Shown here one piece after another: positions 1 to 64,000 of a stretch of 64,000 nt of DNA. The notes beneath the pieces are model-generated. The model was not told where the DNA came from. It saw only the letters and a list, made by a program, of their open reading frames with translations, and did no database searches. Position 1 is the first letter of the stretch. The number at the start of each line of letters is the position of its first letter. Origin of the DNA: Leisingera sp. ANG-M7 (GTDB lineage Bacteria > Pseudomonadota > Alphaproteobacteria > Rhodobacterales > Rhodobacteraceae); contig NZ_JWLI01000006.1 in the NCBI RefSeq assembly GCF_000813965.1, positions 310,001-374,000 of the forward strand. Direction: 5' to 3'. The position numbers and the translations under genes are program-made.

Positions 1-10
1 CGATCTTCAT
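1..10 (-). CDS. 5' end of a gene cut by the window edge, probably 3-hydroxyisobutyrate dehydrogenase
   Basis: Only the first three codons (Met-Lys-Ile) and one further base are visible on the minus strand. The ATG overlaps the TGA of the hydrolase upstream of it as ATGA, so it is the next gene of the same operon. 3-Hydroxyisobutyrate dehydrogenases commonly start Met-Lys-Ile-Gly, and this enzyme would use the product of the neighbouring hydrolase. The identity is an inference from context; three residues cannot prove it. Confidence 0.35.
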
Positions 11-1053
11 TGCACGTCCTCCTCAAATGTCAGCGCGTCGGCGCCCAGCGGCGCCAGCATGTTCTCGACCGCCTGCGGCGGGACGGCCTCGCCCGCATAT
101 TGCCACTGCGGGTTGCGGTCCTTGTCGATGATCTGGGCCCGGATGCCCTCCAGAAAATCGCTGTGTTCCATAGCGCGGAATGTGTAGCGGTATTCCAGGT
201 CCAGCGCCCGGCGGATGGCAGGGCCGTCGGCACGCAGCCGGCGCAGCATTTCCAGCGTGCAGGCCATCGACAGCGGCGAGTTTCGTTTGAGAGATTTCAG
301 TGCGGCAGCGGCAAATTCGCTATCTCCGGCCTCAAGACTGGCAAGAATGTCCTCTAGGCTGTCCTTGCCGAAGTGTCTGGTCGTGTGCTCGCGAACCGTG
401 CGCAGCTTTCCCTCAGCCGCGGGCTTGGCGGCATCCTCGACCAGCCTGGCGCTGCCGGTTTCCTCCAGCGCGGAGATCAGAGCCGGCCATTGGTCCTGCG
501 GGATGAAGTAGTCGGCAAAGCCTGCGAGGATGGCATCATCCGCGCCCATCCTAGCGGCAGTCATGCCAAGGTATTCCCCCAGGTGATCCGGCGCCAGCGA
601 CAGCATCAGGGAACCGCCCACGTCCGGCACCAGGCCGATGCCGACCTCCGGCATGGCGATCTGGCTGCTTTCGCCGACGACCCGGTGGGTGCCGTGGCAG
701 CCGATGCCGACGCCGCCGCCCATGGTGAATCCTTGCATGAAGCTGATCACTGGCTTCTTATACTCAAAAATCAGTGCGTTCAGCCGGTATTCATCGCGCC
801 AGAAAGTACGGCCATAGGAATAGTCGCCCTTGGTGCCGGTGTCATAGAGCTCGGCAATATCACCGCCTGCGCAAAATGCCTTGTCGCCCTCGGCGTCGAT
901 CACCACCAGTTTGACGGTGTCATCCCTTGCCCAGTCGCGCATGGCGGCGTCGATAGCCATGCACATCTCATAGCTCATCGCGTTCAGCGCCTTGGGGCGG
1001 GTGAAGGTGATGCGGCCGGCCTGGCCGGAATTGCGGATGTGGATGTCACTCAT
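7..1053 (-). CDS. 3-hydroxyisobutyryl-CoA hydrolase (enoyl-CoA hydratase/isomerase family)
   Basis: A 348-aa crotonase-fold protein. The oxyanion-hole motif AGGDIAEL lies near residue 63, GGGVGIGCHG near 113, and the catalytic-acid region MPEVGIGLVPDVGGS near 134. The long C-terminal part and total length fit 3-hydroxyisobutyryl-CoA hydrolases rather than the roughly 260-aa hydratases. The enzyme frees 3-hydroxyisobutyrate from its CoA thioester in cytosolic valine breakdown. It sits 50 bp downstream of an acyl-CoA dehydrogenase and overlaps the next gene by ATGA, which suggests one operon for successive steps. A generic enoyl-CoA hydratase is the alternative, but length and neighbours make it less likely. 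Confidence 0.88.
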   Translation of the reverse strand: MSDIHIRNSGQAGRITFTRPKALNAMSYEMCMAIDAAMRDWARDDTVKLVVIDAEGDKAFCAGGDIAELYDTGTKGDYSYGRTFWRDEYRLNALIFEYKKPVISFMQGFTMGGGVGIGCHGTHRVVGESSQIAMPEVGIGLVPDVGGSLMLSLAPDHLGEYLGMTAARMGADDAILAGFADYFIPQDQWPALISALEETGSARLVEDAAKPAAEGKLRTVREHTTRHFGKDSLEDILASLEAGDSEFAAAALKSLKRNSPLSMACTLEMLRRLRADGPAIRRALDLEYRYTFRAMEHSDFLEGIRAQIIDKDRNPQWQYAGEAVPPQAVENMLAPLGADALTFEEDVQ

Positions 1054-1103
1054 CTGGCGTGCTCCATCAGTATGTCTTGCCGTACAGTCTGGGGCAGGGC
1101 GGG

Positions 1104-2243
1104 TCAGCCTGCAATCAGCTGGCGCGAGACGATCAGGCGCATGATCTCGTTGGTGCCTTCCAGGATCTGGTGCACCCGCAAGTCGCGGACGATCTTCTCA
1201 ACTCCATAATCCGCCAAATAGCCGTAGCCGCCGTGCAGCTGCAGGCAGCCGTTGGCCACGTCAAAGGCGGTGTCGGTAACCATCAGCTTGGCCATGGCGC
1301 AGAACTTGGTGGCGTCATGGGCGCCGGTGTCCAGTTTCCACGCGGCCTGGCGCAGGAAGGTGCGGGCTGCCTGCAGGCGGGTTTCATATTCCGCCAGCCG
1401 GAACTGCAGCGCTTGGAACTGGTTGATGGATTTGCCGAAGGCCTTGCGCTCGGACATGTACTGGACGGTCTGATCCAGCGCCGCCTGAGCGCCGCCCAAT
1501 GCACCGGCAGAGATGTTCAGCCGTCCGCCGTCGAGCCCCGCCATAGCATAGGAGAAGCCCTTGCCTTCCTCACCGATCAGGTTGTCTGCGGGGATTGCGC
1601 AGTCGTCGAACTGCACCTGCGAGGTGGGTTGCGCCTTCCAGCCCATCTTGTCCTCCAGCGCGCCGAAAGACAGGCCCGGGTTGCCGTCCTCGACCACCAC
1701 AGTGGAGATCCCCTTGGGGCCGTCTTCGCCGGTGCGGCACATCACGACATAGGCGTCAGAATAGGAGCCGCCGGAGATGAATGCCTTGGTGCCGTTCAGG
1801 ATGTAACCCTCATTGCTGCGCTCGGCGCGGGTTTTGAGAGCAGCGGCGTCAGAGCCGGAGCCCGGCTCGGTCAGGCAGTAGGAGAAGATCTTCTCCATGG
1901 TGCAGAGGCTGGGCAGCCATTTCTGCTTGGTCTCCTCGGAGCCGAACTTGTCGATCATGCCGCCGCACATGTTGTGGATCGACAGGAAGGAGCCGATGGC
2001 GGGGTCGGCCATGGCCAGCGCTTCGAAGACCAGCGTGGCGTCCAGGCGCGAAAGGCCGGAGCCGCCGTATTCCTCAGAGACGTAAAGCCCTCCGAAACCC
2101 AACTCTGCCAGTTTCGGCCACAGGGTTTTGGGGATGGTGCCTGCTTTCTCCCACTCTCGGGAATGCGGTGCGATGTTGTCCTGGCCGAATGCAAGGGCCA
2201 TGTCGAAAATGGCCTGCTGTTCCTCTGTCAGTGCAAAATCCAT
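1104..2243 (-). CDS. Acyl-CoA dehydrogenase, probably isobutyryl-CoA dehydrogenase
   Basis: A 379-aa, full-length acyl-CoA dehydrogenase. The N-terminal helical domain begins MDFALTEEQQAIFD, the FAD/substrate middle domain contains CLTEPGSGSDAAAL, and the C-terminal LEGTNEIMRLIVSR carries the usual catalytic-base Glu. A strong GGAGGAG ribosome site precedes the ATG. It should oxidise a short branched acyl-CoA and pass electrons to electron-transfer flavoprotein. Placement directly before 3-hydroxyisobutyryl-CoA hydrolase argues for isobutyryl-CoA (valine pathway). Substrate choice cannot be read directly from the sequence. Confidence 0.87.
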   Translation of the reverse strand: MDFALTEEQQAIFDMALAFGQDNIAPHSREWEKAGTIPKTLWPKLAELGFGGLYVSEEYGGSGLSRLDATLVFEALAMADPAIGSFLSIHNMCGGMIDKFGSEETKQKWLPSLCTMEKIFSYCLTEPGSGSDAAALKTRAERSNEGYILNGTKAFISGGSYSDAYVVMCRTGEDGPKGISTVVVEDGNPGLSFGALEDKMGWKAQPTSQVQFDDCAIPADNLIGEEGKGFSYAMAGLDGGRLNISAGALGGAQAALDQTVQYMSERKAFGKSINQFQALQFRLAEYETRLQAARTFLRQAAWKLDTGAHDATKFCAMAKLMVTDTAFDVANGCLQLHGGYGYLADYGVEKIVRDLRVHQILEGTNEIMRLIVSRQLIAG

Positions 2244-2466
2244 GCGCCGCTCCTCCCGCCGGTTAGATGAATTGAACAGTTGTTAATTTAATAGCGGCCG
2301 GGGGACGCTGAGGCAAGCTGCGCAATTGCAAAGCCGCCGTGCAGCATTGCCGCGGCATCTGGCACCCGGGGTCAGGAGAAAATTAAGAAACTTCGGCGAA
2401 ACTCTGTCTCAAACCGGTCATGTGCAGGTGAACCCTGCATTACGCATTCCAAAAGGAGCAGGCGAC

Positions 2467-4305
2467 GTGTCAAATTCAGGGGCGCAGCATTTTCTGGCAT
2501 CCAACCTCAGCGGATCCGCAAAGGGGGGTGGAAAAACACCGGATTTCCCGGCGGCGGTGGCCAGCAATGAACGGGCGAATTTCACAATGGCCATGCGCCA
2601 CGGCCTGCTGAAATCAAACGACGTTCCGGTTCGCGAACAGGTGGTGCGCCTGATGAAACTGTCACGCCGCAAGGCGGTTGAACGCAGTTTCAAGGACGCG
2701 GTCTATCTGATGGAGCAGGCGCTGGAACTGGATCCCAAGAACCGCTCTATCCATACCGCGCTCGGTGAGATCTACGAACTGATGGAGAAGCGCGACAAGG
2801 CGATTCTCTGCCATGTTGAGGCGCTGCGGCTGGAACCCCAGAACCCGGAATGCCTGGCCTATATCGGCAGCTATCTGATGCGGATCGGGCAGGATGAGGA
2901 AGCCATCAACTATTTCCAGGACTGCCTGAAGTTCGCGCCGTCAAATGAAGTTGTCTTTGCCCGCATGATGCACCTGAAACGGCGCAAATGCGACTGGTCC
3001 GAGTTCGGCAAGGCCCGCAAGAAGATCAAGAACTTCTCCAAGGTCATGAAGGCGATCGACCCGTTCTCCTTCCTGAGTGTGGTGGACGATCCGGAGATGC
3101 AGAAACAGTACTCAGTGCTTGCCGCCAACGCCAACAAGGTCTGCAAGGAAGAGACCGCCAGCTTTACCGCACCGCTTGCAAAGAAGGACAAGATCCGGAT
3201 CGGATATTTCTCCTGCGATTTCCTGGATCACGCGACAATGTACCTGATCGGCCGGATGTTCGAGCTGCATGACCGGGACCGGTTCGAGATCTACATCTAC
3301 GACTACGGCGCCATGACCCAGCAGCAGGGCCGCCTGCGGGCGGAGCAATCCGCGGATGTCTACCGCCAGGTCGGCGGCGTCGCGAGCGAGATCATTGTTG
3401 AACAGGCACGGGCGGACGGGCTGGACATCGCCATCGACCTGAAGGGGCACACCAAGGGCAACCGGATCAACCTGTTTGATCACCGGATGGCGCCGGTTCA
3501 GATATCCTATCTCGGCTACCCCGGCACCTCTGGTGTGGATGCCATTGATTACATGATTGCCGACCCGGTTGTGGTGCCGCCGAAGTACCGCAAGCACTAC
3601 ACCGAGAAAGTTCTCTATATGCCGGACTGCTACCAGTCGAACGACGACAGCCGAAAGGCCTCAGAGGATTTGCCCACGCGAGCGGATGTGGGTCTGCCGG
3701 AAGATGCGCTGGTGTTCTGCTCTTTCAACAGCCCCTACAAGGTGTCACCGGAAGAATTCGACATCTGGATGAAGCTGATGAAGCTGGTACCGGACAGTGT
3801 GCTGTGGTTCTACGCCGCCCATGACGACATCCGCGACAACATCCGCGTAGAAGCCAAGCGGCGGGGCGTCAGCCCGGACCGGATCGTGTTTGCCGGCTTC
3901 GCCCAGCAAGCGGAGCATCTTGCCCGTCTGCCGCTGGCGGACGTGTTCCTCGACACGTTTGCGGTGAACGCGCACACCACCGCCAGTGACGCGTTGTGGG
4001 CAGGTGTTCCCGTTGTCACAAAGGTCGGCAAGCAGTTTGCGGCGCGTGTTGCCGCCAGCCTTCTGCACTCTGTCGGAATGGATGAGCTGACCACCACAAC
4101 GCCGCAGCAGTATCAGGCCCTGGCTCTGAAGCTTGCCCGCGACAAGGACTATCTGGCCGATGTGAAAGCTAGGGTGCGTCAGGGGATCGAGACAGGTCCG
4201 CTCTATGATACGGAGAAGTTCACCCGCAACTTTGAGGCGCTGCTGGAGAAAACGCTGGAGCGGTTCAATGCCGGGCTGAAACCGGATCACATCAGCCTGA
4301 GCTGA
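2467..4305 (+). CDS. TPR-containing glycosyltransferase family 41 (O-GlcNAc transferase/SPINDLY-like)
   Basis: A 612-aa protein. TPR-like helices occupy roughly residues 40-190 (AVYLMEQALELDPKN and two further units), followed by a GT41 catalytic region from about residue 240 to 590 with the signature HTTASDALWAGVPVVT. The family transfers sugars, in eukaryotes GlcNAc to Ser/Thr; bacterial members often glycosylate proteins such as flagellin, but the substrate here is unknown. A GTG start at 2467 is chosen because AAGGAG lies 8 bp upstream; an ATG at 2326 would add 47 residues without a ribosome site. The gene stands alone, convergent with an L,D-transpeptidase. Confidence 0.85.
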   Translation: MSNSGAQHFLASNLSGSAKGGGKTPDFPAAVASNERANFTMAMRHGLLKSNDVPVREQVVRLMKLSRRKAVERSFKDAVYLMEQALELDPKNRSIHTALGEIYELMEKRDKAILCHVEALRLEPQNPECLAYIGSYLMRIGQDEEAINYFQDCLKFAPSNEVVFARMMHLKRRKCDWSEFGKARKKIKNFSKVMKAIDPFSFLSVVDDPEMQKQYSVLAANANKVCKEETASFTAPLAKKDKIRIGYFSCDFLDHATMYLIGRMFELHDRDRFEIYIYDYGAMTQQQGRLRAEQSADVYRQVGGVASEIIVEQARADGLDIAIDLKGHTKGNRINLFDHRMAPVQISYLGYPGTSGVDAIDYMIADPVVVPPKYRKHYTEKVLYMPDCYQSNDDSRKASEDLPTRADVGLPEDALVFCSFNSPYKVSPEEFDIWMKLMKLVPDSVLWFYAAHDDIRDNIRVEAKRRGVSPDRIVFAGFAQQAEHLARLPLADVFLDTFAVNAHTTASDALWAGVPVVTKVGKQFAARVAASLLHSVGMDELTTTTPQQYQALALKLARDKDYLADVKARVRQGIETGPLYDTEKFTRNFEALLEKTLERFNAGLKPDHISLS

Positions 4306-4325
4306 CGCAACTGACCAACGTATAA

Positions 4326-4348
4326 GGGCGCGGGATATTCCCGCGCCC
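4326..4348. terminator. Hairpin between convergent genes
   Basis: A perfect 10-bp stem, GGGCGCGGGA / TCCCGCGCCC, with a 3-base loop, lying between the convergent glycosyltransferase and L,D-transpeptidase genes. The flanks (GTATA / TATAC) extend the symmetry. There is no T run, so efficiency as an intrinsic terminator is uncertain. Confidence 0.5.
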
Positions 4349-4384
4349 GTATACATTCGGGGCCTGCCGGTGCGGGCTCGCTGA

Positions 4385-4987
4385 TCAGAGCAGCCGCACC
4401 TGGGTGCCGATTTGCACCAGTTCATACAGCTCTTCGACGTGCTGATTATAAAGGCCGATGCAGCCGGAGGAGCTCTGCCGCCCGATCTTGCGGGTGTCAT
4501 GGGTGCCGTGCACCAGATAGGCGGGCCAGTCCAGATACATCGCTCGGGTGCCCAGCGGGTTGTTCGGAACGCCGCCCTCGATTGTCACCGGGAGCGATGG
4601 GTCGCGTTCCCGCATCGAGGCGGTCGGGGTCCAGCTGGGGTTTTCCCTCTTGCGCACCACCTCGGTGTAGCCGCGTTTGGTCAGGTCCTCGGTCATCGGC
4701 ACCGAAGAGGGGAACAGCCGGTAGGTTTCATTGTCCGGTCCCCAGTAATGCAGCGCGCGGGAACTGATGTCGGCCAGCAGGCAGCCAACGCCCAGCGTCT
4801 CGAAATGATCCTGCCAGTTCTGCTGGCTGAAGGCGGAGGTGTTGCGCTGCACCGGCACTTCTTCGCGGATGGCGGGTTCGTTCTGCGGGAAGGCGTCGGT
4901 GGATTGCGCGCGCAGAAGGGCCGGGGTGGCCAGGGTCGCGCCAAGCCCCATCAGGGTTGCGCGGCGGGTGATGCGGAGTTTGGTCAT
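4385..4987 (-). CDS. L,D-transpeptidase (YkuD domain), Tat-exported
   Basis: A 200-aa exported protein. The N-terminus has a twin-arginine signal (ITRRATLMGLGATLATPALL, residues 6-25) ending near ALLRAQS. The YkuD catalytic signature is present as HGTHD (His160/His163) followed by SSSGCIGL with the nucleophile Cys176. Such enzymes form meso-DAP to meso-DAP crosslinks in peptidoglycan or anchor lipoproteins in the periplasm. The usual HG-C-R/H-N ending of the motif is changed to GCIGLYN, a common variant. Single gene; GAGG precedes the ATG. Confidence 0.87.
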   Translation of the reverse strand: MTKLRITRRATLMGLGATLATPALLRAQSTDAFPQNEPAIREEVPVQRNTSAFSQQNWQDHFETLGVGCLLADISSRALHYWGPDNETYRLFPSSVPMTEDLTKRGYTEVVRKRENPSWTPTASMRERDPSLPVTIEGGVPNNPLGTRAMYLDWPAYLVHGTHDTRKIGRQSSSGCIGLYNQHVEELYELVQIGTQVRLL

Positions 4988-5095
4988 GTTGCCTCTACCG
5001 TGCTGCTCGAAAACTCCGCAGCAAGATAAGCATGCCTACGGGTTTTCCTAGGGGCGAAATAGCGGAAATTCCCGGTCTCACAAGCTTGTGTAATG

Positions 5096-5121
5096 CCGGG
5101 CGGCGGAACTTTGCCGCCCGG
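5096..5121 (-). terminator. Hairpin downstream of desaturase gene
   Basis: A 9-bp perfect stem CCGGGCGGC / GCCGCCCGG with an 8-base loop starts 16 bp after the desaturase stop codon. No U run follows on the minus strand, so it is a likely but unproven transcript end. Confidence 0.4.
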
Positions 5122-5136
5122 TGCAGCAGTTGCTGT

Positions 5137-6171
5137 TCAAGCCGGCAGGCTGCGGACCTGGGCAAAGGACAGAAGGCGCTTGCTGTCCTCATCCCACAGA
5201 TGCAGCCGGGCGTTGGCCAGACTTTCGCGGATGGTCATCCGGTTGCCTTCGGCCAATTCGGCGTGGTCGCGCAGCACCTCGGGCAGGCGATAGAAAGGGA
5301 TGCGGCTGTAGAGGTGGTGCACATGGTGGATGCCGATATTGGCGCTGAGCCACTGCAGCACCGGCGGCAGCACGTAATGAGAGCTGCCGTGCAGCGCGGC
5401 GTCATGCAGCTGCCAGTCTTCTTCACTCTCCCACTGGGTGGTCTCGAATTGGTGCTGCACGTAGAACAGCCACAGGCCCGCAGTGGCGGCAATCAGCGTG
5501 GCCGGCAGGAAGATCAGCAGCAGTGGCATCAGCCCGCCGAAGTACCAGATCAGCCCCAGCGCGGCCAGGATCGACGCATTGGTGCCCATGGCGCTGATCC
5601 AGTAGCGGGCCTGGCCAGTCAGGCCGTAAGGGATGCGGTTCTGCAGGAAGAACAGGTAGCCGGGGCCGATCCCGAACAGGGTCACCGGGTGGCGGTACAG
5701 CCGGTAGACCAGCCGGTCCCAGCGGCTGGCAGCGCGGTATTCGGCCACGGTCATCGTGTGAATGTCGCCCATGCCGCGTTTGCCGAGGTTGCCGTGGGTG
5801 CTGTGATGGATCGAATGGGTGCGGCGCCAGACGTCATAGGGCGTGAGCGTAAGCACGCCGATAATGCGGCCCACCCAGTCGCTGACATGACGGTTGTTGA
5901 AAAAGGAGCCATGCCCGCAATCGTGCTGGATGGTGAACAGGCGCAACAGGAAAGCGGCGATCAGCACGGAAATGGCCAGCGTCAGCCAATAGCTCACGGA
6001 CAGCGACCACCAGGCCAGCGCCCAAAGAAGGAGGAAAGGCACCACAGTCACTGCCAGCTCAAAGCTGCTGCGCAGGGCGCTGGGGTCTCGGTACTGGGCC
6101 AGGATCTTGACCCAGTCGCGGGCGGACTTAGCAGCCGCCTGCGGCTGGTTCGGTATTTCTGTCTTGCTCAT
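5137..6171 (-). CDS. Membrane fatty acid desaturase
   Basis: A 344-aa integral membrane di-iron enzyme. Three histidine boxes are visible: HDCGH (residues 83-87), HSIHHSTH (119-126) and HHVHH near residue 282. Hydrophobic segments lie around residues 40-80 and 170-225, as in the FA_desaturase family. It should introduce a double bond into a membrane acyl chain using oxygen and an electron donor. It could equally be a related hydroxylase, as the histidine pattern does not separate these. Monocistronic by appearance, with a hairpin downstream. Confidence 0.85.
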   Translation of the reverse strand: MSKTEIPNQPQAAAKSARDWVKILAQYRDPSALRSSFELAVTVVPFLLLWALAWWSLSVSYWLTLAISVLIAAFLLRLFTIQHDCGHGSFFNNRHVSDWVGRIIGVLTLTPYDVWRRTHSIHHSTHGNLGKRGMGDIHTMTVAEYRAASRWDRLVYRLYRHPVTLFGIGPGYLFFLQNRIPYGLTGQARYWISAMGTNASILAALGLIWYFGGLMPLLLIFLPATLIAATAGLWLFYVQHQFETTQWESEEDWQLHDAALHGSSHYVLPPVLQWLSANIGIHHVHHLYSRIPFYRLPEVLRDHAELAEGNRMTIRESLANARLHLWDEDSKRLLSFAQVRSLPA

Positions 6172-6377
6172 GCGCCTGCCGTTTGTCTGTCTGTTCCTGC
6201 CCGGATAGACGAGTTACGCAGCGGAACAAGCAAAAACCGGCCTGTGCGCCTGCATTTCCGGCGAATTTCCGGCGCCATTGCAGGAACGCCATCATTTCGG
6301 GGGGATTTGCGCAGGTTCCTTGCAGGAATGGCTGCAGGGCGGCCTCCAGTGTGCAGGCGGCTTCTGGCACCTGCGAG

Positions 6378-6794
6378 TCACAAGCCGATGGCTTTTTCCG
6401 TTGCCAGGATCTCGAACGTGGCCTTGCCCTCGGCGTTGTATTTGCGGACCGTATCGCTGTTGCGCACCACAGTCAGACAGCGGTAGCGCCCGCCGTCCTT
6501 GGGCATTGAGACGCAGATCTGGTTGCCGTCGGTGATCGCATAGGCGCCAGCCCCGGACCAGCCGCCGCCCTCCAGTTCCCCAACCAGCCGGTTGCCGGGT
6601 TCATAGTAGAACCGGAAGGTTTTGGTGCCTGCCTTGGCGGTTACCGCCTTTCCCACAACCAGATCGGCGATCTCTTCCGCGGTCATTGCGGTGCCGCCGT
6701 TGCTTAAGTCAGTTTGCAGCTCCGTTTCAGCCGATGCCGCACAGGCGAAAGTTGCAGCTGCTGCAGCGGAGGTTAAGAAGGTTCGAGGTGTCAT
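6378..6794 (-). CDS. Small exported protein of unknown function
   Basis: A 138-aa protein with a clear N-terminal signal peptide (TFLTSAAAAATFACAASA, cleavage likely after ASA near residue 22). The mature part has repeated short beta-like stretches, including a glycine-rich LEGGGWSGAGAY and a single Cys-containing QICVSMPKDGGRYRC segment. No catalytic motif is recognised. The ATG is preceded by AAGGAC. It is divergent from the ToxR-like regulator 140 bp away, so it might be under that regulator's control; this is only positional inference. Confidence 0.7.
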   Translation of the reverse strand: MTPRTFLTSAAAAATFACAASAETELQTDLSNGGTAMTAEEIADLVVGKAVTAKAGTKTFRFYYEPGNRLVGELEGGGWSGAGAYAITDGNQICVSMPKDGGRYRCLTVVRNSDTVRKYNAEGKATFEILATEKAIGL

Positions 6795-6934
6795 TCTCTT
6801 GTCCTTTCAGGTTGGTCTAAAATCTGAGGTGCCGGCGCCTGCTGCTCCAGCCTTGGCCCTGAAGATGCGCAAAAGCTTGATAATCTGATGACTTTTTCTG
6901 ATTTCTGTATGACAATCCCTGCCTAAAGGGGCAG

Positions 6935-8578
6935 ATGTCCGGCATGTATGTTTTTGATGAGTTCGAGTTTGATCCGGGCGGCACCGGGCTGCGCAGGCAA
7001 GGCGAAGACGTCGCGCTGGAGCCGCAGGCGCTGCAGTTGCTGGAGGTTCTCATCCGGAACCGGGGCCGTGTCGTCAGCAAGGACGACCTGATAGCGGAGA
7101 TCTGGCAGGGACGGGCAATCACCGATGCGGCGCTCAACACCCGGATACGGTCCGTGCGGCGCGCGCTGGGGGATGACGCGGCGCAGCAGCGTTATATCAA
7201 GACCTTTCCGAAACGCGGCTACAGCTTTGCCGCGGAAACACAGGCAGATGCTCCGCTTGGGCCTCAAAACCGCAGGCGCGTTGGGCTGGCTGGCGCGCTT
7301 GCGTCGCTGGCTGTTCTGACGGTCGCCCTGCTGTTCTGGCTGTGGCCGGCGCCAAAGGCAGCGGTTGAGGCAAGGCCCTCGCTGGCGGTGCTGCGGTTTG
7401 AGACCCTGGGCGAGGAGGGCGCCGAGCCATTCTTCGCCGAGGGGCTGACGGAGGAACTGACAACCCATCTGGCGCGGTTCCGGGAGCTGTTCGTGATATC
7501 TGCGGCGACCATGCGGGCCTATCCCGGTGATCCGGCGGCACAATTGCAGGCGGCACGGGATTTGGGACTGAGCCATGCCTTGCGCGGCAGTGTCCGGCGG
7601 GACGCAGGCCGCATCCGCATCACTGCAGAGCTGATCGGTCTGCCGGAAGGGCGCACGTTGTGGGCGGAACAGTTCGAGCGAGAGCTGGCCGGTGTGTTTT
7701 CAATTCAGGACGGGATTACTCGTGCCATCGCCGGGCGGCTGCTCCCAGAGATCGAAACGTCGCAAGCCTCCGGACAGCTTTCACGCCCGACAGAGGACCT
7801 GAGCGCCTGGGACCTGTACCTGCGCGGACGGTTGCAACAGGGCATCCTGACAGCGGAAGCGCAGAGGGAAGCGCTGCGGCTGGCGCGGCTGGCGGCAGAG
7901 ATGGACCCGGGCTTTGCTGCCGCCCGCAGCCTGGAGGCGCGGGCTTTGGGAACGCAGTTTTTCCACGGCTGGGTGGAAGAGGGGCAAGCGGTGCTGGATC
8001 AAGCCATTGACGCGGCACAGGCCGCGATCCGGTTGGACAACAACGATCCACAAGCCCATGCGGCGCTTGGATATATCTACCGTTTTACCGGCAAGGGGGA
8101 GCCTGCGATTGCCAATTTGGAACGCGCAGCGGAACTCAATCCCAACGATGCCCGCATCCGGCTGGAGCTTGCCCATACGCTGGACTGGTTCCGCCTGCAG
8201 GAACGTGCGCTGCCGCAAGCCGAGATGGCGATCCGCCTCAGCCCGCGCGACCCGATGCTGCACGCCATGTATTTCTACAAGGGTCACATCCTGTTCCACT
8301 TGGGCCGCCATGACGACGCGCTGGAAGCCGCACGGCAGATGCGGGCGGTGGCGAAAAGCCCGGTGTGGCAGGTCTATGCCCATCTGCTGCGCGCTGCCAA
8401 TCTGTCCCGGCTGGGCCGCAGTGATGAGGCGCAGGCAGCCATAGAAGCGGCGCTGGCCATCAATCCAAAATTGTCGGTTGCGGCGATGCGCAAACAATTC
8501 GAGGGCAGCAAGAACCACCCGGAAAACCGGCGCATTTGGCTGGAAAGCCTGCAGGTCGCGGGATTGCCGGAGGAATAA
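6935..8578 (+). CDS. ToxR/CadC-type winged-helix regulator with TM anchor and TPR domain
   Basis: A 547-aa protein. Residues 1-100 form an OmpR-type winged helix (Trans_reg_C) ending IKTFPKRGYSF. A single membrane helix lies at about 117-138. A TolB/FlgO-like alpha/beta segment (PSLAVLRFETLGEEGAEPFF onward) is at about 148-270, and TPR repeats fill the C-terminal half. This arrangement is known from CadC-like regulators and adenylate-cyclase-associated proteins: a cytoplasmic DNA-binding domain with a periplasmic sensor. The ligand and target genes are unknown. AAAGGGG precedes the ATG; a second ATG at 6944 is a possible start. Confidence 0.82.
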   Translation: MSGMYVFDEFEFDPGGTGLRRQGEDVALEPQALQLLEVLIRNRGRVVSKDDLIAEIWQGRAITDAALNTRIRSVRRALGDDAAQQRYIKTFPKRGYSFAAETQADAPLGPQNRRRVGLAGALASLAVLTVALLFWLWPAPKAAVEARPSLAVLRFETLGEEGAEPFFAEGLTEELTTHLARFRELFVISAATMRAYPGDPAAQLQAARDLGLSHALRGSVRRDAGRIRITAELIGLPEGRTLWAEQFERELAGVFSIQDGITRAIAGRLLPEIETSQASGQLSRPTEDLSAWDLYLRGRLQQGILTAEAQREALRLARLAAEMDPGFAAARSLEARALGTQFFHGWVEEGQAVLDQAIDAAQAAIRLDNNDPQAHAALGYIYRFTGKGEPAIANLERAAELNPNDARIRLELAHTLDWFRLQERALPQAEMAIRLSPRDPMLHAMYFYKGHILFHLGRHDDALEAARQMRAVAKSPVWQVYAHLLRAANLSRLGRSDEAQAAIEAALAINPKLSVAAMRKQFEGSKNHPENRRIWLESLQVAGLPEE

Positions 8579-8594
8579 CAAGCGGCAGAAACGA

Positions 8595-8623
8595 AAAAGG
8601 CCCCGGAATGTCCGGGGCCTTTT
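8595..8623. terminator. Bidirectional intrinsic terminator
   Basis: A 13-bp perfect stem AAAAGGCCCCGGA / TCCGGGGCCTTTT with a 3-base loop between the convergent regulator and mmsA genes. T/A runs on both sides suit termination in both directions. Confidence 0.85.
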
Positions 8624-8642
8624 CCTATTAAGTGGCAGGGAG

Positions 8643-10142
8643 TTAGTCCATTGCCTTGAAGTTGAACTCGCCGCCTTCCTTAATGCCCGAGGGCCAGCGG
8701 GAGGTTACGGTCTTGGTGCGGGTGTAGAACTTGAAGCTGTCCGGGCCGTGCTGGTTCAGGTCACCGAACATTGACTTCTTCCAGCCGCCGAAGGTGTGAT
8801 AGGCCAGCGGCACCGGGATCGGCACGTTGATGCCCACCATGCCGATGTTCACACGGGAGGCGAAGTCACGCGCGGTGTCGCCGTCACGGGTGAAGATCGC
8901 GGTGCCGTTGCCGTACTCGTGGTCCATCGCCAGCTTCAGGGCTTCCTCGTAAGTGCCTGCACGGACAGTGGAAAGCACCGGGCCGAAGATCTCCTGCTTG
9001 TAGATGTCCATGTCCGGGGTGACCCGGTCGAACAGGTGCGCGCCAACAAAGAATCCGTCCTCGTAGCCCTGCAGTTTGAAGTCGCGGTTGTCGACAACCA
9101 GTTCCGCGCCCTGGTCGACGCCGGACTGGATCAGGCCCAGGATACGTTCCTTGGCCGCCGCGGTCACAACCGGACCCAGGTCGACGTCGTCGCCGGCGGT
9201 GTAGGGGCCGACCTTCAGCTTTTCGATGCGCGGGATCAGCTTCTCGATCAGCTTGTCGGCGGTTTCTTCACCGACCGGAACCGCAACCGAGATTGCCATG
9301 CAGCGTTCGCCGGCCGCGCCGAAGCCTGCGCCGACCAGCGCGTCAGCGGCCTGGTCCAGATCGGCGTCGGGCATCACGATCATGTGGTTCTTGGCGCCGC
9401 CGAAGCACTGGGCGCGCTTGCCGTTGGCAGTGGCGCGGGAATAGATGTACTGCGCAATCGGGGTGGAGCCCACGAAGGACACGCCCTGGATGATCTCGCT
9501 GTCCAGAATGGTGTCAACCGCCTCGCGGTCGCCGTTCACCACCTGGAACACGCCCTCGGGCAGGCCGGCCTCAACGAACAGCTCCGCCAGCATCAGCGGC
9601 ACGGAGGGATCGCGCTCGGACGGTTTCAGCACCACCGCGTTGCCGCAGGCCAGCGCCGGGCCGACGTGCCACAGCGGCATCATGGCGGGGAAGTTGAACG
9701 GCATGATGGAGCCGACAACACCCAGCGGCTGACGCATGGAGTACATGTCGATGCCGGGGCCTGCGCTGTCGGTGAATTCACCCTTCAGCATCTGCGGCGC
9801 GCCGATGCAGTATTCGATCACTTCCAGACCGCGCTGCAGGTCGCCCTTGGCGTCCGGGATGGTCTTGCCGTGCTCGCGCGACAGCGCCTCTGCCAGCTTG
9901 TCCATGTCGCGGTTCATCAGGCCGACCATCGCCATCATCACGCGGGCGCGTTTCTGCGGGTTGGTGGCGCCCCAAGCGGGCTGCGCCGCGGCGGCCTTTT
10001 CGATCGCATCGGTGGTTTCCGCAGCGCTGGCCATCGGGCACTGGTACTGCACTTCGCCGGTTGCGGGGTTGAAGACATCGTCAAAGCGGCCCGAGGTGCC
10101 GGAGACCAGTTTGCCGTTGATAAAGTGGCCGAGTTCTTTCAT
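8643..10142 (-). CDS. mmsA: Methylmalonate-semialdehyde dehydrogenase (CoA-acylating)
   Basis: A 499-aa aldehyde dehydrogenase. The N-terminus MKELGHFINGKLVSG, the nucleotide-binding region and the catalytic Cys in GAAGERCMAISVAV match the MmsA subfamily, which converts methylmalonate (and malonate) semialdehyde to propionyl-CoA (acetyl-CoA) with NAD and CoA. It closes the valine pathway begun at the window's left end. A GAGGAGG-like ribosome site precedes the ATG. It is divergent from a LysR regulator 137 bp away, the natural candidate for its control. Confidence 0.93.
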   Translation of the reverse strand: MKELGHFINGKLVSGTSGRFDDVFNPATGEVQYQCPMASAAETTDAIEKAAAAQPAWGATNPQKRARVMMAMVGLMNRDMDKLAEALSREHGKTIPDAKGDLQRGLEVIEYCIGAPQMLKGEFTDSAGPGIDMYSMRQPLGVVGSIMPFNFPAMMPLWHVGPALACGNAVVLKPSERDPSVPLMLAELFVEAGLPEGVFQVVNGDREAVDTILDSEIIQGVSFVGSTPIAQYIYSRATANGKRAQCFGGAKNHMIVMPDADLDQAADALVGAGFGAAGERCMAISVAVPVGEETADKLIEKLIPRIEKLKVGPYTAGDDVDLGPVVTAAAKERILGLIQSGVDQGAELVVDNRDFKLQGYEDGFFVGAHLFDRVTPDMDIYKQEIFGPVLSTVRAGTYEEALKLAMDHEYGNGTAIFTRDGDTARDFASRVNIGMVGINVPIPVPLAYHTFGGWKKSMFGDLNQHGPDSFKFYTRTKTVTSRWPSGIKEGGEFNFKAMD

Positions 10143-10279
10143 CGGATCCTCCTCTGTTCATCTTGCCCATATCGTAGGCTTGCAAAAAACATCGGAAAAG
10201 AGGAAACATTTCAAAGAGGCTTTGCAGGAACGCAAAAGGTTAACGCCAGGTTAGCAGATAAACGGAGGACCCCGGGCCA

Positions 10280-11176
10280 ATGGATCCGCAGTGGGATGAT
10301 ATGAAAGTGTTTTTGGCGGTGGCGCGGGAGGCGAGCCTGTCCGGCGCCGGCCGCATCCTCAAGATGGATCCCGCCACCGTCGGCCGCCGCATTGCCCGGT
10401 TCGAGGCGGCATTGGAGACCCCGCTGTTCGTGAAATCGCCGCAAGGCTATGCCCTCAGCGCCGCCGGCGACCGGCTGCTGGTCCATGCCGAGGCCGCGGA
10501 ACAGGCAATGCGGGCAGGGACGGAAGCCCTGAGCGGCCCCAGCGACACCATGTCCGGCCAGATCCGCATCGGCGCGCCCGATGGCAGCGCCAATTACATC
10601 CTGCCGCAGGTCTGTGCCGAGATCGCCGAAGCGAACCCGGATCTGGATATCCAGATCGTGGCGCTGCCCCGCGTCATTAACCTCAGCCGCCGCGAAGCGG
10701 ATATGGCTGTTACGGTCAGTGCACCCACGGCGGGCAAACTGCTGGTGCAGAAGATCTGCGACTATAAGCTGCACCTTGTCGCCTCGCGTCATTACCTGAA
10801 GGACCATCCGCCGATCGAAAAGCTGGAGGATCTGAAAGGCCACAAGATGATCGGCTATATCCCCGATATGATCTTTGACAAGGAACTGGACTATCTGAAC
10901 GACATCGGGATTGAACGTGTGGCGCTGGCGTCCAACTCTGTCTCGGTGCAGATCAAGATGGCGGCGCAAGGAACGGCGGTCTGCGTGGCGCATGATTTCA
11001 GTTTGCCGGCCCACCGGATGCTGCGCAAAATCCTGACTGACAAGGTGAGCCTGACGCGCAGTTTCCACCTGGTGCGCCACCAGGGCGACCAGCGCAGCGA
11101 GCGGCTCAACCGCTTTGCCCAGGCGCTGTCCAAAGGCATCCGCGACGAGGTGGCCCGGCTGGAAGCCTTGACTTAA
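10280..11176 (+). CDS. LysR-family transcriptional regulator
   Basis: A 298-aa LysR regulator. The N-terminal winged helix-turn-helix is at residues 1-60 (VFLAVAREASLSGAGRILKM, then VGRRIARFE), and a periplasmic-binding-protein-like effector domain follows from about residue 90. CGGAGG lies upstream of the ATG. It is divergent from mmsA, so autoregulation and control of mmsA through the shared 137-bp gap are likely in line with family habit. The effector is unknown. Confidence 0.88.
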   Translation: MDPQWDDMKVFLAVAREASLSGAGRILKMDPATVGRRIARFEAALETPLFVKSPQGYALSAAGDRLLVHAEAAEQAMRAGTEALSGPSDTMSGQIRIGAPDGSANYILPQVCAEIAEANPDLDIQIVALPRVINLSRREADMAVTVSAPTAGKLLVQKICDYKLHLVASRHYLKDHPPIEKLEDLKGHKMIGYIPDMIFDKELDYLNDIGIERVALASNSVSVQIKMAAQGTAVCVAHDFSLPAHRMLRKILTDKVSLTRSFHLVRHQGDQRSERLNRFAQALSKGIRDEVARLEALT

Positions 11177-11231
11177 AGCTGCGTTGCGGCACACTTAATT
11201 TATAGAGAAGTTATTTCCGGAGGTCTCCAGC

Positions 11232-11669
11232 GTGCTCGTTCAAGAGATTTTAAAGTCCAAGGCCGGCTCGGGTGTTGTTACGGTCAGCCTGTTTGCGAGT
11301 GTTTCCGAGGCAGCAAAAGTCATGTCAGACAACCGTTTTGGCACCGTTGTTGTTTCCGCCGACGGAGACTACCCGGATGGCATTCTGTCCGAGCGCGATA
11401 TCGTTCGGGAACTGGCCAAATCCGGCTCAGGCTGTCTGGACGAGCCGGTCAGCAACTATATGACCAAGGAACTGGTCACCTGCACCAGCCAGTCCAATGT
11501 CGGCGAGGTTCTGCAGCAGATGACCGATGGCCGGTTCCGCCACATGCCGGTGGTGGAAGACGACGGAAAGCTCATCGGGATCATCACACTGGGCGATGCT
11601 GTCAAGGCGCAGCTTGCCCAGGTTGCGATGGAGAAGGACGCGCTGCAGGACATGATCATGGGCCACTGA
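11232..11669 (+). CDS. CBS-domain pair protein
   Basis: A 145-aa protein made almost entirely of two CBS domains (about residues 10-65 and 75-135), with typical motifs GTVVVSADGDYPDGILSERD and RHMPVVEDDGKLIGIITLGD. Such stand-alone Bateman modules bind adenine nucleotides and report energy state to a partner. No partner is fused here. GTG start with CGGAGGT at a good distance. It lies 55 bp after the LysR gene and could be co-transcribed. Confidence 0.87.
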   Translation: MLVQEILKSKAGSGVVTVSLFASVSEAAKVMSDNRFGTVVVSADGDYPDGILSERDIVRELAKSGSGCLDEPVSNYMTKELVTCTSQSNVGEVLQQMTDGRFRHMPVVEDDGKLIGIITLGDAVKAQLAQVAMEKDALQDMIMGH

Positions 11670-11792
11670 GCCGCAGGCCGGCGCGCGGGGCACTTGGCCG
11701 CAGGCGGGGCCTCCGTATTTCTGCCCCCTTGCAATGACGGCGGCAAATATGTTTGCGTGTGCAGAAATTTCTGACAAGGCAGGAGGCCGCCC

Positions 11793-12293
11793 ATGCGCGT
11801 TGGTCTGTATCCCGGCACCTTTGACCCGATCACCATCGGGCATATCGACATCATCCGCCGCGCCAGCGCGCTGGTGGACAAGCTGGTGATCGGTGTCGCC
11901 ATCAACCGCGACAAGGGGCCGCTGTTCCCGCTGGAGGAGCGGGTGGCGATGATCGAGGCGGAATGCGCCAAGCTGAGCGACGAGACCGGCACAGAGATCG
12001 TAGCGCATCCGTTCGAGAATCTGCTGATCGACTGCGCCCGCGACGTCGGTGCCCAGATCATCGTGCGCGGGCTGCGGGCGGTCGCAGATTTCGAATACGA
12101 ATTCCAAATGGTCGGCATGAACCGGGCGCTAGACAGTTCGATCGAGACCGTGTTCCTGATGGCGGAGGCACGGCACCAGGCGATCGCGTCAAAGCTGGTC
12201 AAGGAAATCGCCCGGCTGGACGGCGATGTTTCGAAATTCGTCACACCGCTTGTCAATGACAAGCTGATGGAGCGGTTGGGTAAGACCGGCTGA
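11793..12293 (+). CDS. coaD: Phosphopantetheine adenylyltransferase
   Basis: A 166-aa nucleotidyltransferase of the usual CoaD length. The N-terminal motif YPGTFDPITIGH (His17) is the family's phosphate-binding T/HxGH site. It adenylates 4'-phosphopantetheine to dephospho-CoA, the penultimate CoA step, in the cytosol. AGGAGG stands upstream of the ATG. A short intrinsic terminator follows within 30 bp of the stop. Confidence 0.95.
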   Translation: MRVGLYPGTFDPITIGHIDIIRRASALVDKLVIGVAINRDKGPLFPLEERVAMIEAECAKLSDETGTEIVAHPFENLLIDCARDVGAQIIVRGLRAVADFEYEFQMVGMNRALDSSIETVFLMAEARHQAIASKLVKEIARLDGDVSKFVTPLVNDKLMERLGKTG

Positions 12294-12322
12294 AACCGTT
12301 CACAGTATTGGAAACAAACAAA

Positions 12323-12344
12323 GCCGGGCTGACGCCCGGTTTTT
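12323..12344 (+). terminator. Intrinsic terminator after coaD
   Basis: A short stem CCGGGC-TGAC-GCCCGG followed by five T residues, 30 bp downstream of the coaD stop codon. Confidence 0.75.
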
Positions 12345-12379
12345 GCTGTCCGGGGAACGCTGCTGGAATGTGAGGGGTG

Positions 12380-12523
12380 TCAGCGCCAGAAAGCCGCCCA
12401 GTCGATCAGCGCAAACAGCTTCTTGCCGAGAAAGATCATATGCTTGTCGCCGAACAGGACGATATCGATGACCGCGGCGGTAATCAGGAACAGCCCGAGG
12501 CAGATGGCAATCCGGTTGGTCAT
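12380..12523 (-). CDS. 47-aa single-pass membrane peptide
   Basis: A short gene translated MTNRIAICLGLFLITAAVID in residues 1-20, then a short hydrophobic stretch to Leu23, a charged GDKHMIFLGKK turn and a C-terminal hydrophobic tail LFALIDWAAFWR. GGAG lies 5 bp before the ATG. One membrane helix is expected at about residues 5-23. The peptide lies just downstream of gap and its terminator and converges with coaD. I have seen comparable short membrane peptides near gap in Rhodobacterales, but the function is unknown. Confidence 0.7.
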   Translation of the reverse strand: MTNRIAICLGLFLITAAVIDIVLFGDKHMIFLGKKLFALIDWAAFWR

Positions 12524-12542
12524 GAAGGCTCCGCCGCAAATG

Positions 12543-12573
12543 AAAACGCCCGCCCAGATAACCTGAGCGGGCG
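12543..12573 (-). terminator. Intrinsic terminator after gap
   Basis: On the minus strand, CGCCCGC ... GCGGGCG (7-bp stem, with an inner CAG/CTG pairing) is followed by TTTT. It begins 26 bp after the gap stop codon and separates gap from the 47-aa peptide gene. Confidence 0.8.
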
Positions 12574-12598
12574 CGAATTCTCAAGAGGCCAGGGGCGT

Positions 12599-13600
12599 TT
12601 AGCCCAGCTTGCCCATGGCCACGGCTACATCGGCCATGCGGACCGAGAAGCCCCATTCGTTGTCGTACCAGGCCAGGACGCGCACCATGCGGTCCTCGAC
12701 CACGCGGGTCTGGTCCGGCGCAAAGATGGAGCTTTCCGGCGAGTGGTTGAAGTCAACAGAGACCAGCGGCGCCGGCTCATAGCCCAGCACGCCCTTCATC
12801 GGGCCCTCAGCAGCCTCTTTAACGGCGGCGTTGACCTGCTCTGCGGTCACGTCGCGGCCGGCGCGGAAGGTCAGGTCCACGGCGGAGACATTCGGGGTCG
12901 GCACGCGGATGGCAGAACCGTCCAGGCGGCCCTTCAGGTTCGGCAGCACTTCACCCAGGGCCTTCGCAGCACCGGTCGAGGTCGGGATCATCGACATGGC
13001 AGCAGCGCGGGCGCGGTACAGGTCCTTGTGGCGGCGGTCCAGGGTCGGCTGGTCGCCGGTGTAGGCGTGGATCGTGGTCATGATGCCGTGCTCGATGCCG
13101 AACGCCTCGTCCAGCACCTTGGCCAGCGGCGCCAGGCAGTTGGTGGTGCAGGAGCCGTTGGAGATCATCTTGTCACCGGCTTCCAGCTGGTCGTCGTTGA
13201 CACCGAACACGATGGTCTTGTCGACGTTCTTGCCGGGGGCAGACAGCAGCACTTTCTTGGCGCCGCGCTCCAGGTGCGCCTTGGCCTTCTCACCGTCGTT
13301 GAACTTGCCGGTGCATTCCAGGACGACGTCGCAGCCCGACCAGTCCAGCTCATTCATGTCGTAGGTGGAGAACATCTGCATGTCGCCGCGGCCCAGGTTC
13401 ATGGTGCCGTCGCCGATGGTCACTTCACCCGGGAAACGGCCATGCACGCTATCGTATTTGATCAGATGCGCCGCGGTCTCCAGCGGGCCGGTGGCGTTCA
13501 CCTTGATCACTTCGATGTCGTCGCGGCCCGAGGCGGCGATGTGCGACAGGGTGCAGCGGCCGATGCGGCCAAAACCGTTGATCCCGACTTTGATGGTCAT
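12599..13600 (-). CDS. gap: Glyceraldehyde-3-phosphate dehydrogenase, type I
   Basis: A 333-aa enzyme of standard length. The Rossmann motif INGFGRIGR is at residues 7-15 and the active-site SNGSCTTNC has the nucleophile Cys151. It catalyses NAD-dependent conversion of glyceraldehyde 3-phosphate to 1,3-bisphosphoglycerate in central carbon flow. Followed by a good terminator. Nearby tkt on the same strand suggests a carbon-metabolism neighbourhood, although two other genes lie between them. Confidence 0.95.
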   Translation of the reverse strand: MTIKVGINGFGRIGRCTLSHIAASGRDDIEVIKVNATGPLETAAHLIKYDSVHGRFPGEVTIGDGTMNLGRGDMQMFSTYDMNELDWSGCDVVLECTGKFNDGEKAKAHLERGAKKVLLSAPGKNVDKTIVFGVNDDQLEAGDKMISNGSCTTNCLAPLAKVLDEAFGIEHGIMTTIHAYTGDQPTLDRRHKDLYRARAAAMSMIPTSTGAAKALGEVLPNLKGRLDGSAIRVPTPNVSAVDLTFRAGRDVTAEQVNAAVKEAAEGPMKGVLGYEPAPLVSVDFNHSPESSIFAPDQTRVVEDRMVRVLAWYDNEWGFSVRMADVAVAMGKLG

Positions 13601-13844
13601 GAGTACGTCTCCAAGCGAGCAAAACCTTTGGCCGCCATATAGACCGGGGCGGATGTGGTCTAAAGGGGTAAAAGCGTCATTAAATGAAACTGTTAGCGCA
13701 AAATCATGCTGTTGGCGGTAACGGTTTCAGCCGGTGGCGGTAACGGAAATCCGAGCCCCGGATGCGGTGGCGCTAACGCTTGTGCTGCGGCGCGGAACCG
13801 GGCAGATTGCCACTCAGACGCGAACAGGGATTGAGGGAATTGGC

Positions 13845-14801
13845 ATGAGCGGATTGCTGGCGCTGCTGGATGATGTGGCAGGGATTGCCAAGGTGGCTGC
13901 GGCATCAGTTGACGATGTGGCTGCAGCGGCGGGCAAGGCCGGCGCCAAGACCGCAGGCGTGATCATCGACGATGCGGCAGTGACGCCGAAGTACCTGCAG
14001 GGCTTTGCACCGGCCCGTGAGCTGCCGATCATCTGGCGCATCACCCGCGGCTCCTTGTTCAACAAGCTGATCCTTTTGCTGCCGGTGGCGATGCTGCTGG
14101 CCAATTTCGCGCCTTGGGCAATTACGCCGTTGCTGATGCTGGGCGGGTCCTACCTGTGCTTTGAGGGCGCGGAGAAGGTCTTTCACGTGCTGTTCCCGCA
14201 CGCGAACCACGCCATCGACGAGGATATGAGCATCAAAGACCCCGGCCATCTGGAAGAGCAGAAGATCAAGGGCGCGATCAAGACCGACTTCATCCTGTCG
14301 GCGGAGATCATGACCATCGCGCTGGCCGCCATCGAGGCGCCGAATGTCTGGATGCAGGCGGCAACGCTGGCCGTGGTGGCGATTGGTGTGACGCTGGCCG
14401 TCTACGGCTCGGTCGCAGTGATTGTGAAGATGGACGACGTGGGGCTGTATCTGGCGGGCAACGCGCCAACGCCGGTCGGGCGCGGCCTGGGGCGCGGGCT
14501 GGTCAAGTTCATGCCGGTTCTGATGTGGATCCTGTCCGTGGTCGGCACCGCGGCGATGCTGTGGGTCGGCGGCTCCATCATCATTCACGGGCTGGAGGTG
14601 CTGGGCTTTGGCTGGCTGGGTCATCTGATCCACGACTGGGCCTATGCCGTGGGCCACGCGGTGCCTGCCGCCTGGGAGGGCTTTGCCGAGTGGACCGCCA
14701 AGGCAGCGATGGACGGGGTGTTTGGGGTCGTTTGGGGGCTGGTGCTGATCCCGCTGGCGACGAAGGTTGTGGGGCCTGTGTTGGCTAGGATTGGGAATTA
14801 G
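13845..14801 (+). CDS. DUF808 (YedI-like) inner membrane protein
   Basis: A 318-aa multi-pass membrane protein. It opens MSGLLALLDDVAGIAKVAA and contains GVIIDDAAVTPKYLQGF near residue 45, both characteristic of the DUF808/YedI family; several hydrophobic helices follow from residue 75 on. The function of the family is not established. The ATG at 13845 (GAGGGA upstream) matches the family N-terminus; a GTG at 13734 would add 37 unrelated residues. Confidence 0.85.
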   Translation: MSGLLALLDDVAGIAKVAAASVDDVAAAAGKAGAKTAGVIIDDAAVTPKYLQGFAPARELPIIWRITRGSLFNKLILLLPVAMLLANFAPWAITPLLMLGGSYLCFEGAEKVFHVLFPHANHAIDEDMSIKDPGHLEEQKIKGAIKTDFILSAEIMTIALAAIEAPNVWMQAATLAVVAIGVTLAVYGSVAVIVKMDDVGLYLAGNAPTPVGRGLGRGLVKFMPVLMWILSVVGTAAMLWVGGSIIIHGLEVLGFGWLGHLIHDWAYAVGHAVPAAWEGFAEWTAKAAMDGVFGVVWGLVLIPLATKVVGPVLARIGN

Positions 14802-14821
14802 TAGGTGGTTTAGTGAATTGG

Positions 14822-15145
14822 TCAGCGTTTTTTACTGAGGTTCATCCGTTTTATTACGGCAAAAAGAAAGTGGGCCAGAAACGTAAAAGCGAACCATGTG
14901 CCAACTACCGTTGCCCATGCATACGGACCCGCTACATCTTGCTGTGATGCAATCCAAAGTGCCCAATAATAGCCTGCGGCAATCCCGCCAGCTTGGAAAA
15001 TTCCTAAAGCCAAAAAGGTTTTGTGCCGTAGGTCAACAATCAAATCGAACACTATTACTGCGGCAATCAGGACTAACACCCCAGCTTCAAGGGTGTCTGT
15101 TAGCGTAGCGCCAATGATGAAAATAGTTGATTGAATTTCTACCAT
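14822..15145 (-). CDS. Small membrane protein of unknown function in AT-richer DNA
   Basis: A 107-aa protein with three probable membrane helices (about residues 16-38, 46-66 and 72-95) and a basic tail ending RMNLSKKR. A good GAGGAAA ribosome site precedes the ATG. No family recognised. Base composition and codon choice (TTT, AAA, ATT) are visibly more AT-rich than in neighbours, which suggests later arrival. It converges with the DUF808 gene, 20 bp apart. Confidence 0.65.
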   Translation of the reverse strand: MVEIQSTIFIIGATLTDTLEAGVLVLIAAVIVFDLIVDLRHKTFLALGIFQAGGIAAGYYWALWIASQQDVAGPYAWATVVGTWFAFTFLAHFLFAVIKRMNLSKKR

Positions 15146-15261
15146 TTTCGTTTCCTCATTTCGTTACCCGGACATCGGGGCTGTTCGCATTTAATTTTGC
15201 ACTTAAAAATGTTTACTACCTTAAAAAGATGGGCCACATGTAGGCTCCTCGCAGTAGCACA

Positions 15262-15287
15262 AAAGGGCACCCTCCTGGGTGCCCTTT
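15262..15287 (-). terminator. Intrinsic terminator after tkt
   Basis: Perfect 11-bp stem AAAGGGCACCC / GGGTGCCCTTT with a 4-base loop, 28 bp after the transketolase stop, followed on the minus strand by a T-rich stretch (stem end TTTT). Confidence 0.88.
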
Positions 15288-15314
15288 CTGTTTGTAATTG
15301 CCTTACGGCTTCGC

Positions 15315-17336
15315 TCAGCCCAGCAGCTCTTTCACCTTGGCTACAGTGCCCTCAGCCGTGATACCGAACCGCTCGAACAGCTCGCCTGCAGGGGCAGAGG
15401 CGCCGAAGCGGTCCATGCCGACGAAACCGGCTTTCTTCTCCTGGCCGCGCTCGCCCAGCAGCCAGCGGTCCCAGCCGCCGTCGCGGACAGCTGCCTCGAT
15501 ACCCACACGCACCGGACCTGCGGGCAGGACCTTGCGGCGGTAGGCTTCGTCCTGCTGTGCAAACAGCTCCATGCAGGGCATGGAGACGACGCGGGTGCCG
15601 ATGCCCTCGGCTTCCAGCTTGGCCTTGGCTTCCATTGCAACGGAAACCTCGGAGCCGGTGGCGATCAGGATCACCTGGCGCTTGTTCTCAGCCTCGGCCA
15701 GCACATAGGCACCTTTTTCGACCATGTTGGTCAGCTTGTGCTCGGTCCGGACGGTCGGCAGGTTCTGACGGGTCAGGGTCATCACCGACGGGGTGTCCTT
15801 GGAGGTGAGGGCGATTTCCCAGGCCTCGGCGGTTTCCACGGTGTCGGCGGGACGGAACACATAGGTGTTCGGGGTCGCGCGGCAGATCGCCAGATGCTCC
15901 ACCGGCTGGTGGGTCGGGCCGTCTTCGCCAACGCCGATCGAGTCGTGGGTCATCACGAACACGGACGGGATTTTCGACAGGGCCGCCAGGCGCATCGCCG
16001 GGCGGGCGTAGTCGGTGAAGCAGAAGAAGGTGCCGCCATAGGGGCGCATGCCGCCGTGCAGCGCCATGCCGTTCATCGCGGCGGCCATGCCGTGCTCGCG
16101 GATGCCCCAGTAGACATAGCGGCCCTTGCGGTTGTCGGTGTCAAAGACGCCCAGGTCGCCGGTCTTGGTGTTGTTGGAGCCGGTGAGGTCGGCGGAACCG
16201 CCCACGGTTTCCGGCATCAGCGGGTTGATGACGGCCAGCGCCATTTCCGAGGATTTGCGGGTGGCAACCTTGGGCTGCTCCTCGCTCACCTGCTTTTTCA
16301 GCGCCTTGATGGCAGCCGAGAGTTTCTTGGGCGCGTCCAAAGCGTAGGCGCGGTTGAAACGGTCCTGCTTCTGCTGCGAGAGTTCTGCAAAGCGGGCTTC
16401 CCAGGCTGCGCGCTCGGACTTTCCGCGGGCGCCGATTTCCTCCCACTGGGATTTGATCTCTGCCGGCACCTCAAACGCGCCGCCGGTCCAGCCGTAGGCG
16501 TCCTTGGCGGCTTTCAGCTGGTCAGGGTCGGTCAGCGCGCCGTGGCCCTTGGAGGTGTCCTGTGCGGCGTGGCCCAGGGCGATGTGGGTCTTGCAAGCGA
16601 TCATCGAAGGTTTCTTCGATTTCTTCGCCGCAGTGATGGCCTCGTCGATGGCAACCGGGTCGTGGCCATCGATTTCGATCACCTGCCAGCCCGACGCCTT
16701 GAAGCGCTGCACCTGGTTGGTGCGGTCGGACAGCTCAACGGTGCCGTCGATGGTGATGTTGTTGTTGTCCCAGAAGACAATCAGTTTGCCGAGGCTGTGG
16801 CGGCCTGCGAGACCGATGGCCTCCTGGCTGATGCCCTCCATCAGGCAGCCGTCGCCGGCGATCACATAGGTGTGGTGATCAACAACTTTCTTGCCGTAGT
16901 GCGCGCGCTGCATTTCTTCAGCCATGGCAAAGCCGACGGCGTTGGAGATGCCCTGGCCCAGCGGGCCGGTGGTGACTTCAACCGCGTCCAGCAGGAAGTT
17001 CTCGGGGTGGCCGGCGGTCAGCGCGCCGGACTGGCGGAAATTCTTGATTTGATCCAGAGTGACCTGCTTGTCGCCGGTAAGGTACAGCAGCGAGTAGATC
17101 AGCATCGAGCCGTGGCCCGCCGACAGGATAAACCGGTCGCGGTCCGGCCACTGCGGGTTGGATGCGTCGAACTTCAGGTGCTTTTCAAACAGCACGGTGG
17201 CGACATCGGCCATGCCGATCGGCATGCCGGTATGGCCGGAGTTCGCGGCGGCAACGGCGTCCAGTGCCAGCGCGCGGATGGCGGCGGCCTTGTTCCAATG
17301 GTCGGGATTGGCGGTGCGCAGGGCTGTCAGGTCCAC
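15315..17336 (-). CDS. tkt: Transketolase
   Basis: A 673-aa enzyme, full length. The thiamine-diphosphate motif GDGCLMEG ... NNNITIDG, the early [16 protein letters not shown] region, and [19 protein letters not shown] in the pyrimidine-binding domain are all clear. It moves two-carbon ketol units in the pentose phosphate pathway. GTG start with AAAGGAC upstream. It is divergent from the coiled-coil/zapA pair across 243 bp and ends in a strong terminator, so it is probably a single-gene unit. Confidence 0.96.
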
Positions 17337-17579
17337 TTGGATTGTCCTTTGGCGTTAACAGGCATTTGTTGCGCTCAATAACAGCGATGCGCCAAAGATC
17401 AAGCGTGGTTGCGCCTATTGCAGCCAATCTGCGCGAACTAGGCGCGGCAAGTGGTTGAAACGCAAAGGGGGGTGATTTATTCCTGAAAAGGAAGAACTGG
17501 CCCAGGCCGGCCGCGCCCGCTCGATTCGGACGGGCAGCGGAACGATAATGGAACGGCAGGGTGCGGGTGAGGGACAGGC

Positions 17580-18413
17580 ATGAACCAGATTGAAGAATTG
17601 CAAGGCCGCATTCAGGCCGCGCTGGAGCGCATCAGCGCGGGCTCTGCCGCGCTGCAGGAGGCGCGCGCTGCAGACAGGGTCAAGGCCGAGGAAGCAACGG
17701 CTGCGGCTGTTCAGGCCGCTGAGGCCGCAGCTGCCGGGGCCGCCAACGCCGAGCTTGAGCAGGCATTGGACGAAGAGAGAACTGCCAACGCCCAGCTGGA
17801 AGAGCGGGTGAAGGTACTGCACGCCCGGCTGAAGGAAGCTGAGGGCGACGCGTCTGGGGGTTCCTCTGCCAGCAGTGAAGATGTGGCGGCGATGCAGGCC
17901 GAGCTGGAGCTGTTGAGAAACGAAGCCGGCGACCCGGCTGAGAAACAGGCCCTGCGGTCCGAAGTCAGCCGCCTGAAGGGCCAGCTGGAAGCAGCGGCCA
18001 ATACCGCTGCCAACGACAAGGAAGCGCTGGAGGATGAACTGGCCGAGGCCAAGGCCGCCAATGATGCCTTGCAGGCCCAGCTGCAGTCGGCACCTGCAGG
18101 CGGCACGCAGGCGGATGCTCCGGACATGAACGCTGAGCTGGAACGCCAGAACGAGGCCCTGGTGCGGCTGGACAGCGAACTGCAGCAGCTGCGGCTGGCC
18201 AATGAGGAGCTGCGCGCCTCCAATGCCGCTCTGCGGGACGCCAACGCGCAAAGCCTGGGTGATGCCGGCCTGATCAACACGGCGATGGAAGCGGAAATCG
18301 AAGGGCTGCGCGCGGCGCAGGCCAGCGATCAGGCTCAGGTCAACGCGGTTCTGGCCAAGCTGGAGCCGCTTCTGGCCAATGCCCGCAATCTGCCTGAAGG
18401 AGAGGAAGTCTGA
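17580..18413 (+). CDS. Coiled-coil protein coupled to zapA, unknown function
   Basis: A 277-aa Ala/Glu-rich protein with heptad-like patterns over almost its whole length (for example ERVKVLHARLKEAEGD and LRSEVSRLKGQLEAAANTA) and no membrane helix or signal peptide. GAGGGA precedes the ATG. Its stop codon overlaps the zapA start (TGATG), so the two are translated together, and a role in cell division is plausible from this alone. No enzyme motif is seen. It resembles no characterised protein that I can name. Confidence 0.75.
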   Translation: MNQIEELQGRIQAALERISAGSAALQEARAADRVKAEEATAAAVQAAEAAAAGAANAELEQALDEERTANAQLEERVKVLHARLKEAEGDASGGSSASSEDVAAMQAELELLRNEAGDPAEKQALRSEVSRLKGQLEAAANTAANDKEALEDELAEAKAANDALQAQLQSAPAGGTQADAPDMNAELERQNEALVRLDSELQQLRLANEELRASNAALRDANAQSLGDAGLINTAMEAEIEGLRAAQASDQAQVNAVLAKLEPLLANARNLPEGEEV

Positions 18414-18814
18414 TGCCTGAGGTGACTATACATATCGGCGGCCGCGGCTTTGAAGTCTCTTGTCAGGAAGGTGAGGAAAGCTATCTGCACGCTGCTGCCA
18501 AGATGCTGGATGACGAGGCGCAGGTGCTGTCCGACCAGATCGGCCGCATGCCGGAAGCACGGATGCTGCTGATGGCCGGGCTGATGCTGGCCGACAAGAC
18601 CGCGGCCGTCGAGGACCGGATCAAGGAAGTCGAGGCAGAACTGTCTGAGCGGATGCAGGAGCTGGAAGCGCTGAAGGCCGCGCCCGCGCCCGAGCCTGAG
18701 CGGATCGAGGTGGCCGTGGTGCCGCCGCAAGTGACCGAGAGTCTGGCTGAACTGGCCGCCCGGACCGAGTCCCTGGCGCAGGAAATCGAAGAGAAGGTAC
18801 AGCCCGCCGGCTGA
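18413..18814 (+). CDS. zapA: Cell division protein ZapA
   Basis: A 133-aa protein. The N-terminal ZapA fold is recognisable (MPEVTIHIGGRGFEVSCQEG, then LHAAAKMLDDEAQVL and RMLLMAGLMLADKT), followed by a coiled-coil helix and a proline-rich C-terminal extension. ZapA binds FtsZ polymers and tightens the Z ring in the cytoplasm. Start overlaps the stop of the coiled-coil gene by one base. Confidence 0.87.
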   Translation: MPEVTIHIGGRGFEVSCQEGEESYLHAAAKMLDDEAQVLSDQIGRMPEARMLLMAGLMLADKTAAVEDRIKEVEAELSERMQELEALKAAPAPEPERIEVAVVPPQVTESLAELAARTESLAQEIEEKVQPAG

Positions 18815-19026
18815 CACGGCCGATCCTATCCCCAAGGTTTCAGGTGGTTAACGCCCCCGGTTGCGCCGGGAGGTGCGGGGTTGCGCGTTGCTTCTATCGT
18901 TTCGAATTTCGGAACAATGCGTTTCCAGTACCGTAGCGTTACACGTCAAACGCGTGCTGGACCCGTACACTGCACCGTAATATTAAGATTGTGGAAAATT
19001 TTAACTTTCTGCTTTTGGGGGAATAC

Positions 19027-20193
19027 ATGATTGGGGCGCTTCTTTTCGGGTCCTTGGCGGTAGCCGGGATCGCAATCGGCTTGGACAATGATGACGATGA
19101 CAACGGCACCGGGCCTGAAACAGAGCTGGATGACCTGCCCGCGGAACCGGCTGAAGATCTGCCTACCGCTGGTCCGGACGATCTGGTGTTCGGCGACGGC
19201 GATGATTTCGTTGAAAGCGGGACCGGATTTGACACCGTTCATGCGGGTGCCGGGGATGACCAGGTGTATTCAGGTGACGGCATGGATGTCGTCTATGGCG
19301 AAGAGGGTAACGACACCCTTTCCGGCGGCAGCCACCACGACATTCTCGATGGCGGCATAGGCGATGACTCGCTGTCCGGTGACGGCGGCATGGACACGCT
19401 GGTTGGCGGTGACGGCAACGATACGCTGAGCGGCGGCGACTGGAACGACCATCTGGTCGGCGGCTCGGGCTTTGACCTGTTGGACGGCGGCAACGGCAAT
19501 GATGTGCTCTCGGGCGGCGCAGGCATGGACACGGCCTATGGCGGTGACGGCAACGACAGTATCTCTGGTGGTGCGTTTCATGACATCGTCTATGGAGGTG
19601 ACGGCAATGACATGCTGTCCGGCGACGGCGGAAAGGATGTTCTGTTCGGCGATAGCGGCGACGACACGCTAAACGGCGGCGACTGGGACGACGACCTGAT
19701 CGGCGGCGACGGTGCCGATGTGCTGAACGGCGGGAACGGCAACGATGCGCTGAGCGGTGTGAACTTCTCCCGCGAGGTCAGCCCCGAAGAAATCGACATG
19801 CTTCGCGACGAGGGAACCCCGCTCACAGGGCTCAGCCTGTCGGATGCCGCCGACGGGGCCGATACCCTGAATGGCGGGGCCGGCAGTGATTTCCTGCTGC
19901 TTGGAGCAGGTGACACCGGCACCGGCGGCGGTGGTCAGGACAGTTTTGCACTGTATATGTCCCAGGACGCAGAAGGCGTAACCAGCATCACGGATTTCAC
20001 GCCGGGCGAGGATGTGGTTCAACTGCTTTTCAGCGCTGACGGCGGGGCAGTTGACGCAGACGATTACACTGTTGAAAACGATGCTGACACCGGCGACGCT
20101 TTGATCCTGGAGCGGGGTGAAATCGTGGCCCGCCTGCAAGGCGCCGGAGAGACCTTTACCATCGACGATCTGGTTCTGGTCGGCGCGGAGTAA
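19027..20193 (+). CDS. RTX / hemolysin-type calcium-binding repeat protein
   Basis: A 388-aa acidic protein. After an N-terminal hydrophobic helix (MIGALLFGSLAVAGIAIGL) and an Asp-rich linker come about twelve glycine-aspartate nonapeptides (forms of GGDGNDTLSGG) between residues 40 and 240, then a C-terminal beta-rich segment. RTX repeats bind calcium and usually mark type I secretion substrates. The N-terminal hydrophobic helix is not typical of those. ATG at 19027 is preceded by GGGGGAA; a GTG at 18991 would add 12 residues. No secretion genes are nearby. The function is unknown. Confidence 0.82.
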   Translation: MIGALLFGSLAVAGIAIGLDNDDDDNGTGPETELDDLPAEPAEDLPTAGPDDLVFGDGDDFVESGTGFDTVHAGAGDDQVYSGDGMDVVYGEEGNDTLSGGSHHDILDGGIGDDSLSGDGGMDTLVGGDGNDTLSGGDWNDHLVGGSGFDLLDGGNGNDVLSGGAGMDTAYGGDGNDSISGGAFHDIVYGGDGNDMLSGDGGKDVLFGDSGDDTLNGGDWDDDLIGGDGADVLNGGNGNDALSGVNFSREVSPEEIDMLRDEGTPLTGLSLSDAADGADTLNGGAGSDFLLLGAGDTGTGGGGQDSFALYMSQDAEGVTSITDFTPGEDVVQLLFSADGGAVDADDYTVENDADTGDALILERGEIVARLQGAGETFTIDDLVLVGAE

Positions 20194-20213
20194 CGCGCGG
20201 CGCTGGCGTAAAG

Positions 20214-20250
20214 AAAGAGGCCTGCCGTATCGGACACGGCAGGCCTCTTT
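20214..20250. terminator. Bidirectional intrinsic terminator
   Basis: A 15-bp perfect stem AAAGAGGCCTGCCGT / ACGGCAGGCCTCTTT with a 7-base loop between the convergent RTX and glutaredoxin genes, flanked by A and T runs. Confidence 0.88.
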
Positions 20251-20271
20251 TGTTTCTGATACCGATTGAAG

Positions 20272-20634
20272 TCAGGCGTTGGCTTCGCGGATCTTGTCAG
20301 CGGCTTCCTTGTTGAAGGCGATGCTGTTGTCGTCAAACAGGGTGTCCAGTTCCGAGGACAGAGCCATCTCGGTGATGATATCGCAGCCGCCGACGAATTC
20401 GCCCTTGACGTAAAGCTGCGGGATGGTCGGCCAGTCGGAGTATTCCTTGATGCCCGAGCGGATTTCCTCGTCCGCCAGCACGTTCACGTCGGTGTAATCG
20501 ACGCCTATGTAGTTCAGCACCGCTGCCACGCGCGAGGAGAAGCCGCATTGCGGCATTTCCTTGGTGCCTTTCATGAAAAGCACCACGTCGTTGGCTTTGA
20601 CGGTTTCGTCGATGCGGGTCTTTGCGTCGGTCAT
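20272..20634 (-). CDS. grxD: Monothiol glutaredoxin (Grx4 type)
   Basis: A 120-aa single-domain monothiol glutaredoxin with the CGFS active site (Cys30, in PQCGFSSRV) and the glutathione-binding [19 protein letters not shown] segment. These proteins hold a [2Fe-2S] cluster with glutathione and often work with BolA proteins in iron-sulfur trafficking and iron sensing. A BolA gene lies 350 bp upstream on the same strand, supporting that pairing. Confidence 0.94.
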
Positions 20635-20741
20635 GTATTCTTTTCCTTTCGGCTGCTGCGCCGTTTCCGTTGGCGTTCATATAGGGAACGAGGTGCGTTT
20701 TGCCAATCCGCCCCACAGAGAACGCCAGGATGGGCGCAGTG

Positions 20742-20975
20742 CTATTTCAGTTTGTTCTTTGGAACAAAGAAACGGGCATATTCCTGCGGATCCTTGGGAA
20801 CTTTCCAGGTCCGGGCGGACCCGCCGCCCATGCCGGATTGATAGTCGGACCGCAGGGTGTGGTAATTCGGGTCGTCGTCATTCTCCTCCAGCGGGCGGCG
20901 GCGCTGGGATACGAGCGCCACTATGGCGGTCATGATCACAATGCCAATCACCAGGATGGAGGAGAAAAGCGACAT
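20742..20975 (-). CDS. Small membrane protein of unknown function
   Basis: A 77-aa protein with one N-terminal membrane helix (SLFSSILVIGIVIMTAIVAL) followed by a basic stop-transfer QRRRP and a hydrophilic tail rich in Asp, Tyr and Gly. It starts 6 bp after the BolA stop codon and precedes grxD, so it is probably part of the same transcript. No family recognised; position suggests a link to the BolA/Grx pair, but that is inference. Confidence 0.7.
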   Translation of the reverse strand: MSLFSSILVIGIVIMTAIVALVSQRRRPLEENDDDPNYHTLRSDYQSGMGGGSARTWKVPKDPQEYARFFVPKNKLK

Positions 20976-20981
20976 TCCGGG

Positions 20982-21218
20982 TTACTCCGGCGCCTTGGTG
21001 GTCAGCGCCAGCGCGTGCAGTTCGCCGTCGGGGCCGTCCATCTTGCCTTTCAGCGCGGCATAGACGGCGCGCTGCTGCTGGACGCGGTTCTTGCCGCGGA
21101 AGCTTTCGTCGACAACCATCGCCGACATGTGCACGCCGTCGGAGCCGCCGACCTGGATTTCGGCATCCGGGAAGGCATCTCGCAGCAGTTCTTCGATTTC
21201 GTGGGCTTGCATGGGCAT
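20982..21218 (-). CDS. BolA family protein
   Basis: A 78-aa BolA/IbaG-type protein: MPMQAHEIEELLRDAFPDA, then VHMSAMVVDESFRGKNRVQQ with the family's conserved VxSxxFxGxxxxxR pattern in variant form, and a C-terminal HALALTTKAPE. BolA proteins bind iron-sulfur clusters with monothiol glutaredoxins. The neighbouring CGFS glutaredoxin makes that partner likely. Confidence 0.87.
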   Translation of the reverse strand: MPMQAHEIEELLRDAFPDAEIQVGGSDGVHMSAMVVDESFRGKNRVQQQRAVYAALKGKMDGPDGELHALALTTKAPE

Positions 21219-21289
21219 CCGGGGAAGTCCTTTGTCTTGTTTGCCAAAAATGTAGGTGTGCGGCTGGGGGTGTGCAAGCAGGATTAGCC

Positions 21290-21802
21290 TCAGCCCTGCG
21301 CAAAAGGGGCAATGCTTTCGACAAATTCCGGCACCGCTGCCAGGGCCTCCTGCACGGCATCTTCCTCAAAATCCCAGACGGAAGAGGGGTCCTCCGGGCA
21401 GAGCGCCCGGGTCAGCTCTGCGCAGCGGTCCTCAAAGTCCCGCGGCAAAGGCAGCGCCGCGGCCTCCTGCAGAACCAGCAGCGCCTCATGGACCGGGCGG
21501 ACGACCCGCAGGGCATAGGTCATATGGGTCAGCAGGTCCGGGTCGTCGCGCCAGGTCTCGCCATCAAACAGCTCCTGTGTCACCCGCTGGCCGGCGCCGG
21601 CGCAGGAGTAGGCAACACAGCCGCTAAAGCCGCATTTGGCAAGATCGGCGTGAATGGAGCAGCGGAAATCCGGGGCGAGGTTGGGGCAGGGGGTGTCTGC
21701 CGCTTTCAGCAGGCCGAAATCCTCATGCGCCTCAAACGGATAGGCGACGCAGCACAGGCCCGCACACCGGCTGCAATCCTCTGTCAGCTCTGGAAAGGTC
21801 AT
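21290..21802 (-). CDS. Cysteine-rich protein, YkgJ-like metal-binding type
   Basis: A 170-aa protein with Cys clusters at its N-terminal half: CSRCAGLCCV, then CPNLAPDFRCSIH, KCGFSGCVAYSC. The pattern recalls the YkgJ-type zinc/iron-chelating domain, though the match is by eye. An ATG at 21802 is chosen because GGAGG lies 7 bp upstream; an earlier ATG at 21808 is too close to the ribosome site. The second half is helical and acidic. It lies after purL and its terminator; function unknown. Confidence 0.7.
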   Translation of the reverse strand: MTFPELTEDCSRCAGLCCVAYPFEAHEDFGLLKAADTPCPNLAPDFRCSIHADLAKCGFSGCVAYSCAGAGQRVTQELFDGETWRDDPDLLTHMTYALRVVRPVHEALLVLQEAAALPLPRDFEDRCAELTRALCPEDPSSVWDFEEDAVQEALAAVPEFVESIAPFAQG

Positions 21803-21823
21803 CGGCATGCCTCCGGGACAAAG

Positions 21824-21853
21824 AAAAAGGCGGGACGGCTGTGCCATCCCGCC
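21824..21853 (-). terminator. Intrinsic terminator after purL
   Basis: On the minus strand, GGCGGGA ... TCCCGCC (7-bp stem extended by GGC/GCC across one mismatch) is followed by TTTTT. It lies 40 bp after the purL stop and just upstream of the Cys-rich gene. Confidence 0.82.
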
Positions 21854-21892
21854 AATGTTCATGTATCAACTGCCGCCCGTTCGGGCCAGCAA

Positions 21893-24058
21893 TCAGGCCA
21901 CGGCTGCTGCAAAGCTGGAGCGGAAGATGTCCTTTAGCTCAGCCAGCGGCGCCTCGGAGGTGCCGATTTTCACCATGTCGCCGCCGAACTTGCCGACGGT
22001 GGTGATGATAACTCCTGCCTGGCCTGCGGCCAGCATCAGCGCCTCGGCCTGGTCGAAGTTGCAGGCGATCAGGTAACGCGCCTGATCCTCGCCGAACACG
22101 GTCTGGGTGTCGCCCGCGTCGATCTGCACGCCGACGCCGGCCTCCTCGGCCATCTCGAACGCCGCCAGCGCCAGGCCGCCATCGCCAAGGTCGGTGCAGG
22201 CCTTGATCAGTTCGCGGTTGGCGCGGATGAATTCGCCGTTGCGCTTCTCTGCCTCAAGATCCACTGCCGGGGCGTCGCCGTCCTCGCGGTTGAAGACCTC
22301 AGCCAGCAGTGCTGACTGGCCCAGATGGCCCACGGTTTCACCCACCAGCAATGCCACATGGCCGTCGCGTGCTTCACCGATGATCGGCTCTTCTCCCGCG
22401 GCAATCAGGCCCACGGCGCCGATGGTCGGGGTCGGCAGGATGCCTTTGCCGTCGGTCTCATTATACAGCGACACGTTGCCGGAGACGATCGGCATGTCGA
22501 GCGCGGCAACCGCCTCGCCGATGCCCTTGATGGCGCCGACGAACTGGCCCATGATCTCCGGCTTTTCGGGGTTGCCGAAGTTCAGATTGTCGGTGGTCGC
22601 CAGCGGCAGGGCGCCCACAGCGGTCAGGTTGCGGTAGGCCTCGGCCACCGCCTGTTTGCCGCCCTCAAACGGGTTCGCCTTGACATAGCGCGGGGTCACG
22701 TCGGAGGTGAACGCCAGTTTCTTGTCCGTTCCATGCACACGCACGATACCGGAGCCTGCGCCCGGACGGCGCTGGGTGTCGCCCATCACGGTGGTGTCAT
22801 ACTGCTCATAGACCCACTGCTTGCCTGCGTAGTTCGGCGAGGACAGCAGCGCCTTAAGGCCATCGATCGGGTCGATGGTCGGCACGTCCGCGTCGGTCAA
22901 CGGCTCGGCTGCCGGGGTTTCCACCCACGGACGGTCGTATTCCGGCGCGGTGGAGGACAGCTTGGACAGCACCAGATCGGCTTTCACTTCGCCGTTGTGC
23001 ATGATCAGGAAGCGGTCTTCGGCAATGGTCTCGCCAACGATGGCAAAGTCCAGGTCCCACTTTTCGAACACCGCGCGCGCCTCGGCTTCCAGCTCCGGCT
23101 TCAGCACCATCAGCATCCGCTCCTGGGATTCCGACAGCATCATCTCGTAGGCGGTCATGTTTTCTTCGCGCTGCGGCACCTTTTCAAGGTCCAGGCGCAC
23201 GCCCAGTTTGCCCTTGTCGCCCATTTCCACTGCAGAGCAGGTGAGGCCCGCGGCGCCCATGTCCTGGATCGAGATCACAGCACCGGTCTGCATCAGCTCC
23301 AGCGTGGCTTCCATCAGGCGTTTCTCGGTGAAGGGGTCGCCGACCTGAACGGTGGGGCGTTTTTCCTCGATGGTGTCGTCAAACTCTGCCGACGCCATGG
23401 TGGCACCGCCAACGCCGTCACGGCCGGTCTTAGCGCCCAGGTACACAACCGGCATGCCAACGCCCGAAGCCGCAGAGTAGAAGATCGAGTCGGTCTTGGC
23501 CAGGCCGGCCGCAAATGCGTTCACCAGGCAGTTGCCGTTATAGGCTGGGTGGAAGCGAACCTCGCCGCCTGCACATGGCACGCCAAAGCAGTTGCCGTAG
23601 CCGCCGATGCCCTCAACCACACCGTTTACCAGCTGGCGGGTCTTGTGGTGGCCGGGCTCGCCAAAGGACAGCGAATTCATCGAGGCGATGGGGCGCGCGC
23701 CCATGGTGAACACGTCACGCAGAATGCCGCCGACCCCGGTTGCCGCGCCCTGGTAGGGCTCGATGTAAGAGGGGTGGTTGTGGCTTTCCATTTTGAAAAC
23801 AACGGCGTCGCCGTCGCCGATGTCCACGATGCCCGCGTTCTCGCCGGGGCCGCAGATCACCTGCGGGCCGTCGGTCGGCAGGGTGCGCAGCCATTTCTTG
23901 GAGGACTTGTAGGAGCAGTGCTCGTTCCACATCGCCGAGAAGATGCCCAGCTCGGTGAAGGTCGGCTCCCGCCCGATGATTTCGAGGATCAGATCGTACT
24001 CATCAGGCTTCAGCCCGTGATTTGCGATCAGTTCAGGCGTGATGGCGGGTTCCTGCAT
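21893..24058 (-). CDS. purL: Phosphoribosylformylglycinamidine synthase subunit PurL
   Basis: A 721-aa protein of the small PurL type that works with separate PurS and PurQ subunits. Nucleotide-binding segments include [18 protein letters not shown] near residue 43, a glycine-rich [20 protein letters not shown] near 140 and [18 protein letters not shown] in the second half. It catalyses the ATP-driven conversion of FGAR to FGAM in purine synthesis. No purS or purQ lies next to it. The terminator downstream ends its transcript. Confidence 0.95.
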
Positions 24059-24161
24059 CCGTAAACGTCCCCAATGGCTGCGATTGCGCGCCTTTTAGAG
24101 CAAGCTTTGCCATTGGGAAAGAGGGGTTGCGCAAACGGATGCACGCAGCGTGGCCGCAGCG

Positions 24162-25298
24162 TCAAAACCGCTGCCCGACATAGACATAAAGCTGGGTTTC
24201 CTGCTCGTTGTTGCGGCTGACATCAATGGAGAAATCCACTGGAAATTTCTTGGACACCCGGTAGCGGACGCCTGCGCCGGCGGCGCTGTGGCTGCCGCCC
24301 TGCGTCAAATCGCCGAACTCCGGCCCGGTCCAGCCGGTACCGGCAAAGACCACGCCGCCCCACCGCCTGGAAAACCGTCTGCGGTATTCGGCCTGGATGG
24401 AGGCCGAGCGCGGCCCGATGAACTGTGTGCTGTTGAAGCCGCGCATGTTGTCGGTGGCGCCGATAGAGCATTGATCAAAGAAAGGCGTGTTTCCGGAGGC
24501 CGCGCATAAGGTGCCGCGCAGGGCAAACACCCCGCCGCGCCCAAGCGGACGGTAGCCGTCGAAAATGGCATAGGCCTTGTCATAGCGGCGGCTGAGCCCG
24601 CCCAGGGTATGGGAGCGGGTGGCAAAAGCGGTCAGCCGTGTGCCTTCTGTGGGATAGTCGCTGTCGTCGCGCCGGTCCCAATCGAGGCTGAGGCCGAAGG
24701 TGCCGATCTCCAGATCGGCATCGGGTTGCAGGCTGGATGGCAGCAGGCCTGCGTTTGGAGAGAGGCTGGTCTCCAAGTAGCGCAGAACGACACCGGCAGA
24801 CAGGTCCGGCGTCACCCCGTAGGAGGCATTGATCCGCACCAGCGATCCGTCCTGGCTGACCGGCAGAACACCCAGCCCGGTATAGAGGTCATAGACCGCA
24901 TCCGCCCGTGCCGCCAGCGCCTTGACCTGCCAGCGGTTTCCGGGCAGGGCAAAGTTGAACATGACCGCCGCCGCCTGGCTTCCATTGTCGGATCTGAGCC
25001 CGCCCACCCCGATCACGGAGGTGTTGGCTTCCGGGCTGGTCTTGAACAGGTAGCCCGCGCCTAAGCCAAGGCCGGAGCCGATCATCGGGCTGGAAAACGG
25101 CACCGGCGCCACCACGACAGAGCCGTTGCGGAAGCCATAGCCCTCCGCCTTCTGCGCAGTCTCGATATGGTTAAGGTGGCGTTCCGTCTGTTCAGGACCT
25201 GCGGCCAGCCCGGCCTTTGCCAGGCCTGCAAGCCCGGCGGCCAGGGCAGCAGAGCGGATGGCCCGGAGCAGGATATTACTTCTTCTGCCCGGCAGCAC
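24162..25298 (-). CDS. Outer membrane beta-barrel protein (BamA/D15-like surface antigen)
   Basis: A 378-aa protein. After a cleavable signal (LRAIRSAALAAGLAGLAKAG) it shows alternating beta strands, a VVVAPVPFSSPMIGSGLGLG start and a terminal Phe in VYVGQRF, the usual ending of outer-membrane barrels. The strand RDDSDYPTEGTRL recalls the Omp85 C-terminal barrel; no POTRA domain is present. GTG at 25298 with AGGGAGGAG upstream is chosen; this start lies 23 bp inside the preceding mscS-type gene. A longer ATG start at 25334 would place the signal 12 residues later. Substrate unknown. Confidence 0.78.
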   Translation of the reverse strand: MLPGRRSNILLRAIRSAALAAGLAGLAKAGLAAGPEQTERHLNHIETAQKAEGYGFRNGSVVVAPVPFSSPMIGSGLGLGAGYLFKTSPEANTSVIGVGGLRSDNGSQAAAVMFNFALPGNRWQVKALAARADAVYDLYTGLGVLPVSQDGSLVRINASYGVTPDLSAGVVLRYLETSLSPNAGLLPSSLQPDADLEIGTFGLSLDWDRRDDSDYPTEGTRLTAFATRSHTLGGLSRRYDKAYAIFDGYRPLGRGGVFALRGTLCAASGNTPFFDQCSIGATDNMRGFNSTQFIGPRSASIQAEYRRRFSRRWGGVVFAGTGWTGPEFGDLTQGGSHSAAGAGVRYRVSKKFPVDFSIDVSRNNEQETQLYVYVGQRF

Positions 25299-27546
25299 CA
25301 GCTCCTCCCTCTGCCGCCTGCTGCTGCGCGGCACTGCCAGCAGCGGCGGCCACGGCTGCCTTTTCGGTGTCGTTCAACTGCTCGGTATCTTCCAGCCCCG
25401 GGATCGCTACCCGGACCTCGCGGCGGGCAAAGTCGATGCCGTTTTCGGCAAAGGCCGCTTTCACCCGGTTGTAGATCTCCTTGCGGATGGTGAACTGGGT
25501 GCCCGGCTTGGCCATGAACTTGCCGCGCATGATCATACCGACGTCATCGAAATCAAACACGCCCTGGCTTTTGAACGGCTGCAGGAAGTCGTCCTTGTAC
25601 AGTTCATCCTCCAGCATCGAGGCGCCGATCTTCTTGAAGATCTTCTTGACCTTGTTGGGATCGGTATCAAACGGCACGGTAAAGCGCAGTTTCATGATCA
25701 CCCAGTCGCGGCTGTAGTTGGTCAGCTTGGGGATCTCGCCATAGGGAATGGTGTTGATCGGCCCGCGGTGATGGCGCAGCTGCATCGAGCGGATGGAGAT
25801 TTTCTCCACCGTGCCGCGGGTGCCTTCGACCTCCACGTACTCACCGACACGGAAGGCATCATCGATCAGGAAGAAGATGCCGGATACCACATCCGACACC
25901 AGCTTTTGCGCGCCAAAGCCGATGGCAAGGCCCAGGATCCCCGCACCGGCCAGAAGCGGCGTGATGTCGATGCCCAGCGCGCCGACCGCCAGCAGGCCGA
26001 AAATCACCACGATGGCGATCTGCGCGGTGACCAGCAAGAGCGGCAGCACCGTCGCCAGCCGGGACCCGCCCGCGCCGCCGCCTTCACCGCCCGCCTCAGC
26101 CTCCTCGCCGGAGGTCTGTTCCTTGGCGAGCCGCCTGTTGATCCACAGCGAAACGCCTTCATAAACCACATAGCCCACTGCGATGGTCATCAGGCAGCCG
26201 ATAATATTGCCGGCAATGCCCTCTGCACCGGTGGCGATGGCCATCAGGTCAACATCCCATGCGTTGGAGATGATCATCAGTACAATGCCCGCGACCAGCA
26301 CCCGGCCGATCCGAATATAGCTGCGTTTGGTGGAGATATACGCCGCTTCGGCCAGATGGCCCTCACCGGACATCGGCGGCACCAGATGCTTGACCAGGCC
26401 GCGGATAGCCGTGTCCAGGGCAGGCGCGGCCAGCAGCCAGAACATGGTGACGTAATGGGCGCCGTGGATCAGCTGTTCCACTTTTCCGAGGCCAACCAAG
26501 ATGCCGACGGTGACCCAAGTCAACGCCGCCACAGCCATTGCGAAATAGGGATAATACTGCGCTGCCATCTCATCGTACCTGGTGCGGTCCGGGTCGGTGC
26601 CGCGCATCATATCGGCCAGCCCTTCGCGCGCGGTCCAGGCAATCCAGATAATGTAGACATAGACCAGGGTGTCCAGCCAGTAGGCCAGACGGATTGATTC
26701 CGGCGGCACCCCGTTGGCGGCATTGAAGCCAACGGAGAAAATGGTCAGCCCGGCCAGGAAAATCAGACCAATGGTGTGCAAATGCAGGAAGTCGGCCCAG
26801 CGGTCACTGGCATTGACCAGCCGCCGGTCCGGCCGCTCCGGCGCCATGATGAAACGTGACACCGCCGCGCCCACACGCGGCATCCAGATCAGGTAGGTGA
26901 CCATCGGTGCCGCAAACTGCAGCATGTGCGCATCCAGCAGCGTGCGGCCCACAACGCGGATCACGACATAAAAGACCACAAGGCCGATTATCTCGCGCAG
27001 GAAGCGGCGGCCCAGAAAGCTCAGCGCTCCGGCCAGGGTGTCCGCATCGCCGCTGACTGTTTCAAGGTTGCGCCAGCGCGCGATCAGTTTGCGCACCCCG
27101 AATTCGGCAGCCAGGCCGATGGCGAGGGTCAGGGCTATCAGCCCCAGCATTTTCAGCACGCCGCCGAAACCGTCATGTTTCTGCACAAAGTTTCCGATCG
27201 CCCGGGCCTGGCCTTCCGGCAGCACCGGCAGTTTGCGCACTGCATCCGTGACCGGCAACGTGAAGGCTGTCCACAGCTGCACAACCCGCCCCGTCAGGGT
27301 CGGCGGCGGGGTGGCAGCCTCTTGCCGGGCTGCCACGGCGTCCAGCCTTTCAAGCAGCAGCACCCGGACCTGATCGTCGGACATTCGGGCGACCATCTCA
27401 TGAATGGCGTCCTCAGTCAGCGGATCAGGCAGAGCCGGGGCCCCGCTGGTCTGGGCAATGGCCGGTGCCTGCAGGGCTGTCCCAAGAACCAGAACTGTCA
27501 AAAAAACGCTGAAAATGCGGGCGAAGTGCTGAAAAATAAACGTCAT
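25276..27546 (-). CDS. Large mechanosensitive channel, MscS family
   Basis: A 756-aa protein. An N-terminal signal peptide (FARIFSVFLTVLVLGTALQA) precedes a periplasmic segment, then about nine membrane helices (residues 130-520) and the MscS channel core with a pore helix near residue 525 (ALLAGAGILGLAIGFGAQKL) and beta domain (FFLIDDAFRVGEYVEVEG). The long N-terminal region and multiple helices resemble the large MscK/MscM-like members that release solutes on hypo-osmotic shock. AGGAGG precedes the ATG. A Gly/Ala tail ends the protein, overlapping the barrel gene. Confidence 0.88.
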   Translation of the reverse strand: MTFIFQHFARIFSVFLTVLVLGTALQAPAIAQTSGAPALPDPLTEDAIHEMVARMSDDQVRVLLLERLDAVAARQEAATPPPTLTGRVVQLWTAFTLPVTDAVRKLPVLPEGQARAIGNFVQKHDGFGGVLKMLGLIALTLAIGLAAEFGVRKLIARWRNLETVSGDADTLAGALSFLGRRFLREIIGLVVFYVVIRVVGRTLLDAHMLQFAAPMVTYLIWMPRVGAAVSRFIMAPERPDRRLVNASDRWADFLHLHTIGLIFLAGLTIFSVGFNAANGVPPESIRLAYWLDTLVYVYIIWIAWTAREGLADMMRGTDPDRTRYDEMAAQYYPYFAMAVAALTWVTVGILVGLGKVEQLIHGAHYVTMFWLLAAPALDTAIRGLVKHLVPPMSGEGHLAEAAYISTKRSYIRIGRVLVAGIVLMIISNAWDVDLMAIATGAEGIAGNIIGCLMTIAVGYVVYEGVSLWINRRLAKEQTSGEEAEAGGEGGGAGGSRLATVLPLLLVTAQIAIVVIFGLLAVGALGIDITPLLAGAGILGLAIGFGAQKLVSDVVSGIFFLIDDAFRVGEYVEVEGTRGTVEKISIRSMQLRHHRGPINTIPYGEIPKLTNYSRDWVIMKLRFTVPFDTDPNKVKKIFKKIGASMLEDELYKDDFLQPFKSQGVFDFDDVGMIMRGKFMAKPGTQFTIRKEIYNRVKAAFAENGIDFARREVRVAIPGLEDTEQLNDTEKAAVAAAAGSAAQQQAAEGGAGAAGQKK

Positions 27547-27681
27547 CGGAACCTCCTGTGCCAGTAAAACGGGCCGGGTGCGGGTAACCTCTGGCTCAGT
27601 TGAACCGATGAGTTGTATTCAGGTCAAAGGAAAAAGGCTTGCTCCGCAGCACGTTAATCTGCGGCAGGCTGCCGTTTGGCC

Positions 27682-27710
27682 AAAAAAAAGGCCGAGCACT
27701 AAGCTCGGCC
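27682..27710 (-). terminator. Strong intrinsic terminator
   Basis: On the minus strand, GGCCGAGC / GCTCGGCC with a 5-base loop is followed by eight T residues. This ends the candidate small RNA described separately, and may also stop read-through from the LysR gene upstream. Confidence 0.88.
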
Positions 27711-27758
27711 GAAGTCCAACAGGGAGGTATGAAGGGGGGCGAAGCCGCCGCCTTCATG
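27682..27758 (-). ncRNA. Candidate small RNA with CCUCCC linker
   Basis: Reading the minus strand from about 27758: a hairpin ATGAAGG ... CCTTCAT (27729-27757, inner stem GGCG-GCTT-CGCC), then a single-stranded ACCTCCCTG, then the terminator hairpin with eight U. The roughly 77-nt size, two-hairpin form and anti-Shine-Dalgarno-like CCUCCC recall the CcsR/cuckoo type sRNAs of alphaproteobacteria. A putative heat-shock-type promoter ends 7 bp upstream of the predicted start. All from inspection; no transcript evidence. Confidence 0.5.
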
Positions 27759-27764
27759 AGGTTC

Positions 27765-27793
27765 ATTTAGGGTGAATGGGCCTACCCTTCAAG
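27765..27793 (-). promoter_or_regulatory. Possible RpoH-type promoter for the candidate sRNA
   Basis: On the minus strand, CTTGAA (rc of 27788-27793) is separated by 15 bp from CCCTAAAT (rc of 27765-27772). This resembles the RpoH consensus (CTTGAA, about N14-15, CCCCATNT or CCCTATNT). It would initiate close to 27758, the predicted sRNA 5' end. Confidence 0.4.
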
Positions 27794-27922
27794 GGGAGTT
27801 ACGCCAAATCAGCGTCAATGCTGCTATGCGGTTTTTGCATGGCTGACGCATGTATTTGCCGCCGGATGGCCCGCCTGCCGTGAAGCAGCCGCAAAACCAT
27901 AGCGCCACCCCGGTTCGGGCGC

Positions 27923-28828
27923 TTAGAGTTTGCCCAGTTCCTTCATATGCTTGCGGTGTGCCATGATCTCGCTTTGAACAAAATCCCGGAAGGCGCCAAC
28001 GCGCTGGGAATGGCGCAGTTCCTCCGGATAGGCGAGGTAGACCGGAACCTCGTTCTGGACCTCTTCCGGCAGCACTTCGACCAGCTGAGGGAATTCTTCG
28101 GTCACATAGTCAGGCAGAATGCCGATGCCCAGATTGTGCAGGACGCCCTGCAGCACACCAAAGTAATTATTCACCGTCAGCAGCGAACCGGGGTTCAAGG
28201 CCATCAGTTTCTTGCCCAGAACAGCAGCGGACCCCACTTGGGCCGAATGCTGGTTCTGGCAGATCAGCCGGTGATTGGAGATGTCCGCGGATGTTTCCAG
28301 GTTTCCATTCTTTTCAAGATAGGACGGCGTCGCATAAAGCCCCATCCGCACTGTCATCAGCCGCTTGCGCACCAGATCGGCCTGGCTCGGCTCCTTCATG
28401 CGGATTGCCACGTCGGCCTCGCGCATCGGCAGGTCCAGCACCCGCTCTTCCAGCATCAGGTCGATCTTGAGGTTGGGGTACTGTTCATACAGTTTCGTCA
28501 GCCGCGGCGCCAGCCACAGGGTGCCAAAGCCCACGGTGGTGGTCACCCGCAGCTCGCCGAACACTTCCTCTTCGCTGTCGCGGATGCGGGCAGAGGCCGC
28601 TTCCAGCCGCGCAGACATGGATTGCGTCGCGTCAAACAGCAGCTCGCCCTGCTCCGTGAGAATCAGTCCGCGCGCGTGACGGTGGAAAAGCGTCGCATTC
28701 AGGCTTTCCTCCAGCGCCCGGATCTGGCGGCTGACCGCGGATTGCGACAGATTCAGCTTGTCCCCCGCATGGGTCAGGCTGCCCGCATCGGCCACCGCGT
28801 GAAATATTCTGAGCTTATCCCAATCCAT
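27923..28828 (-). CDS. LysR-family transcriptional regulator
   Basis: A 301-aa LysR protein. The helix-turn-helix lies at residues 1-60 (MDWDKLRIFHAVADAGSLTH, then LNLSQSAVSRQIRALEE) and the effector-binding domain follows. It is divergent from the indolepyruvate oxidoreductase gene across 169 bp, so regulation of that gene is the most likely role from family habit. Ligand unknown. Confidence 0.88.
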   Translation of the reverse strand: MDWDKLRIFHAVADAGSLTHAGDKLNLSQSAVSRQIRALEESLNATLFHRHARGLILTEQGELLFDATQSMSARLEAASARIRDSEEEVFGELRVTTTVGFGTLWLAPRLTKLYEQYPNLKIDLMLEERVLDLPMREADVAIRMKEPSQADLVRKRLMTVRMGLYATPSYLEKNGNLETSADISNHRLICQNQHSAQVGSAAVLGKKLMALNPGSLLTVNNYFGVLQGVLHNLGIGILPDYVTEEFPQLVEVLPEEVQNEVPVYLAYPEELRHSQRVGAFRDFVQSEIMAHRKHMKELGKL

Positions 28829-28997
28829 ATGTGTTACTTTCTGTCCGTTCGGGGCCGACTGTATGAAATCTTAGTTATGTATCAGTTTCCCCGGCGCAAG
28901 CGAGCAAAATCGAAAAAAATGCGGCTATTCAGGTCAGCAATTATGACCTATTCTTGCGGGCAGAAAGTGCAAGCTAATCCCGGTTGAGGAGGCCACG

Positions 28998-31900
28998 ATG
29001 AGCACGCCGAAAATCACGCTGAACGACAAATACGACCTGACCAAATCGCCTGTGCTGCTGAACGGCACCCAGGCGCTGGTTCGCCTGATGCTGATGCAGA
29101 AGCACCGCGACAAGGCGGCAGGCCTCAATACCGCCGGGCTTGTCACCGGCTACCGCGGATCGCCCCTGGGGGCAGTGGACCTGCAGATGTCCCGCGCCGA
29201 AAAGCAGCTGAAGGAAGCGGACGTCACCTTTCAGTACGGGCTGAACGAGGATCTGGCTGTCACCGCGCTCTGGGGCGCGCAGCAGGCAGAGGTCCGCGGT
29301 GAAGGCAAATACGACGGCGTTTTCGGCCTGTGGTACGGCAAAGGGCCGGGCGTCGACCGCTCTGGCGACGCGATCCGGCATGCCAATATGGCCGGCTCCT
29401 CCAAATACGGCGGCGTGCTTCTGGCGATGGGTGATGACCACACCGGCGAAAGCTCCACCGTGCTGCACCAGTCGGAATGGTCGCTCTTGGACTGCTACCT
29501 GCCGATCGTCAGCCCGGCGGGCGTTCAGGAGATCCTGGACTATGGCATCTATGGCTATGCGCTTTCCCGATTCTCAGGCCTCTGGACCGGCCTCAAGACC
29601 ATGAAAGACACTATTGAGGTCACTTCGGTAGTCGATGCCCGGCCTGAACGGATGGAGATTGTCACTCCTGAGTTCGACATGCCCGCCGACGGGTTGAACA
29701 TCCGCCTGGATGACGACCGTTTCCGCCAGGAAAACCGCATCATCGACTACAAGCGCTTTGCGGCAGAGGCGTTCAGCCATGCCAACAAGATGGACAAGCG
29801 CATGTGGGGCAAACCCGGCGCCAAGATCGGCCTTGTCGCTGCGGGCAAGAACTGGCTCGACCTGGTGCATGCGCTGAAGCTCTTGAACATCGACGAGAAC
29901 ATGGCCGAACGCCTCGGCATCACCACCTACAAGGTGGGGCAGACCTGGCCGATGGACATGAAGGGCTTCAACGACTGGGCCGAAGGCCTGGACCTTATTG
30001 TCGTGGTCGAGGAAAAGCGCAAGCTGATCGAGATCCAGATCAAGGAAGCGATCTTTGACAACCGCCGCGGCCGCCGGGTTTACGGCTGGTACAAGGGCGG
30101 CGCCGGCGGCATGCACCGCGAGGAGCTGTTCCCGACCAAATACGCGCTCGACCCGATCATGATCGCCGAGAAACTGGGCGGCATCCTGATTGAGGAAGGC
30201 CGCGAGACCGAAGCAATCAAGGCAGGGCTGGAAGCCCTGGCAGAGGCGCGCCGCGCCGACAACGCCGAGGAAATCGCCACCCGGCTGCCGTACTTCTGTT
30301 CCGGCTGCCCGCACAACTCCTCCACCCGCCTGCCGGACGGCTCCCGCGCCTATGCCGGCATCGGCTGCCACTTCATGGTGCAATGGATGGACCGCGAAAC
30401 CACGGGCTTCACCCATATGGGCGGCGAGGGAGTGAACTGGGTCGGCGAGGCGCCGTTCTCCACCCGCAAGCATGTGTTCCAGAACCTGGGCGACGGCACC
30501 TACAACCACTCCGGCGTGCAGGCAATCCGCGCGGCATTGGCCGAAGGCACCAATATCACCTACAAGATACTCTATAATGACGCGGTGGCGATGACCGGCG
30601 GCCAGCAGGCCGAGGGCGGCCTGACCGCGCAGCAGATCGCGCATGAGCTGAAGGCGATGGGCGTCAAGACCATGGCCGTGGTCTATGACGAGAAGGAAGA
30701 CGTGGACGCCGCCCTGTTCCCGGCTGGGATGCGGATGCATGAACGCGCCGAGATGATGAAGATCCAGCGCGAGTTCGAACAGGTCGAGGGCGTCTCCGCC
30801 ATTATCTACATCCAGACCTGCGCCGCCGAGAAACGCCGCCGCCGCAAACGGGGCCAGTTCCCGGATCCGGACCAGCGGGTGTTCATCAACACCGACGTCT
30901 GCGAGGGCTGCGGCGATTGCGGGGTGCAATCAAACTGCGTCTCCATCGTGCCCAAGGACACCGAGCTTGGCCGCAAACGCGCCATCGACCAGTCGTCGTG
31001 CAACAAGGACTTCTCCTGCCTGAACGGCTTCTGCCCGTCCTTCGTGACCGTCGAAGGCGCCAAGATCCGCAAGGAAGCAACCGCGGGCCTGGACCTGCCG
31101 GATCTGCCGAAGCCGGACCTGCCGGCCATCGACGGCACTCATAACGTGGTGATCACCGGCGTCGGCGGCACCGGCGTGGTGACCATCGGCGCGGTGCTGG
31201 CGCAGGCAGCGCAGATCGATGGCAAGGGCGCCGGGCTGATGGAAATGGCCGGCCTCGCCCAGAAGGGCGGCGCGGTGCATATCCACTGCCGGATTGCTGA
31301 GAAGCCCGAGGATATCTCCGCCATCCGCGTCGCCACCGGCGAGGCGCACGCCCTGATCGGCGGCGACCTGGTGGTGAGCGCCGGCGCCAAGACCCTGGGC
31401 CTGACCACAACCGGCAAGACCGGCGCGGTTGTGAACAGCCACGAGATCATCACCGGCGAATTCACCAAGAACACCGAGTTTAAGGTGCCGTCCGACCGTC
31501 TGGAACTGGCCCTGCAGGCGCGGTTGCGTGACCAGCTGGACCTGTTTGATGCATCTGAACTGGCCCGCGCCACCATGGGCGACTCGATCTTTTCGAACAT
31601 GATGGTGTTCGGCGGCGCCTGGCAGAAAGGTCTGATCCCCGTCAGCTTTGAGGCCATCGCGCAGGCGATCGAGATGAATGGCGCCGCGGTGGAGCGCAAC
31701 AAGCGCGCCTTCGACATCGGCCGCTGGGCGGTGCTGCACCCGGAAGAGGCGGCCCGGCTGATCGAACCCAAGGTGGTGGACAAGCCCAAGACGCTGGACG
31801 AGAAAATCGCCTTCCGCGCTGATCACCTGGTGGCCTACCAGGGCAAGGGGCTGGCCAAGCGCTATGACAAGCTGCTGGAGGGCATCAGCGATCCCGCCCT

Positions 31901-32417
31901 CAAGGAAGCGGTGGCAAAGGGCTATCACAAACTGCTGGCCTATAAAGACGAGTACGAGGTCGCCCGCCTGCTGCTCGACAGCCGCGCCAAAGCGGAAGAG
32001 GCGTTTGAGGGCGATCTGAAGCTCTCCTACCACCTGGCGCCGCCGATGCTGGGCGGCACCGACCCCAACGGCCGACCGAAGAAGCGCAAGTTCGGCGCAA
32101 GCATGGAACGCGGATTCCGGCTGCTGGCCAAGCTGAAACGCTTGCGCGGCACGCCGCTGGACGTCTTCGGCTACACCGAAGAGCGCAAGATGGAACGCGC
32201 GCTGATCAAGCAGTATGAGGCTGACATGAAGGAATGGCTGCCGAAAGCTGCGCCTGAGATCATGGAGCCGCTGGTCGCACTGGCCGAACTTCCGCTGCAG
32301 ATCCGCGGCTTCGGCCCGGTCAAGATGGCGAACGAGCAGAAGGCCGCCAAACGCCGAGAGGAACTGCTGGCCGCGCTGCGCCAGGGCGGCGTGCCGCTGA
32401 AACAGGCGGCAGAGTAA
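28998..32417 (+). CDS. Indolepyruvate ferredoxin oxidoreductase, fused alpha and beta subunits
   Basis: An 1139-aa fused protein. The N-terminal part carries thiamine-diphosphate-dependent halves (GYRGSPLGAVDLQM near residue 50; the ThDP region near residues 450-560). An iron-sulfur motif VCEGCGDCGVQSNC lies near residue 640, with a second Cys group DFSCLNGFCPSF. The C-terminal 400 residues (VVITGVGGTGVVTIGAVLAQ) form the gamma/beta-type domain. It decarboxylates aryl-pyruvates (from Trp, Phe, Tyr) to aryl-acetyl-CoA with ferredoxin. GAGGAGG precedes the ATG. It could instead act on branched 2-oxoacids. Confidence 0.9.
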   Translation: MSTPKITLNDKYDLTKSPVLLNGTQALVRLMLMQKHRDKAAGLNTAGLVTGYRGSPLGAVDLQMSRAEKQLKEADVTFQYGLNEDLAVTALWGAQQAEVRGEGKYDGVFGLWYGKGPGVDRSGDAIRHANMAGSSKYGGVLLAMGDDHTGESSTVLHQSEWSLLDCYLPIVSPAGVQEILDYGIYGYALSRFSGLWTGLKTMKDTIEVTSVVDARPERMEIVTPEFDMPADGLNIRLDDDRFRQENRIIDYKRFAAEAFSHANKMDKRMWGKPGAKIGLVAAGKNWLDLVHALKLLNIDENMAERLGITTYKVGQTWPMDMKGFNDWAEGLDLIVVVEEKRKLIEIQIKEAIFDNRRGRRVYGWYKGGAGGMHREELFPTKYALDPIMIAEKLGGILIEEGRETEAIKAGLEALAEARRADNAEEIATRLPYFCSGCPHNSSTRLPDGSRAYAGIGCHFMVQWMDRETTGFTHMGGEGVNWVGEAPFSTRKHVFQNLGDGTYNHSGVQAIRAALAEGTNITYKILYNDAVAMTGGQQAEGGLTAQQIAHELKAMGVKTMAVVYDEKEDVDAALFPAGMRMHERAEMMKIQREFEQVEGVSAIIYIQTCAAEKRRRRKRGQFPDPDQRVFINTDVCEGCGDCGVQSNCVSIVPKDTELGRKRAIDQSSCNKDFSCLNGFCPSFVTVEGAKIRKEATAGLDLPDLPKPDLPAIDGTHNVVITGVGGTGVVTIGAVLAQAAQIDGKGAGLMEMAGLAQKGGAVHIHCRIAEKPEDISAIRVATGEAHALIGGDLVVSAGAKTLGLTTTGKTGAVVNSHEIITGEFTKNTEFKVPSDRLELALQARLRDQLDLFDASELARATMGDSIFSNMMVFGGAWQKGLIPVSFEAIAQAIEMNGAAVERNKRAFDIGRWAVLHPEEAARLIEPKVVDKPKTLDEKIAFRADHLVAYQGKGLAKRYDKLLEGISDPALKEAVAKGYHKLLAYKDEYEVARLLLDSRAKAEEAFEGDLKLSYHLAPPMLGGTDPNGRPKKRKFGASMERGFRLLAKLKRLRGTPLDVFGYTEERKMERALIKQYEADMKEWLPKAAPEIMEPLVALAELPLQIRGFGPVKMANEQKAAKRREELLAALRQGGVPLKQAAE

Positions 32418-32492
32418 AGCCGCAGAGTAACACCCGGGGCAGGGCGGGGCGCTCCCGCCCGCCTTGACCCTTTCAAAGAAAGGCCCAAACCC

Positions 32493-32529
32493 GTTGGGCC
32501 CGGCGCCGCGCTGACGCGCGGCGTTTGCC
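32493..32529. repeat. Copy 1 of a GC-rich dispersed repeat
   Basis: The 19-base string GTTGGGCCCGGCGCCGCGC (32493-32511), followed by a hairpin partner GCGCGGC, recurs identically at 36781-36799. A 14-base GCGCGGCGTTTGCC at 32516-32529 recurs at 38120-38133. All lie outside genes. Confidence 0.6.
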
Positions 32530-32679
32530 GTTCCGCCTTTTGGACCCAGTCCGCTTGTTTTTTTGCTGCGGCGGTCGCTTTTGGCAAATTTTCCTGCAAA
32601 TGCAGCGCGCGGCTTTACGCGCCGCCGCTAGGCTCGGCCCGAATTGCATGTTTCTGCTGTACCGGAAAGGAGCCGCCCG

Positions 32680-33273
32680 ATGTCCCTCTCTCAGGCCTTG
32701 CAGGCCGCCCGCGAACTGCACAGCCAGCTGCCTGCCCTGCGCGAGTTTGCACCCTGGCCCAGTGACTTGCAGCCGGCTGCGCTTGCGCCCGCAGCAATGC
32801 CCGCGCAAGACCAGGTAGCGGGGTTCAGCCAGCCGGGCACGCCCGTGACCCAGCCGCTGATCAATGCTCTGCGCGCCTCAGCATCCCAAGCGCATTGGAC
32901 CCAGACCTACACCGAGGCCGAGGTCGGCGCGCATTTCCTGCAGAACTACGGTTATTTTGAGCTGTTCGGCCCGACCGGCCATTTCCGCAGCACCCAATTG
33001 CGCGGCTATATCGCCTATTGGGGCGCCGGGTTGAAATACGATTGGCACAGCCACGAGGCAGAAGAACTTTACGTGGTGCTCGGCGGCGGCGCCCAGTTCC
33101 TGACAGCAGAGAACGAGAGCTGGCTGGGCGCTGGCGAAACGCGCTTGCACGGCGGCTGGCAGCCGCATGCGATGAACACGGGCGCACAGCCGATCCTGAC
33201 CTATGTCCTGTGGCGCGGGGCCGGGCTGGAGGGCTTGCCGCTGATGGGAGACAACCGGGAGACTGCGGCCTGA
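32680..33273 (+). CDS. Cupin of the DMSP lyase (DddL/DddQ-like) family
   Basis: A 197-aa protein with a C-terminal cupin barrel. The metal-binding motif is [15 protein letters not shown] (His123, His125, Glu129, Tyr131), and the second motif [10 protein letters not shown] supplies His163. Pattern and length fit DMSP lyases that cleave dimethylsulfoniopropionate to acrylate and dimethylsulfide, a Roseobacter trait. A different small-molecule cupin cannot be excluded. ATG at 32680 has AAAGGAG upstream; a TTG at 32644 would add 12 residues. Stand-alone gene. Confidence 0.72.
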
Positions 33274-33392
33274 CCAACTTGCCGGCCTTGAGCGGGAACC
33301 GGCTGCACATCGTCACACCTGCGTCATAAGCCTGTTGCATGCAGGGCTGCCGGCCTTATCTGGCTGCAAACACCTTACGGAGACCCGCCCGG

Positions 33393-34271
33393 ATGCAGGC
33401 GCAGCGCCAAATCGCCCGTGACATTTCCTATGCCCATTCCGCCTCCACCCGCACAGGCCGCGCGGTGATCCGGCTGATGGAGAACTCCACTGGTCGGCTG
33501 AACCTGATCCGCCGCGCTGCCGGGTATGAGAAAGAGGTGGCGGCGGGCCGGGACTTCTGGGCCGTGATGGCCGAACGCTACGGGCTGACGCTGGATATCG
33601 CAGGCGGAACGCTGGCGAATATCCCGCGGGACAAGCCGGTGATCCTGATCGCCAACCATCCTTACGGCATCCTCGACGGGCTGATGATGGGGCATATCCT
33701 GGCCCAGACCCGCGGCGATTTCCGCATTCTGGCAAACCATTTATTCCGCAAGGCGGAGGACCTGAACAATGTGATCCTGCCCGTTGATTTTACCGAAACC
33801 CGGAAGGCGATGCAGACAAACCTGCAAACCCGCAAGGCGGCGCTCAGCTATCTGGGGCAGGGCGGCGCTATCGGCATCTTTCCGGGCGGCACTGTGTCCA
33901 CCGCAGCGCGCCCTATGGGTCACCCCATGGACCCGGGCTGGCGCGGCTTCACCGCCCGGATGGTCGCCAAATCCGATGCCGTGGTGGTCCCGGTGTTCTT
34001 TGACGGCCATACTTCGCGGCTGTTCCAGATCGCCAGTCACCTGCACGCCACCCTGCGCATGGGACTGCTGATCCAGGAGTTCCGCAAACGCGTCGGGACC
34101 CCGGTCCGGGTGGTGATTGGCGAACCGATTGACCGCGACGTTCTGGCGCCAATGGCCAAAGACACAAAAGCACTTATGGATTTTCTGCGCAAAGCGACGT
34201 ATGAGCTTTCTCCAGTACCGCTCAAATCCTACGGGTATGGGTTTGAGTTCGAAGAAAAACACCGCGCGTGA
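33393..34271 (+). CDS. Lysophospholipid/ornithine-lipid type acyltransferase
   Basis: A 292-aa acyltransferase. The catalytic block NHPYGILDG (residues 88-96, a His-x4-Asp variant), the later GIFPGGTVST and VVVPVFFDGHTSRLF follow the order in PlsC-type enzymes. It should transfer an acyl chain to a lyso-lipid at the inner membrane; the exact acceptor is not readable. ATG at 33393 is favoured over a start at 33339. It is followed 9 bp later by murI, suggesting co-transcription. Confidence 0.8.
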   Translation: MQAQRQIARDISYAHSASTRTGRAVIRLMENSTGRLNLIRRAAGYEKEVAAGRDFWAVMAERYGLTLDIAGGTLANIPRDKPVILIANHPYGILDGLMMGHILAQTRGDFRILANHLFRKAEDLNNVILPVDFTETRKAMQTNLQTRKAALSYLGQGGAIGIFPGGTVSTAARPMGHPMDPGWRGFTARMVAKSDAVVVPVFFDGHTSRLFQIASHLHATLRMGLLIQEFRKRVGTPVRVVIGEPIDRDVLAPMAKDTKALMDFLRKATYELSPVPLKSYGYGFEFEEKHRA

Positions 34272-34280
34272 GAAGGCGAC

Positions 34281-35090
34281 ATGGCTGTAGGCATCTTTGA
34301 TTCAGGCCTGGGCGGGCTGACCGTCCTGGACGCGGCGCAAAAGCGCCTGCCGGATGTGGATTTCCTTTACTACGGCGACAACGCCCACGCGCCTTATGGC
34401 GTGCGCGACGCCGAAAACATTTATCAGCTGACCAAATCCGCGATTGAAGACATGTGGGACAAGGGCTGCGATCTGGTGATCCTCGCCTGCAACACCGCCT
34501 CCGCCGCCGCGCTGCGCCGGATGCAGGAGGGCGGGCTGCCCCAGGGCAAGCGGGTGCTCGGCGTCTTCGTGCCGCTGATCGAAGCGCTGACCGAACGGCA
34601 GTGGGGCGACAACTCACCGCCGCGCGAGGTGGAGGTGAAACACGTGGCGCTGTTCGCAACACCTGCCACCGTCGCCAGCCGCGCCTTTCAGCGGGAGCTG
34701 GCGTTCCGCGCCATTGGTGTCGATGTCGAGGCGCAGGCCTGCGGCGGCGTTGTCGACGCGATCGAGGACGGCGACATGATCCTTGCGGAGGCGCTGGTGC
34801 GCTCCCACGTCGATGCGCTGAAACGCAAGATGCCGCACCCGCAGGCCGCAATTCTTGGCTGCACCCATTACCCGCTGATGGAGCAGACCTTTCAGGCCGC
34901 ACTTGGCCCGGACGTCAAGGTGTTCAGCCAGGGCAGCCTGGTGGCCGACAGCCTGGCGGACTATCTGACCCGCCACCCGGACATGAACGGCAGTGGCGCA
35001 GGCGGCTTCTATACCACCGGCAATCCGGGCCGTGTCAGCGACCGCGCGACCCAGTTTCTCCGACGGGAAATCACCTTTCAGGCGGCCTGA
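34281..35090 (+). CDS. murI: Glutamate racemase
   Basis: A 269-aa Asp/Glu racemase. The N-terminus carries [11 protein letters not shown] (Asp7, Ser8), the first catalytic Cys is in ILACNTAS (Cys70) and the second in [10 protein letters not shown] near residue 194. It makes D-glutamate for peptidoglycan. AGAAGG precedes the ATG, 9 bp after the acyltransferase stop. Confidence 0.94.
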
Positions 35091-35204
35091 CCACATACGC
35101 CCCGGAACCTTGTTCCAGGTCAAAGTGCCGAGGCGCAGTATTTCCTATCTCTCTCCGCAGATGGCTGCGGAACCGGCATATCATATTGAAGGATGAGGTC
35201 TGAC

Positions 35205-36233
35205 ATGACCCATAAAGTGGCTATCCTTGGCGCTTCCGGCTATACCGGCGCCGAACTGGTGCGGCTGATTGCCCAGCACCCGAATATCGAGATCGCGGCG
35301 CTGTCAGCCGACCGCAAGGCCGGCATGACCATGGCCGAAGTGTTCCCGCACCTGCGCCATATGGAACTGCCGGTGCTGTGCAAGATCAATGAGATCGACT
35401 TTGCGGGCATCGACCTCTGCTTTTGCGCGCTGCCGCACAAGACCAGCCAGGAGGTGATCGCCGCCCTGCCCAAGGACCTGAAGATCGTCGACCTGTCGGC
35501 AGACTTCCGGCTGCGCGACCCGGCGGAATACGAGAAATGGTACGGCAACCCCCATGCCGCGCTGGCGCAGCAGGAAGAGGCGGTCTATGGCCTCACCGAA
35601 TTCTACCGGGATGAGATCAAATCCGCGCGGCTGGTGGCCGGAACGGGTTGCAACGCTGCCACCGGCCAGTTCGCCCTGCGGCCGCTGATCGCGGCTGGCG
35701 TCATTGACCTGGACGACATCATCCTGGACCTGAAATGCGCAGTCTCCGGCGCCGGCCGGTCGCTCAAGGAAAACCTGCTGCACGCAGAGCTGAGCGAGGG
35801 CTACAACGCCTATGCCATCGGTGGCACCCACCGGCACCTGGGCGAGTTCGACCAGGAGTTCAGCAAGATCGCCGGCCGCCCGGTCAAGGTGCAGTTCACC
35901 CCGCACCTGCTGCCGGTGAACCGCGGCATCCTTGCGACCGTCTATGTCAAGGGTGATGCACAGGCGATCCATGATACCTTTGCCCAGGCTTACGCCGATG
36001 AGCCCTTCATCGAACTTCTGCCGTTTGGCGAGGCGCCGAGCACCCACCACGTGCGCGGCTCTAATTTCTGCCATATCGGCGTGGCACAGGACCGGATCGA
36101 AGGCCGTGCCATCGTCATCGCAGCACTGGATAACCTGACAAAAGGAAGCAGCGGCCAGGCCTTGCAGAACGCCAACCTGATGTTAGGTGAGGAAGAAACC
36201 GAGGGCTTGTTGATGGCGCCGCTGTTCCCCTGA
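35205..36233 (+). CDS. argC: N-acetyl-gamma-glutamyl-phosphate reductase
   Basis: A 342-aa enzyme. The NADP-binding [16 protein letters not shown] is at residues 6-21 and the active-site Cys149 lies in AGTGCNAATG; the C-terminal ending is typical. It reduces N-acetylglutamyl phosphate to the semialdehyde in arginine synthesis. ATG at 35205 has GAGG 6 bp upstream; an ATG at 35193 is too near the ribosome site. Confidence 0.95.
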
Positions 36234-36273
36234 TCCGGGGGCGGCGCTGGCTTGGGCCTGAATTGAGGACACC

Positions 36274-36717
36274 ATGAAGAACCTGAAGAAACAGCGCCGG
36301 ATCCAGGTCATCGCGGTTGCCGCGGTGGCCCTGATCGTGGCAACCGCCCTGATCGGCTATGCCCTGCAGGACGGGATCAACTATTTCCGTTCGCCCAGCC
36401 AGGTGGCCGAAGAGCCGCCGAAACCATCGGAAGTCTTCCGCATCGGCGGGCTGGTCGCCGAAGGCTCGCTGGTGCGCGGCCAAGGCATGACCGTGCATTT
36501 CGACGTCACCGACGGCGGAGCAACAGTGCAGGTCGCCTATACCGGCGTGCTGCCCGACCTGTTTGAAGAGAACCAGGGCATGGTCGGGACCGGCAGCTAC
36601 GTAAATGGCGTCTTTGAAGCCACTGAAATTCTGGCAAAACATGACGAAACCTACATGCCCAAGGAAGTCATGGACGCGCTGAAGGAACAAGGCGTTTATC
36701 AGGAGCCCGAAACCTAA
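36274..36717 (+). CDS. ccmE: Cytochrome c maturation heme chaperone CcmE
   Basis: A 147-aa membrane-anchored protein with a basic N-terminus, a membrane helix at about residues 11-30 and the OB-fold periplasmic domain. The heme-binding His123 lies in LAKHDETYMP, with Tyr127. CcmE carries heme to the CcmF/H ligase. It begins 40 bp after argC and is separated from ccmF by the endolysin/holin pair. Confidence 0.93.
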   Translation: MKNLKKQRRIQVIAVAAVALIVATALIGYALQDGINYFRSPSQVAEEPPKPSEVFRIGGLVAEGSLVRGQGMTVHFDVTDGGATVQVAYTGVLPDLFEENQGMVGTGSYVNGVFEATEILAKHDETYMPKEVMDALKEQGVYQEPET

Positions 36718-36753
36718 GCCCGGTCTTGGAAGCAGAGCGCTCCCGCCCCAAAG

Positions 36754-36778
36754 ACGCCTCCCTTCCGGGGGGCGTTTT
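36754..36778 (+). terminator. Intrinsic terminator after ccmE
   Basis: Stem ACGCCTCCC / GGGGGGCGT (one G-T pair) with a TTCC loop, followed by TTT, 36 bp after the ccmE stop. It separates ccmE from the lysis genes. Confidence 0.75.
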
Positions 36779-36780
36779 GC

Positions 36781-36812
36781 GTTGGGCCCGGCGCCGCGCG
36801 ATGCGCGGCGCA
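36781..36812. repeat. Copy 2 of the GC-rich dispersed repeat
   Basis: GTTGGGCCCGGCGCCGCGC at 36781-36799 is identical to 32493-32511, and is again followed by a pairing GCGCGGCG. It lies between the ccmE terminator and the endolysin gene. Confidence 0.6.
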
Positions 36813-36914
36813 CCAGCGCTTTGCTGGGGGTGTTGCGCACCCAGCGTACGGTGGTGTCAGGGGATCTTAGGCCCCATGCGGCAGTATGAGCCAAACCGGA
36901 AGTGGTGAGGTGAC

Positions 36915-37526
36915 ATGCTGACAGTGACTGAAATTGCAGAACAGATCGTGGCGCGCGAAGGCGGCTTTGTGAATGATCCGGATGACCCGGGCGGGGCCAC
37001 CAAACACGGGGTGACCATCGGCACAATGCGGCGGCTGGGGCTGGACCTGACCGGTGACGGGATTGTGACTGTGCAGGACGTGAAGGCGCTGAGCCGGGCG
37101 CAGGCGGTGGAGATTTTCATCCGCCATTACTTTGAGGCACCCGGCATCACAAGCCTGCCTGCCTGCCTGCAGCCATCGATGTTCGATATGTATGTGAATG
37201 CCGGCAGCAATGCGGTGCGCATCCTGCAGCGGCTGTTGAACGAAATGGGGTTTGATGTCGTTGTGGACGGTGCCATCGGCCCGCAGACGGCATCAGCGGC
37301 AGCGCAGGCGGCATTGGTTGACGCGGACGCCCTGCGCGACGCCTACGGCATAGCCCGCCGGAATTACTACTTCCGTCTGGCGGATCGCCGTGCAGCCAGC
37401 CGCAAATTCGCCCGTGCCCGCGACGGCACCAAGGGTGGCTGGATCAAACGGGCGGAGGAGTTCATCTCAGCCCAGTACCACCTGAGCCGTCAGGCATTTC
37501 AGCGGAGGACAGCAGAATGGGGCTGA
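36915..37526 (+). CDS. GTA/phage-type peptidoglycan hydrolase (glycoside hydrolase 108-like endolysin)
   Basis: A 203-aa protein. The N-terminus has the family signature AREGGFVNDPDDPGGATKHG with catalytic-type Glu15, and a C-terminal peptidoglycan-binding segment (DGAIGPQTASAA). Such N-acetylmuramidases lyse the wall for release of phage or gene transfer agent particles. No signal peptide is seen, so it needs a holin. Its stop overlaps the next gene by 10 bp, and that gene is a predicted holin. GTGAGG precedes the ATG. Confidence 0.85.
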   Translation: MLTVTEIAEQIVAREGGFVNDPDDPGGATKHGVTIGTMRRLGLDLTGDGIVTVQDVKALSRAQAVEIFIRHYFEAPGITSLPACLQPSMFDMYVNAGSNAVRILQRLLNEMGFDVVVDGAIGPQTASAAAQAALVDADALRDAYGIARRNYYFRLADRRAASRKFARARDGTKGGWIKRAEEFISAQYHLSRQAFQRRTAEWG

Positions 37527-38092
37527 TCACGGATGTTCTGGGGTTGATTTTCGGAAGCCGGCGCAATGTGTTGCGCGAAACGGCTGAGGTGTTCCGCGAG
37601 AATGCCGAGGCGGGTGCGGCGCGGGCGCATCAGATGCAGTCCGCGGCACTCAGCCAGCTGGCCGCCGAATTCCAGTACGGCGGCAAAAGCCGGTTCGACC
37701 GGTTCATGGACGGCGTCAACCGGCTGCCCCGGCCCTTGCTGGCGCTGGGGACCCTGGCGCTGATGATTTCCGCGCTCAGCGATCCGGTTTGGTTTGCCGC
37801 CCGTATGCAAGGGTTGGCGCTGGTGCCGGAGCCGCTGTGGTGGCTTTTGGGCGTCATCGTCTCATTCTACTTCGGCGCGCGCCATCAGATGAAAAGCCAG
37901 GAATTCCAGCAGGGGCTCGCTGCCAGCATGGCGCGGGTGCCACAGGTGGCAAGCAACATCGCCGTGCTGGAGCACCTTAGGGCAGACTCACCCGCGGCAG
38001 CGTCGACCGGCACCGATGCCGCTGCCCGGCTGGATGCCACCGAATTAGAAGTCAACCCAGCCCTGAGGGCCTGGAAAACCAGCCGCGGCTGA
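37517..38092 (+). CDS. GTA-type holin (3-TM holin family)
   Basis: A 191-aa protein with an amphipathic N-terminus (LITDVLGLIFGSRR), two clear membrane helices (about residues 72-89 and 104-121) and a soluble C-terminal tail. This matches the holin family described for gene transfer agent release in Rhodobacterales. Its start lies within the endolysin gene, 10 bp before that gene's stop, which suggests coupled translation. It should form the inner-membrane hole that lets the endolysin reach the wall. Confidence 0.75.
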   Translation: MGLITDVLGLIFGSRRNVLRETAEVFRENAEAGAARAHQMQSAALSQLAAEFQYGGKSRFDRFMDGVNRLPRPLLALGTLALMISALSDPVWFAARMQGLALVPEPLWWLLGVIVSFYFGARHQMKSQEFQQGLAASMARVPQVASNIAVLEHLRADSPAAASTGTDAAARLDATELEVNPALRAWKTSRG

Positions 38093-38202
38093 TCACAATT
38101 TGCCTTCTGCGGCGGCGTGGCGCGGCGTTTGCCATTGGCCCTGCCGGCAGAGAGGCGTATAGGAAACCCATCCCTGAAGACCATGCATGGACAGACCGGC
38201 AC

Positions 38203-40167
38203 ATGATCACAGAACTCGGACATTTCGCCCTAATTCTCGCCTTCATGATTGCCATCGTGCAGGCCGTTATCCCCTTGATCGGCGCCCATAAACGCTGGCC
38301 CGGCTGGATGGCCGTGGCGGAACCTGCCGCACAGGCGCAATTCCTGTTTACTGCGTTCTCGTTTGGCGCGCTGATGTGGGCCTTCATCACCTCGGACTTC
38401 TCTCTGAAGCTGGTGACGCTCAACAGCCATTCGGCCAAGCCGATGCTGTACAAGATCTCCGGAACTTGGGGCAACCACGAGGGATCGATGCTGCTGTGGG
38501 TGCTGATCGTCAGCCTGTTCGGCGCCATGGCATCGGTCTTTGGCGGCGGGCTGCCCCCGACACTGAAGGCGCGCGTGCTGTCAGTGCAGGCGGCGATTGG
38601 TGTGGCGTTCTTTGCCTTCATCCTGTTCACCTCCAACCCGTTCCTGCGGCTGACGGTGCCGCCGTTTGACGGGCAGGACCTGAACCCGCTGCTGCAGGAC
38701 CCGGGGCTGGCCTTCCATCCGCCGTTCCTCTACCTCGGCTATGTTGGGCTTTCGATGGCATTCTCCTTTGCCGTCGCCGCCCTGATCGAAGGCCGCATCG
38801 ACGCTGCCTGGGGCCGCTGGGTGCGGCCCTGGACGCTGGCGGCCTGGGTGTTTCTGACCATCGGCATCGCGCTGGGGTCCTGGTGGGCCTATTACGAACT
38901 GGGCTGGGGCGGCTTCTGGTTCTGGGACCCGGTTGAAAACGCCTCCTTCATGCCCTGGCTGCTGGCCGCCGCGCTGCTGCACTCCGCCATCGTGGTGGAA
39001 AAGCGTGAGGCGCTGAAAAGCTGGACCATCCTGCTGGCGATCCTCGCCTTCGGCTTCTCCCTGATCGGCACTTTCATCGTGCGCTCTGGCATCATCACCA
39101 GCGTGCACGCTTTTGCCAACGACCCGGAACGCGGCGTGTTCATCCTGTTCATTCTGGCGTTTTTCACCGGCGGTGCACTGACGCTGTTTGCCGCCCGCGC
39201 CCAGGCGATGGAGGCCAAGGGCCTGTTTGGCATGGTCAGCCGCGAAACCGCACTGGTGGCCAATAACATCCTGCTGGCGGTCAGCTGCTTTGTGGTGTTC
39301 TTCGGCACCGTCTGGCCGATCGTCGCGGAGATGGTCTTTGACCGCAAGCTGAGCGTCGGCCCGCCGTTCTTCAACTCTGCCTTCACACCGTTCATGGTGG
39401 TGCTGGGGCTGATCATGCCGATCGGCGCCATGCTGCCGTGGAAGCGCGGGCGGATCGGCAAGGTGGCCTGGCAGCTGCGCTATGTGTTTTTGCTGGCGGT
39501 GTCGCTGGGCGTCTTGGCCTGGGCGATGCAGACCGGGCGGTCCGCGCTGGGGCCGGTGGGGCTGTTCCTTGGCTCCTGGATGGTGTTTGGCGCGCTGGCC
39601 GACCTGTGGCTGCGCAGCGGCAAGTCGAACCGCCTGACCCGCATGCTGCGGCTGCCGCGGGCCGACTGGGGCAAGGCCGTGGCTCATGGGGGCCTTGGCA
39701 TCACCATCTTTGCCATCGCAGGCCTGACCGCCTGGGAGCAGGAGGACATCCGCGTTGCCAAGCTGGGTGAACCGTTTGAAGTTGGCGCCTTCACCTTGAC
39801 GCTGAAAGACGTGAGCCGCGAGCAGGGGCCAAACTATTTCACCACCAAGGGCCGGGTCGAAGTCACCCGCAATGGCCGCCCCGAGGCAGTGATGTTCCCG
39901 GAAAAACGCGACTACCCGGTTGCCAAGATGCCCACCACCGAGGCAGCCATCGACTATCGCGTGACTCGTGACCTCTATGTGGTGCTGGGCGACCAGCAGG
40001 CGGACGGAAGCTGGACCATGCGGACCTATATCAAGCCCTTTGCCAACTGGATCTGGGCGGGCTGCATCCTGATGTCGCTTGGCGGGCTCCTCAGCCTCAG
40101 CGACCGGCGTTTCCGCGTTGCCGCGGGCGCGCGCAAGACACCCTCTGCAGGAGTGCCGGCAGAATGA
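38203..40167 (+). CDS. ccmF: Cytochrome c-type biogenesis protein CcmF
   Basis: A 654-aa integral membrane protein with about 14 helices. The Trp-rich heme-handling motif WGGFWFWDPVENASFMPWL lies near residue 236, with other conserved segments such as KISGTWGNHEGSMLLW. CcmF is part of the heme-apocytochrome ligase. It overlaps ccmH by 4 bp (ATGA). Its partner ccmE lies 1.5 kb upstream. Confidence 0.95.
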   Translation: MITELGHFALILAFMIAIVQAVIPLIGAHKRWPGWMAVAEPAAQAQFLFTAFSFGALMWAFITSDFSLKLVTLNSHSAKPMLYKISGTWGNHEGSMLLWVLIVSLFGAMASVFGGGLPPTLKARVLSVQAAIGVAFFAFILFTSNPFLRLTVPPFDGQDLNPLLQDPGLAFHPPFLYLGYVGLSMAFSFAVAALIEGRIDAAWGRWVRPWTLAAWVFLTIGIALGSWWAYYELGWGGFWFWDPVENASFMPWLLAAALLHSAIVVEKREALKSWTILLAILAFGFSLIGTFIVRSGIITSVHAFANDPERGVFILFILAFFTGGALTLFAARAQAMEAKGLFGMVSRETALVANNILLAVSCFVVFFGTVWPIVAEMVFDRKLSVGPPFFNSAFTPFMVVLGLIMPIGAMLPWKRGRIGKVAWQLRYVFLLAVSLGVLAWAMQTGRSALGPVGLFLGSWMVFGALADLWLRSGKSNRLTRMLRLPRADWGKAVAHGGLGITIFAIAGLTAWEQEDIRVAKLGEPFEVGAFTLTLKDVSREQGPNYFTTKGRVEVTRNGRPEAVMFPEKRDYPVAKMPTTEAAIDYRVTRDLYVVLGDQQADGSWTMRTYIKPFANWIWAGCILMSLGGLLSLSDRRFRVAAGARKTPSAGVPAE

Positions 40168-40646
40168 AGCAGATGCGTTTCCTGATCCTTGCCTTGGCGG
40201 CGTTGATGGCTTTAGCGGTCTACGTTCCGGCCCCGGTGCTGGCAGTGGAACCGGATGAGGTGCTGGATGATCCGGCGCTGGAGGCCCGCGCCCGCGACCT
40301 GTCAGAGGGCCTTCGCTGCCTGGTTTGCCGCAATGAAAGCATCGATGACTCCAACGCCGAGCTTGCCCGCGATTTGCGCGTGCTGCTGCGCGAGCGGCTG
40401 GTGGCCGGCGACAGCGACCGGGAGGCGATGGATTTCATCGTCGACCGGTACGGCGAATACGTGCTGTTGAATCCCACAGCGCAGGGCGCCAACCTGCTGC
40501 TTTGGGCTGCGGGTCCATTGATGCTGCTGGCAGCGCTAGTGATCGGGATCTTCTATGTCCGCGGCCGGGCGCGTACGCCAAAGGCGGCAGAGCAATCCCT
40601 GAGCGCCGAAGAGCAGGAACGGCTCAAGAAAATCCTGGAGGATTGA
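40164..40646 (+). CDS. ccmH: Cytochrome c-type biogenesis protein CcmH/CcmL
   Basis: A 160-aa protein with a signal sequence (residues 5-27), the redox motif GLRCLVCRNES (Cys52, Cys55) and a C-terminal membrane helix at about 113-131. It keeps apocytochrome thiols reduced for heme attachment. Start overlaps the ccmF stop. This is the short CcmL-type version without the TPR extension (CcmI). Confidence 0.93.
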   Translation: MKQMRFLILALAALMALAVYVPAPVLAVEPDEVLDDPALEARARDLSEGLRCLVCRNESIDDSNAELARDLRVLLRERLVAGDSDREAMDFIVDRYGEYVLLNPTAQGANLLLWAAGPLMLLAALVIGIFYVRGRARTPKAAEQSLSAEEQERLKKILED

Positions 40647-40756
40647 CGCCGGGTCTGTCTTTCCGGCCCGCGCGCTTTGCGTCACGATGCCTGCCAACCG
40701 GCTGCGCTGGCGGACAGATCGCGCGGCCCAGGGCTATTGTTAGATGGGGCACTCCG

Positions 40757-41533
40757 ATGGAATACAAAGAAATCCTGTTTTCACTGCAGGACGGGCTGGC
40801 GGTGATCACGCTGAACCGGGAAGCCCGCAAGAACGCGCTGACCAGCCGGATGCGGTCGGAGATAACCCATGCGATGCGGCTGGCCGCGGGAGAGGCGCGC
40901 GCGGTGGTGCTGACGGGCGCTGGCGATGCTTTCTGCTCCGGTCAGGACCTGAGCGATGCCGGCAGCCAGGGCAAGCTGGATCTGGAGCGCACCCTGCGCG
41001 ATGAGTATCTGCCGATGCTGCAGGCGATCTATGATTGCCCGGTGCCGGTGATTGCCGCAGTCAATGGCGCCGCAGCCGGGGCAGGGGCCAACCTGGCGCT
41101 GGCGGCGGATGTGGTGATTGCCTGCGAAAGCGCGTTCTTCATGCAGGCCTTCACCAAGATCGGGCTGATCCCGGATGCCGGCGGCACCTGGTTCCTGCCG
41201 CGCCAGATCGGCCTGGCCAAGGCCACGGGTGCAGCGCTGTTTGCCGACCGCATCAGCGCGCAGCAGGCCAGCGATTGGGGCATGATCTGGGAAGCGGTGC
41301 CGGACGCCGAATTTGACGCTCACTGGCGCGCGCGTGCAGCCTATCTGGCCGAAGGCCCGACCAAGGCGCTGGCTGCCACCAAGGCGGCCCTGCGCGACAG
41401 CTATGGCCGCACCTTGGCAGAGCAGTTGTCGGAAGAGGCGCATCTGCAGGGTCAATGCGGCAAGACCCGTGATTTCCTGGAAGGCGTGACCGCGTTCATG
41501 GAAAAACGCCCCGCGAAATTCGAGGGGCGCTGA
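40757..41533 (+). CDS. Enoyl-CoA hydratase/isomerase, PaaG-like
   Basis: A 258-aa crotonase-family enzyme. Segments GDAFCSGQDLSDAG, NGAAAGAGANLALAADVVIA and FTKIGLIPDAGGTWFLP match PaaG, the epoxide-isomerase of phenylacetate breakdown (2-(1,2-epoxy)-phenylacetyl-CoA). No other paa genes are in the window. The ATG at 40757 gives the family's usual N-terminus MEYKEILF; longer starts are not supported. It lies 110 bp after ccmH. Confidence 0.82.
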   Translation: MEYKEILFSLQDGLAVITLNREARKNALTSRMRSEITHAMRLAAGEARAVVLTGAGDAFCSGQDLSDAGSQGKLDLERTLRDEYLPMLQAIYDCPVPVIAAVNGAAAGAGANLALAADVVIACESAFFMQAFTKIGLIPDAGGTWFLPRQIGLAKATGAALFADRISAQQASDWGMIWEAVPDAEFDAHWRARAAYLAEGPTKALAATKAALRDSYGRTLAEQLSEEAHLQGQCGKTRDFLEGVTAFMEKRPAKFEGR

Positions 41534-41569
41534 CGCCTTTCTGAGACTGCGGGGTTAGCCATGGCATTA

Positions 41570-41593
41570 GGAAACGCTTTTTGCAGCGTTTCC
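41570..41593 (+). terminator. Hairpin after the PaaG-like gene
   Basis: A perfect 9-bp stem GGAAACGCT / AGCGTTTCC with a 6-base loop, 37 bp after the stop. There is no T run after it, so terminator strength is uncertain. Confidence 0.5.
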
Positions 41594-41631
41594 CGGCAAG
41601 CCCGCCCCCGGTTAAACATGTGCTTCAAAAC

Positions 41632-41661
41632 AAAAAAAACGCCCCGCAGTTTGCGGGGCGT
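41632..41661 (-). terminator. Intrinsic terminator after gltA
   Basis: Stem ACGCCCCGCA / TGCGGGGCGT (10 bp, 3-base loop) with an eight-T run on the minus strand, 22 bp after the gltA stop. A short TTT on the plus strand allows weak action in that direction too. Confidence 0.9.
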
Positions 41662-41682
41662 TTGTCATCTAGTGCCGGCTGC

Positions 41683-42978
41683 TCAGCGCTGTTCGATGTC
41701 GATGTAGTCGCGCATGGTTTCGCCGAGGTACAGCTGGCGCGGGCGGCCGATCTTGTTTTGCGGGTCGGCGATCATTTCCTTCCACTGCGAGATCCAGCCG
41801 ACGGTGCGCGACAGCGCAAAGATCGGCGTAAACATCGAGGTCGGGAAGCCCATCGCCTCCAGGATGATACCGGAGTAGAAGTCGACGTTCGGGAACAGCT
41901 TCTTCTCAATGAAGTAAGGATCATTGAGGGCGGTCTGCTCCAGCTCCTTGGCGACCTGCAGCAGCGGGTTGTCATCAACGCCCAAGAGCTCCAGAACTTC
42001 ATCCGCGGACTGTTTGAGAACGGTCGCGCGCGGGTCGGTGTTCTTGTACACGCGGTGGCCAAAGCCCATCAGGCGGAACGGGTCGTTTTTGTCCTTGGCG
42101 CGGGCGATGTATTCGGGAATGCGGTCAACAGTGCCGATTTCCTTGAGCATCTCCAGGCAAGCCTGATTGGCGCCGCCGTGGGCCGGGCCCCAGAGGCAGG
42201 CGATGCCGGCCGCGATACAGGCAAAGGGGTTCGCGCCGGAAGAGGACGCCAGGCGCACGGTAGAGGTGGAGGCGTTCTGCTCGTGATCCGCGTGCAGGGT
42301 CAGGATACGGTCCATGGCCCGGCTGAGGATCGGGTTCACGTGGTATTCCTCGGCGGGAACCGAGAAGCACATGTGCAGGAAGTTGGCGGCGTAATCCAGG
42401 TCGTTGCGCGGATAAACAAACGGCTGGCCGATCGAATACTTATAGGCCATCGCGGCGATGGTCGGCAGCTTGGCGATCAGGCGCACGGCGGCAACCTCAC
42501 GCTGCCAGGGGTCGGTCACATCCAGCGAGTCGTGGTAGAAAGCCGACATTGCGCCGACAACACCCACCAGTGTCGCCATCGGGTGCGCGTCGCGGCGGAA
42601 CCCGCGGAAGAAGTTGTGCATCTGCTCATGCACCATGGTGTGACGGGTCACACGGGTTTCGAAATCCTCGAGCTGGGCTGCGGTCGGCAGTTCACCGTAA
42701 AGCAGCAGATAGCAGACCTCGAGGTAGTGCGACTTGGACGCCAGCTGGTCGATCGGGTAGCCGCGGTGCAGCAGTTCGCCCTTGTCACCGTCGATATAGG
42801 TGATGGTGCTGTCGCAGCTCGCGGTGGAGGTGAAGCCCGGGTCATAGGTGAACACACCTGCCTGCGCGTAGAGCTTGCGGATGTCGACAACATCAGGCCC
42901 GGCCGTTGGCGAGAAAATGGGCAGCTCGTAATTTTCGCCATTCAGCGTGAGCGTGGCAGATTTCTGTGTCTCGGTCAT
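41683..42978 (-). CDS. gltA: Citrate synthase
   Basis: A 431-aa, type II citrate synthase. The active-site histidines lie in [15 protein letters not shown] and [10 protein letters not shown], with the catalytic Asp in NVDFYSG. It condenses acetyl-CoA and oxaloacetate. It lies 129 bp downstream of gltX but is separated by a hairpin. A strong terminator ends it. Confidence 0.95.
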
Positions 42979-43042
42979 AGATGTCCCTTCCTGTTGCAGG
43001 CACGAAAGCTGCCCCGTCCGGGCGTCTTCATGCGGGGCAGCG

Positions 43043-43062
43043 CCTGCGCGAGGCCGCGCAGG
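43043..43062 (-). terminator. Hairpin between gltX and gltA
   Basis: Perfect 8-bp stem CCTGCGCG / CGCGCAGG with a 4-base loop, 46 bp after the gltX stop. It could be a terminator for gltX or a structure in the gltA leader; no T run is present. Confidence 0.4.
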
Positions 43063-43107
43063 GGTTGTCGTATCAAAAACAGGCGTTCCCGGGCGGCCTG
43101 GCCGCGG

Positions 43108-44508
43108 TCAGCCTGTTGCGTCCTTGAGCCGGGCGATGGTTTCCTCGCGGCCCAGAATCAGCATCATGTCGAACACCGAAGGCGTTACCGCCCGGCCGGC
43201 CAGCACCGCCCGCAAGGGGCCTGCCAGTTTGCCGAACTTGGTATCATGGGCTTCTGCAAATCCGTTCAGAAGCGCCTCCAGATCGTCACGGACCCAGCTA
43301 GCATTTTGCAACTGCGGCGTCAATTCATCCAGTATACCATCGGATACAGAAGACAGGGCTTTTTCTGCCTTCGCATCCCGGTCAAGAGGCCGTGAAGCAA
43401 GGATAAAATGTGCTTTTTCAAGCAGTTCAGGGAATGTGCGCGCCCGGTCCTTGAGGCAATACATCGCACGCTCCAGGCCTTGTGACTGCGCGTCAGTCAG
43501 GGCGGCTTCCCCGGCAGCCGCCAGATAGGCGCAGATTTCTTGCCGCAGCGCGGCATCATCGCCGATGGCAATGTGCTGACCGCAGAGATTCTCCAGCTTC
43601 TTGGTGTCGAACCGGGCCGGGCTTTTGCCGATGCCGCCGAGATTAAACCACTCTTTTGCCTGCGCGTCCGTAAAAAACTCGTCATCGCCGTGTGACCAGC
43701 CGAGACGCGCCAGGTAGTTGCGCATGCCGGCCGCCGGGTAGCCCATCGCCTGGTATTCCTGCGCGCCGAGCGCACCGTGGCGTTTGGACAGTTTCTTGCC
43801 GTCCGCACCATGGATCAGCGGGATATGCGCCCAGACCGGCACGTCCCAGCCCATCGCCTGATAGATCATCATCTGGCGGGCGGCGTTGTTCAGGTGGTCG
43901 TCGCCGCGGATCACATGGGTCACGCCCATGTCGTGGTCATCAACCACAACCGCCAGCATATAGACCGGGGTTCCGTCGGAACGCAGCAGGATCATGTCGT
44001 CCAGCTGGTCGTTGCGGATGGTGACGTCGCCCTGCACCTCGTCCTTGATCACGGTGGCGCCATCCTGCGGCGCCTTGATGCGGATCACAAAAGGCGCATC
44101 CGGGTGGCTGGTGGCATCCGCATTGCGCCAGGGCGACCGGTAGAGGGTGGATTTGCCCTCAGCCTTTGCCTGATCGCGGAAGGCGGCGATTTCTTCCTGG
44201 GTGGCAAAGCATTTATAGGCCTTGCCCTCGGCCAGCAGCTGCCTGGCAACCTCGGCGTGGCGGTCCGCGCGTTCGAACTGGCTGATCACCTCACCGTCAT
44301 GATCCAGCCCCAGCCATTCCATACCCTGCAGGATGGCAGCGGTGGCCTCCGGCGTGGAGCGTTCGCGGTCTGTGTCCTCGATCCGCAGCAGGAACTTGCC
44401 GCCGCGGCCGCGGGCATACAGCCAGTTGAACAGCGCAGTGCGGGCGCCGCCGATATGCAGATAGCCGGTGGGAGAAGGCGCGAAGCGGGTGACAACCGGT
44501 TGGGTCAT
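43108..44508 (-). CDS. gltX: Glutamyl-tRNA synthetase
   Basis: A 466-aa class I synthetase. The HIGH-type motif is LHIGGAR (His18) and the KMSKS-type motif is KKLSKRHG. It charges tRNA-Glu. Alphaproteobacteria often hold two GltX copies, one of which feeds the Gln transamidation route; which type this is cannot be read here. It is divergent from comEC across 79 bp. Confidence 0.94.
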
Positions 44509-44587
44509 GTGCAGGATTTACCTTTTGGAAACCATGTGAGGCGTAGAGTTTCCGCCTGTCTACCGGGCGAGACGGCGGGGGGCAAGC

Positions 44588-46651
44588 ATGGGGCTTGGAA
44601 CTGCAGCCAGCAACGTTCTGCAAGGCCAGCGCGGCAACCTGTTTCCCTGGGTGCCGGTGTTTCTGGGCACTGGCATAGCCATCTATTTCAGCCTGAAGGT
44701 TGAACCAAGCGCAACGGGTATTGCCGTATTGGCGGCTGCCTCAATGCTGTTCGCAGCTTGTGCGTTGATACGGCACGCCTTGGCCTTTCTGTGCTGGGTG
44801 CCTGCGCTGCTGGCGGCAGGGATATGCCTAGCGTTTGCACGCACCCATCTGGTGGCCGCCCCGGTGCTGGACTTCCGCTACTACGGGCCGGTTGAAGGAA
44901 GGGTGGTGGCGGTGGACCGCTCTCCCACCGATGCGCTTCGGCTGACACTGGACGAGGTTCGGCTGGACCGTGTTTCACAGGAAAAAACGCCTGCGCTGGT
45001 CAGGATTTCATTGAAGGGACAGGAAGACATACCGCCGCCCGGTGCGCGGGTGATGACCACCGCGCATTTGCTGCCGCCCCAGGGGCCGGTGGAGCCGGGC
45101 GGCTTCGATTTCCGCCGCCACGCCTGGTTCAAGCAGCTGGGCGGGCTGGGCTACACACGGGTGCCAGTGCTGCTGGCCGAAGCCCCCGGTGATGACAAGC
45201 CGGTTGAGCGGCTGCGCAGGGCACTGGCGCAATATCTGCAGAAGCGGCTGCCGGGAGAAACCGGCGGGTTTGCAGCCGCTGTCACAGCGGGCGATCGAAG
45301 CGGCGTGGGTGAGGAGACACTGACCGCTTTGCGGCAGAGCAACCTGGCGCATCTATTGGCGATTTCCGGCCTGCACATGGGGCTGCTCACTGGCTTTGTC
45401 TTTTCCGCGATGCGCACCCTGATGTGCCTGGTTCCCTGGGTCGCGCTGCGCTGGCCGGTCAAGAAGCTGGCCGCAGTTGCAGCGCTGGCCGCCGGGGGTG
45501 GCTATCTGATGCTGTCGGGCGGCAATGTCGCAACGGAACGCGCCTTTGTCATGGTGGCGGTGATGTTCGGGGCAGTGCTGCTGAACCGGCGGGCGATCAC
45601 CCTGCGGGCGGTGGCGGTGGCGGCGCTGATCGTGCTGCTGCGGCGGCCGGAAAGCCTGCTGAGCCCCGGATTCCAGATGAGCTTTGCCGCCACCGCGGCG
45701 CTGGTGGCGGTGTTTGCCGCGCTGCGGGACGGGCAGGTGCAGCTGGGGCCGCGCTGGTTGCGGCCTGTGCTCGCCTTGGTGATTTCCTCTGCTGTGGCCG
45801 GGGCTGCCACGGCCCCCTTTGCGGCGGCACATTTTAACACTATTCCGCATTACGGGCTGCTGGCAAACCTGTTGTCAGTGCCGGTGATGGGCACAGTTGT
45901 GATCCCTGCCGCCGTGCTGGCCCTGACCCTGGCACCGTTCGGGCTGGAGTGGATCGGGCTGGCGGCCATGCAATGGGGGATGGATTGGATCCTGTGGGTT
46001 GCCCGGACCGTGTCCGGCTTTGACGGCTCGGTGTCCCGGGTGGCGGCACCGGGGCCCTGGGTGCTGCCGCTGCTTGCCGGGGGTTTCATTTTTGCGGTGG
46101 TCTGGCAGGGGCGGCTGCGGCTTGCCGGACTGCTGCCTGCGGCCTGTGCCTTCGCACTTTGGTTCATTGCAGAGCGCCCGGACATACTGATTGCCGACTC
46201 CGGCGGTCTGGTGGGAGTGATGGGGCCTGAGGGCCGCGCACTGTCGCGGGCCAAGGGGCAGGGATTTACTGCAGAGATATGGCTGGAGAATGACGGTGAT
46301 CTGGCGTCGCAGCCCGATGCGGCCGCGCGTTGGGTTGCCGGTCCGGGCAGCCTGCCGGTCTGGCAGGGCGCAGGGTTTCGCCTGGTGCATGCGCCGGGCA
46401 AGCGTAAGCTGTCGGCAGCAAGCAATTGCAAAGACGACGATATTGTCATTTCCACAGTGGCGGAATCCAGCAACTGCCTGCTGCTGACGCCAGCAGTCAT
46501 GCGGCAGACCGGCAGTATTTCCCTGACCCGGAGCGGCGGCCTGCTGACAGCCCGGGATGCTGCGGGTGAGCGGCCTTGGACAGGCTGGCAGCCGGAGGGG
46601 CAGGAAATCCGCCGCCTGCGGCTGCTGCTGAACAGGGCCAGGGGTCAGTAA
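44588..46651 (+). CDS. comEC: ComEC/Rec2-type membrane protein
   Basis: A 687-aa membrane protein. The N-terminal DUF4131-like part ([14 protein letters not shown]) is followed by the competence domain with [14 protein letters not shown] near residue 258 and several helices. The C-terminal region ([15 protein letters not shown]) corresponds to the metallo-beta-lactamase-like part but lacks the HxHxDH metal motif, so nuclease activity is unlikely. It should form the inner-membrane DNA channel of natural transformation. Its last 7 bp overlap the 3' end of lexA. Confidence 0.88.
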
Positions 46652-47352
46652 GTGCGGATCAGGCCGACCAAACGGCCCTGCACCTGAACCATATCTTCGG
46701 GGTGGCGGCGGGTTTCATAGGCCGGGTTAGCAGCCTCCAGCGCGATCATGGAGCCCTCGCGGTAGTACTTCTTCAGCGTTGCCTCCTGGCCTTCGACCAG
46801 TGCCACCACGATGTCGCCGTTGTCGGCCGCGGAAGTCTCGCGGATCACCACGATGTCGCCGTCGTTGATGCCGGCCTCGATCATCGAGTCGCCCTTTACT
46901 TCCAGCGCATAGTGCTGGCCAGTGGGGGCGATCATGCCGCCGGGCACTGCCACCTGGTGCGAGACCTGGCTGATTGCCTCAATCGGCACGCCTGCGGCGA
47001 TGCGGCCCATCACCGGCAGTTCAACCGCCGCCTGGCGCAGCGGGTCTGCTGATGCCGGAGCCGGCGCCGCGGCTGGAGCCTGACCGCCGTCAATCACCCT
47101 GGGGGCAAACCCCTGCGGTTCGCCAGTGCCGCCAAGGCTTTCTGGCAAGCGGATGATTTCAATGGCGCGGGCGCGGTGCGGCAAGCGCCGGATGAAACCG
47201 CGCTCCTCCAGCGCAGTGATCAGCCGGTGGATGCCAGATTTCGACCTGAGGTCGAGTTCAGTCTTCATTTCGTCAAAACTGGGGGGCACGCCATCGCGTT
47301 GCAGGCGTTTGTGAATGAATTCCAGCAGTTGAAGTTGCTTCTTTGTGAGCAT
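46645..47352 (-). CDS. lexA: SOS repressor LexA
   Basis: A 235-aa LexA. The winged helix lies at residues 1-65. The self-cleavage site is Ala120-Gly121 (in GRIAAGVP), with catalytic Ser156 (GDSMIEAG) and Lys194 (ATLKKYY). It represses DNA-damage genes and is inactivated by RecA filaments. Its own SOS box lies 32 bp upstream of the start. Its 3' end overlaps comEC by 7 bp. Confidence 0.96.
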
Positions 47353-47384
47353 CGCCGCTCCCTCCGTGCCTCATGTTTTCTTTT

Positions 47385-47399
47385 GTTCTACGCATGTTC
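47385..47399. promoter_or_regulatory. LexA-binding SOS box upstream of lexA
   Basis: GTTC-TACGCAT-GTTC, an exact match to the alphaproteobacterial SOS consensus GTTC-N7-GTTC, 32 bp before the lexA start codon. Autoregulation follows. Confidence 0.88.
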
Positions 47400-47496
47400 A
47401 CGTTTTGTGTCAACATGGCTGTATTCGAACAATCGCAGTGGCAGGGTCGGAGGCTGCCGCGTCCGGTTTGAGTATTTGCGCAAAGAAGAACCGGGT

Positions 47497-48669
47497 TCAG
47501 ACGGAGAGGTATTGCACCGTTTCACCTGCAGTGCGGGCACCGTCGCTCGGCGGGCGCACCAGCAGGGCGTTGGCGTCGGCCAGAATGGTGAGAAGCGAAC
47601 TGTCCTGGTTCCCAAAAGCAGTCAACTGGCCGTTTTCGACCCTTGCACGCATGTAGTGCTCCCGCGGGCCGTTTTCGCCGAGCGGTTCAGCAAGGATTGC
47701 TTCCTGCAGTTGCTGGGCTTCAGACGGCAATCCCAGCATGACCTGGACCATCGGCGCCAGGAAGACATGGCCGCAAACCATAGCAGACACCGGGTTGCCC
47801 GGCAGGCCGACCATTGCTGCGGCGCCCATGCGGCCGGCCATCAGCGGCTTGCCGGGGCGCATCGCGACTTTGTAAAAGCTGCGCTCCATTCCAAGGTCCT
47901 GCGCCACCTTGCCGACCAGATCGTGATCGCCAACCGAGGCACCGCCGATGGTGACCACCAGATCTGCGCCCTCAGCTAGTTCAAACGCTGTGCGCAAGGA
48001 GCTTTCGGTGTCGCGGGCAATGGGCAGGATACGGGCGCGGGCGCCCATACCTTCCAGCATCGCCTTGAGGCCGAAGGTGTTGGAAGCGATAATCTGGTCC
48101 GGACCAGGCGTCCCGCCAGGCATCACCAGCTCGTCGCCGGTGGAAATCAGCGCAATCTCCGGGCGGCGGGAGACGGGAACCGACGGAATGTTCATCGCGG
48201 CCAGCAGAGCGATATCCGAAGGGGTCAGACGTTTCAGTGCGCGGACGGTCTGGCCATCGGTGAAATCACCGCCGCGGGGGCGGATGTTGTGATTTCTGCC
48301 AGGTTCATCTTTGATGGTGATGAGATCGCCAGAACGGCTGACATCTTCTTGGATAACAACGAAACTTGCGCCTTCGGGCACCGGGGCGCCAGTGAAAATC
48401 CGAACCGCCTGGCCGGCTCCGACGCGGCCAGCGAATGCGTGGCCGGCAGCGGCCTCGCCGATCACCTTGAACATGGCGTGCAGCTCAACCTCGGCGGCGT
48501 TGACTGCATAGCCGTCCATCGCGGAGGCTGAGAACGGCGGCTGGTCGCGGCGGGCCTGAACGTCGCGAGCGAGCACCCGGCCTGAGGCCTCGGCCAAGGG
48601 AATTTCCTCGGTTTCCAGCTGGCTGACAAGCGCCAGAAGATGCGCGCGGGCTTCACTGACAGGGATCAT
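47497..48669 (-). CDS. moeA: Molybdopterin molybdenumtransferase MoeA
   Basis: A 390-aa MoeA. Conserved segments include FSASAMDGYAV near residue 44, FTGAPVPEGA, and VTIGGASVGDHD in the MoCF domain. It inserts molybdate into adenylated molybdopterin. Its ATG directly follows the moaC stop (TAAATG), so the two are co-translated. Confidence 0.94.
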   Translation of the reverse strand: MIPVSEARAHLLALVSQLETEEIPLAEASGRVLARDVQARRDQPPFSASAMDGYAVNAAEVELHAMFKVIGEAAAGHAFAGRVGAGQAVRIFTGAPVPEGASFVVIQEDVSRSGDLITIKDEPGRNHNIRPRGGDFTDGQTVRALKRLTPSDIALLAAMNIPSVPVSRRPEIALISTGDELVMPGGTPGPDQIIASNTFGLKAMLEGMGARARILPIARDTESSLRTAFELAEGADLVVTIGGASVGDHDLVGKVAQDLGMERSFYKVAMRPGKPLMAGRMGAAAMVGLPGNPVSAMVCGHVFLAPMVQVMLGLPSEAQQLQEAILAEPLGENGPREHYMRARVENGQLTAFGNQDSSLLTILADANALLVRPPSDGARTAGETVQYLSV

Positions 48670-49140
48670 TTACGCCTCGTACCGGCCTGATTTTCCGCCA
48701 TCTTTCAGCGTGACACGGATACCGCCGATCTGCATCGCCTTGTCCACTGCCTTGGCCATGTCATAGACGGTGAGCGCGGCGGTGGAGACGGCAGTGAGCG
48801 CCTCCATCTCAACCCCGGTCTGGCCGGTGGTCTTGACCGTGGCCTCAACCCGCACGCCGGGCAGGTCCGGATCCAGCGTCAGTTCCACCGCGACTTTGGT
48901 CACCGGCAGCGGGTGGCAGAGCGGGATCAGATCGGGCGTCTTCTTAGCACCCATGATGCCTGCGAGACGAGCCACCGACAGCACATCGCCCTTTTGGGCG
49001 CGACCTTCGGCAATGATATCAAAGGTTTCCTGCGCCATGGTGATGTGACCCTCGGCGGTGGCAATGCGCGAGGTCACCGCCTTGTCCGAGACGTCGACCA
49101 TATGGGCGTCGCCCTTGGTGTCGAAATGCGTGAGGCTCAT
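48670..49140 (-). CDS. moaC: Cyclic pyranopterin monophosphate synthase MoaC
   Basis: A 156-aa protein with the MoaC signature [20 protein letters not shown] and [12 protein letters not shown]. It forms cyclic pyranopterin phosphate, an early step of molybdenum cofactor synthesis. AAAGGAGGA precedes the ATG, 11 bp after the trpC stop, so it is likely transcribed with the trp genes. Confidence 0.95.
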
Positions 49141-49151
49141 ATGGTCCTCCT

Positions 49152-49964
49152 TTACATCATGCCAGGCATCAACGGGTTGGTGAGCAGCGCACGGGTGGCG
49201 CCAGCCACATCATCCTGCCGCATCAGGCTTTCGCCGATGAGGAAGGTGCGGGCGCCGTAGCGGGCCATATCGCTGAGGTCCTCAGGCGTGAAAAGCCCGC
49301 TTTCGCAGACGATTGTGCGGTCGGCAGGCACCATGCGGGACAGGGTCCGGGTGGTGTCCAGAGTTGTCTCGAAGGTCTTGAGGTTGCGGTTGTTGATGCC
49401 CATCAGCGGCGATTTCAGATTGCAGGCGCGTTCCAGCTCTTCGGCGTCGTGCACTTCCAGCAGCACATCCATGCCCCATTCAAAGGCGCTTTCCTCCAGC
49501 TCCTGCGCCTGGGCGTCGGAAACCGTAGCGAGGATGATCAGAATGCAGTCGGCCCCCAGCGCGCGGGCTTCGGCCACCTGGTAGGTGTCATACATGAAGT
49601 CCTTGCGCAGCGCAGGCAGCGCGCAGGCCTCGCGGGCCTGGGTGAGAAAGTCCTTGGCGCCCTGGAAGCTGGGGGTGTCGGTCAGCACCGACAGGCAGGT
49701 GGCGCCCCCGTCTTCATATGCCTTGGCCAGTTCGGCCGGTTCAAAATCGGGGCGGATCAGGCCCTTGGAGGGGCTCGCCTTCTTGATCTCGGCAATCAGG
49801 CCATAGCCTGTGCGGTTGGCTTGCATCAGACTGTCGGCAAAGCCGCGCACCGGGGAGGCTTCGCGCGCCTCGGCCTCGACCGCCTCAAGCGGTTTGGCGG
49901 CCTTGTCCGCGGCCACTTCCTCAAGCTTGTAGGCCTTAATCTTGTCGAGCACGTTTTCGGTCAT
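49152..49964 (-). CDS. trpC: Indole-3-glycerol phosphate synthase
   Basis: A 270-aa TIM-barrel enzyme. Signature [14 protein letters not shown] near residue 57 and [14 protein letters not shown] near 190 are typical. It closes the indole ring in tryptophan synthesis. ATG at 49964 overlaps the ung stop (ATGA). Confidence 0.95.
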
Positions 49965-50632
49965 ACCGGCGTCTCCGTTCCTGCGTTCCAGTCTATGGCA
50001 TCTTCGCCGCGGGCGGTAAGCCAATTGTTCACTTTTGAAAAGGGCCGGGACCCGAAGAAACCGCGCCGCGCCGAAAGGGGCGAGGGATGGGCGGTTTTCA
50101 GGATCAGGTGATCGCCCGGTTTGATATGTTTTTCAAGCTTTTGTGCAGCATTTCCCCAGAGAATGTATGCGGTGGGGCGCGCCGATGTCAGCTCCAGCAC
50201 CTGATGCATCAGGTGATGCCAGCCAAGGAGCTTGTGGCCGTTCGCTTCGCCTGCCGGGACTGACAGGGCAGTGTTCAGAAGAAGAACGCCTTGGCGCGCC
50301 CAGCCGCGCAGATCCGCGTTGGGTCGGGTGACGCCAAGATCGTCTGCCAGTTCCTTGTAAATATTGGACAAGGACCGGGGAAGGGGGCGCACATGCGGTT
50401 CTGCCGAGAAGGCCAGGCCGTGGGCGTGGCCCGGTGTCGGATAGGGGTCCTGGCCGAGGATCACCACCCGGGTGTCCGCTGGCTGGGTCAGCTCCAGCGC
50501 CGCAAACCGCTGATGCGCGGGCGGCAGGATTTCCCGTCCATCCGCATCAATCGCGGAGGAAATCCCGGGCCAGACAGTGCTGAAAAACGGCAGGCTGGAC
50601 CAAGTCCCCAGCCCTGCAGGCAGATCAGTCAT
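49961..50632 (-). CDS. ung: Uracil-DNA glycosylase
   Basis: A 223-aa family 1 enzyme. The water-activating motif is [13 protein letters not shown] (Asp62) and the DNA-intercalation motif [12 protein letters not shown] is present. It removes uracil from DNA. It is embedded between trpD and trpC with ATGA overlaps on both sides. Confidence 0.95.
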
Positions 50633-51648
50633 GCGGCTGAGGTGATCCGGGCCAGTGCTTCGACCTTGGCCTTGGCGGCACCGCTGTCGATCGACTCGGC
50701 GGCGCGTGCCACGCCTTCCTTGAGGTCTGCGGCCTTGCCAGCTACAACCAGCGCGGCGGCGGCATTCAGCAGCACCGCGTCGCGGTAGGCCGAGGGCGTG
50801 CCTTGCAAAAGCACGCGGAAGGCCATGGCGTTTTCCTCCGGGGTGCCACCAACGATCTTGTCGAAGTCATGCACCGGCAAGCCCGCGTCCTCGGGGTGCA
50901 GCTCGACGTCGCGAATTGTGCCGTCCTCCTCCAGCGCTGAGACCCAGCTGACGCCGGTAATGGTCAGCTCATCGGTTCCATCGGAGCCATGCACCAGCCA
51001 AGCGCGCTCAGACCCGAGGGTTTTAAGGGTTTCCGCCATGGGACGGATCATTTCGCGGCTGAAGGCGCCGGTCAGCTGGCGCTTGACGCCGGCCGGGTTG
51101 GTCAGGGGGCCGAGGATGTTGAAGATGGTCCGGGTGCCAAGCTCAGCCCGGGTGGGCATCACATGCGCCACCGCCGGGTGGTGCATCGGCGCCATCATGA
51201 AACCAATCCCGGCCTCATTTATCGCCTTTTCAACAACTTCCGGGCCGACCATCACGTTGATGCCCATCTGGGACTGCATGTCTGCAGTGCCGGATTTGGA
51301 ACTGAGGTTGCGGTTTCCGTGCTTGGCGACCACCGCGCCGGCGCCCGCCGCGACAAAGGCAGTGGCGGTGGAGATGTTGAGGGTGTTCTTACCGTCGCCG
51401 CCGGTGCCAACGATATCCATGGCGCCGGCGGGCGCCTTCACCGGATTGCATTTGGCGCGCATCACCGCGGCGGCGGCGGCGTATTCATCAACGCTTTCAC
51501 CGCGGGTGCGCATGGCCATCAGCAGGCCGCCGATCTGGCTCGGCGTGGCCTCGCCCTCAAACAGCAGGGTGAAGGCCTTCTCGGCTTCTTCGCGGGACAG
51601 GGAACGTTCGGCAGCGGCACCGATCAGCGGCTTCAGCTGGTCGCTCAT
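50629..51648 (-). CDS. trpD: Anthranilate phosphoribosyltransferase
   Basis: A 339-aa enzyme with [20 protein letters not shown] and [12 protein letters not shown] motifs for PRPP binding. It joins anthranilate to phosphoribosyl pyrophosphate. Overlaps trpG upstream and ung downstream as ATGA. Confidence 0.95.
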
Positions 51649-52226
51649 GCCGGCACCTGCATCACGTCGAGGAAGTTCTTCAAGAGCGCATGGCCGTGTT
51701 CGGAGGCAATTGATTCCGGGTGGAACTGGACTCCGTGAATCGGCAGTTCCTTGTGCTGCAGACCCATGATGGTGCCGTCTTCCAGCTCAGCCGTGATTTC
51801 CAGGCAATCAGGCAGGCTTTCGCGCTCCACCACCAGAGAGTGATAGCGGGTTGCCTCAAAAGGTGTCGGCAAGCCTTTGAAAACGCCGGTGTCCTTGTGG
51901 TGCATCATGCCCATCTTGCCGTGCACGATCTCGTGGCAGCGCACGACCTTGCCGCCGAAGGCCTGGCCGATGGTCTGGTGGCCGAGGCAGACCCCCATCA
52001 GCGGCGTCTTGGTCTCTGCCGCGGCCTCAGTCAGGGCGAGGCAGATGCCGGCCTGATCCGGGTCGCACGGGCCGGGCGACAGCAGAATGCCTGAGGGCTT
52101 CATCGCCATCGCTTCCTGCACGTTGATGGCGTCGTTACGGTGCACTTCCATTTCGGCGCCAAGCTCGCCGAGGTAGTGGACGAGGTTGTAGGTGAAGGAA
52201 TCGTAGTTGTCGATCAGCAGCAGCAT
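51645..52226 (-). CDS. trpG: Anthranilate synthase glutamine amidotransferase subunit
   Basis: A 193-aa class I amidotransferase: [19 protein letters not shown] at the start, nucleophile Cys80 in [10 protein letters not shown] and the HPES motif near the end. It supplies ammonia to TrpE. ATG at 52226 is the family start. It is the first gene of the minus-strand run trpG-trpD-ung-trpC-moaC-moeA and is divergent from the deacetylase-like gene. Confidence 0.95.
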
Positions 52227-52414
52227 CTTGCGGGCTCTTTTAAGGGTGGCGGGCGGGGTGCGCGCCGCAGTATAGTGGTTGCAACATACTTGTTCAGGGA
52301 TACGAGGCAGCGTCAAGGGCAGGAAGGGCGAATGCGGGGGCGAACCGGCACATGGTTCACACTGGCAGGCCTGAGCGGCGCAGCACGGCAGAAAGATTGA
52401 GAGGCAAAACAGGC

Positions 52415-53977
52415 ATGCGTGGATTTCTGGGCGGCGTGAGTGTCGGGGCTTTGCTGGCGGCGGGCGGACTGGCGATGCTATCACTGTCGGTGCCACTGCC
52501 GCAGACGGCGGTCAAACCGGAACCAACGCCGGAACCTGCCGGCCAAACTGCGGGTGCTGCGCCTGCGGTGGCGGAAACTCAAGCGGCGGAGGCTCCGCAA
52601 CCGGTTGCGCATGACCCCGGTGAAGTGCCGCAAATGCCCAATGGCGGCGGTGAGGAAGCAGTGGTTCCCGGCAATGGCCAGCGCGACGCCGATCTGGCTG
52701 AGGTTCAGCCCGAGGCGCCCGGTGCAGAGGCCGCCGGAGATGACCTGAGCGCCCTTGCTGGCGCCGATACGACTCCGGCAGACCAGCCTGCGGTAGGCCT
52801 TGTCACCGCGATGCAAAGCGCGGGTAAGCTTGCACCGGCAAAGGCTCCGGACCCCGTAGTGACCGCCGCCGGGCACCAGCCGCAGTCGGCATTGCCTGCC
52901 GCCCCGCAAGAGCCGGGCAGCGAAAGTGTGATTGTGGCGTCAACAGAACCCGCAGCCGCGCCGGAAGAAAACCCCAGGGAAGGGGAGCTTGGGACGGTTG
53001 AACTGCCTGTGCAGGAGAAGGCCCCCGCGACAGCCGAAGCCCCTGTGACCAGCACCTTACAGGTTCCAGATATCGGCACTGCGCCTGCAGAAATTACTCT
53101 GCCGGTGATCGGGGCTGCATCTGGCATCCCGGCGGCCGCGGGCAGCAGTGATTCCGGTGAAAGTGCGGAACAGGCTGCGGCTTCGGAAGCCGCCGAACCT
53201 GCACCCTTGACGCCCAGTATCGGAACACTGGTTGTGCCGCTGACTGAGCGGGACAAACAGGAAACCATCTCGAACGGTTTTGGCGGCGAACCTGTGGCCA
53301 ATCCGTTTACTGCCAATGCGGAACCGTTCCTCAACCCCGAAGACCGGCCTTTGATGTCGATTGTGCTGATTGATGATGCAGGCGCAATTGGCGCGGAGGC
53401 CCTAGCGGAATTTCCCTACCCCTTGAGCTTTGCGATCGACCCGGAGGATCCTGAGGCAGCCGCGAAAATGGCCGCCCGCCGGGAGGCCGGCTTTGAGGTT
53501 CTTTTGCTGGCGGACCTGCCGCGTGAAGCGACGCCGCAGGACGCGGAAACCTCCTTTGAGGTCTGGCGCGGCAAGCTGCCGGAAGCAGTGGCAATCCTCG
53601 AAGGTGTTGATACCGGCGTGCAGGGAAACCGTCCGCTTGCGGACCAAGTGGCGGCGGTGGCGGCGTCAGCCGGTTACGGCCTGGTGACCCAGGACAGCGG
53701 CCTTAACACAGTGCAGAAACTGGCGCTGCGTGACGGCGTGCCGGCTGGTGTGGTGTTCCGCGATTTTGACGGTGCAGGACAGGATCCGCGGGCGATCCGG
53801 CGGTTTCTGGATCAGGCGGCATTCCGGGCCGGGCAGGAGGGCGCGGTAATCATGCTGGGACGTCTGCGCCCGGATACGATCTCAGCTTTGCTGCTGTGGG
53901 GCCTGCAAGACCGGGCGGAGCGGGTGGCGCTGGCACCGGTCTCAGCCAGCCTGGATTCGCTGCTGCCCGAGAAGTGA
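52415..53977 (+). CDS. Divergent polysaccharide deacetylase family protein
   Basis: A 520-aa protein. An N-terminal hydrophobic anchor (residues 4-26) is followed by a long Pro/Ala/Glu-rich region of about 280 residues, then a C-terminal globular domain ([41 protein letters not shown]) similar to the DUF610/divergent polysaccharide deacetylase domain. Members are probably periplasmic; catalytic function is uncertain. ATG at 52415. It separates trpE from the rest of the trp genes. Confidence 0.75.
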
Positions 53978-53992
53978 TCCCTCGCAAAGTGA

Positions 53993-54017
53993 AACGGCGC
54001 CCTGTACAGGCGCCGTT
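53993..54017 (+). terminator. Terminator-like hairpin after the deacetylase-like gene
   Basis: Perfect 9-bp stem AACGGCGCC / GGCGCCGTT with a 7-base loop, 16 bp after the stop; only a short TT follows. Confidence 0.6.
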
Positions 54018-54040
54018 GCCTTCGGCAGGAGTGTTTTCAC

Positions 54041-54063
54041 AAGAAAGAAGCGGGGTATCCCGC
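54041..54063 (-). terminator. Short terminator after trpE
   Basis: On the minus strand, GCGGG-ATAC-CCCGC followed by TTCTTTCTT, 11 bp after the trpE stop. Confidence 0.55.
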
Positions 54064-54073
54064 CATCTTGGGG

Positions 54074-55585
54074 TTAGCTGTTGCCGTTTCCGGTAAAACG
54101 AGCGGCGTCGGCGGCAGCACGGCGGATAGCGTTGGATTTGTGGACAGTCTCCATGTATTCGGCCTCCGGGTCGCTGTCATAGACAACGCCGCCGCCGGCC
54201 TGGATATAGAGGTTCTGATCCTTGACGATCGCCGTGCGCAGAGCAATGCACATGTCCATGTCGCCGCCGGCCGAGAAATAACCGACACCGCCGCCGTAGA
54301 TGCCGCGCTTTTCAGGCTCCAGTTCGTCGATGATTTCCATCGCCCGCACCTTGGGCGCGCCGGAGACAGTGCCAGCGGGCATGCCGGCAAAGAAGGCATC
54401 CAGCGCATCCTTGTCCTCTGCCAGCTCACCCACGACATTGGAGACAATGTGCATCACATGGCTGTAGCGTTCGATGATGAACTTCTCAGTCGGGCGCACG
54501 GTGCCGATTTTGGCCACCCGGCCAGTGTCGTTGCGGCCCAGGTCCAAGAGCATCAGGTGTTCTGCCAGCTCCTTTTTGTCGGCCAGCAGATCCAGTTCCA
54601 GCGCCTTGTCCTCCTCGGGCGTGGCACCGCGGGGGCGGGTGCCTGCGATGGGGCGGATAGTGACCTCCTGCCCGAAGACACGGACCAGGATTTCCGGGCT
54701 GGCACCCACCACCTGGAAACCGCCGAAGTTGAAGTAGAACATGAAGGGCGACGGGTTGGTGCGCCGCAGCGAGCGATAAAGTGCGAATGGCGGCTGGCGG
54801 AATTCCTGGGTCCAGCGCTGTGCCGGCACCACCTGAAAGATGTCGCCCGCGCGGATGTATTCCTTGGCCTTCTCCACTGCGGCCATGTAACCGTCCTTGG
54901 TGAAGTTCGACACCGGCGGAGCAGCTTCATGGGCGTCGCCGAGGTCGCGGCTTTCGGCGGGCATGGCGCGCTCCAGATCGCGTACCGCGTCCATCACCCG
55001 TTCAGCGGCCTGAGCATATGCCGCCTTGGCTGTCTGGCCATCGCTGGACCAGACGGGGGAGACCACGGTCACCTCGCCCTTGACGCCGTCCAGAACGGCA
55101 ATCACGGAGGGGCGCAGCATAAGCGCGTCGGGCAGTCCGAGCGGATCCGGGTTCACATCCGGCAGGTGTTCGACCAGACGGATCATGTCATAGCCGAGGT
55201 AGCCAAAGAGCCCGGCCGCTGCCTGGGGCAGGTCGTCGGGCAGGTCGATTTTGCTCTCGGCAATCAGCGCCCGCAGGTTGTCCATTGGGTTGCCATCCTG
55301 CGGCGTAAAGTCATCCGCATCGAACCGCGCCGAGCGGTTCAGGGCGGATTGCTCTCCGTGGCAGCGCCAGACCAGATCCGGTTTCATGCCAATGATCGAA
55401 TAGCGCCCGCGCACCTCGCCGCCGGTAACGGACTCCAGCATGAAGGCGTCCTTCTGTGCGCCGGTCAGCTTGAGCATCAGCGACACCGGCGTGTCGAGAT
55501 CGGCGGCAAGGCGGGTGTAGACGACCTGGTTTTTGCCGGCCTCATAGGCTTTGGAGAAACTGTCGAAATCGGGGGTCAGGGCCAT
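54074..55585 (-). CDS. trpE: Anthranilate synthase component I
   Basis: A 503-aa chorismate-utilising enzyme. The motif IAGTRPRGATPEEDKALE and the C-terminal GGGVGYFSAGGDMDMCIALR are typical. It makes anthranilate from chorismate with TrpG. It follows the PpiD-like gene by 16 bp with no room for a leader attenuator, and is separated from trpG by a plus-strand gene. Confidence 0.95.
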   Translation of the reverse strand: MALTPDFDSFSKAYEAGKNQVVYTRLAADLDTPVSLMLKLTGAQKDAFMLESVTGGEVRGRYSIIGMKPDLVWRCHGEQSALNRSARFDADDFTPQDGNPMDNLRALIAESKIDLPDDLPQAAAGLFGYLGYDMIRLVEHLPDVNPDPLGLPDALMLRPSVIAVLDGVKGEVTVVSPVWSSDGQTAKAAYAQAAERVMDAVRDLERAMPAESRDLGDAHEAAPPVSNFTKDGYMAAVEKAKEYIRAGDIFQVVPAQRWTQEFRQPPFALYRSLRRTNPSPFMFYFNFGGFQVVGASPEILVRVFGQEVTIRPIAGTRPRGATPEEDKALELDLLADKKELAEHLMLLDLGRNDTGRVAKIGTVRPTEKFIIERYSHVMHIVSNVVGELAEDKDALDAFFAGMPAGTVSGAPKVRAMEIIDELEPEKRGIYGGGVGYFSAGGDMDMCIALRTAIVKDQNLYIQAGGGVVYDSDPEAEYMETVHKSNAIRRAAADAARFTGNGNS

Positions 55586-55601
55586 GGGTCTGGTGCCTTG
55601 G

Positions 55602-57443
55602 TTACTGGAAGTTCGCCTGCGCTGCGTTCAGCGCCTGCTGGTCTACACGGGGTTCGGCGCGGGTCTGGACGTCCTGCGCATAGGCCTGAAACAGCTCTTG
55701 TGCCAGCGCCTGATCCAGCTGTGCCTGCAGCGCCTGGGTCAGCAGGGTCATGTCGTCGCTTGCTTCCGGCGGCAGGATGGCGTCGAGACGGACAACCACG
55801 GCAGAGTCGGCGTCCTGGACTAGGCGGAAATCGCCGATCTCCATCCCGAATACTCCTGCAACCAGACCCGCCGGCACTGTATCGATATAGGCGGTGCGGG
55901 TGAGCGCGGTTTCGGTTTTCACTTCGGCATCTTCTGCAAAACCGCCTGCGGCTTCTGCCTGCGCCAGAAGCGCTTCGCCCTGGTCCTTCAGAGCGTTGGC
56001 AAGCCGGTCTGCCTGCCAGGCGGCCAGAACCTTCTCCTTGGCATCATCAAAGGGTTCTGGGCGTTCCGGCAGGGTGTCGTCCAGGCGGAGGGCAAACAGG
56101 CTGCCGTCCTCAAGGAAGTCAACTTCCGGGAAGTCGTCGGCGGTTACGGCAGCGGCGGCGGTGCGGAAGCCTTCGTAGGCCGCGATGTCATCGCTGCTGT
56201 CTTCGGTCCAGTTGATCTGGGCCAGTTCCAGACCGCTTTCGGTTGCCAGCTCCTCCAGCGTGGCGCCGCCGGCCAGCATGTCGTCGATATCTTCGGCCTG
56301 GGTTTCCACCAGGCGGCGGGCGCGGTCGGAGGCAAGCTCTTCCACCAGTTCCGGCTTGGCGTCTTCAAAGGTGGTGATCTGTGCCTCCAGACGGCCGTTC
56401 ACGCGGTAGAGCGCCGGGCCGAGGTCCGAGGCCAGCGGGCCTGCCACGGCGCCCACCTCAGCAGCAAAGACATCAGTGCCGGCTGGGCCAAGGTCGCCCA
56501 TGGTGACGTCGCCCATGTCGATGTCCTGAAGTGTCAGGCCGCGGCCCTCGACCAGGCTTTCAAAGGTGGCGCCACCGGTTTCCAGCTGTGCCTTGGCGCT
56601 GGCGGCTGCTTCCTCACCGCCAAACACCAGACGTTCGACCAGACGGCGTTCGGGAACCTGGTACTGGTCAGAGCGGTCCTCGAACAGGCGCTGCAGCTGG
56701 GCCTCGTCCACCTCGATCTCGTCCAGCAGCATGGAGGGACGCAGAGCGGCATAGGTGATGACCTTGGTTTCCGGCAGCATGAACTGGTCCTGATTGGCCT
56801 CGTAGAAAGCTTTCAAGTCCGCGTCCGATGCAACCTCAGCTGTCAGGTCGATTTCCGCGGCGTTGATCTGCACATAGGAGAAGCTGCGGCGGGCGCCGAT
56901 ATAGCTGGTCAGGGTTTCGGTCAGGGTTTCGGGCATCTTGGCGCCGGACAGAACCGCGTTTTGCACGATGGTGCGGGCGGCCTCGCGGCGCAGGTCTTCT
57001 TCGAATTCCTTTTCCGTGAGGCCGGCATTGCGCAGAGCAAAACTGTAGGCCTCGCGGTCGAACTGTCCGTTCACACCCTGGAAAGCGTCGATGGCAGCCA
57101 GTTCCTCGATCAGGTTCTCATCACCCAGCGACAGACCGAGGCTCTTGGCCTCGTGATCCAGTGCCGCCAGGGAAATCAGGCGGCCCAGGACCACCCGGTC
57201 AAGGCCGAAAGCGGTCATCTGCGCCATGGACATAGCCTGGCCGGTCTGCGCCTGCAGGGCACGCTGCTCGCGCTGCAGCTCGCGCACATAGGTGCCGATG
57301 CTGACATCCTCGTCACCGACCTGGGCAACGGAGGAAGAGGAGCTGGAGAAGTTCACGGCGCCAAAGCCGGCAAGGCCGACAATCAGCATCCCCATCAGGA
57401 TCCAGACGAAGGTTTTGGATAGATGTTTCATGCCTGCGGCCAT
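55602..57443 (-). CDS. PpiD-like membrane-anchored peptidyl-prolyl isomerase/chaperone
   Basis: A 613-aa protein. A membrane anchor (FVWILMGMLIVGLAGFGAV, residues 11-29) is followed by a SurA N-terminal-like helical domain and a degenerate parvulin segment (ERRLVERLVFGGEEAAASAK). PpiD-type proteins assist periplasmic and outer-membrane protein folding. ATG at 57443 with AGAGGG upstream is preferred to the longer frame from 57662. It is followed closely by trpE. Confidence 0.85.
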   Translation of the reverse strand: MAAGMKHLSKTFVWILMGMLIVGLAGFGAVNFSSSSSSVAQVGDEDVSIGTYVRELQREQRALQAQTGQAMSMAQMTAFGLDRVVLGRLISLAALDHEAKSLGLSLGDENLIEELAAIDAFQGVNGQFDREAYSFALRNAGLTEKEFEEDLRREAARTIVQNAVLSGAKMPETLTETLTSYIGARRSFSYVQINAAEIDLTAEVASDADLKAFYEANQDQFMLPETKVITYAALRPSMLLDEIEVDEAQLQRLFEDRSDQYQVPERRLVERLVFGGEEAAASAKAQLETGGATFESLVEGRGLTLQDIDMGDVTMGDLGPAGTDVFAAEVGAVAGPLASDLGPALYRVNGRLEAQITTFEDAKPELVEELASDRARRLVETQAEDIDDMLAGGATLEELATESGLELAQINWTEDSSDDIAAYEGFRTAAAAVTADDFPEVDFLEDGSLFALRLDDTLPERPEPFDDAKEKVLAAWQADRLANALKDQGEALLAQAEAAGGFAEDAEVKTETALTRTAYIDTVPAGLVAGVFGMEIGDFRLVQDADSAVVVRLDAILPPEASDDMTLLTQALQAQLDQALAQELFQAYAQDVQTRAEPRVDQQALNAAQANFQ

Positions 57444-57561
57444 GATGCCCTCTTTATTGTTCTGCCGCGCAAGGGAGTGCCTTGCAGCGGGAAATGCCGC
57501 TGACTGAATACGCGGCTGCCCGCAGAGGGGCAAGATGAATGCAGCGCAAACTGCTGGATGA

Positions 57562-58737
57562 TCAAGGATTAAAGGCTGCGAGACGGTCAAACAGGGTCCG
57601 GATGCCAGCACGGTCCACATTGGCAAAGGCAATGCGGAACTGTCGGGCGCCGTCCGGGTCACCCTCGGGCATGAACATGGAGCCCGGCAGCATCAGGATT
57701 GACGCCTCTTTGACCAGCCGGCGCGCGATCTGTTCGGAGGGTTCTTCGAACGGGTGCTCGACATAGGCGAAATAAGCGCCGCAGCCCAGCAGTTTCCAGC
57801 CTTTTGCGGCCAGCACCGGGAAGCCTTCCTCAATCGCCAGGCGGCGGTCGAGGATTTCCTGGCGTTCGCCTGCCAGCCAATGATGCAGGTTTTCAATACC
57901 CCACAGCGCGCCGGCCTGCCCCAGCTGGGAGGGGCAGATGGTGACTGTGTCGAGGAATTTCTCCATCTCAAACAGGCGGTCCGTCGAGGCGGCAATTGCA
58001 CCGACCCTATGGCCTGTCAGCCGGTAAGCCTTTGAGAAGGAATAGAGATGGATAAGGGTGGTGCCCCAGTCCGGCATCTGGAACAGCCCGTGCGGTGCGC
58101 CGCCGCGGCTGTCAAAGTCTCGGTAGGTCTCGTCAACGATCAGCGCCAGCCCGCGGCTGCGGGCGAGGCTGAAGAAAGCCTGAACCAGGCCGCTGGGGTA
58201 CTCCACACCGCAGGGATTGTTGGGCGTGACCAGCACGATGGCGCGGGTGCGGTCCGAAATCAGCGCTTCTGCTGAGGCCAGATCCGGCAGCATACCTTCG
58301 CCCGTTCGAAGCGGCACGGCGGTTACCCCTGCCATGTCCAGCCACATTTTGTGATTGAAGTACCAAGGGACTGGGATGATTACTTCATCGCCTTCACCGC
58401 AAAGCGCTGCTATCGCGGCGGCAAAGGCCTGATTGCAGCCGGAGGTGATCCCAACCTGTTCCGGCAAGACCTCTGCCTGATAGTGACGGCACATCTGCTG
58501 TGCCAGCGCGCGGCGCAGCGGGTCGTTGCCGAGCACGGGGCCATAGAGATGTGCAGAGACGTCATTGAGCGCAGCATCCGCCAGCGCCTGACGCAACCCT
58601 TCCGGCGGAGCTTCTGCCGGGGCGGCCTGACTCACATTCAACAGCAGTCGGTCCGGCGGGAATTCCGCCCCGGCCACCCAGCGGCGCGATTCGACGATAG
58701 GCGACACAAAGGTGGCTTGGGTGCGGGGCAGGGGCAT
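57562..58737 (-). CDS. Class I/II pyridoxal phosphate aminotransferase
   Basis: A 391-aa fold-type I aminotransferase. The PLP lysine lies in YSFSKAYRLTGHRVG and the VTPNNPCGVEYP segment holds the conserved Asn-Pro. The acceptor substrate cannot be read; an aspartate-aminotransferase-like role is likely. Single gene. Confidence 0.88.
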   Translation of the reverse strand: MPLPRTQATFVSPIVESRRWVAGAEFPPDRLLLNVSQAAPAEAPPEGLRQALADAALNDVSAHLYGPVLGNDPLRRALAQQMCRHYQAEVLPEQVGITSGCNQAFAAAIAALCGEGDEVIIPVPWYFNHKMWLDMAGVTAVPLRTGEGMLPDLASAEALISDRTRAIVLVTPNNPCGVEYPSGLVQAFFSLARSRGLALIVDETYRDFDSRGGAPHGLFQMPDWGTTLIHLYSFSKAYRLTGHRVGAIAASTDRLFEMEKFLDTVTICPSQLGQAGALWGIENLHHWLAGERQEILDRRLAIEEGFPVLAAKGWKLLGCGAYFAYVEHPFEEPSEQIARRLVKEASILMLPGSMFMPEGDPDGARQFRIAFANVDRAGIRTLFDRLAAFNP

Positions 58738-58850
58738 GGGCGGCTCCGGGCTGCGTCAGAAACTTCCGGCGCGCCGGTTTGCGCGCCTGCGTATGTCTGG
58801 CACGGCGGCCCGGACGGCTCAAGCGGGAACGGCGGTGCTGGAACGGCCAA

Positions 58851-58880
58851 AGAAAAAGGCGCGCAGTGATGCGCGCCTTT
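58851..58880 (-). terminator. Intrinsic terminator after gpt
   Basis: Stem AAAGGCGCGCA / TGCGCGCCTTT (11 bp, 4-base loop) with TTTTT on the minus strand, 22 bp after the gpt stop. Confidence 0.88.
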
Positions 58881-58901
58881 GAAATTCAATCACGGTGCGG
58901 A

Positions 58902-59405
58902 TCAATCCTTGCCGCGGTAGGGCTCCACATACTGGAGCGCCATATCCCAAGGGAAGAAGATCCAGGTGTCCTGGCTGACCTCTGTGATGAAAGTGTCCAC
59001 CATCGGGCGGCCCTTGGGCTTGGCATAGACCGTGGCGAAATGCGCCTTGGGGTACATCTGGCGCACCAGTTCCAGAGTTTTTCCGCTGTCGACCAGATCG
59101 TCAATGATCAGCACGCCCTCACCGTCGCCCATCAGGCCCGCATCCGGCGCTTTCAGCACCTCCGCCTCACCCTGGGCCTGATGGTGGTAAGAACGCACCG
59201 AGATGGTGTCGACAGTGCGGATATCCAGCTCGCGGCTGACGATCATGGCCGGCGCCATGCCGCCGCGGGTGATTGCCACAACAGCGCGCCAGGCGCCATC
59301 CTTGGGGCCTTGCCCGTCCAGACGCCATGCCAGCGCACGGCTGTCGCGGTGGATCTGGTCCCAGCTGATGTGAAAGCCTTTTTCGTGCGGCAAACGATCG
59401 GTCAT
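58902..59405 (-). CDS. gpt: Xanthine-guanine phosphoribosyltransferase
   Basis: A 167-aa type I phosphoribosyltransferase. The PRPP motif [15 protein letters not shown] and a C-terminal [20 protein letters not shown] are typical of XGPRT. It salvages xanthine, guanine and hypoxanthine. It lies 72 bp downstream of fabI. Confidence 0.93.
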
Positions 59406-59477
59406 GTTTTGTGCTCCCCGCGGTGTCGCGTCAGCTTGCAGGAGCCCGGACCGTTGCCCAGGGCTCTGCCTGTTCAG

Positions 59478-60281
59478 TTACTTGGAAATATCCGGCGCAT
59501 CCACTGCCTTCATGCCGACGACGTGATAGCCTGCATCCACATGCAGGTTCTCGCCGGTCACGCCGGAGCTGAGGTCGGACAGCAGGTAAAGGGCAGATTT
59601 GCCTACATCGTCGATGGTCACGTTGCGGCGCAGCGGCGAGTTGTATTCGTTCCACTTCATGATGTAGCGAAAATCGCCGATGCCCGATGCGGCCAGGGTC
59701 TTGATCGGGCCGGCAGAGATCGCGTTGACGCGGATGCCGTCTTTGCCCAGGTCCTCTGCCAGGTATTTGACCGACGCTTCCAGTGCGGCCTTGGCAACAC
59801 CCATCACATTATAATGCGGCATCACCTGCTCGGCACCGTAGTAGGTGAGGGTCAGAAGCGAACCGCCTTCACTCATCATCTTTTCGGCGCGATTAGCAAC
59901 GGCAGTGAACGAGAACACCGAGATGTCCATGGTCATCTGGAAATTGCTGCGGCTGGTGTCGACATAACGGCCGCGCAGCTCGTTCTTGTCGGAAAAGCCA
60001 ATGGCGTGAACCACGAAGTCCAGCTTGCCCCATTTGGCTTCCAGTTCGGCAAACAGTGCGTCGATCGACGCTTCGTCCGACACGTCGCAGGGCAGAACGA
60101 TATTGCTGCCCAGTTGCTCCGCCAGCGGATCAACCCGCTTTTTCAGAGCATCGCCCTGATAGGAAAAGGCAAGCTCGGCCCCGGCATCAGCGCAGGCCTT
60201 GGCAATGCCCCACGCGATGGATTTGTCGTTGGCCAGGCCCATGATGAGGCCGCGCTTACCGGCCATCAGTTGACTAGACAT
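59478..60281 (-). CDS. fabI: Enoyl-[acyl-carrier-protein] reductase (NADH)
   Basis: A 267-aa FabI. The catalytic Tyr147, Tyr157 and Lys164 lie in TLTYYGAEQVMPHYNVMGVA and just beyond (GVAKAALE). It reduces the enoyl-ACP double bond in fatty acid synthesis and is the triclosan target in many species. Divergent from pdxH. Confidence 0.95.
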   Translation of the reverse strand: MSSQLMAGKRGLIMGLANDKSIAWGIAKACADAGAELAFSYQGDALKKRVDPLAEQLGSNIVLPCDVSDEASIDALFAELEAKWGKLDFVVHAIGFSDKNELRGRYVDTSRSNFQMTMDISVFSFTAVANRAEKMMSEGGSLLTLTYYGAEQVMPHYNVMGVAKAALEASVKYLAEDLGKDGIRVNAISAGPIKTLAASGIGDFRYIMKWNEYNSPLRRNVTIDDVGKSALYLLSDLSSGVTGENLHVDAGYHVVGMKAVDAPDISK

Positions 60282-60413
60282 GCAGGTTCTCCGCCTGTGA
60301 TCTGATAATTTAGCGGTGTTTATAATGCCGCGCGGGGCGCTTCAAGGGTTCACGCCCTTGTAGGCGGAAAGGAAGCTCCCTAGGTTGCAATCAAATTACC
60401 GTTTGAGGTGCCC

Positions 60414-61019
60414 ATGTCCGACCGTACAGGTATATTTGAAGGCGACGATCCGTTTGCCATTGCCAGGTCCTGGCTTGCAGAGGCGGAGCAGACCGAACCA
60501 AATGATGCGAACGCCATTGCACTGGCCACGGTGGACGAGACCGGGCTGCCCAACAGCCGCATGGTTCTGCTCAAGGAAATCGAGGACAGCGCCTTTGTGT
60601 TCTATACCAACTACGGCAGTGCCAAGGCGCAGGAACTGGACCATGCGGGCAAGGCAGCCTTTGTGATGCATTGGAAATCGCTGCGCCGTCAGATCCGCGT
60701 GCGCGGCGCCATCACCCGCGAGGAAGGGCCGCAGGCCGATGAATATTACAGGTCCCGTTCGCTCAAAAGCAGGCTGGGAGCCTGGGCCTCAAAACAGTCG
60801 CAGCCGCTGGACAGCCGCGGCACGCTGATGGCGGAGGTCGCAAAAGTGACAGCGATGAAGGGCCCGAATCCCGAGCGCCCGCCGTTCTGGGGCGGGTACC
60901 GTCTGGTGCCGGTTGAGATCGAGTTTTGGGCCGATGGTGCCTTCCGGTTGCACGACCGGTTCCGCTGGCGCCGCGATGACGCATCTGCAGCATGGCAGAT
61001 CAATCGGCTCAATCCCTGA
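60414..61019 (+). CDS. pdxH: Pyridoxamine 5'-phosphate oxidase
   Basis: A 201-aa FMN enzyme: [20 protein letters not shown], then [11 protein letters not shown] and the C-terminal DRFRWRR segment. It makes pyridoxal phosphate. ATG at 60414 has GAGG 5 bp upstream. Confidence 0.94.
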
Positions 61020-61151
61020 CAGGAATCGTCAGTTTACCTTGGGTCAAGGGGTCTTTCGTGACAATTTCAAGACTTTTTAGCTTGAATTCCAAGGTCAGTT
61101 TGGCGCATCAGGACACCATCAAAAAACAAGAAACGCGGTAGGGAATATCCA

Positions 61152-61691
61152 GTGGCAGAAGATCTCAGCAGCTTGCAGCAAGTTCAGGGGCTGGTGAAGT
61201 GGTTCGACCCGGCAAAAGGGTACGGCTTTGTCGTTTCCGACACCGGCGGGCCGGACATTCTTCTGCATGTGAATGTGCTGCGCAATTTCGGGCAAAGCTC
61301 TGTCGCGGACGGCGCCCGCATTGAGATCGTGACGCATCAGACTGGACGCGGTGTACAGGCCGTCGAGGTGATCTCGATCCAGCCGCCCGAGCGCGAAGAC
61401 ACCCCGGTGCTGAGCGATTTTGCCGAGCTGGATATGGGTAGCCTGCAAAATGAGCCGCTCGAGCCCGCACGGGTAAAATGGTTCGACAAGGGCAAGGGCT
61501 TTGGCTTTGCCAATGTGTTCGGCCGCGGCGAAGACGTTTTCCTGCATGTAGAAGTGCTGCGCCAATCCGGCCTTGCCGATCTGCAGCCCGGCGAAGCGCT
61601 GGCGATGCGGGTTATTGATGGCAAGCGCGGCCGCATGGCGGTCGAGGTGCTGGCGTGGGAAGCCGCATTGGCGGCAGGCCACCAGGACTGA
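61152..61691 (+). CDS. Double cold-shock-domain protein
   Basis: A 179-aa protein with two cold-shock domains: GLVKWFDPAKGYGFVVSDTG (residues 14-33 onward) and ARVKWFDKGKGFGFANVFGR (about 110 onward), each with RNP-type aromatic motifs. Such proteins bind single-stranded nucleic acid. GTG start at 61152. A 132-bp leader precedes it. Confidence 0.93.
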   Translation: MAEDLSSLQQVQGLVKWFDPAKGYGFVVSDTGGPDILLHVNVLRNFGQSSVADGARIEIVTHQTGRGVQAVEVISIQPPEREDTPVLSDFAELDMGSLQNEPLEPARVKWFDKGKGFGFANVFGRGEDVFLHVEVLRQSGLADLQPGEALAMRVIDGKRGRMAVEVLAWEAALAAGHQD

Positions 61692-61695
61692 GCTG

Positions 61696-62175
61696 ATGTT
61701 GCGGCGTCTTCAGTACTGGAGCCTCGCCGCAGCCGCCAGTTTCGTGATGACCGCACCAGGTTTTGCCGGAGAATGCCAATCCGGCCGGGTCGATCTGCGC
61801 GGCAGCTGGGGGCAGACCGGATTTTCAGTTGAAATCGCTGACGATGAGCAGGAGCGCGCCCAAGGGCTGATGTTCCGCAAGTCGATGCCGCGCGGGGCAG
61901 GGATGCTGTTTGTCTACGACCAGCCCCAGCCCGCGGCGTTTTGGATGAAGAACACCCTGATTCCGCTCGACATCATTTTTCTGAGCGAAAATGGCCTGGT
62001 GACCTCAGTGCATGAGAACGCCAAACCCGGCGATCTTACCCCGATCCCGGGCGGAGATAACGTGTTTGCGGTGCTCGAAATCAACGGCGGGCTGGCCCGT
62101 CGCTACGGCATCGCATCTGGCACTCAGATGCGGCATCAAATTTTTTCCGCCAGAGGCGCAGTTTGGCCCTGTTAG
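61696..62175 (+). CDS. DUF192 exported protein
   Basis: A 159-aa protein with a signal peptide (residues 8-25) and the DUF192 motif QGLMFRKSMPRGAGMLFVYD followed by MKNTLIPLDIIFLSENG. The family has no firm function. It starts 4 bp after the cold-shock gene, suggesting a single transcript. Confidence 0.9.
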   Translation: MLRRLQYWSLAAAASFVMTAPGFAGECQSGRVDLRGSWGQTGFSVEIADDEQERAQGLMFRKSMPRGAGMLFVYDQPQPAAFWMKNTLIPLDIIFLSENGLVTSVHENAKPGDLTPIPGGDNVFAVLEINGGLARRYGIASGTQMRHQIFSARGAVWPC

Positions 62176-62218
62176 GGGTTTTCAAATCACTTGGCCGGAG
62201 ATAGGAAGGCGCACGGTC

Positions 62219-62295
62219 CGGGGCGTGGCGCAGTCTGGTAGCGCACCTGTTTTGGGTACAGGGGGTCGTGAGTTCGAATCTCGCCGCCCCGACCA
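62219..62295 (+). tRNA. tRNA-Pro (UGG)
   Basis: Acceptor CGGGGCG / CGCCCCG, anticodon stem CCTGT-ACAGG with loop TTTGGGT (anticodon TGG), T-arm GTGAG-TTCGAAT-CTCGC and genome-encoded CCA. Confidence 0.95.
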
Positions 62296-62398
62296 CTTCT
62301 CTCCATAAAACTTCAGCGAATCCCAACTGGCAGAATCTGCTGCCAAGATTCGCCTCACGCTTTTGGAGACACGTGCACCTCAAACACAACCCTAAGCG

Positions 62399-62413
62399 TT
62401 AATACTTCTTTAA
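62399..62413. promoter_or_regulatory. CtrA-type box 1
   Basis: TTAA-TACTTCT-TTAA, matching the CtrA half-site pattern TTAA-N7-TTAA. The site lies 8 bp from box 2. Confidence 0.55.
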
Positions 62414-62420
62414 TACCTTG

Positions 62421-62435
62421 TTAACACACTCTTAA
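62421..62435. promoter_or_regulatory. CtrA-type box 2
   Basis: TTAA-CACACTC-TTAA followed by C, the best fit to the CtrA consensus TTAA-N7-TTAAC in the window. Confidence 0.6.
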
Positions 62436-63019
62436 CCAACTGGTGCTGACCCGCATCACTTGATTAATGGCACTGCAGGCCCCGATGCCGCAGCGCCATG
62501 ATACCATCGGTAGATCACCGTAAAGTTGTTTGAGCGCGACACTTGCTGCCGGCCGGTCAACAGATGTGAATCATTGCCCGGTTGAACCTTAGCTCTGGCC
62601 TTTCTGCGAAGCGGCAAGTTACTTGCTTGGCGTAAGAATTCCGGCCTGGCAGCAGAGCAGAGTTTGGCAGCGAAGGACGTGGCAGCCTGTGGATGAATCA
62701 ATGGCCTTCACCGGACCCTTGAAACCGCGAATAGCGTCAACAGCAAAGATCGTTGCCAAGGGGTAAATTTAACGTTGACCCATTGTGTGTGAATACGCCA
62801 AATTGTGGACACCGGTTGCGATGGCACTAAATCTGGTGGGTTAAGGGGCCACAGCAACAACGCTGAAAAACAGCAGACAGTCCTGTGAAGAAAGGCCGGC
62901 GAGGGCCGCAAGTGCGTCGAATGCGGCGTGAGCTGGGTATCTGCGTGTTGCGTGGCCGGAATGGCTGGTGCGGGGGCACCGTGACACTTGACCGATGTGT
63001 GCTTGAGAAGGGGCAGAGC

Positions 63020-64000
63020 ATGAAGATCGAACGGAAATTCACCAAACCCGGGCAGGATGCTTACGCCGATCTGGCTTTTGTCTCCGCCACCTCGGAGATT
63101 CGCAACCCGGACGGGACAATCGTTTTCCGGCTCGACAACATTGAAATCCCTGCGTCGTGGAGCCAGGTGGCCAGCGACGTGATCGCTCAGAAATATTTCC
63201 GCAAGGCCGGTGTGCCGTCCCGCCTGAAGAAGGTCCGCGAAAAGGACGTGCCGGAGTTCCTGTGGCGCTCGGTCCCCGATAAAGGCGCGGAGCTGGGCGG
63301 CGAGACGTCCTCCAAGCAGGTGTTCGACCGTCTGGCGGGCGCTTGGGCCTATTGGGGCTGGAAGGGCGGCTATTTCTCCTCTGAGACAGATGCGCGCGCC
63401 TATTACGACGAGATGCGCTATATGCTGGCGACCCAGCGCTCGGCCCCGAACTCTCCGCAGTGGTTCAACACCGGCCTGCACTGGGCCTATGGCATCGACG
63501 GCCCGGCGCAGGGCCATCACTATGTCGACTACAAGACCGGTAAGCTGACCAAGTCGGACAGCGCCTATGAGCACCCGCAGCCGCACGCCTGCTTCATCCA
63601 GTCGGTCTCTGACGATCTGGTCAAGGACGGCGGAATCATGGACCTGTGGGTGCGCGAGGCGCGCCTGTTCAAATACGGCTCCGGCACCGGCACCAATTTC
63701 TCTCATCTGCGCGCCGAGGGTGAGCCTCTGTCCGGCGGCGGCAAATCCTCCGGTCTGATGGGCTTCCTCAAAATCGGCGACCGCGCGGCGGGCGCCATCA
63801 AATCAGGCGGCACAACCCGTCGGGCAGCAAAAATGGTGATCGTCGATGCCGACCACCCGGATATCGAGCAGTTCATCGAATGGAAGGTGCTGGAGGAGCA
63901 GAAAGTCGCGTCAATCGTAGCGGGCTCCAAAATGCACGAGAAGATGCTGAACGGCATTTTCGAGGCGATCCGCAACTGGGACGGGGCTGAGGCCGGCGCC
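63020..64000 (+). CDS. nrdJ: Cobalamin-dependent ribonucleotide reductase, N-terminal part (runs off the window)
   Basis: The first 327 codons of an open gene beginning MKIERKFTKPGQDAYADLAF. Segments RSAPNSPQWFNTGLHWAYG and YGSGTGTNFSHLRAEGEPLS match class II NrdJ, whose full length is about 1200 residues. It reduces ribonucleotides with adenosylcobalamin. AAGGGG lies 6 bp upstream of the ATG. Confidence 0.93.
   Translation, partial: MKIERKFTKPGQDAYADLAFVSATSEIRNPDGTIVFRLDNIEIPASWSQVASDVIAQKYFRKAGVPSRLKKVREKDVPEFLWRSVPDKGAELGGETSSKQVFDRLAGAWAYWGWKGGYFSSETDARAYYDEMRYMLATQRSAPNSPQWFNTGLHWAYGIDGPAQGHHYVDYKTGKLTKSDSAYEHPQPHACFIQSVSDDLVKDGGIMDLWVREARLFKYGSGTGTNFSHLRAEGEPLSGGGKSSGLMGFLKIGDRAAGAIKSGGTTRRAAKMVIVDADHPDIEQFIEWKVLEEQKVASIVAGSKMHEKMLNGIFEAIRNWDGAEAGA

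Follow-up and report, generated by a model that had tools for sequence, protein, structure and literature searches.

The minus strand of the window (the whole 64,000-nucleotide stretch of Leisingera sp. ANG-M7 DNA analysed here) carries at 27682..27758 a small RNA (sRNA) gene of about 77 nt which, judged by gene order and sequence, is the positional orthologue of the sorY gene of Rhodobacter sphaeroides, and not a member of the Rfam SorY family as curated. We consider it probable, at roughly 0.7, that this RNA is made from its own promoter behind a gene for a LysR regulator of the LsrB/VtlR type, that it receives both RpoH and LsrB inputs and that it acts by anti-Shine-Dalgarno pairing. In the proposed mechanism, an RpoH-type -35/-10 pair would drive sorY as the stress input, and the LsrB-type regulator from the adjoining gene would act, probably as an activator, at a box 36 bp upstream of the -35 element. 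In the folded RNA, the free linker ACCUCCCUGUUGGACUU would lie between a 5' hairpin and a terminator; presumably with Hfq, this linker would pair with Shine-Dalgarno sequences of the AACAGGGAGG type, and this pairing would reduce the translation of uptake and metabolic genes. The sRNA is of a type already described, here in a further genome; the earlier note on this DNA had spotted it correctly and linked it, probably wrongly, to CcsR, and Rfam mislabels it. The anatomy, synteny, conservation, regulator orthology, box and promoter statistics and candidate target sites described below were all obtained by computation; transcription in strain ANG-M7 and the use of Hfq are what we infer from them. 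Statements taken from cited papers refer to the portions of their text that were accessible.

The hairpin, unpaired ACCUCCCUG linker, eight-U terminator and CTTGAA-N15-CCCTAAAT pair from which the earlier note had proposed an sRNA all lie on the minus strand where it had placed them, according to the letters, folding and a pattern scan. Folding yields a first hairpin at 27729..27757, followed by the linker ACCTCCCTGTTGGACTT (27712..27728), unpaired in the fold and predicted to be the anti-Shine-Dalgarno seed, by the stem of the terminator hairpin (27690..27710, also recovered by the pattern scan) and by the U8 tract (27682..27689, eight T in the DNA), which sets the 3' end. The 5' end is a prediction from the position of the -10 element and from the mapped start of R. 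sphaeroides SorY (PMC6238624); it lies about 165 bp behind the LysR gene, on the same strand. The -10 element CCCTAAAT (27765..27772) and the -35 element CTTGAA (27788..27793), both of the RpoH type by their letters and conservation, are separated by 15 bases. The folded RNA stretch has an energy of -35.2 kcal/mol (z -3.73) and is more stable than all of 200 shuffled versions.

When the whole window was scanned, the Rfam SorX model (RF02784) matched 27684-27763 with 54.6 bits (cut-off 46.6, E 1.6e-10); when the stretch was searched alone, the SorY model (RF02651) matched 27682-27754 with 56.8 bits, below its gathering score of 111. These two lead the seven Rfam families reported for the stretch up to E = 1. 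Within the family Rhodobacteraceae, sampled with one genome per genus, the SorY model has matches in 138 of 149 genomes, although its cut-off of 111 is passed in just one, so that the SorX model then claims SorY orthologues. The match in that one genome (G051, locus L008) lies at 1632645, and the start published for R. sphaeroides SorY, 1,632,642 (PMC6238624), is only three bases away; we therefore take G051 to be R. sphaeroides. There, the gene before SorY encodes a LysR regulator with 73% identity to that of the window, and an indolepyruvate oxidoreductase gene is found beyond it. The same LysR gene adjoins the SorY locus in 108 of 110 relatives (28/30, 20/20 and 60/60; the exceptions are L012 and L026). 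These relatives comprise 20 orthologues from the genus and 90 of the 137 other matching genomes (the 30 best and 60 lower-ranked ones, some being skipped), most of the remaining matching genomes scoring lower than the 90 compared. Together with the window's own locus they form the 111 loci used below, which divide into 91 (own locus and 90 other genera) and 21 (own locus and 20 from the genus). With R. sphaeroides SorY (RSs1543) the window element has in common the core CUUCAUACCUCCCUGUUGGACUU, the GGCCGAGC terminator, the place behind the same LysR gene and an RpoH-type promoter, whereas its first hairpin is shorter and of other sequence, and its 56.8 bits stand against a cut-off of 111. On the other side of sorY, an MscS-type mechanosensitive channel gene (25276-27546, minus strand) lies behind it in the window; this gene is beside sorY in only some relatives.

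The earlier note had suggested kinship with the CcsR/cuckoo RNAs, to be checked by a covariance search of sRNA families. That search, led by SorX and SorY as given above, returned no family of either name among the seven matches up to E = 1, a comparison made by family name against a collection that may lack a CcsR model. The CcsR1-4 RNAs have a CU-rich motif. Like SorY, they are described in the accessible literature as RpoHI/RpoHII-dependent, Hfq-bound stress sRNAs of R. sphaeroides; they differ in being co-transcribed with ccaF1 and in not lying beside a LysR gene. The window locus is syntenic with sorY, and we regard the element as the positional orthologue of SorY; kinship with CcsR finds no support in these data.

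Conservation across the 111 loci supports the folded architecture and, together with the sequence, the anti-Shine-Dalgarno character of the linker that the earlier note had proposed. In single-sequence folds, a 5' hairpin of at least 8 pairs forms in 110/111 loci, compared with 49% after shuffling of the 5' 42 nt (the shuffles preserved composition only), and 69/111 loci leave eight or more of the ten leading core bases unpaired, compared with 17% among shuffles. The core is kept with at most one mismatch in all 111 loci, ACCTCCCTG being exact in 110 and the linker ACCTCCCTGTTGGAC in 109, a conservation that is partly by construction because RNA models selected these loci. The consensus fold of alignment A2, made from 40 of 90 non-redundant SorY loci, contained only the terminator and a two-pair stem and gave no covariation support for the first hairpin; the hairpin varies in length, and single-sequence folding was used in place of the consensus.

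The promoter stretch lies outside the RNA models by which the loci were selected. A pair of the form TTG-N(17-20)-C[ACT]TANNT occurs within 60 bases before the RNA in 66 of the 91 loci, where shuffles lead one to expect 0.7, and in all 21 genus loci (0.2 expected), with a spacing of N18 in all but two. By this pattern, the window locus has its own RpoH-type promoter, and its use by RpoH appears likely. The view of the element as a stress-type sRNA with a heat-shock-like promoter of its own is thereby borne out at the level of sequence and conservation. In R. sphaeroides, SorY has its own RpoHI/RpoHII-dependent promoter (PMC6238624, PMC5036791) and its own mapped start (PMC6238624), and is described as arising without processing; it is also reported to bind Hfq and to limit malate import, the mRNA of the malate transporter being takP.

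The gene upstream of sorY (27923..28828, minus strand, 301 aa) encodes a LysR protein whose best PDB match is 9HH1 (1e-71; next match 5.8e-27), the structure of LsrB of Agrobacterium tumefaciens (PMC11975290). When A. tumefaciens LsrB was in turn searched against the genome of the window, the window gene came first with 245 bits, followed by 37 other places from 123 bits down; by this reciprocal best match, the window LysR is the orthologue of Agrobacterium LsrB/VtlR. Matches to LsrB at 1e-60 or better are present, one each, in 111 of 192 genomes of the class, among at most 12 candidates scored per genome. A tree of 43 rows separates LsrB from five of six LysR outgroup rows of the own genome with support of 100/100; the sixth outgroup row (branch length 5.29, possibly a wrong frame) was placed inside the LsrB rows, the inner order is mostly without resolution, and the bootstrap had not settled. 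Although a 2025 paper, in its accessible text, calls LsrB unique to Rhizobiales, the class survey, the reciprocal match and the tree speak against this restriction. The LysR neighbour, whose promoter had appeared in the earlier note as a rival source of the transcript, is probably the sRNA's own regulator, of the LsrB/VtlR type. Two of the assemblies surveyed (L272 and L316, titled Arenimonas sp. MAG and Bacillus subtilis) have LsrB genes that share 93% and 69% identity with the Agrobacterium query, and may be misnamed or contaminated.

With the LsrB/VtlR loci of rhizobia the window locus shares the clade of the regulator, an sRNA behind its gene and a similar DNA box, whereas its operon context differs: a divergent indolepyruvate oxidoreductase gene adjoins LysR, and the trxB-like motif is missing. 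trxB is the published operon partner of LsrB/VtlR (PMC7486931). A trxB-like motif, searched as a motif only, immediately precedes lsrB in the same orientation in 23 of 29 class loci and in 78/78 rhizobial loci; it is absent in the three Rhodobacteraceae loci, which are among the six class misses. It seems, from these motif counts, that the trxB partner was lost in Rhodobacteraceae while the sRNA stayed. The proteins differ as well. Three rhizobial LsrB proteins have two conserved cysteines, C144 and C273 (PMC11975290); they are replaced by V and A in the window protein, and both are present in 7/7 rhizobial rows and absent from 7/7 Rhodobacteraceae rows. A further 23 class rows are without them, except for one cysteine at position 144 in L211. 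Because the pair is confined to rhizobial rows, disulfide sensing by LsrB looks like a rhizobial addition.

In A. tumefaciens, VtlR activates AbcR1, which is encoded directly behind vtlR, and the proposed box is GCAT-N3-TG-N3-T (PMC7486931). A similar box, GCATAGCAGCATT, is found by a loose pattern and a rhizobial matrix at 27817..27829 (minus strand), 36 bp before the CTTG of the -35 element. The loose form GCAT-N4-G-N3-T occurs in 78 of the 91 loci (5.8 expected) and in 21/21 genus loci (1.0 expected), the own locus being counted in both, and its distance to CTTG is 35-36 bp in 56 of 61 loci measured and 36 bp in 20/21 genus loci; 17 of the 78 loci with the loose box have no CTTG within the spacing range searched. 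The strict published box was found in only 11 of the 91 loci and in one of the 21 from the genus, compared with 58 of 80 rhizobial loci, where TTG follows 26 bp on in 46/58, a spacing shorter by about one helical turn than in the sorY promoters.

A two-strand, 15-bp matrix built from 24 distinct rhizobial LsrB boxes only, each taken on both strands, reaches at least 8 bits in 103/111 sorY promoter regions and in 2/111 control stretches of LysR coding sequence of equal length. The own box scores 8.8 bits, on its reverse strand. This matrix was tried second and owes part of its better performance to the near-palindromic form of the box; with the earlier one-strand matrix, 37/111 loci beat all 50 shuffles and 66 beat all but two, and the own locus was weak, 20 of its 50 shuffles being equally good. 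Over the whole window, the loose box shows no enrichment (40 found, 48 expected), and the evidence for the box therefore lies in its position and conservation; the own intergenic region between lysR and the indolepyruvate oxidoreductase gene has no loose box. A possible second, inverted box, GCATGGCTGACGCATG, occupies 27837..27852 on the plus strand; its first 11 letters equal the rhizobial consensus GCATGGCTGACATGC, and it is partly conserved in the genus alignment. By matrix and loose pattern, then, a box of the LsrB type precedes the sRNA, and control of sorY by LsrB, including binding at the predicted box and the direction of its effect, would be the natural reading.

The same SorY orthologue might instead be controlled by RpoH alone, with the box used for LysR autoregulation, for repression or by another protein. 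We hold this to be unlikely, even though the accessible R. sphaeroides literature names only RpoHI and RpoHII, the strict published box is rare in sorY promoters and LsrB here lacks the redox cysteines of rhizobia: neither the fixed spacing of the box, with its counterpart at another fixed distance in rhizobia, nor its recovery by a matrix of purely rhizobial origin fits such a role well. A further reading, that the RNA is cut from the transcript of the LysR gene, would parallel the published origin of its paralogue SorX, and it is true that the RNA stands in tandem behind the LysR gene and that the terminator scan found no terminator between them. It is nevertheless quite improbable in view of the N18-spaced promoter directly before the RNA in 66/91 loci and of the unprocessed R. 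sphaeroides SorY with its mapped start, although read-through from the LysR gene could add to the level of SorY.

That the window RNA is SorX, as the Rfam threshold has it (54.6 bits against 46.6), is very improbable. SorX has a ACCUCCCUGUUGGAC core and a terminator in common with the window element but derives from the 3' UTR of an OmpR-like gene (PMC6238624), whereas the neighbour at the window locus is LysR. The genome of ANG-M7 contains a stronger SorX match (L001, 87.5 bits, C4:56539-56611, minus strand) behind an OmpR-like gene, named by eye; this gene adjoins all 29 of the best SorX loci loaded (28 relatives and the own genome), and L001 is likely to be the true SorX orthologue. SorY synteny of the window copy together with this OmpR-linked copy led us to reject SorX as the identity of the window element. 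We give scarcely any credence to the remaining view, in which the element is only the terminator of the LysR gene and has no function as an RNA: one would expect a terminator at this place, and there is no other nearer to the LysR gene, but the hairpin, promoter and box are kept in the genus while the stretch past the LysR stop codon varies. The preferred reading thus remains a SorY orthologue with its own promoter and two inputs.

The complement of the core is AACAGGGAGG, in which a Shine-Dalgarno sequence carries a specific prefix. In the 21 genus genomes, AACAGGGAGG-N(3-10)-ATG occurs 122 times, compared with 38 for the permuted prefix ACAAGGGAGG and 3 for the first pattern reversed; shared descent and the antisense strand of SorX (7 of the 122 sites) inflate the count, and the control is a single permuted seed. 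The own genome has five seed matches: genes for a PotF-like polyamine-binding protein, a DUF2147 protein and an SDR enzyme, a doubtful 39-codon frame and the SorX antisense strand. The leaders of the first three form ten pairs each with the core, at -19.3 kcal/mol. Among the matches in relatives are sugar-binding proteins, an NCS1 permease and a TRAP DctQ subunit. However, the permuted seed also finds transport genes, by eye (L405, L406, L407, L410, L413, L420 and L423), so that these data do not demonstrate a preference for uptake genes; 50 target loci were read, 9 of them being run against Pfam and 5 against NCBIfam. The published targets takP and potA are missing among the 12 R. sphaeroides seed matches, as read by eye. 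Since the core is common to SorX and SorY, the seed sites cannot tell the two apart. SorX is reported to lower polyamine uptake and SorY to lower malate import, effects that agree in kind with the predicted action. In ANG-M7, SorY may mask ribosome sites, for example that of the PotF-like gene, and so repress its targets.

An element composed of CCUCCCUG and a terminator is also found behind the LsrB gene in 55 of 86 loci outside Rhodobacteraceae, where shuffles gave 0.8 and the reverse strand 0. These 86 are the LsrB loci outside the family with at least 250 bases behind the gene, and an element was scored when CCTCCCTG, with one mismatch allowed, had a terminator after it on its own strand, both lying within 1 kb. 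CCTCCCTG is exact in 53 of the 55, GACGTGAAGCCTCCCTGT is present in 38 and CTCCCAGACGT in 41; the loose box precedes the element in 25/55 (4.6 expected). Among the 31 loci scored negative, L160 does carry the element (outside the 55), and a few others, such as L224 and L234, carry variants of it. In 12 of 30 class loci, Rfam reports a SorX match that lies below the cut-off. We built a model, R1, from an alignment (A1) of 40 of the 53 class-wide elements; the 13 omitted are mostly more divergent, so that R1 is narrower than the set. Of the 111 SorY loci, 69 from Rhodobacteraceae were given to R1, which reports the SorY locus in all of them with E-values, rough as these are, from 9e-8 to 0.002. 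SorY and the class-wide element are thus probably related, chiefly through core and terminator.

The rhizobial counterpart in position is AbcR1/AbcR2 (alpha-r15): as for SorY, the sRNA lies behind lsrB/vtlR with an LsrB box before it, and its published anti-Shine-Dalgarno motifs and ABC transporter mRNA targets, as far as the accessible texts describe them, resemble the principle of SorY. As for sequence homology between AbcR and SorY, R1 gave no confident match on 80 rhizobial loci, its 42 weak matches up to E = 10 being headed by one of 13.4 bits (E 0.15) that misses the core. Of the AbcR motifs CUCCCA and GUUCCC described in the accessible part of PMC5461406, the former being M1 in the first hairpin of AbcR, neither was found in 27682-27758. 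AbcR and SorY have place, regulator, box and working principle in common, and may or may not be homologous as RNAs. In Sinorhizobium meliloti, LsrB drives AbcR1 and RpoH1 drives AbcR2 (PMC8844928), while the earlier PMC7486931 reports no LsrB role for AbcR in this species. SorY and AbcR thus probably occupy corresponding positions in a single old LsrB-sRNA module, to which RpoH is a second input here. We incline, if only slightly, to a fuller scenario in which an old alphaproteobacterial module of LsrB and an anti-Shine-Dalgarno sRNA, not limited to Rhizobiales, has SorY and AbcR1/2 as its ends; the sorY promoter would unite the LsrB and RpoH inputs, which in S. meliloti are divided between AbcR1 and AbcR2, and disulfide sensing would have come later, in Rhizobiales.

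In the literature searched, which leaves most subscription papers outside, we found no link of SorY to LsrB or to AbcR; SorY never appeared together with AbcR1, nor AbcR with Rhodobacterales and sRNA. Work on SorX/SorY has dealt with photooxidative stress in Rhodobacter, and work on AbcR with nutrient uptake and host interaction in rhizobia and related bacteria; the two lines seem to have run separately. If these RNAs belong to one module, SorY would gain a named candidate regulator, which must sense its signal by means other than the rhizobial cysteines, and a predicted sRNA could be assigned to 55 of the 86 LsrB loci examined outside Rhodobacteraceae.

Several loci carry more than one element. 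Behind the LsrB gene of L098 lies a tandem pair of SorY-like elements (G001:C9:60608-60669 and 60791-60866) that recalls AbcR1/AbcR2, and L188 has three CCTCCCTG-plus-terminator elements behind one LsrB gene, at positions 224, 522 and 751 past its stop codon. In the own genome, R1 reports L001 and L003 and does not report L004 and L005, which appear to be terminators only. L003 (G000:C55:466084-466142, plus strand) is a third SorX/SorY-like element, with 40.9 bits, 23.5 bits in R1 and a CCTCCCTGTCAGACT core; a match of 37 to 43 bits is listed in all 21 genus genomes and may or may not represent one locus.
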